DNA of 22,938 nucleotides from a virus. Made by a program: the position numbers and the translations under genes. Positions 1-22,938 of the stretch are shown here, piece by piece; within the stretch, counting starts at the first letter, position 1; each line of letters begins with the position of its first letter. The notes under the pieces are model-generated. The model ran no database searches. It saw nothing but the letters and a program-made list of their open reading frames with translations, and had not been told where the DNA came from. The DNA lies in IMG/VR virus record IMGVR_UViG_3300010037_000005, positions 1-22,938 of that record; one strand, given 5' to 3'.

Positions 1-1
1 A

Positions 2-112
2 GTAACCACCTTCTTGTACCCAACCTCTTACTACACTACAAAGCTTATCACCTTTATAGAAGTAACATTTTTCACAAGTGGTACCCTCATTAGCATATAC
101 GTTAGCCTGGCA
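2..112 (-). other. Open -1 reading frame with CxxC motif; likely true continuation of the QueC-like ORF or of the next gene
   Basis: The 518-residue ORF ends at a TAG at 33-31. The -1 frame has a TGA at 115-113 and is then open for 37 codons to the window edge. It reads like real protein: it contains TTCEKCYFYKGDKLC, a CxxC plus a third Cys, then GWVQEGGY. No ATG, GTG or TTG start lies between the TGA and this motif, so it cannot easily begin a separate gene here. If a -1 shift occurred around 105-112, for example one G missing from the GG at 107-106 on the minus strand, the preceding residues YVDA would run straight into it. This would give one protein ending in a Cys-rich module. Sequencing error, natural mutation or programmed frameshifting are all possible. 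Confidence 0.45.
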
Positions 113-1587
113 TCAACATAACAGGCACCTTCGTAGCTAGTCTCTTGACCATAAACACCATGTTGTTGTACTTGAAGTTGTACAGCAGCAATTGTTTGTT
201 GCCAGTAAATATTGTCTCCCATTTTCTTAATGGGCTCGGTATTGTCGGATGGCGTTTCAGTTTGTGCAGCTTGCTCTTGCTTCTCCTTCTCTTCTCGCTC
301 TTCCTTTTCCTTTATCCTACGTGGTAGAAAATTCTCTTCACTGATAGCTTTACTAGTAAGTTTAGTTTCAAGTTCTCTAACAAAGGATATGCAAGTACTA
401 AAGTCATCTTGTTGGTCATCTGTTAGACTAGACCACCAACCATTAAAAGCCTTCCAGGCATATCTACTTTCTTTCCATACACGATCTACTGTTAGTTGAA
501 GCTGCTCAGGGATAATATGTATGTCTGGATTAAAGTTTTGAAATCTAGGATCTACTCCATGTGGTATAGCTGCTAGACGTAGTAAACAAGATTGACAGGC
601 TCCACAGAAGATATGAGTGGTACCGTAGAAATGTGTTTGTTCACAAGATTGAGTTGAAGCGTAGAGATAAGGTAACTTATCAACTGTTGCTTTAATTACT
701 TGCTCAGTAGTATGCATCCGTGACTTCTCTAACTGAGGAGCATATAAAGGAATACCGGTAAGCTCACGAAACCCATCAATCAATTCTGCATTACAATCGT
801 GTTCAGTATCATCTCTTTGTATGCCTAATAGTAGTGGTTGATCAGGACACAGAATAGACCCATGTACTCCTAAGAATAGATTGTTGAATGACTTACTCCA
901 CATTCGTAAATGCTTAAAGATCTTGAATGCGTGATTGCCATAAGTAAGGTTTATTGAAGTATCGTAAGCCTTATCAAATATTTCACATAATGCCTTTACG
1001 GATTGCTTTTCATTCCAGATACCCTGTGCAAATGAAGATTGTCCATAAGCAATAGTTAGGGCATCACATTGACCTTGATATTGACAAAGTAAAGCAGTTG
1101 AATCAATACCTCCGGATAAGAGAACAACAGGTCGACCTTGTATTTCATTACGAGGATTGATAAAGTCGTTTTCAAATACAATCTTTACCCCTGCGTATAT
1201 TGTTAGCAATTCATCTAAGTGTTTAGGAGTAGGATGCTCAGTATTACCTATTACTGATCTAGTGGTCTCTGAAGCAAAACGAGCAACAAGTAATCCTTCT
1301 AATAAGCCTAAACGTACGTCATCTAAAGTAGATGGATTAGGTACATGTAAGATTAACTGAGCAATACGACTATTATTATGATCAAACAATTCTATATCTA
1401 ATTTGTTAAGATTAGTATAAGACGATTTATTCGTCTTAGCCGTAACCTTTAACTGGCCATCAGTGCTAGGTACGTATACGTGTCTGTGAGTTAAAGTACT
1501 AGTTTTCTGTAACCAAGACGTTTCATCTACTACACTCTTCTCAAGATAGAAAGAGTCATTGAACATATGGTTATGAATAGTAAGCAT
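31..1587 (-). CDS. queC: QueC-like 7-cyano-7-deazaguanine synthase with large N- and C-terminal extensions
   Basis: QueC enzymes convert 7-carboxy-7-deazaguanine to preQ0 using ATP and ammonia. The middle of this protein (about residues 153-348) carries the family signature: PP-loop SGGIDS at 158-163, a downstream AYGQ, a GIQRDD segment near 255-260, and zinc ligands C315, C328, C331 and C334 in the CGACQSCLLR context, followed by GVDP. Typical QueC is about 220-230 residues; this ORF has 518. The first 150 residues are an unrecognised domain and lack the Cys2 expected of a class-II amidotransferase fusion. After the QueC part come a Lys/Glu-rich linker (about 425-440) and a tail of unknown type. 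The start is ATG at 1587 with a strong AAAGGAG 7 bases upstream, and the gene follows the 135-residue gene by 12 bases. The last ~25 residues may be wrong because of a frameshift (see 2-112). It sits in the head-gene region, far from dpdA. QueC assignment is good; the flanking domains are unassigned. Confidence 0.8.
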   Translation of the reverse strand: MLTIHNHMFNDSFYLEKSVVDETSWLQKTSTLTHRHVYVPSTDGQLKVTAKTNKSSYTNLNKLDIELFDHNNSRIAQLILHVPNPSTLDDVRLGLLEGLLVARFASETTRSVIGNTEHPTPKHLDELLTIYAGVKIVFENDFINPRNEIQGRPVVLLSGGIDSTALLCQYQGQCDALTIAYGQSSFAQGIWNEKQSVKALCEIFDKAYDTSINLTYGNHAFKIFKHLRMWSKSFNNLFLGVHGSILCPDQPLLLGIQRDDTEHDCNAELIDGFRELTGIPLYAPQLEKSRMHTTEQVIKATVDKLPYLYASTQSCEQTHFYGTTHIFCGACQSCLLRLAAIPHGVDPRFQNFNPDIHIIPEQLQLTVDRVWKESRYAWKAFNGWWSSLTDDQQDDFSTCISFVRELETKLTSKAISEENFLPRRIKEKEEREEKEKQEQAAQTETPSDNTEPIKKMGDNIYWQQTIAAVQLQVQQHGVYGQETSYEGACYVDARLTYMLMRVPLVKNVTSIKVISFVV

Positions 1588-1599
1588 TAAACATCTCCT

Positions 1600-2007
1600 T
1601 TATACACGAACACCCGGCATAGTTTTAGTATAGTCAATTAAGTAATATCCCTTAGTTTTAAGATACTGATCTAACTGTCCAGGTGCTATTTTAGTTAGAG
1701 GTACTCGTACGATTATATACCGACCGGCAGTTTCAGTATTTTCATCTAGAACTTCAGCATCTTCAGTTGGTTGTAAAAAGGTACTTACAGAAACACCGTC
1801 AGCCTTTAGAGTATCTAACTCTTTTATAAAGTTTTCATCCCTGTCTGGAGTAATCATCATGCGACTTTTAGTCCATTGCCACTGACCGACTCGCTGTCCA
1901 AGTAAGTTAACAATAATACCCTTACGGGTAATATTCATAATTTTAGCAATTTTACTGAAGGCGCTACTAAGCTGTTCTAATGTTGGGACTGTTTTTAGTT
2001 CAGCCAT
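1600..2007 (-). CDS. Hypothetical protein in head-gene cassette
   Basis: A 135-residue protein that I do not recognise. It lies between the MuF-metallopeptidase gene (14 bases upstream) and the QueC-like gene (12 bases downstream), so it is probably co-transcribed with the head genes. The N-terminal half is mixed helical and basic (around ITRKGIIVNLLGQRVGQ). The C-terminal half has a short beta-rich stretch (YIIVRVPL) followed by an amphipathic segment and YYLIDY. No signal peptide, membrane segment or Cys cluster is visible. The start is ATG at 2007 with only a weak AAGGAT-type ribosome binding site about 14-19 bases upstream. By position it could be a small head-completion or scaffold-type protein, but nothing in the sequence proves that. 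Confidence 0.7.
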   Translation of the reverse strand: MAELKTVPTLEQLSSAFSKIAKIMNITRKGIIVNLLGQRVGQWQWTKSRMMITPDRDENFIKELDTLKADGVSVSTFLQPTEDAEVLDENTETAGRYIIVRVPLTKIAPGQLDQYLKTKGYYLIDYTKTMPGVRV

Positions 2008-2021
2008 ATGTATATCCGTTA

Positions 2022-4910
2022 TTATCCTTTTATTAATCGATCTATTTCTTCAGGAGTAATATCTAAACCATTTTCACCGAAGATATCAGTTACTGTGTCT
2101 AGATCATCCTTTAGTAAAGTACGTAAGATATCAGTCATCTTACCATTATATTTCCAGTGAGCTACATGCGGGGTACTAATGTAAGTCGAAAACCATTTCT
2201 TAAAGAAAGCTGCCGGACTTGCTAAACTCTCAGTACTTAATATCGGTGCATTCACTAACCGCTTGAATACATAAGGTATTTCATCATTATCCTCATACAT
2301 TTTCATCCATCCCTTGATACTGAACTTCTGAGTACCAGCATCAATACTTTGGATATACTCAGATAGTAGACCTGCGGCATCTGCTGTAGCCTCGTCAGCA
2401 TCACTATCGACATCTTCCATAATATCTTCCATATCTGCTAAGACTGTTCGTAAAGAGTCTAGAACTGATTCTTCATATACTTTACGAACCTTCGGCTGTA
2501 TCTTCCTGTTTCTAGCATATACAGATGCTCCAACAGCATCAGTCATTTCGGCTATTCGATTTTCTGGTACAGCATGCTGCCATTGACTATAGTTAATATA
2601 TAAAGTATTATCTTCAAAAAGAGAGACAGCATATTTGTTCTTAGTCAAGCGACCCATTTGTTCAGAGTCAATAATAACAATATCAGCATTCTCAATAAAC
2701 TCATGGCGAAAGAAATGTGGATTATGCTTAACAGTTTCTTTCATAGCAATTGCTATTTCAGCTTTAGTAACCGCAGATGTATTGATTGTTATTCGTTCTA
2801 GTAGTTTACTAAAAGTGCTGTTGGGTAAGAATACATTATCATAGTTAAAGTCCAATAAGGCATTTCTCATCTCAGGTGCTACTTGACTAGGAATATCTAA
2901 ATATTTCTTTCCTGTTTTAGCCGAGATAAATAATTCAGGAAATAACTTACCCATTTGCTGCGTAATTTCTGGATTATAAATCATAGCCGCTTTTGGATTA
3001 AGAACTATTTGTGAAAACAACTCTGCCCAGTATTCATTAACATCATGTAACGAATAACTACTAAATAACTGGCCTCCTTCTTCTAGCATAATACCAGTAG
3101 ATTCTAATAAATCACTAAGTTGCTTTAGAATACCCCGATGCCCCAGACCCCCCTTCACACCACCTCCCCCTATTTGCATATTCCAAAGATCATGAAACAT
3201 GGTAGTTGGCTTCTCAATGATCCAATTTTTAATAATATCTATACCTACATCAGTCTTATACTGTGCAATAAATTGGGCTCGGAAATCAGGATCGTCTATA
3301 GCCTGTAAAAGTTTAGTACCAACTCTATGGACTAATGAGTCATAATGTGAATTTAATAGAGTTGATAACTTTTCAGTTGCTTCTTTTGTTACGGTATTTT
3401 CAGCCCAACCACCAGCTATGCGAAAATCTAAAGCGCCAAATGAGTGCTGTATGTCGGTGGGGTAGAACCATAGACTATGACCTAACTCATGAACTAGAGT
3501 TTTCATACTAGCTTTAAGAATATCAGCAGGAATCTCAGACCTAGGTATATAAGGATCTATACTACCTTCACTGGGTAGTTCTCCTAGTTTGTATTTATCG
3601 TAGACTTTAGCATCAACTTTAATATATACGACAATATCATTTGCATGCATAACACGCTTGCCTGCTACTTCCGCTGGTGTTAAATGAGTAATGCCTCCAT
3701 AAGACTGCCAGCCTCCTTCTGACCTTTGGATATCAAAACTAACACCCCTCCTTCCAAATCCTGGGCCAAGCACACCCTCATCGTCAGTTATAGCAAAGTC
3801 ATCCAGGTGTTGCCATAAATCTTTACGTCTAATAGTAGGTTCTTCTGCCATCCAATCTAAGATCCATTTGGGTGTCTGTCCTTCTCCTGACCCGATCCAG
3901 TTCTTTGAGGCAAACATACCCTTGAATTCATCAGGAGTCATGTTAGGATCAATCTTCCAATGATCCGTATCCGCAAGTGTTTCTGCCGTAAAGATAGGAG
4001 ATGCAGATCTAGCTCGTGGAACAACACGATTACTTTGAACAGGTGATAGATGGCACTTACAATTACCACCACAATCAAGCATTACCGATCCGGGCATAGT
4101 ATTTGTATCAATCAACATATTAGGATCATATACACCCGGTGTACCGTCTACGCCTGGAGCTATTGCTAAATTTAGACAATCATAACTATGACTAACTCCG
4201 TCAAGTAAAACCCATTGTACTAAAGCTTTCTGAGCTTCTAAACCCATTGAATGTAAAGCAACATTAAGCATTCCTACTTCACTAGTAAAAGTATCATAAC
4301 CAATTGAAGTAGCAATGTTTGAATAAGCACGTAGTATGCTATTAAATCTAGTCAGAGTATTATTTATAGCTTCAAAGCCATCGAAGGGTTTATTGTCATC
4401 TAACTCACGTTGTACTTTATCTCGATAGGTACTAACAAAACGACTATCGAAGGTATCTAGATACTGATCACGGATCTTATTTTGCTGCTCATCGTTTAAT
4501 CCGCGTAGTGCAAAGGTATCTCTAAAGTAACTATCTCCAGCTGCGATACCTTGACCAATAGTATTTGACATCACTGCTCGAGCTGTCGTGAAATACTCAT
4601 CAAAAGGACTAGGGCGTTCTCCGGCATCTTTTCGTATATATAGACTAGCTAACTTTCTTTTGTATTTTTCCCAAGCAGGTAATAACTTTTTATAAGTACT
4701 CTTTCTAATACGTTGAAGAGTTAGATAGTGAGTATGTTCCCTTTCAGGCACATACATGAGATTAGCTATAATCTCGGGATCGTCTGGTTCTGCTGGATCA
4801 TCTAATAAAGTAGCAGGGATTGATTTATCCTCTACAGGTTCATTTGCAAGACGTAAATGCTGTTCAAGTAAACCTAGGCGATTTTGACCTTGGGGTTCAA
4901 ATTGTAACAT
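2022..4910 (-). CDS. MuF-like minor head protein fused to an HExxH zinc metallopeptidase domain
   Basis: Phage Mu F-type proteins are minor head components encoded just after the portal, as here (TAATG overlap with the portal stop). Residues about 60-295 resemble the MuF domain: helices followed by WVLLDG...C245 and a C280/C284/C286 cluster ending in CHLSPV, matching the family's Trp-Asp-Cys pattern. MuF proteins often carry C-terminal effector domains. Here a second domain (about 310-650) has HELGH at 474-478 and a downstream NEYWAELFSQ (625-634), which together look like a gluzincin zinc site with Glu626 or Glu630 as third ligand, in the style of anthrax-lethal-factor-like domains. The remaining roughly 310 residues are unassigned, with an acidic patch around 850-870. 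The whole protein is 962 residues. Whether the peptidase acts on capsid proteins during assembly or is delivered into the host cannot be told. MuF call good; peptidase call strong on motif; fold inferred. Confidence 0.75.
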   Translation of the reverse strand: MLQFEPQGQNRLGLLEQHLRLANEPVEDKSIPATLLDDPAEPDDPEIIANLMYVPEREHTHYLTLQRIRKSTYKKLLPAWEKYKRKLASLYIRKDAGERPSPFDEYFTTARAVMSNTIGQGIAAGDSYFRDTFALRGLNDEQQNKIRDQYLDTFDSRFVSTYRDKVQRELDDNKPFDGFEAINNTLTRFNSILRAYSNIATSIGYDTFTSEVGMLNVALHSMGLEAQKALVQWVLLDGVSHSYDCLNLAIAPGVDGTPGVYDPNMLIDTNTMPGSVMLDCGGNCKCHLSPVQSNRVVPRARSASPIFTAETLADTDHWKIDPNMTPDEFKGMFASKNWIGSGEGQTPKWILDWMAEEPTIRRKDLWQHLDDFAITDDEGVLGPGFGRRGVSFDIQRSEGGWQSYGGITHLTPAEVAGKRVMHANDIVVYIKVDAKVYDKYKLGELPSEGSIDPYIPRSEIPADILKASMKTLVHELGHSLWFYPTDIQHSFGALDFRIAGGWAENTVTKEATEKLSTLLNSHYDSLVHRVGTKLLQAIDDPDFRAQFIAQYKTDVGIDIIKNWIIEKPTTMFHDLWNMQIGGGGVKGGLGHRGILKQLSDLLESTGIMLEEGGQLFSSYSLHDVNEYWAELFSQIVLNPKAAMIYNPEITQQMGKLFPELFISAKTGKKYLDIPSQVAPEMRNALLDFNYDNVFLPNSTFSKLLERITINTSAVTKAEIAIAMKETVKHNPHFFRHEFIENADIVIIDSEQMGRLTKNKYAVSLFEDNTLYINYSQWQHAVPENRIAEMTDAVGASVYARNRKIQPKVRKVYEESVLDSLRTVLADMEDIMEDVDSDADEATADAAGLLSEYIQSIDAGTQKFSIKGWMKMYEDNDEIPYVFKRLVNAPILSTESLASPAAFFKKWFSTYISTPHVAHWKYNGKMTDILRTLLKDDLDTVTDIFGENGLDITPEEIDRLIKG

Positions 4911-6505
4911 TAGTCTTCCAACATAGCGGTAACTTGATCATCCGTGATCTTAAACTCTTCACTTAACTGTTGTATTTTTCTACGATAAGCACTAGTACCC
5001 GGCATTCGATATTTATCTCGTTTTGTTTTAGCAGATTGTAAAGCATCTGTTAAATTCTCACCATCTAACATAGACTCTTGCTCATCGTCTTCTTCTTTCT
5101 CTTCTTTGGGTTTCTTACCTTCTTCTTCTTTACGTTTTCTTTCAGCAGCAGCTTGTGCAGAAGGAGGAGGCACAACCACACCGTCACTTTCACCACCGTC
5201 AGCTCCAACGGCAGGATTACGATAGATTGGTAATCCCTCATCGTCAATGGGTACAACTTCGTTACCTAAGATAACTGTACGGACATCACCACCTTTAATA
5301 GGTCGCTGACCTAAAGCAGCTCGTACTTCATTACGGGAGTAAATACCTCCACGTTGTAGAGATAACAAACTACCCGTAATAGTCTCAAGACTATCTAATG
5401 GAGCATGTACGTATGTAAAAGACAATTCACTATTAAACTCACTTACAACCTTACGAGTGAATGCCTGAGCAATCATGTTAGTTAAAGGTACAATCAATCT
5501 ATTCTGTGATTCGTTTTCTGAACCGTGAGGTGTACCTCTACCTGAATCAGTAATACCTTCTTCGGATGCTGTCCGTCCAAAGTTACGAGCTACGATACGT
5601 TCAATGATAGGTATTAATTCTGCAACCTGCATCTCTCTGAAAGGTCTAGTGAATTGAATCCAAGCTGCCTTATCTACGTTGTCTACCACTCTTAACTTTG
5701 ATTGAGATTCTGGTCCTCTTGCTGCCTGGAAGCTTTCCTTTGCCCGATTCAAAGCTACTTCACCAATGTTTCCTAAGTGTAATAAACCTGGAGGAATTTC
5801 ATCGTTCATGAAGTTCCAAGCAATGTTTTTTACAGTTAACATTAGTAGAGAGATCTCATTGATAATCGTCTCAATGATAGGTAGGGGCATATGAGCATAA
5901 CTGACGGGGGTGTATAACCTGTAGATTAAATCTTGCTTACTATAGTAGTCATGAATTTGAGTACTACCATATTTCATTTCTACATAAGCAGCAATACCAG
6001 TACCTTCACGATTACGTAGGGGTTGGAATAAAGCAGCATCTCGAGCTACTAATTCAACTAAACCATTACCGGTAACAGGACGTACTTTTTCAATTACACC
6101 CTTACCGACTACCAGTAGGTCGTTAACGAACTTAGAAATTAGTATCGTTAAGTCTTCATCGTCAAGATTTACATTTCTAAGAAAGTACTCAACTCGATCA
6201 ATATCTGCATCAGAATGGTATAACTGATCTCGATAAGCAATAGTCCAAGGTGTACCCGATACTTCACGAACTATACTATCTACGGCAGGGCGCACTGAAG
6301 AAGAAGTTTCATACAAATACCGCAAAGTATTATAGCCAATGCGTCCCAGAGATGCTGGGAAAGGAAACATAACTGAGTATTCATTAAACTCAGATACTCG
6401 ATTGCGCCCATAAATCTTACGTATGGTACTAGCGTTCTCATCTAATTGTTGCTTTGTCGGACCTGCTTTCGAAATAAGATTACCTTGAGGATCATAAATT
6501 GGCAC
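4910..6505 (-). CDS. Phage portal protein
   Basis: Portal proteins form the dodecameric ring at one capsid vertex through which DNA enters and leaves. This 531-residue protein fits by size, by position directly after TerL, and by sequence: an alpha/beta body with VVGKGVIEKVRP (132-143), a long helical region with LRVVDNVDKAAWIQFTRP (about 271-288), and NEVRAALGQRPIKGGD (392-407), a motif commonly seen near the end of HK97/SPP1-type portals. The C-terminal tail (about 454-480) is a Lys/Glu-rich, probably disordered segment, then a short helical end. The start is GTG at 6505 behind a GGGGGT stretch. The stop codon overlaps the MuF start (TAATG), implying translational coupling. There are 19 bases between it and the terL stop. 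Confidence 0.85.
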   Translation of the reverse strand: MPIYDPQGNLISKAGPTKQQLDENASTIRKIYGRNRVSEFNEYSVMFPFPASLGRIGYNTLRYLYETSSSVRPAVDSIVREVSGTPWTIAYRDQLYHSDADIDRVEYFLRNVNLDDEDLTILISKFVNDLLVVGKGVIEKVRPVTGNGLVELVARDAALFQPLRNREGTGIAAYVEMKYGSTQIHDYYSKQDLIYRLYTPVSYAHMPLPIIETIINEISLLMLTVKNIAWNFMNDEIPPGLLHLGNIGEVALNRAKESFQAARGPESQSKLRVVDNVDKAAWIQFTRPFREMQVAELIPIIERIVARNFGRTASEEGITDSGRGTPHGSENESQNRLIVPLTNMIAQAFTRKVVSEFNSELSFTYVHAPLDSLETITGSLLSLQRGGIYSRNEVRAALGQRPIKGGDVRTVILGNEVVPIDDEGLPIYRNPAVGADGGESDGVVVPPPSAQAAAERKRKEEEGKKPKEEKEEDDEQESMLDGENLTDALQSAKTKRDKYRMPGTSAYRRKIQQLSEEFKITDDQVTAMLED

Positions 6506-6524
6506 CTGTCGTACCCCCTACTTG

Positions 6525-8000
6525 TTAAGCATTGGAGCCCCAACTCCACAAACTAAAATTTCCACCTGCATTTGCTGTTTCTTTAATCTCCCGTAATCCC
6601 TGTAAAGCGAGCCAACAAGCCATTACGGTATCATATGAACCTAATGGGAAATCCATTAACTCTCGTTGCCAGTAACAATAAACACATTGGCAAGTATCAT
6701 CGTGGTCTCCACCTGAGCCTAAAGGAATAATCCACTTACCATTTTCAATCTCTGCTAGTAATCCGGGTACCCCTAATGTAGGATCAAACTTTTGAGAGCT
6801 AGTATGATGTCCTTTAATATCAAAGTCACCTGGACCTAATGTCTTAACTAAGTCAATTAGGTATTGTTGTGCGCCTACGTTCTCAACTTTAATACGTACT
6901 GGCTTTAGTTCTGCAGCTGTGTTAATAATAACTCGACCTATTTCTAGAGGTGAAGCTTCTCTAGAGATCTTAATATCACAAGGTACTCGTTTACCATTAG
7001 GTAGCAATGCAATAGTAAAGACTACAGTAGGTGAACTCTCAGGGCCAGATCGATGTCCTAAATCAACTCCTGTAAACTTTGGAATCTCTTTATTATCGCA
7101 AATGTCTTGATGCTTCAAGTTAAAGTCTTTACAGAGATCAATAGCCCCCGCTGTAATCCAGGCTTCTTCTTCATCTAGAGGAATCAATCTATAGGCGCGG
7201 TTATAATGCTTACGACCAATAAGTTTTAGTTTCTCTTTGAAGTATTCACTAGGAAAACGTTCTGGCCAAGGACTTTCAAAAGTATCAGGAATAGCTATTT
7301 CTTTTGACTTTGGTATAGAGTTATTAGCTCGTAACTCGGAAACGATATCTTTAATATGCCATGGGGTACCTGTTAGATACCAACGCCCTTTAGGACCATC
7401 TAACATGTTCATCCAATTAGAGTAGAAGGATTCTTTAACCTGCTCTCTCATACGTGGATAGTATAAGGTATTACGCATACCTGCGATATCATCAAAGAAT
7501 ATGATATCTGCGCGACCTCCAGTTGCTGCTGTTAAGACGCCAGCTGCTTCAACTGTTGGATCTTTATGATCTACTGTACGATCTACAGTAATTGAAGTTC
7601 GTGACCAACTACCAATGCTAGATTTCTTTATATTGGGAAAGACTTGTTTATACTTTGCATTCTTTAATACGGTTGCTGAAATACGAGATAGGATCTTTGT
7701 ACCTAAGTCTTCAGACTCAGTCGCAATCTTAATACGAACATTTGGATTGTTACCTATCTCCCAGAGTGTACGACCGATAGCAACATTCTCAGTCTTACCC
7801 GAATCACGAAAGCTTAATAGTTCACCATACTGATGAGTATCGATAAACTTATGCCAAGACTTATGCATCGGTGCATTTTTATAGTCAAAGATATACTGTA
7901 CCATAATGTTAGAGTCTGCTCTACAGAGCTCTAACACTTGATTCTGTAACTGATCGTTACTAACTTCTGTCTGCTTTTTCCTAATAGGTTCTGCTAACAT
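6525..8000 (-). CDS. terL: Terminase large subunit (packaging ATPase/nuclease)
   Basis: The large terminase pumps DNA into the prohead and cuts the concatemer. The 491-residue protein has an N-terminal ATPase domain with a Walker A-like FRDSGKT (64-70), Walker B IIFFDD (166-171) and the coupling motif LTGTPWH. The C-terminal RNase H-like nuclease domain begins at FTGVDLGHRSG, with VRIKVENVG and a late GGDHDDT supplying further acidic residues. There is no inserted intein or homing gene. The start is ATG at 8000, 2 bases after the terS stop, so translation is probably coupled. It is followed by the portal, the usual packaging gene order. Confidence 0.92.
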   Translation of the reverse strand: MLAEPIRKKQTEVSNDQLQNQVLELCRADSNIMVQYIFDYKNAPMHKSWHKFIDTHQYGELLSFRDSGKTENVAIGRTLWEIGNNPNVRIKIATESEDLGTKILSRISATVLKNAKYKQVFPNIKKSSIGSWSRTSITVDRTVDHKDPTVEAAGVLTAATGGRADIIFFDDIAGMRNTLYYPRMREQVKESFYSNWMNMLDGPKGRWYLTGTPWHIKDIVSELRANNSIPKSKEIAIPDTFESPWPERFPSEYFKEKLKLIGRKHYNRAYRLIPLDEEEAWITAGAIDLCKDFNLKHQDICDNKEIPKFTGVDLGHRSGPESSPTVVFTIALLPNGKRVPCDIKISREASPLEIGRVIINTAAELKPVRIKVENVGAQQYLIDLVKTLGPGDFDIKGHHTSSQKFDPTLGVPGLLAEIENGKWIIPLGSGGDHDDTCQCVYCYWQRELMDFPLGSYDTVMACWLALQGLREIKETANAGGNFSLWSWGSNA

Positions 8001-8002
8001 GT

Positions 8003-8545
8003 TTAATGCACTATCTCACTAGTAGTGTTTTTAGGAGATACTTCCTCTTCTATGTCTGTTGGAGGAATACCTTCGTTGTCAGTTAGTAGACGACGCATTT
8101 GTCCTAGTCGCTGTACTTCTTCAGGACTATCAATACTGTTAGCTGGTAGTGGAGCACTACTAATTTCCGTAGCGCGTCCGGTGATAAGACGCTTCTGTTT
8201 CATGATAAAATCTAGACCAGAGATAACATCTTTGAATGTAGTTGGCCTAATGTTATGCTTTAACATAGCTTCGCCGATCTGTAGTTCTAGAAACTCTAGT
8301 AACTTTAGATCAGAAACCATATCTTGTAGTACTTCATCCTCCCGAGCTCTCTGTAATGTGCCTAATGAAGCCTGCAATTTAGCTCTTAAATCTCTAAGCT
8401 TAGTATCCCAACTCTCCGTTCTGCGCCAACTCTGTAGAGTTGCCAGAGGAATGCCTGTTTCATGAGCTACCTGTTCCATATCTTTGTAGCGCGCGTACAG
8501 ACGGAAAGCCATATCTCTACGGTTTTGATCTAGGATCTTACTCAT
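8003..8545 (-). CDS. terS: Terminase small subunit (DNA recognition)
   Basis: A 180-residue protein directly upstream of terL. The N-terminus (about residues 8-45) is a helix-turn-helix of the type found in small terminases: RLYARYKDMEQVAHETGIPL followed by ATLQSWRR. A helical middle, suited to oligomerisation, and a polar C-terminal tail follow. Small terminases bind the packaging site on viral DNA and regulate the TerL ATPase. It is the first gene after a stem-loop and a good extended -10 promoter, with an AGGAA ribosome site before the ATG at 8545. Function comes from the HTH plus context. Confidence 0.85.
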   Translation of the reverse strand: MSKILDQNRRDMAFRLYARYKDMEQVAHETGIPLATLQSWRRTESWDTKLRDLRAKLQASLGTLQRAREDEVLQDMVSDLKLLEFLELQIGEAMLKHNIRPTTFKDVISGLDFIMKQKRLITGRATEISSAPLPANSIDSPEEVQRLGQMRRLLTDNEGIPPTDIEEEVSPKNTTSEIVH

Positions 8546-8595
8546 AAATACTTCCTATAGTAGGGGATTAGTGCCGAAATGCTAGCGGTATACTA

Positions 8596-8624
8596 ATGAT
8601 AGCATAAATCAAGCAGGAAAACAA
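8596..8624 (-). promoter_or_regulatory. Sigma-70-type extended -10 promoter for the packaging/head operon
   Basis: On the minus strand TTGTTT (8624-8619) is separated by exactly 17 bases from TATCAT (8601-8596), and the -10 is preceded by TGC, an extended -10 element. Transcription would start near 8589, giving a leader of about 44 bases before the terS ATG. It lies just beyond a 17-bp hairpin that ends the upstream operon, so it is well placed to start the late gene block. Confidence 0.6.
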
Positions 8625-8629
8625 GGGAG

Positions 8630-8669
8630 AGTACTAACCACTGTAGCTGAACCTACAGTGGTTAGTACT
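8630..8669 (-). terminator. 17-bp perfect stem-loop between nuclease and terS genes, probable terminator
   Basis: Arms AGTACTAACCACTGTAG (8630-8646) and CTACAGTGGTTAGTACT (8653-8669) are perfectly complementary around a 6-base loop. The hairpin begins 5 bases past the stop codon of the minus-strand nuclease gene. On the minus strand the stem is followed by CTCCCTTGTTTTCC, which is not a clean T tract, so it is a non-canonical terminator, an mRNA 3'-end stabiliser or a processing site. The promoter immediately downstream supports a transcription boundary. Confidence 0.6.
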
Positions 8670-8674
8670 TATGA

Positions 8675-9193
8675 CTAGCGGATAGTTGGTGGGTCTGGCC
8701 AAATGCTCTGTAAGAAGTTAGTTAGTGTACAGATAATTAGTGTCGTTTCTGCAGCTCTGTACAAAATGACAGGTGGGGTAACTACCTCATTGTAAACTGT
8801 TAGTATATAATCTGTAACATGTGCTTTAGAAAATACTACAATTGAACTATCAGAGCCAGTATCTGCATTGCTCTTAAGCCAATACTTAGTTAGGTGACAA
8901 CCTTCTGGATTCTTGAACAGTTGATCGAAAGCCCATTCTTTACGATACTTAGTTTCAATAGGACCCATACCACTACCGAACCAGATATTAGCCATTTCAT
9001 TCTTTGGAAAGAGATCCCCATCTGGCTGACCTCCAGTAGTACGTCTGGTTCGATTAAAGTACTGAGTCCAATCTTTAGAACTAGCTCCAAAGAATGTACA
9101 GATTTTCTTAGCTACATCTCGTTCATAGAACCCACCTTTCAGACCGCTAGCCTTTGCTATCTTAGAACGAATCTCATCTGTTAGTGCTGACAT
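8675..9193 (-). CDS. PD-(D/E)XK nuclease, possibly Holliday-junction resolvase-like
   Basis: A 172-residue protein with the core of a PD-(D/E)XK nuclease: an N-terminal Glu in FYERDVAKK (residues 22-30), then QPDGD with Asp58 and Asp60, and IETK with Glu80 and Lys82. Small nucleases of this fold in phages resolve branched DNA before packaging or take part in recombination and repair. Its place as the last gene of an operon carrying RecA, an ssDNA-binding protein and a UvsY-like protein suits that, but substrate specificity is not visible. The C-terminal third is rather hydrophobic. The start is ATG at 9193 with a modest AAGG site; the gene follows the epimerase by 8 bases and ends just before the 17-bp hairpin. 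Confidence 0.65.
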   Translation of the reverse strand: MSALTDEIRSKIAKASGLKGGFYERDVAKKICTFFGASSKDWTQYFNRTRRTTGGQPDGDLFPKNEMANIWFGSGMGPIETKYRKEWAFDQLFKNPEGCHLTKYWLKSNADTGSDSSIVVFSKAHVTDYILTVYNEVVTPPVILYRAAETTLIICTLTNFLQSIWPDPPTIR

Positions 9194-9201
9194 GGTAGAC
9201 C

Positions 9202-10185
9202 TTATTGAACAGTAGGAGGCATAGTTTCAAATACTTGAATAGCATCATGCATCATGTTAGTAAGATTAAAAGGAGCTCTGTGTGCCCATATCTGTCCTGC
9301 TGAACTACAGGCTAACATACCACAATCAAAGTTACGACGAGCTCTCATCTCTGTGCGTACTATTATAGGATCTTCTGCAACATCATGTAGCTTTAAGCTA
9401 ACTACTGCTTTTGAGAAAGCATTAACAACATCTAGAGTAGTTCGAGGATAGCCGCATCCTACTTCAATTAGACCATCTACGGTAGCAACAGTTAATTCCT
9501 TCTGTTGCTTCTTACGCACACAATAGCGAATCCAATCAACAGTATCTACTACGTGAATGTAATCTCTAGAAGGCGTACCATCTTTAGTCTCGTAGTCATT
9601 ACCGTTAATGTAAAAGGGTTGTCTAGTTTTCCAGGCTTTATATAAAGCAGGTAGAGCATGAACTTCATTTTTACGAAGCTCACCTAAACCCTTATAACCA
9701 CCACAGTTATTAAAGAAGCGGAATAGTAAGGCTTGATCTTTTGCTTTGTGTGCTCGTAACCATCTAATAGCCATCTCTTTAGTTTCTACATAACTGCTGT
9801 CAGGTACGCCTAAGGCAAGTGATGTAGTAGGGAAAACAAACAATGGAGGCTCAGCCATGCTTATACATTCTTCAAAGATCTGCTTAGTCATATCTACATT
9901 AGTAGCAATCAACTCGCTTACAGGTCTAGTTAAATCACCAGTCGCAGCAGCAAAGTGAAAAACTACTTGAGGTTTCACTTCATCTAATATACCCTTGATA
10001 CCATTCATACAATCAAGCTCAAGTACCTTGATACCGAACTCTGCTAGTCTAGGAGCATTCAAGCCACGAGCGTAACTATCGATTCCAATAACTCTCCAGC
10101 TTGATTCCTTTAGTCTAGCAGCCATGACGGCTCCTACAAAGCCGCAGGCACCTGTTATTATAGCAGTAGGTTCTTGTGTTAACAC
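9202..10185 (-). CDS. NAD-dependent nucleotide-sugar epimerase/dehydratase, GalE-like
   Basis: A full-length (327-residue) extended short-chain dehydrogenase. The Rossmann NAD site is GACGFVG (12-18), followed by FHFAAATGD near 77-84, the catalytic pair Tyr132/Lys136 in SYVETK, NNCGGYKG (159-166) and DGTPSRDYIHVVD (202-214), which is almost the diagnostic GalE segment. GalE-type enzymes invert or remodel the sugar of UDP-hexoses. The substrate cannot be read from sequence. The start is GTG at 10185, with GGAGGAG just upstream, and it overlaps the end of the 113-residue gene by 7 bases. In a phage such an enzyme could feed DNA glycosylation, or decoration of a virion or host surface glycan; no glycosyltransferase is visible here. 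Confidence 0.82.
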   Translation of the reverse strand: MLTQEPTAIITGACGFVGAVMAARLKESSWRVIGIDSYARGLNAPRLAEFGIKVLELDCMNGIKGILDEVKPQVVFHFAAATGDLTRPVSELIATNVDMTKQIFEECISMAEPPLFVFPTTSLALGVPDSSYVETKEMAIRWLRAHKAKDQALLFRFFNNCGGYKGLGELRKNEVHALPALYKAWKTRQPFYINGNDYETKDGTPSRDYIHVVDTVDWIRYCVRKKQQKELTVATVDGLIEVGCGYPRTTLDVVNAFSKAVVSLKLHDVAEDPIIVRTEMRARRNFDCGMLACSSAGQIWAHRAPFNLTNMMHDAIQVFETMPPTVQ

Positions 10186-10520
10186 GTCTCCTCCTTTTGT
10201 AATATAGAAATTAAGTCTTCAGCTATTACGGTTCTTATAACAACATCTTGTTGAGATACGTCAGGTGGTAGTAAAACTACACGAACACCCAACTGAGCTA
10301 AATTGGTGTGAAATAAACTAAGACAGTCTCTAAGTTTATAATACATTTCTGTACTAGTAGGCCAGCATAGTAAAATATCACCAGGCGTTGAATGCATCTT
10401 CTGCAATAGTAATTCAGTACTATGGTTATCGCCATCAAAGTGTTTTTGTAACTGTTCTGGATTTAACCAGAACTTCTCAACTACTCGCTGCGATGATAAT
10501 AGTTCTTCAATATCGTTCAT
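10179..10520 (-). CDS. Hypothetical protein between recA and epimerase
   Basis: A 113-residue protein I do not recognise. It starts with an ATGA overlap on the recA stop and overlaps the epimerase start by 7 bases, so it is translated with both. Predicted alpha/beta character: an N-terminal helical part, PGDILLCWPTS near 47-57, a helix with LRDCLSLFH, then VRVVLLPP (79-86) and a final helix. There is no clear catalytic motif, signal peptide or membrane helix. The strict coupling suggests a DNA-metabolism or epimerase-accessory role, but this is inference only. Confidence 0.65.
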   Translation of the reverse strand: MNDIEELLSSQRVVEKFWLNPEQLQKHFDGDNHSTELLLQKMHSTPGDILLCWPTSTEMYYKLRDCLSLFHTNLAQLGVRVVLLPPDVSQQDVVIRTVIAEDLISILQKEETC

Positions 10521-11584
10521 GCTATAACCTTTGGCCTAATCTTTAATGTTTCATAAATAGTTTCTAGTACATCCGGTGTTAGTTTACTAGCCAATTCATC
10601 TTTACGATGGTTAACTCCATCAAACACATACCATCCTTTTTCTCTACGTACCCAGTCTAGTAATTCTTTATCTGCCATGAAGTCGATAGCGATTTCATAA
10701 GGTCTGATACCTTCATCAAAGAAGAGATCAAAGGTACGCGTTCTAAAAGGAGGAACGAATTTATTCTTGACGCATTGTATTTGGATAATCTGTCCTATCG
10801 TTTTCGCTTTAGCACTTTCAACTACTTCACCGCCAGCGTCTTTTTCAGCCTTAACAGAATCCTTCTTCTTAGTAGCTAGCTTCTTAGTTTCTAATAGCAA
10901 AGCTGCATGAAACTCAATGGCATGCCCTCCAAGTTTACTCTTACCACCAAACATAGCTGCAGGATTATCTTTCATTTGTGAAACAAATACAACAGCAATA
11001 TTCTCGTCCCAAATAAGATTAGTTAGTTTACGTAATCCTTCTGAGATAATCTTTGCATGTAGTGCTCGTTGTTTACCTTCTGTTGAATCCTCTTGAGCTA
11101 GTTCTGCAGATGCAGGTACAGCTGAAATACTATCCACAGCGATGAACATGGGAGTGGTACTTCGCTCTTTCTTGATAAGGTTAACAATAAAGATCATTTG
11201 ATCGAATGTCTGTTCAAGATGTTCTGGTTTAACAAGGATTAGTTCATCAGGCTGTACCTTGTATAACTTAGCCCACGTTTCATTATAAGAATGTTCAGTA
11301 TCAAAGAGAATGCAAACAACGCCCTGAGCTTGAGCCAGCCCTATCGTTTGTGCCAGAATAGTAGACTTACCACTAGAGTAAGGTCCAGCAATTTCTGATA
11401 CACGGCCGATCGGAAAACCCGGTCGACCGATGCACCAGTCAATTGCTAGATTACCTGTTGGGATAAATCCTTTAACCTGATCGGGACCAAACGAAGCGGC
11501 TAGAGTAGCTGCAGAGTCATCGCCAAACTGCTTATTAAATGAGGTCACAGTCTTTTGAATCAATTGCAGTGTACCATCTTCCAC
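10517..11584 (-). CDS. recA: RecA-family recombinase
   Basis: RecA forms filaments on ssDNA and drives strand exchange. The 355-residue protein has Walker A GPYSSGKS (67-74), FDTEH with the catalytic-type Glu at 97, Walker B FIAVDSISAVP and the VSQMKDNPAAMFGGKSKLGG loop matching RecA L2. It ends its core with VKNKFVPPFR, close to the bacterial RecA VKNKVAPPF. It is nearer to bacterial RecA than to T4 UvsX. A Lys/Glu-rich insertion of about 25 residues (after AALLLETKK) sits where bacterial RecA has a short turn. The start is GTG at 11584 behind GGGAG; it lies 16 bases after the ssDNA-binding protein and overlaps the next gene by ATGA. Confidence 0.93.
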   Translation of the reverse strand: MEDGTLQLIQKTVTSFNKQFGDDSAATLAASFGPDQVKGFIPTGNLAIDWCIGRPGFPIGRVSEIAGPYSSGKSTILAQTIGLAQAQGVVCILFDTEHSYNETWAKLYKVQPDELILVKPEHLEQTFDQMIFIVNLIKKERSTTPMFIAVDSISAVPASAELAQEDSTEGKQRALHAKIISEGLRKLTNLIWDENIAVVFVSQMKDNPAAMFGGKSKLGGHAIEFHAALLLETKKLATKKKDSVKAEKDAGGEVVESAKAKTIGQIIQIQCVKNKFVPPFRTRTFDLFFDEGIRPYEIAIDFMADKELLDWVRREKGWYVFDGVNHRKDELASKLTPDVLETIYETLKIRPKVIA

Positions 11585-11600
11585 TTGTTATACTCCCTTG

Positions 11601-12548
11601 TTATGCTTCAGTTGTTGATGCCGGTGTACCTAACTTTGCACGAAGACGTTGTTCTAAAGCATTTAGATCAGCTACCTTATTCTGACCTTGATCAGAAGGA
11701 GCAAGAGGTAACTCTGCTTGTTGTGGTTTAGCTATAGCCTCTACAGCTTCCTGAGTAGCTTCTTCTACAGCAGGAGTCATAGTAGTAGGTTTATTATGTA
11801 AAGCATCACCTAACATAGCTGCAATCTTAGGATCCATAGGAGCTGGTGGTTTAGCTGTAGGGGCAGGAATAGAAGTACTCTTACCTCCTCCAGGACTGTA
11901 AGTGTCCCATTGGATAGTATTTACAGCTGCCTTTACATCATCTAAAGACGGTCTTAGGAATACTGCATCTAGATCAAAGAGGTCATCTAGCCACGCAGGA
12001 TCATCAATAGCCTTAGGTGCTTTACCAGGATACAGTACATCACTTACTTGCCTACCACTACCTGTACGGATTAACGTTAGATCATAACCATTTGCTGGAT
12101 CTGTAATATCTCCGTAATCTCCAGACTCTACGAAACCCATAAGCATACTGTATACCTTCTTACCATAAGCATATACCTGTACACCTTTTCCAGCTTCGTT
12201 TAGTACTACGCAATTAGAATACCAACGTCTTGCTGGTCGAGACTTATCAACATCTGCTTTATTGTTATCGTAATCGTTACGTAAGTATAAGTAAGTAGGA
12301 CATAGAGGACAGCTACCTAATTCGAAAACATCAGGACAAACAAACGATAGTTGAGTAACGCCTACTCTCCAATGCGTTTTAACACCTCGAGAGAATAAGC
12401 CTTCAGGTGACCAAGGTGGCATAATACGAATACGATATTGTTTCTCAGCTGGTAGAAATTGTCGCTCACGAGGTACCTTGAGAAAACTTTCACCTTGTGC
12501 TGGAGATTCTTTAGATTGATTGTCTTTCTTAAATGCATAGTAAGCCAT
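11601..12548 (-). CDS. gp32-like single-stranded DNA-binding protein with zinc site
   Basis: A 315-residue protein with the layout of T4 gp32. Zinc ligands fit: H59-x11-C71-x8-C80-x2-C83, close to gp32's His-x12-Cys-x9-Cys-x2-Cys. Around them are RIRIMPPW, then the OB-fold stretch RRWYSNCVVL...GKGVQVYAYGKKVYSML and DITDPANGYDLTL, typical of the gp32 family. The C-terminus (about 220-315) is a low-complexity Ala/Pro/Glu region, as expected for a tail that recruits partners. It coats ssDNA during replication and recombination. Its neighbours are a UvsY-like protein upstream (13-base gap) and RecA downstream, reproducing the T4 mediator/SSB/recombinase trio. ATG start at 12548 with an AAGGAG site. 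Confidence 0.82.
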   Translation of the reverse strand: MAYYAFKKDNQSKESPAQGESFLKVPRERQFLPAEKQYRIRIMPPWSPEGLFSRGVKTHWRVGVTQLSFVCPDVFELGSCPLCPTYLYLRNDYDNNKADVDKSRPARRWYSNCVVLNEAGKGVQVYAYGKKVYSMLMGFVESGDYGDITDPANGYDLTLIRTGSGRQVSDVLYPGKAPKAIDDPAWLDDLFDLDAVFLRPSLDDVKAAVNTIQWDTYSPGGGKSTSIPAPTAKPPAPMDPKIAAMLGDALHNKPTTMTPAVEEATQEAVEAIAKPQQAELPLAPSDQGQNKVADLNALEQRLRAKLGTPASTTEA

Positions 12549-12561
12549 ACTGTAACTCCTT

Positions 12562-12981
12562 CTATAGATGATTTTCAGTCTTATGTAAGTCGCGTCTGTT
12601 AAGAGACATTAACATTTTACTTTTCATATCAAAGGCTATAGCTATCTTTGATAGTATTTTTGCTGAACGTTGCATATTTAGTAGCTTATCTTGTTCAGCT
12701 AGCCATTCTTCATCTTCACGACATGCTCTTTTAATATCTGCTTCTTTAGCTTCTCCTTTCGTATTTCCAGATTTAACCGCACGAGCTACTTTCGTCTCAA
12801 CAGTGGATAGTGTTAACTCTAGCTTTTCCGCGTAGAGTTCAGCTTCAACAGCTAAGTTACTGTAGTGAAAATAGTATGAGGCTACACTGGCTAATTCATG
12901 TTGTATGTTAGCTTCGTTAATACGTAGTAAACTGTCGATGGTTTTTAAGTCATGATCGGTAACAAAAGATTCGTCAGACAT
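12562..12981 (-). CDS. UvsY-like recombination mediator candidate
   Basis: A 139-residue, almost wholly helical, charged protein with no Cys cluster except one Cys near residue 86. T4 UvsY is 137 residues and loads recombinase onto gp32-coated ssDNA. This protein shares the size, a helical N-terminus followed by a long basic/coiled segment (VARAVKSGNTKGEAKEADIK), a CREDEEW patch and a final helical stretch ending in MKSKMLMSLNRRD. It is immediately upstream of the gp32-like and recA genes. The ATG at 12981 overlaps the dpdA stop by 8 bases and has AAAGGAAA upstream. The assignment depends mainly on context and architecture; direct similarity is weak. Confidence 0.5.
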   Translation of the reverse strand: MSDESFVTDHDLKTIDSLLRINEANIQHELASVASYYFHYSNLAVEAELYAEKLELTLSTVETKVARAVKSGNTKGEAKEADIKRACREDEEWLAEQDKLLNMQRSAKILSKIAIAFDMKSKMLMSLNRRDLHKTENHL

Positions 12982-13825
12982 AACTTTCCTTTCGGATATA
13001 TGTAGGGTTATAATAATGAGCGTACATCTCTATTAAATCGTGCATGTTTTGTCTTATAGAGTCACACATCTTAGTAGATATAAAAGCTGTTAAGTCAACA
13101 TTTAGTCGAGTAGCAGGTCGTGGATCAGTAATACGTATATCGTATAAGGCATATAAAGTAGCCCACCGAGTATCAATAGTTAAACCGCGCTCACCTGCAT
13201 ATCTTAGTTCGTCGATAGAATTCATACCTAACATATGTATTTGCCTAGAACTCCCTACTAAGTCTAACAATTTATCTATGAAAGTAATTCTAGCTTCTGT
13301 ATATTGATCACCTGTTAAGTCTTTATGTTTAGGATTAAAGAAAGTACATACTCTCGGTACTCCAATAACTTTAATGTTAGGATGCATCAATGTTAAAGTA
13401 ACTTGCTTCAATGCTTCCTCAGTTGTCTTACCCTGCAGGACGTACATAAGTGCTTGATGTCGTAGTACGTCGTGTTTCTTTAATAGAGATAAATAGTCAA
13501 TTAGGTTATGCTTTGTTTGTTCACTTTCATTTAAGGAATCAGGTATAACTAATACTTGTGGTTTAAGTAAACAGGCTAGTCTTAGATAACGTACACCGAA
13601 GTGAGGATCTCTCGAAAGATGGGCCTCTGGGTTATTCAAATCTGGAGAAGCACCTACACCACAATCCAGTATAGTAGTTTCTGTAGTAGCTACGTTAATG
13701 TAACGAAGATACTCTGGATCTTTTAATAGATCAGGAGCTTCGACAAACATTAAATTAGTACTAGGTAGTTTATCGTTTTCAAACAATGATAAAGGTATAG
13801 GTTGATATATACCTGGCTTAAGCAT
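12974..13825 (-). CDS. dpdA: DpdA-like 7-deazaguanine DNA transglycosylase
   Basis: DpdA is a tRNA-guanine-transglycosylase relative that exchanges guanine in DNA for a 7-deazaguanine base. The 283-residue protein shows the phage DpdA pattern: TTILDCGVGASPD near 50-62 (compare the family's LDNG), LVIPDSLNESEQT near 92-104 with a probable catalytic Asp, YVLQGKT, KVIGVPR, and the closing HMLGMNSIDELRYAGERG followed by IDTRWATLYAL. Size suits the short phage forms, which lack the bacterial C-terminal zinc domain. The ATG at 13825 is chosen; an in-frame TTG one codon earlier is nearer the GGAGGAG site and is possible. It overlaps the upstream P-loop gene by 8 bases and the UvsY-like gene by 8 bases, so all three are coupled. 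The chemical form of the base added is not predictable from this gene. Confidence 0.78.
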   Translation of the reverse strand: MLKPGIYQPIPLSLFENDKLPSTNLMFVEAPDLLKDPEYLRYINVATTETTILDCGVGASPDLNNPEAHLSRDPHFGVRYLRLACLLKPQVLVIPDSLNESEQTKHNLIDYLSLLKKHDVLRHQALMYVLQGKTTEEALKQVTLTLMHPNIKVIGVPRVCTFFNPKHKDLTGDQYTEARITFIDKLLDLVGSSRQIHMLGMNSIDELRYAGERGLTIDTRWATLYALYDIRITDPRPATRLNVDLTAFISTKMCDSIRQNMHDLIEMYAHYYNPTYIRKESYV

Positions 13826-14360
13826 CAAGGGGTTCTCCTCCCTCTGGAATATAAGGTAGACCTAAGATATTAGCAATCTGTTGTACGCGATCTTCAACAG
13901 TACCAGTAATAGTATTGTAAGGTACTCGGTGATAATCTAAGATTCGTTTAATCTCTTGATCCACTTCTTGTTGAAAGTCTTCACCTTTGAATCTTTCACC
14001 ATCATCAACTAAACCAAATTCAACGGGTATGTAAAAAACCTCATTATAGTTGATATGTTTAAGTGCCCACATCCATCGTTGATCGTGATGCCAGAATCCT
14101 ACTGTTAGATGACTATAAGCTAAAGTATCATAAATAGATCGAGAGGCAATATAATTTCTCTCCTTCCAATGATTCCAGATATACCAATTGTTAAGTTTAG
14201 TCTGCTTCTTCTTTCGAGTCCATTTTGGATTATTATGGATAGCCCTAGCAGTACCGTCCCAAATAACATGTTCCGTACAGATTGGAGGATATCTCTCTAC
14301 TAAAGCTTTCAGTAGAGTACTTTTTCCAGTACTATGAGCTCCAGTAAACACAAGTCGCAT
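13818..14360 (-). CDS. P-loop AAA/NadR-like kinase-type protein
   Basis: A 180-residue single-domain P-loop NTPase with GAHSTGKST (7-15), the variant Walker A loop of NadR-like and AAA_28 proteins, which include nucleotide and nucleoside kinases. A helical RNYIASRSIYDTLAYSHL (about 88-105) resembles the segment that holds the DR or SR acceptor-binding residues in small kinases, and the C-terminal part has FKGEDFQQEVDQEI, a lid-like region. Substrate is unknown: a (deoxy)nucleotide, a base precursor or an RNA end could each fit. Start ATG at 14360 with GGAG 7 bases upstream. It overlaps dpdA, which raises the possibility of a role in the modification pathway; this is only context. Confidence 0.65.
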   Translation of the reverse strand: MRLVFTGAHSTGKSTLLKALVERYPPICTEHVIWDGTARAIHNNPKWTRKKKQTKLNNWYIWNHWKERNYIASRSIYDTLAYSHLTVGFWHHDQRWMWALKHINYNEVFYIPVEFGLVDDGERFKGEDFQQEVDQEIKRILDYHRVPYNTITGTVEDRVQQIANILGLPYIPEGGEPLDA

Positions 14361-14375
14361 AATGAATCTCCAGTA

Positions 14376-14882
14376 TCAAAAAATTGGAATTACGTTATTA
14401 AATCTAGCAAACTCTCCAAAGTGTTCCCGAGCAGCTCTGTTATATATTCGAGCTGCTTCTTCTTCATCTTTAGAACTGCCTAGATAAAACCATTTACGAT
14501 TTACACCAATACCCACAACCCAACTACGTCGGTTCCAATATACACCTTTATATTGACTAGTACAAGTTTGAGAGTTATATGTCTTACTCTTAATACTATT
14601 ACTACCATTTTGCGACGCTGTGGCTACTCTTAAATTAAATCGTAAGTTATTTAAGCTATCGGTATCTTTATGATCTATCCTTTGTCTTGATTGAGCATTC
14701 ATAATTATTCGATGTAATTTAACAGCTCCATTATTTCCCCAAGTAGTTGGATAATAACGACCTCCATTTAGTTCACCATACCAAGTACGTCCAATAACTA
14801 TAGTTTCGTACACATCTCTATCTACCAAGAAAGCTAGTTCTGGTTTATTAGATAATACAACATAAACTCCCATGGTATGCAT
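14376..14882 (-). CDS. HNH homing endonuclease with AP2-type DNA-binding domain (copy 2)
   Basis: A 168-residue free-standing endonuclease. An N-terminal region (1-50) is shared with the gene at 17617. The HNH site follows: His57 in LHRIIMNAQ, Asp70-His71 in IDHKDTD, then Asn83 in LRFNLRVAT and the SQN tail, matching HNH_3. The C-terminal AP2-like domain runs about 109-162 (YKGVYWNRRSWVVGIG...FYLGSSKDEEEAARIYNRAA). AP2-HNH proteins cut an unoccupied allele and spread by repair. The start is ATG at 14882 with AGAGGT 5 bases upstream. It separates the small membrane gene from the kinase gene. The paralogue at 17617 shows this is a mobile family within this genome. Confidence 0.85.
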   Translation of the reverse strand: MHTMGVYVVLSNKPELAFLVDRDVYETIVIGRTWYGELNGGRYYPTTWGNNGAVKLHRIIMNAQSRQRIDHKDTDSLNNLRFNLRVATASQNGSNSIKSKTYNSQTCTSQYKGVYWNRRSWVVGIGVNRKWFYLGSSKDEEEAARIYNRAAREHFGEFARFNNVIPIF

Positions 14883-14891
14883 ATAGTACCT

Positions 14892-15083
14892 CTAATGTAA
14901 AATGTGTTCAATTTGGTGAATAACAGTTCGATTCTTTAAGTCATTAAGTTCTTGGTTTAGGGTTTCAAGTTTAAGTACTGACTCTTCAAGTCCTTCTAAT
15001 CGATTGTTGAGTCTACTCATATACCAAAGAGAAACTATTAAACCTGTAGATAAAGCCATACTTAGAATATCAATGCGTTTCAT
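14892..15083 (-). CDS. Small membrane protein with coiled-coil tail
   Basis: A 63-residue protein with a hydrophobic segment at about 6-21 (LSMALSTGLIVSLWYM) after the basic start MKRID, followed by a heptad-like helix (about 24-54, LNNRLEGLEESVLKLETLNQ). The topology predicted is a single N-terminal membrane anchor with a soluble coiled coil. The start is ATG at 15083, which overlaps the polymerase stop as TAATG and has GGAGG 9 bases upstream; the longer form from 15101 would run within polymerase codons and is less likely. It could be an i-spanin-like or membrane-tethering protein, but no lysis partners are near. Confidence 0.6.
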   Translation of the reverse strand: MKRIDILSMALSTGLIVSLWYMSRLNNRLEGLEESVLKLETLNQELNDLKNRTVIHQIEHILH

Positions 15084-17614
15084 TAAACGTCGCCTCCCCA
15101 TGTAGAAAGTACTTTCATTTCAGACTTAAGTGAAATGCCAATCATAGGTAATGGTAAAGACATTATTCCGCGTATCAACTCACACATATCGGGCACTAGT
15201 TCTTCTGGAGATTCAAATAGTAATTCGTCATGTACTGTTAATACTGCACCTGGATGATTGTACATAGTACTAGGTGACCAAGGCCAAATTCTATTTAAGT
15301 AATAATGAAGCAATCTAAGAGTACGATTCATGGTATCAGCTACCCCTGCTTGACAAGGAAAGTTAATAGATAGTCGATCATAATACCCTTGTTGTTCTCT
15401 AGCCCTCTTTGGATCGGCTATAGCTAATACTTGTAGATTTGGAAATCTACGTTTCCTACCATAGATACTTACTACCTCACCTTTTACTTGCCATAGAGTT
15501 GCTTGAGATTCCATCCATTCAGGAATACCGGGATATGCTGCATCCCATTTCTTATACCAACTAGCAGTTAGTTCTTCTTCAACACCTAGTTGTGCTGCTA
15601 AGCCTTTAGAACCACCTCCGTATGCTTTTCTAAAGTTAATAGCTTTAGCGAAGTTCCTCATCTCTTTATCAATGGGGACGCTTTCATCTATACCTACTAG
15701 TGTACGTAAAACCTTAGTATGCAAGTCTTCTGAAGTTACTGCATTGATGAAAGAAGGATCTTTAGATAGATATGCTAATAGTATTAACTCTGCTTGACTG
15801 TAATCTGCGTTAATGAATTGCCAACCTTGTTGAGGTATAAAGCATCTACGGAACTCTAAGTCTCTAGGTATGTTTAATAATGAAGGTTCTTTACTAGCTA
15901 ATCGACCTGAAGTAGTACCATGTGTTAAGAAACTAGCATGCACTCTATCATATTCATCTAAGTGTCCTAGAATACCAGTACCCTTATCTTCTGATATACC
16001 ATCGTTACCATCTAAGTAAGTCTGACACATTTTACGAGCATGCCTTAACGAAACAATTAATGCCGGTACTGGATGTAACTTAGCAAGCTCTTCCATTGTT
16101 TCTTTATCAGTAGAAGGACCTGTTTTAGTTTCTTTGTATACGGGTAATCCTAAATCTTGATAGAGTACTTTAATAAGTTGTGATTGTGATGTGTATTTGA
16201 AACGTTGGCCTACTAGATCATAGAGTTTTTCTTCCTTCTCTTTAATCTCTTTGCGATAAGTCTCAGACAGTCGCATAATACGATCTCTGTCCATTCGAAT
16301 ACCACGATACGACATGCAGGTTAAAGCTCGTTTGAGAGGCATAGCGTGCTGCTCAAATAAGTCTTTAAGACCCTGATGCTTTAACATGTCTAGAAACTTA
16401 TCTCGTAGTAGATGAGTAAAGAAAGCGTCACTGGCGTTGTACTCTAATAGATCCTTTACAGAAGCTAGTTGGATATCCCAATCACCACCAATCACCTCTA
16501 AGATCTTCTGCTGGTAACCACCGGCTTTAGGTAAGAACATACTTACTAGATGCTTCAACCCATGAGGTGAATTTTCATCTAACAAGTAATGAGCATCTAA
16601 AGTATCGATATTACTTACTGCATGAATACCGTTGTACCAAAAGAACTTAGTATCAAAGTCTCCATTCTGAAAAGTAAGTTTACTACTTTCCAGTAAAGTC
16701 TGTAGTAGCTTAAACTCAAGACTTTGTTTATCTGTTAGATTTAAGTGCCACCACTCTGGTCTAGCATCTGTTAGAAAGGCTAGAGATACATAATTGTCTT
16801 CACTATAAAAAGACATACTGATTGAAACGATTTTGTCTTTACGATAATTCAAACCAGTACTTTCTATATCTACTGATAATGCCGGTCTTGGATCTGCACT
16901 AAGTAAATAGTCCATCCATTCTAGAAAGTCAGTACGAGTACGAATTTGAATGTTTGTTACCGGCGGTAGATCGCCTCTATCAGTATCGTTGAGATAATCT
17001 TTAGCGCGTCTGATATCATCACGAAGTATGGGATACAGTTCTGGCTTACGCAAAATAGCAGCTGGATGGTAAGTACAGAGAGTCTTGACTCCAGCAAACA
17101 TTGGTGAATCATAAAAGATACCCCTTCGTTCACTAATCTTCTGCATGTGGAGCATAGATCGTAAAGCTACTGCTCCTAGAGTTAATACAAGTTTAGGTTT
17201 CCAGTCAGGTGCGGGTAAGTCTTTAGTAAAGTGATTCTCCATACATATATCCTGTTCACTTGCAACAGGAACTCTATTACTAGGAGGTCTGCATCGAACC
17301 GTGTTGGTTATATAGGATTGAGATTCTACTATACCTATTTCACTAAGTACTTCGGATAGTAGTTTACCTGCATCTCCTACAAAAGGCCTACCTATAATGA
17401 TTTCAGTATGTCCTAATGCTTCACCATAAATAAGTAAACCGTTACGTCCAGTACCTCTACCATACACACCTGAACGCATTATCTTACCACTACTACGACC
17501 ACCGGCAACTGAAGTTTCCCATAGGGGACATTTCTGGCACTTAAAGTCAGTGATTGTTGAGTCTTCAAATCTTTGTGCGAATTGTATATTTGTAGGTAAT
17601 TGTAAATCAGGCAT
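15083..17614 (-). CDS. polA: Family A DNA polymerase with N-terminal uracil-DNA glycosylase domain
   Basis: An 843-residue fusion. Residues about 20-210 are a family 4/5-like uracil-DNA glycosylase: iron-sulfur Cys26, Cys29, Cys108 and Cys124, GEALGHTE (64-71), GRPFVGDAGKLL, NTVRCRPP and TYHPAAIL with His183. Next comes a 3'-5' exonuclease (Asp249/Glu251 in VDIESTG, FQNGDFD near 315-321, Tyr392 and Asp396 in YNASD). The polymerase domain has motif A DYSQAEL (Asp604), motif B Arg653, Lys657, Phe661 and Tyr665, and motif C VHDE (794-797). Phe661 occupies the position of the E. coli Pol I Phe762. There is no 5'-nuclease domain. It is presumably the replicative polymerase, able to check for uracil while copying. 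ATG at 17614, 2 bases after the HNH gene; its AAGG site lies inside the HNH C-terminus. Confidence 0.93.
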   Translation of the reverse strand: MPDLQLPTNIQFAQRFEDSTITDFKCQKCPLWETSVAGGRSSGKIMRSGVYGRGTGRNGLLIYGEALGHTEIIIGRPFVGDAGKLLSEVLSEIGIVESQSYITNTVRCRPPSNRVPVASEQDICMENHFTKDLPAPDWKPKLVLTLGAVALRSMLHMQKISERRGIFYDSPMFAGVKTLCTYHPAAILRKPELYPILRDDIRRAKDYLNDTDRGDLPPVTNIQIRTRTDFLEWMDYLLSADPRPALSVDIESTGLNYRKDKIVSISMSFYSEDNYVSLAFLTDARPEWWHLNLTDKQSLEFKLLQTLLESSKLTFQNGDFDTKFFWYNGIHAVSNIDTLDAHYLLDENSPHGLKHLVSMFLPKAGGYQQKILEVIGGDWDIQLASVKDLLEYNASDAFFTHLLRDKFLDMLKHQGLKDLFEQHAMPLKRALTCMSYRGIRMDRDRIMRLSETYRKEIKEKEEKLYDLVGQRFKYTSQSQLIKVLYQDLGLPVYKETKTGPSTDKETMEELAKLHPVPALIVSLRHARKMCQTYLDGNDGISEDKGTGILGHLDEYDRVHASFLTHGTTSGRLASKEPSLLNIPRDLEFRRCFIPQQGWQFINADYSQAELILLAYLSKDPSFINAVTSEDLHTKVLRTLVGIDESVPIDKEMRNFAKAINFRKAYGGGSKGLAAQLGVEEELTASWYKKWDAAYPGIPEWMESQATLWQVKGEVVSIYGRKRRFPNLQVLAIADPKRAREQQGYYDRLSINFPCQAGVADTMNRTLRLLHYYLNRIWPWSPSTMYNHPGAVLTVHDELLFESPEELVPDMCELIRGIMSLPLPMIGISLKSEMKVLSTWGGDV

Positions 17615-17616
17615 AG

Positions 17617-18150
17617 TTAGAACCTTGGAGTTACTTCATTCAATTTAGCAAATTCACCATAGTATTGTTGAGCAACTCTATTATACATACGAGCTGCTTC
17701 TTCTTCGTCTTGAGTAACACCTACATGAATCCATTTTCCATTAGTACTAATTCCTACGAGCCAATGATTACTAGTCTTTGTTCGATGCCAAGATACTCCT
17801 TTGAATCGACTAGTACATCGTTGTTGTCCATAAGTTCTTCTTTTCTTACCATTAGTTTGATTTTGACTGCTAGTAGCAAAACGCAGATTCTCTCTTAAGT
17901 TATTTAAGCCATTCGTATCTTTATGATCTACTATTTGTCCTTTTTGGGCATTCATAATCAAACGATGTATTGGCATAAATATTCTAGGAAAGTTCTCCCC
18001 TTTCTTACGATAAGTCGCTACATAATATCGTTGTCCTGTTTCGTCCCATATACCAAACCATTTCCTATGTCCATAGGTTTCATAGATATCTCGATCAACT
18101 AAAAAGAATACTTCGGGTGCCTTATGTAAAGGTAAATAAACTCCCATCAT
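17617..18150 (-). CDS. HNH homing endonuclease with AP2-type DNA-binding domain (copy 1)
   Basis: A paralogue of the gene at 14376, about 177 residues, with the same order of parts: shared N-terminal region (MGVY...FLVDRDIYET), HNH site (IHRLIMNAQ, VDHKDTN, Asn in LRENLRFAT) and AP2-like domain (FKGVSWHRTKTSNHWLVGIS followed by VGVTQDEEEAARMYNR). The start is uncertain: ATG at 18150 has AGCGGA 6 bases upstream, while a TTG at 18156 would give the MHxMGVY N-terminus seen in the paralogue. It lies between dut and the polymerase gene, whose ribosome site is inside its last codons. Such endonucleases are commonly inserted next to polymerase genes in phages. Confidence 0.85.
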   Translation of the reverse strand: MMGVYLPLHKAPEVFFLVDRDIYETYGHRKWFGIWDETGQRYYVATYRKKGENFPRIFMPIHRLIMNAQKGQIVDHKDTNGLNNLRENLRFATSSQNQTNGKKRRTYGQQRCTSRFKGVSWHRTKTSNHWLVGISTNGKWIHVGVTQDEEEAARMYNRVAQQYYGEFAKLNEVTPRF

Positions 18151-18179
18151 ATGCAATCCGCTAAGTCATTGAAATCATT

Positions 18180-18809
18180 CTAGAATTTACCAGACGAGCC
18201 GTATTTGCCTTGACCTCTTTCAGAAGGGTTTAATTCATTAACTGCTGATATCTTTATAGGTAATCGGTAATGGAAGATCATCTGTGCGAACTTCTCCCAC
18301 TTCTGTATTGTATATAAATGGGGTGATAAGTTCATCATCAATGCAGATACTGGACCCCGAAATCCAGCATCGTATGTAGGTCGTAGTACTATAATTCCTT
18401 GTCGGTTAAAACTACTACGTCCTTCAATAGTAGCATATAAACAATCAGCCATTTCTAGAGCAAACCCTGTTTGTACTTCTACTACCTCCATAGGAGGTAA
18501 ATCGATAGTATAAAGTGAATAGAGATCAAAACCAGCGTCGTTATCATGATGCCTCAAAGGTACCTTAGCACCCTGTTCCAGTTTTTGCAACTTGATCTGA
18601 TATTCAGGATATGGAGCCAGTCTCCAAGCTCTAGAGCATACAGGACATTGTATGAGAGCTTTAATGTGTTGTACTAAAGAAGGTACATCAGGTATAGCAT
18701 AAATAGCACTACCAGGTGTACCATTACGCCTTAGAAAAGAAGTCAGTAAGTTACCAAGAGCGTCATCAACTGTTACTTCAGGAGTTGTAGCAATAGATTC
18801 ATGAGCCAT
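18180..18809 (-). CDS. dut: dUTPase with N-terminal CxxC extension
   Basis: dUTPase hydrolyses dUTP to dUMP and pyrophosphate and keeps uracil out of DNA. All five motifs of the trimeric family are present in 209 residues: DAGFDLYS (91-98), GRSSFNRQG (130-138), PTYDAGFRGPV (144-154), KFAQMIFH (173-180) and RGQGKYGSSGKF (198-209). Motif 3 has Phe150 where most members have Tyr, the residue that usually packs against the deoxyribose. About 75 N-terminal residues, with CPVC at 55-58, are extra to the ordinary enzyme. ATG at 18809 is preferred, with GGAG 6 bases upstream; the TTG at 18812 is one codon longer. The gene starts directly after the T-tract of the upstream terminator, so it depends on read-through or an unseen promoter. 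Confidence 0.88.
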   Translation of the reverse strand: MAHESIATTPEVTVDDALGNLLTSFLRRNGTPGSAIYAIPDVPSLVQHIKALIQCPVCSRAWRLAPYPEYQIKLQKLEQGAKVPLRHHDNDAGFDLYSLYTIDLPPMEVVEVQTGFALEMADCLYATIEGRSSFNRQGIIVLRPTYDAGFRGPVSALMMNLSPHLYTIQKWEKFAQMIFHYRLPIKISAVNELNPSERGQGKYGSSGKF

Positions 18810-18819
18810 CAACTACTCC

Positions 18820-18855
18820 AAAAAATAGTACGCCGTATTTTCTACGGCGTACTAT
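18820..18855 (-). terminator. Intrinsic (rho-independent) terminator after the 204-residue gene
   Basis: A 13-bp perfect stem (ATAGTACGCCGTA at 18825-18837 and TACGGCGTACTAT at 18843-18855) with a 5-base loop is followed on the minus strand by TTTTTT (18825-18820). It sits about 30 bases beyond the stop codon of the 204-residue gene, and its T-tract ends just before the dut ribosome site. Confidence 0.88.
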
Positions 18856-18885
18856 ACTTATAGGGGGTTTATACTACGAGGTCAT

Positions 18886-19500
18886 TTACGCTGCGGGAGA
18901 CGCAGAAGCTACTGGAGCTGGATCCATAGCATTTACTGGTGCAGAAGATAACTTGGTAACCTTATTAACTTTAACCAACTTCTGCTTGCCTTCGATAACT
19001 AACAGGATATTATTGGATGCTGGATTCAAACCTTGAACAGTAAACTCTTGTTCTTTATATCGAACCACATCACCCTTCTTCCAATCAAAGGGAACCTCTT
19101 GGCCAAGGAGCTTTGAAAGAGAAGTACTAAGCTTCTTACCATCAGAGGTAGAAAGGAATACGCGATTGTTGCCTGGACTAATACCTGTAACAGTAAATGC
19201 AGTACCTTCTACAGTAAAGGTAGTACCCTTCTCGGCACTAGTAACTACACCCTTCAATAGAGCAGTATTAAACTTGGACTCTTCTTCCTCATGAGCTGTA
19301 TCTTCGCCATTACCATTACTGGATGCAGCTTGTGGTGCCTCTGTGGTTTCTTCCATATCTGACTCTGGATGCAGATCTCCTTCAGCTGCTTCAACTGGTT
19401 CAACTGCAGATGCTTCAATAGGTACTGGGGCGATAGTCTCCTGCACAATCTGTTCTGTTGGCTTATTCAACAGTTCTTTCAACGAAATCTTACCTGGCAT
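18886..19500 (-). CDS. Hypothetical acidic/beta-repeat protein, monocistronic and strongly expressed
   Basis: A 204-residue protein without a family I can name. Residues 1-80 are disordered-looking and acidic (runs of Glu, Asp, Ala, Ser). The rest holds two related beta-rich units: about 91-131 (EGTAFTVTGISPGNNRVFL) and about 142-184 (KEQEFTVQGLNPASNNILL), sharing FTVxGxxPxxNxxxL. The second is preceded by KKGDVVRYK, reminiscent of SH3- or KOW-like modules. The gene has its own near-consensus promoter, an AGGAGG ribosome site 6 bases before the ATG at 19500 and its own terminator, so it should be abundant. It lacks Cys and membrane segments. A nucleic-acid or protein-binding accessory role is a guess. 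Confidence 0.72.
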   Translation of the reverse strand: MPGKISLKELLNKPTEQIVQETIAPVPIEASAVEPVEAAEGDLHPESDMEETTEAPQAASSNGNGEDTAHEEEESKFNTALLKGVVTSAEKGTTFTVEGTAFTVTGISPGNNRVFLSTSDGKKLSTSLSKLLGQEVPFDWKKGDVVRYKEQEFTVQGLNPASNNILLVIEGKQKLVKVNKVTKLSSAPVNAMDPAPVASASPAA

Positions 19501-19528
19501 ACTGTCCTCCTCAAGTTAATTTAGAATC

Positions 19529-19542
19529 AGTTTTATAAAACT
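19529..19542. repeat. 14-bp perfect palindrome in the leader of the 204-residue gene
   Basis: AGTTTTATAAAACT is a perfect inverted repeat lying just downstream of the predicted start point (about 19546), between promoter and ribosome site. It overlaps one copy of a 13-base direct repeat. An operator site for a dimeric repressor is plausible. Confidence 0.5.
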
Positions 19543-19550
19543 ATTAAAAA
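19538..19550 (-). repeat. 13-base direct repeat, copy 2 (start-site side of promoter)
   Basis: On the minus strand TTTTTAATAGTTT. An identical copy occurs at 19594-19606, 56 bases upstream. The two lie on either side of the promoter at 19553-19581; this copy covers the predicted transcription start. Confidence 0.5.
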
Positions 19551-19552
19551 AC

Positions 19553-19581
19553 ATTATAAGATAACCCGGATGCAAAGTCAA
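19553..19581 (-). promoter_or_regulatory. Near-consensus sigma-70 promoter for the 204-residue gene
   Basis: TTGACT (19581-19576), 17-base spacer, TATAAT (19558-19553) on the minus strand: only one mismatch to consensus. Start point would be near 19546, giving a leader of about 46 bases. It is the best promoter in the window and lies just after the primase gene. Confidence 0.85.
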
Positions 19582-19593
19582 GGACGATATTGT

Positions 19594-19606
19594 AAACTAT
19601 TAAAAA
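19594..19606 (-). repeat. 13-base direct repeat, copy 1 (upstream of promoter)
   Basis: TTTTTAATAGTTT on the minus strand, identical to 19538-19550. It spans the stop codon of the primase gene and lies 12 bases upstream of the -35 element. Confidence 0.5.
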
Positions 19607-20505
19607 GCCCTCTGTAACCCCGTAGAATTAAACGGTGAAAGTCCTGCTGCTAGAAATGAATGCAGGATTTGCTCATCCATTTCATCTGGATCTTTCTTAG
19701 GTAGAATACCATACCAGATATTGCTATGACGACGAGCTAACTCATGGGCCATAATTTTACTTGCTTTAAGAGCATCTCGATCATACAAGAGAATAATACG
19801 CGTTGCTTTACTCTCTCGTAATAACAGCATCTGTACCTCCGATAGTGATTTACCAAAACTAGCTACGCCGGATATACCAACACGATTAGCATCAAAGATA
19901 CCTTCAGTAATAACAATCTGCTTACCTTGCTTTGCTCTATCCCAGTTGTATAGTGTCTTACTCTTCTTAAAACCTAAGGCACTTACATACTTTATAGGAT
20001 GATCTTCTTGTAGCGATCGTGCTTGAAAACCCTGATATTGATTATCGGAGTATATTGGAAAGACTATTCGAGAACCAAAACTACGACCTTGACGAATAAA
20101 ATCACTAGTATAGTAAGGTTGTGATGGTAGAGTTTCTATACTTAATCGACGCTTTATAAGATACTGTACTGCTGGATGTTGGTTAGGTAGATACTTAAAT
20201 TCTATTGATCCATCAGGTATTGCTTCAATTGCACTATCAGGTAATACTTCTATAGGTATAATTGTCTCATGATGTACTACTGGAACAGTAAAGGATGTCA
20301 TAGGAAATAGTAGTCTAATGGGACCGGCCCAATCGCAAACAAAACAATGAAACACTCCTCGCTTGAAGTTAATGTAGAGTTTTAAGCCATGACCGTCTGT
20401 AGCATGTGGATGACATCTTGGACAGATAACCTTATATTCATTACCCTGCTTTCCGTAGTTAGGAAATTTTCGTTTAAGTAAAGATAGTTGTTCTGTAGAG
20501 ATCAT
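19600..20505 (-). CDS. DnaG-type primase: zinc finger plus TOPRIM
   Basis: A compact 301-residue primase. The N-terminal zinc-binding part has C28-x2-C31 (ICPRCH) and C54-x2-C57 (HCFVC), the phage form of the CHC2 finger that reads the template start site. The RNA polymerase core includes FGSRIVFPIY (143-152) and a TOPRIM domain with Glu201 (VITEGIFDANRVG), YDRD with Asp242/Asp244, and KKDPDEM (270-276). There is no helicase domain; helicase is a separate gene immediately upstream whose stop overlaps this start as TAATG. The short C-terminus has no obvious helicase-interaction domain. It makes RNA primers at the fork. Confidence 0.88.
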   Translation of the reverse strand: MISTEQLSLLKRKFPNYGKQGNEYKVICPRCHPHATDGHGLKLYINFKRGVFHCFVCDWAGPIRLLFPMTSFTVPVVHHETIIPIEVLPDSAIEAIPDGSIEFKYLPNQHPAVQYLIKRRLSIETLPSQPYYTSDFIRQGRSFGSRIVFPIYSDNQYQGFQARSLQEDHPIKYVSALGFKKSKTLYNWDRAKQGKQIVITEGIFDANRVGISGVASFGKSLSEVQMLLLRESKATRIILLYDRDALKASKIMAHELARRHSNIWYGILPKKDPDEMDEQILHSFLAAGLSPFNSTGLQRAF

Positions 20506-21800
20506 TAGTCATCCTCTTCATCAGCAAATGTATTTGGTAGTTGTTGCATAAATTGTAATCTCATACGCTCGAAATCAATTAGGTATCTTTGAGGAAATCC
20601 GCGTTCAGTATTTCTTGATTTAGCAACTGCCATGATTAAATTGCTGCGTTGTGAGTCTTGTTGATTCTGACCTATGCCAATTACGTTATCTGATATTCTT
20701 ACTTTCTCATAGTCTTCAGCTACCTCCTCTAAGTTAATAATTCGTCTATGTTGGGCTTGTCGTCGAGTTTGAGTTGCAGTTAATACAGCTATGTTTTGTG
20801 AAACAGCTAACCCTCGTAGATCAGTAGTAATCTCAGCTAACTCAATACGTTTAGCCTCCCGTTGTTGTGCCGCTTTCATCAAATCAAGATAGTCAATAAT
20901 AAGTACATCTGGTTGGTGAATATTTACCAATTGGTACATATCTTCTACAGTACCCCTGCCTGTAGGTAATTCAGCAATATGAAATAAGTGTTCGTATTGA
21001 TTTCGTAATCTCACTACATAGTTAAATACATGTTCGGTGTCAGTTAAGTTAATGATATCTGCATAACCGATTTGATCTCCATCTTCACTAAGACTAGTAA
21101 AGTACCGTACTAGTGATCTAGGAATAGACATCTCTAAAGTTACATGTAGTACTTTATATCCATTACGTAATAAATTAGCTCCTATACAAGTTAATACTAA
21201 ACTCTTACCTACGTTAGTACCAGACATCAACATAGTAAGTTCTTTGCGATATAACCCTCCTAGTATCAAATCAATCAGTTGTGTATTAGTCTTCATACCT
21301 CCTGCTTGAGCGTATAAGTCTTGCAGGTTTAATAACGAGAAAGTATAAATGTCTGTCAATCCAGGCTGTTGAAATGTAGGCTGATCTCGCTGTAATGCTT
21401 GAATAACACTAGACCAACCACCTGTAGTAATTGCTTGTTCTTGTTCATTCAACGTTAGCATTAACTGTCGAGTAGTTATAAACTCCCGTATTGAATCTTG
21501 TACATATTTAGTATTAATAGTCTCAGGATGTTTCGTATATTGTATAAAGTTAGTAAAGTGTTCTTCAGTTTCTGACAAGAATACGGTATTGTGTAGTTGG
21601 CGTTCTGAGTCAAGTATATTACCATCAGGTGCTTTACGATACTCTTTGTAGAACTTAGAAATAGTTTCATATAGCCAAGAAGTAACATCAGTATCAAAGT
21701 AGTCAAGTTTTAAGAACCGTAGTAGAGTTATACCCTGACTGTCATTACCGCACAACCACGCTAACATACGTAATTGATAATCTATCGTAAAGTCACTCAT
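20505..21800 (-). CDS. DnaB-like replicative helicase
   Basis: A 431-residue hexameric-helicase family protein. N-terminal residues 1-150 form the helical domain expected to contact primase. The RecA-like motor has Walker A GTNVGKS (194-200), VLHVTLEMS (217-225), the Walker B LIIDYLDLM (300-308) and TATQTRRQ with the sensor Gln, then a conserved arginine-rich segment. It unwinds DNA 5'-3' ahead of the polymerase. The ATG at 21800 overlaps the stop of the 138-residue gene (ATGA), and its own stop overlaps the primase start, so loader-like protein, helicase and primase would be made in coupled amounts. Confidence 0.88.
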   Translation of the reverse strand: MSDFTIDYQLRMLAWLCGNDSQGITLLRFLKLDYFDTDVTSWLYETISKFYKEYRKAPDGNILDSERQLHNTVFLSETEEHFTNFIQYTKHPETINTKYVQDSIREFITTRQLMLTLNEQEQAITTGGWSSVIQALQRDQPTFQQPGLTDIYTFSLLNLQDLYAQAGGMKTNTQLIDLILGGLYRKELTMLMSGTNVGKSLVLTCIGANLLRNGYKVLHVTLEMSIPRSLVRYFTSLSEDGDQIGYADIINLTDTEHVFNYVVRLRNQYEHLFHIAELPTGRGTVEDMYQLVNIHQPDVLIIDYLDLMKAAQQREAKRIELAEITTDLRGLAVSQNIAVLTATQTRRQAQHRRIINLEEVAEDYEKVRISDNVIGIGQNQQDSQRSNLIMAVAKSRNTERGFPQRYLIDFERMRLQFMQQLPNTFADEEDD

Positions 21801-22213
21801 GGTGTATACTTCTCATATACCTTGTATTTCTGCACTAACTCTGGACGGCACAGAGTATCAACTGAAGGTCTCCTTTCTGCTATGCTCATCATATAAGCTA
21901 GATACAAATTGACGTCAACCTGCGCAAGATCACATAAGCGAGCTAAAGTCCAGAAACCTTTTTCACGACTACGTTTATTACTCATTGTATAAGCATGTAC
22001 ATGATCCCAATTGTCCTTTGGAAAGTATAACTGTACTGCTCGTAAGTAAGCCATACGACATTCCATAGTGGGAATGGCTCCATTAGGATCTATACGTTTA
22101 GGTTTCTTCCTTTGACTATTATTTCTTTGTTGTATCTTAGCTTGTAGTGGTTTTAATCGAGCAACAACATTATTACGTTCCCTAGTAAGTTCTTCTTGAT
22201 TAATTTCTGACAT
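21797..22213 (-). CDS. Hypothetical basic protein upstream of the DnaB-like helicase
   Basis: A 138-residue protein not recognised by family. Residues 1-45 are strongly charged (ERNNVVARLKPLQAKIQQRN then KKPKR), followed by a helical part with CRMAYLRAVQLYFP, FWTLARLCDLAQVDVNLYLAYM and a short polar end. It is first in an operon with the DnaB-like helicase, coupled by ATGA, so a helicase loader or replication accessory role is a reasonable guess from position, not from motifs. The ATG at 22213 has AGGAGG 8 bases upstream. Confidence 0.65.
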   Translation of the reverse strand: MSEINQEELTRERNNVVARLKPLQAKIQQRNNSQRKKPKRIDPNGAIPTMECRMAYLRAVQLYFPKDNWDHVHAYTMSNKRSREKGFWTLARLCDLAQVDVNLYLAYMMSIAERRPSVDTLCRPELVQKYKVYEKYTP

Positions 22214-22241
22214 TTCCTTATCCTCCTATTTTCCATCATAA

Positions 22242-22268
22242 CTTATACATAACACGTTAAATTTGCAA
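22242..22268 (-). promoter_or_regulatory. Weak candidate promoter for the 138-residue/helicase/primase operon
   Basis: TTGCAA (22268-22263) and TATAAG (22247-22242) on the minus strand, with a short 15-base spacer, lie 29 bases upstream of the 138-residue gene's ATG; an alternative TATGAT (22240-22235) is badly spaced. The match is poor and given only as a candidate. Confidence 0.25.
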
Positions 22269-22282
22269 AGAATCACGGGATT

Positions 22283-22318
22283 CGAATGGCCTTCCTTAAG
22301 GTTATAACGAATGACCTT
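22283..22318 (-). repeat. Direct repeat pair AAGGYCATTCG flanking CCTTAAGG
   Basis: AAGGTCATTCG (22318-22308) and AAGGCCATTCG (22293-22283) on the minus strand differ at one base and are 25 bases apart. The palindrome CCTTAAGG (22294-22301) lies between them. They are in the 148-base region between the SF2 helicase and the 138-residue gene, which holds no ORF, tRNA or clear terminator that I can see. A regulatory or origin-related binding site is possible. Confidence 0.4.
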
Positions 22319-22361
22319 AGTTAAAAAATGGAATCCTAATTTGCCGGGAATAAGCCGAATT

Positions 22362-22938
22362 TTAATTAATTGGAGTTTGCAACATTTCACTAGATAAAGC
22401 ATCTTGCTCTAATTGAATGCGCTTAGTATCTGAGACACCAACAAACTTTATATTACCGCTATCTCTATAGATTCTATACCTTTCTTTAGTGTGACGATCT
22501 AATGTTGGATGCCAACCATCCACAAAGTCAACCCACCTTTTAGCTAAGCCTTGCCAGGGACGCATCATTCTACCTGCTCGCTGTGTGGTAAGTATTTCTG
22601 CTTTACCTCCTCCTGCGTTAATGCCTAACTCTAGTTGTGGTATATCTAATCCTTGAGCAAATACTTGACTAGCTATTAGTGCTCGTAATACACCAATACT
22701 TACTTGCTTACGACAATGCTCTCGTGCCTCTGTAGTAGTCTTACCATCAATGAATACACTCCCTTCTAGGTTATCGTTTAAGTACTTACCATGTTCTGTT
22801 CTGCGTACAAGTATAAGTAATGCTCCCGTTTTACGATTATGTAAGAAGTCTTTAGCTATCTTAAGAATCTGAGCATTACGTTGTTCGTTACGTACAATAA
22901 GGTTATCTTCTAAAGCAGCATAGTTACCATCCCAGTTA
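22362..22938 (-). CDS. SF2 helicase, C-terminal fragment (runs off the window)
   Basis: Reading from 22937 to the TAA at 22364-22362 gives 191 open codons without a start; the 5' part is beyond the window edge. The C-terminal helicase domain is clear: TGALLILVRRTEHGKYL, then VFIDG, motif V-like ASQVFAQGLDIPQL, and motif VI QRAGRMMRPW, the SF2 arginine finger region. It ends in a variable tail. It resembles DEAD/DEAH-type phage helicases related to UvsW/RAD25, which remodel stalled or recombining forks. The internal ATG at 22568 is not the real start. Family confident; subfamily not. Confidence 0.85.
   Translation of the reverse strand, partial: NWDGNYAALEDNLIVRNEQRNAQILKIAKDFLHNRKTGALLILVRRTEHGKYLNDNLEGSVFIDGKTTTEAREHCRKQVSIGVLRALIASQVFAQGLDIPQLELGINAGGGKAEILTTQRAGRMMRPWQGLAKRWVDFVDGWHPTLDRHTKERYRIYRDSGNIKFVGVSDTKRIQLEQDALSSEMLQTPIN

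Follow-up and report, generated by a model that had tools for sequence, protein, structure and literature searches.

The QueC scaffold, originally one of base synthesis, has repeatedly been recruited for different couplings driven by ATP, one of which is the modification of proteins in defence against phages (PMC13279940, PMC13329287). Formation of preQ0 by E. coli QueC requires Y35, R99, Y131 and Y189 (PMC13329287). Cap9 performs protein conjugation, and QatC, in which N- and C-terminal extensions surround a QueC core, is thought to do so as well (PMC13279940, PMC13329287). A precedent for DNA modification is phage 9g, in which Gat-QueC and DpdA put dG+ into DNA (PMC6884629). Here, we describe a QueC-like ORF at one end of a window of 22,938 bases (the whole stretch of DNA that was analysed), which is a complete virus record, i.e., a genome fragment. 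The ORF represents a new phage QueC subfamily with a unique N-domain, a divergent core and a predicted helical C-terminal region. The features discussed below are the following:

31..1587, minus strand: QueC-like ORF, 518 codons as read, continuing in the +1 frame to a true C-terminus beyond the contig
1138..1587, minus strand: N-terminal domain (residues 1-150), shared with the 404-aa homologue of contig L110
568..1137, minus strand: QueC-like catalytic core (residues 151-340), from profile matches and a fold match
1099..1116, minus strand: SGGIDS pyrophosphate-binding loop (residues 158-163), from an alignment with 24 QueC rows
586..645, minus strand: zinc-binding Cys cluster C315-x12-C328GxC331xxC334, from alignments
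349..567, minus strand: C-terminal region (residues 341-413), DPRFxNFN and then predicted helices
217..348, minus strand: Lys/Glu-rich linker (residues ∼414-457), absent from the homologue
2..216, minus strand: extra C-terminal module, in the ORF frame to 112, then in the +1 frame off the contig
1600..2007, minus strand: 135-aa gene after MuF, with homologues in L004, L107 and L110-L112
2022..4910, minus strand: MuF-region head protein with a HELGH metalloprotease-like motif, from translation and synteny
12974..13828, minus strand: DpdA-like DNA guanine transglycosylase, 284 aa, from phrog_19058, a profile and TGT-type residues
13818..14360, minus strand: P-loop (thymidylate-kinase-like) gene overlapping the dpdA-like start, also found in a lineage without DpdA

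Reading Frame and the C-Terminal End

As read, the QueC-like ORF (31-1587, minus strand) has an ATG start and 518 codons. The first-pass annotation had taken these as a protein of 518 residues; the ORF has been upheld, but its full length has not, as codon usage loses the frame at ∼112. Log-odds derived from the other genes of the window are positive throughout in the ORF frame down to position 112, whereas at positions 34-111 they fall to -4.9, against +5.2 for the +1 frame. The latter reads CQANVYANEGTTCEKCYFYKGDKLCSVVRGWVQEGGY and runs to the contig end. Thus, the last 26 ORF residues are out of frame and the true C-terminus is off the contig; the break may stem from recoding, from a genuine mutation or from faulty sequencing close to the end of the contig. 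As the window is a fragment, the region downstream of the ORF is unreadable within it. Two frames score alike around residues 207-232, but the idea of a compensating frameshift there has been dropped, since the homologue carries RxWxKxFxN in frame. With a frame break ∼110 bases from the contig end, one may also think of an assembly artefact that joined unrelated pieces at the contig edge, which is highly improbable, as codon usage is unbroken from the start to position 112 and a homologue with the same domains occupies the same locus; an artefact would concern the last 26 codons alone and is excluded for residues 1-413.

The Lys/Glu linker and the further module annotated behind the core are both present, apart from the out-of-frame residues at the end, and in the +1 frame the module shows a CxxC...C motif. 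This Cys piece resembles the tail of the capsid maturation protease of Actinomycetia phage DSL-LC01, whose gene lies two genes before the major capsid protein. The database match is weak (E 0.7), and the pairwise score of 9 SD above shuffles is inflated, as the target had been chosen by the search; for the piece preceding the Cys piece, comparison with the DSL-LC01 protease has given no match beyond chance. Judged from the sequence, this last module, part of which is out of frame, probably represents a distinct Cys module of the head region and not a QueC domain.

A Homologue at the Same Locus

Scans with the QueC-like protein itself in IMG/VR, INPHARED and the GTDB genomes have yielded no close relative, and alignments built with canonical QueC have pulled in canonical QueC. 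Matches at 27.7% from INPHARED and plasmids proved to be bacterial QueC from Acinetobacter contigs. The entry labelled Acinetobacter phage MD-2021a (L005, CAKLQF020000007.1) looks like a bacterial chromosome (cysUWA, dapD, queE, queC). A scan with a two-sequence portal alignment gave 19 loci, of which 18 were new. In one lineage, three contigs, L110 (103 kb, of which the first 16 kb were read), L111 and L112, encode identical QueC-like proteins (407-codon ORF, 404 aa from ATG, N-terminus MSI), which are ∼34% identical to the window ORF (E 2.6e-61) and score 24.3 bits with PF06508.

Common to both copies are the core motifs SGGxDST, GQSxFxxGxWxE, RxWxKxFxN, DDxxHD and PYxYASTxSC...CGxCxSCLLRLxA, the N-domain motifs GxxEGLxVARFAxE and LLxxYxxxxxVFExD, and the C-terminal region, which is conserved most clearly at DPRFxNFN...IP. 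Since the N-domain and the first C-terminal part are kept in the homologue, they define the subfamily and belong to the gene. The homologue terminates at the very point where the Lys/Glu linker of the window copy starts, which makes the linker and the last module an extra of the window lineage.

The gene order in L110-L112 is portal, MuF, 135-aa gene, 302-aa HESGH gene, QueC-like ORF, Peptidase_S78 prohead protease and SU10-type major capsid protein. In the window, a MuF-region gene and the 135-aa gene are found upstream of the QueC-like ORF, as had been annotated, and the L110-type relative bears out the placement in a head-gene block, with protease and capsid genes following. Zinc-metalloprotease-like motifs recur in the head blocks of the window and L110, namely HELGHSLWF in the MuF-region protein (window 2022-4910) and HESGHAVYD in a separate gene beside MuF (L110:9120-10025). 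The place of QueC is taken in L004 (14467-14922) by a 151-aa protein with an MGSN start and two CVxRK...AxAxSxC repeats. Elsewhere in the window, two similar HNH/AP2-like genes with the look of homing endonucleases (14376-14882 and 17617-18156) flank the polymerase region as apparent duplicates, and the replication block contains a NAD-dependent nucleotide-sugar epimerase (9202-10185) with a counterpart of 40% identity in L113 and none seen in the examined parts of the L110/L112 and 65-kb relatives.

A Divergent QueC Core

Homology of the core to QueC is seen with several profiles. PF06508 matches the ORF with 34.6 bits (cut-off 22), the SGGxDS loop and the zinc Cys cluster being present, and the loop is invariant except for the x position in an alignment with 24 QueC rows; the PADLOC QueC model covers residues 153-337, phrog_1550 residues 148-340, and hhalign probabilities of the core against canonical QueC are 98.7-99.0% (98.7% for 43 canonical QueC proteins). 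The cut-off of TIGR00364, the preQ0 synthase equivalog, is missed by far (23.4 vs 150.3 bits). The full-length AlphaFold model is fair in the core only and poor elsewhere; the best PDB match of its core is B. subtilis QueC (3bl5), with QueC rows included in the input alignment, and the N-domain modelled alone has given no usable fold (pLDDT 39). In the tree, the cores of window and L110 form a branch of their own with support of 100/99, apart from canonical, phage, Gat, Cap9 and PfkB-linked QueC. As long as the window sequence stood alone, its long branch made the trees unstable; the Cap9 affinity of the first one (92/77) moved when more phage QueCs were included and was replaced by the separate branch once the homologue had been added. 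Among other phage proteins encountered, L121 2462-3301 is another SGGxDS protein, and Pseudomonas phage Iggy (L101:1501-2562) has a 353-aa QueC within a QueE/QueD/FolE cluster, a protein whose zinc Cys cluster has been lost and which bears its own C-terminal extension.

Comparison With Described QueC Systems

Canonical QueC (PF06508 cluster 1, 7-cyano-7-deazaguanine synthase) is the closest profile to the window ORF (hhalign 99%) and shares its fold, SGGxDS loop, zinc cysteines and the YPDC Asp. It differs in the Tyr131/Tyr189 equivalents and Arg99, which the window ORF lacks, and in the extra terminal domains of the latter, besides the separate branching. Gat-QueC of the phage 9g/JenP1 type is likewise a phage gene with an extended N-terminus that co-occurs with DpdA, but its extension is a class-II amidotransferase starting with MC. 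The window N-domain is shorter; it begins with MLT, in line with the annotated ∼150 N-terminal residues without the amidotransferase Cys2, and a Gat-QueC origin has been discarded on the basis of these starts (MLT in the window, MSI in the homologue) and an hhalign probability of 2%.

QatC of the qatABCD defence system is comparable in having a QueC core with N- and C-terminal extensions in ∼400 residues. Its extensions are dissimilar to those of the window ORF, though the cores are detectably related, and the window ORF has neither the threonine pair nor the CxxRR zinc variant of QatC and also misses the QatC cut-off of NCBIfam NF041925 (15.1 vs 280 bits). Against the QatC extensions, 46/150 and 24/150 shuffles scored as high as the N-domain and the C-terminal region, respectively; homology of the flanks, suggested by a full-length alignment at 23.6% in which the pre-core segment aligned, was rejected after such domain-only tests had given nothing. 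QatA, QatB and QatD were not found among the window genes scanned, the contig ending 30 bases downstream of the QueC-like ORF. With Cap9 of type IV CBASS the window ORF shares the QueC core, but Cap9 is a short core form of ∼185-200 residues without extensions in a CBASS operon with a CD-NTase. No CD-NTase/cyclase has been recognised among the window genes, and, in place of an adjacent TGT-like Cap10 gene, the TGT-like gene is 11 kb off and DpdA-like. A Cap9-like Cys-Glu at the zinc site of the window copy was set aside, as it is not conserved in the homologue.

Beyond these systems, both terminal regions have shown only chance-level matches in Pfam, PHROGs and INPHARED phages. Judged from these comparisons, neither the N-domain nor the segment behind the zinc site is a regular component of any established QueC subfamily, and their conservation at the homologue's locus ties them to this gene.

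Active Site

Regarding the residues required in E. coli QueC, Y35 corresponds to Y181 in the window ORF and to His in L110, R99 to N235 and Arg, and Y189 to E316 and Gln, while Y131 is without a counterpart in the window-ORF alignments. The YPDC Asp is kept as D264, within a subfamily motif DDxxHD that stands in place of YPDC. From its motifs, the QueC-like protein is likely to use ATP and not likely to perform ordinary preQ0 synthesis; with the preQ0-required tyrosines missing, the product is probably not ordinary preQ0. For the same reason, the suggestion that the added domains give new chemistry appears plausible.

A DpdA-Like Gene and Its Linkage to QueC

The best clue to the function of the QueC-like protein is the DpdA-like gene at 12974-13828. 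Its product has no Pfam match; it matches phrog_19058 at 2.2e-5, a strong member of which (3.3e-56) is the annotated phage DpdA QQO91982, and it matches a four-member DpdA-like profile with 96%, a value reached by 0/100 shuffles. D55, D97, H198xLG and D219 are kept. As no profile match to the 9g-type DpdA is detectable, the DpdA label rests on the link to phrog_19058. The phage DpdA-like transglycosylases of phrog_19058 and phrog_20335 (immuto, phiST, MA9V-3, BSP7) share the profile and key residues with the window protein, at only ∼20% identity; in each of these four phages, the gene lies with at least two of FolE, QueD and QueE. In phiST and MA9V-3, no QueC has been seen beside the DpdA-like gene. 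A P-loop kinase-like gene adjoins the DpdA-like gene in several unrelated phages (L062:11502-11999, L016:7297-7767, L063:5441-6004).

The two genes have been observed to be present or absent as a pair. On a single contig, L112 combines a DpdA-like gene flanked by the kinase and g139 genes with a QueC-like gene that follows the 135-aa gene, i.e., both in the same relative places as in the window. Synteny of the window with a 65-kb relative (IMGVR_UViG_3300023223_000769) extends over primase, polymerase, kinase, g139, SSB, RecA, PDDEXK, terminase, portal, MuF and the 135-aa gene, yet searching that record in full with each protein and each family has revealed neither QueC nor DpdA. In this relative, the kinase and g139 genes abut where DpdA would sit, and the 135-aa gene is followed by genes for a 151-aa protein and an AAA ATPase. 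Joint gain or loss of QueC and DpdA, seen across three lineages, is the main argument for joint action. Counting against a shared 7-deazaguanine pathway are the distance of 11 kb between the genes, the changes of residues essential in E. coli QueC, and the lack of a detectable QueC in some phages with this DpdA type, such as MA9V-3. FolE, QueD and QueE have not been recognised on the 23-kb fragment, which likewise counts against it; a supply by the host is possible.

Weighing the Explanations

The substrate, the product and the partnership are what we infer from these data, and we lean, by a narrow measure, towards a variant QueC that makes or modifies a 7-deazaguanine base which the DpdA-like enzyme puts into the phage DNA. 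With ATP bound at SGGIDS, the QueC-like enzyme would adenylate 7-carboxy-7-deazaguanine (CDG) on its carboxylate, the substrate being gripped by the conserved Asp264, and hand the acyl group on to an amine; the DpdA-like enzyme would then exchange the resulting base for guanine, and the modified base may protect the phage DNA from host nucleases. The pair would thus probably serve to disguise the phage genome. Unlikely, by comparison, is another PP-loop reaction, either acting on the base after DpdA or coupling another amine (amino acid, polyamine) to CDG to give a hypermodified base. It would agree with the missing preQ0-specific tyrosines next to a remaining ATP loop, zinc site and base-recognising Asp, and with the conserved DDxxHD in place of YPDC, but no additional modification genes have been identified.

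Precedent from Cap9 and QatC, along with the remodelled active site that the window ORF has too, brings up protein conjugation, in which a deazaguanine or related acid would be attached via the extra domains to a partner, perhaps a head protein, at its N-terminus. We regard this as unlikely: the flanks are no more QatC-like than shuffles, the core lies outside QatC, Cap9 and the other QueC groups, the Cap9-like Cys-Glu is lost in the homologue, and the neighbours start with MA (135 aa) and ML (MuF), whereas known substrates need Met-Gly. A QueC core that is enzymatically dead and acts as a virion or capsid-assembly domain appears less probable still. The location directly before the prohead protease and capsid genes in the relative, the loss of the R99 equivalent in the window copy and the fused Cys module resembling a capsid protease tail would be consistent with it; yet both copies keep the ATP loop and all four zinc Cys, and the homologue is free-standing and retains the Arg-Asn pair. 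Moreover, L004 has a head block without QueC, and in L108 the protease genes follow the portal with no QueC between. As the QueC-free relative keeps the surrounding head genes, the position in the capsid block is not evidence of virion association.

Implications

Relative to the known QueC families, it is probably the chemical step and the extra protein domain that are new. In a bolder version, to which we give a low probability, a QueC-family enzyme with a dedicated substrate-binding domain would join CDG to an amine other than ammonia (amino acid, polyamine, head-protein N-terminus), leading to a new DpdA-inserted hypermodified base or a deazaguanylated virion protein, in a phage and not in a defence system. 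Genes for deazaguanine modification can sit in a capsid-gene block, where they are easily overlooked. A phage QueC branch that combines an N-domain of its own and a remodelled pocket for the base with a DpdA-like partner offers a testable phage-side use of the scaffold and possibly a DNA base not yet described.
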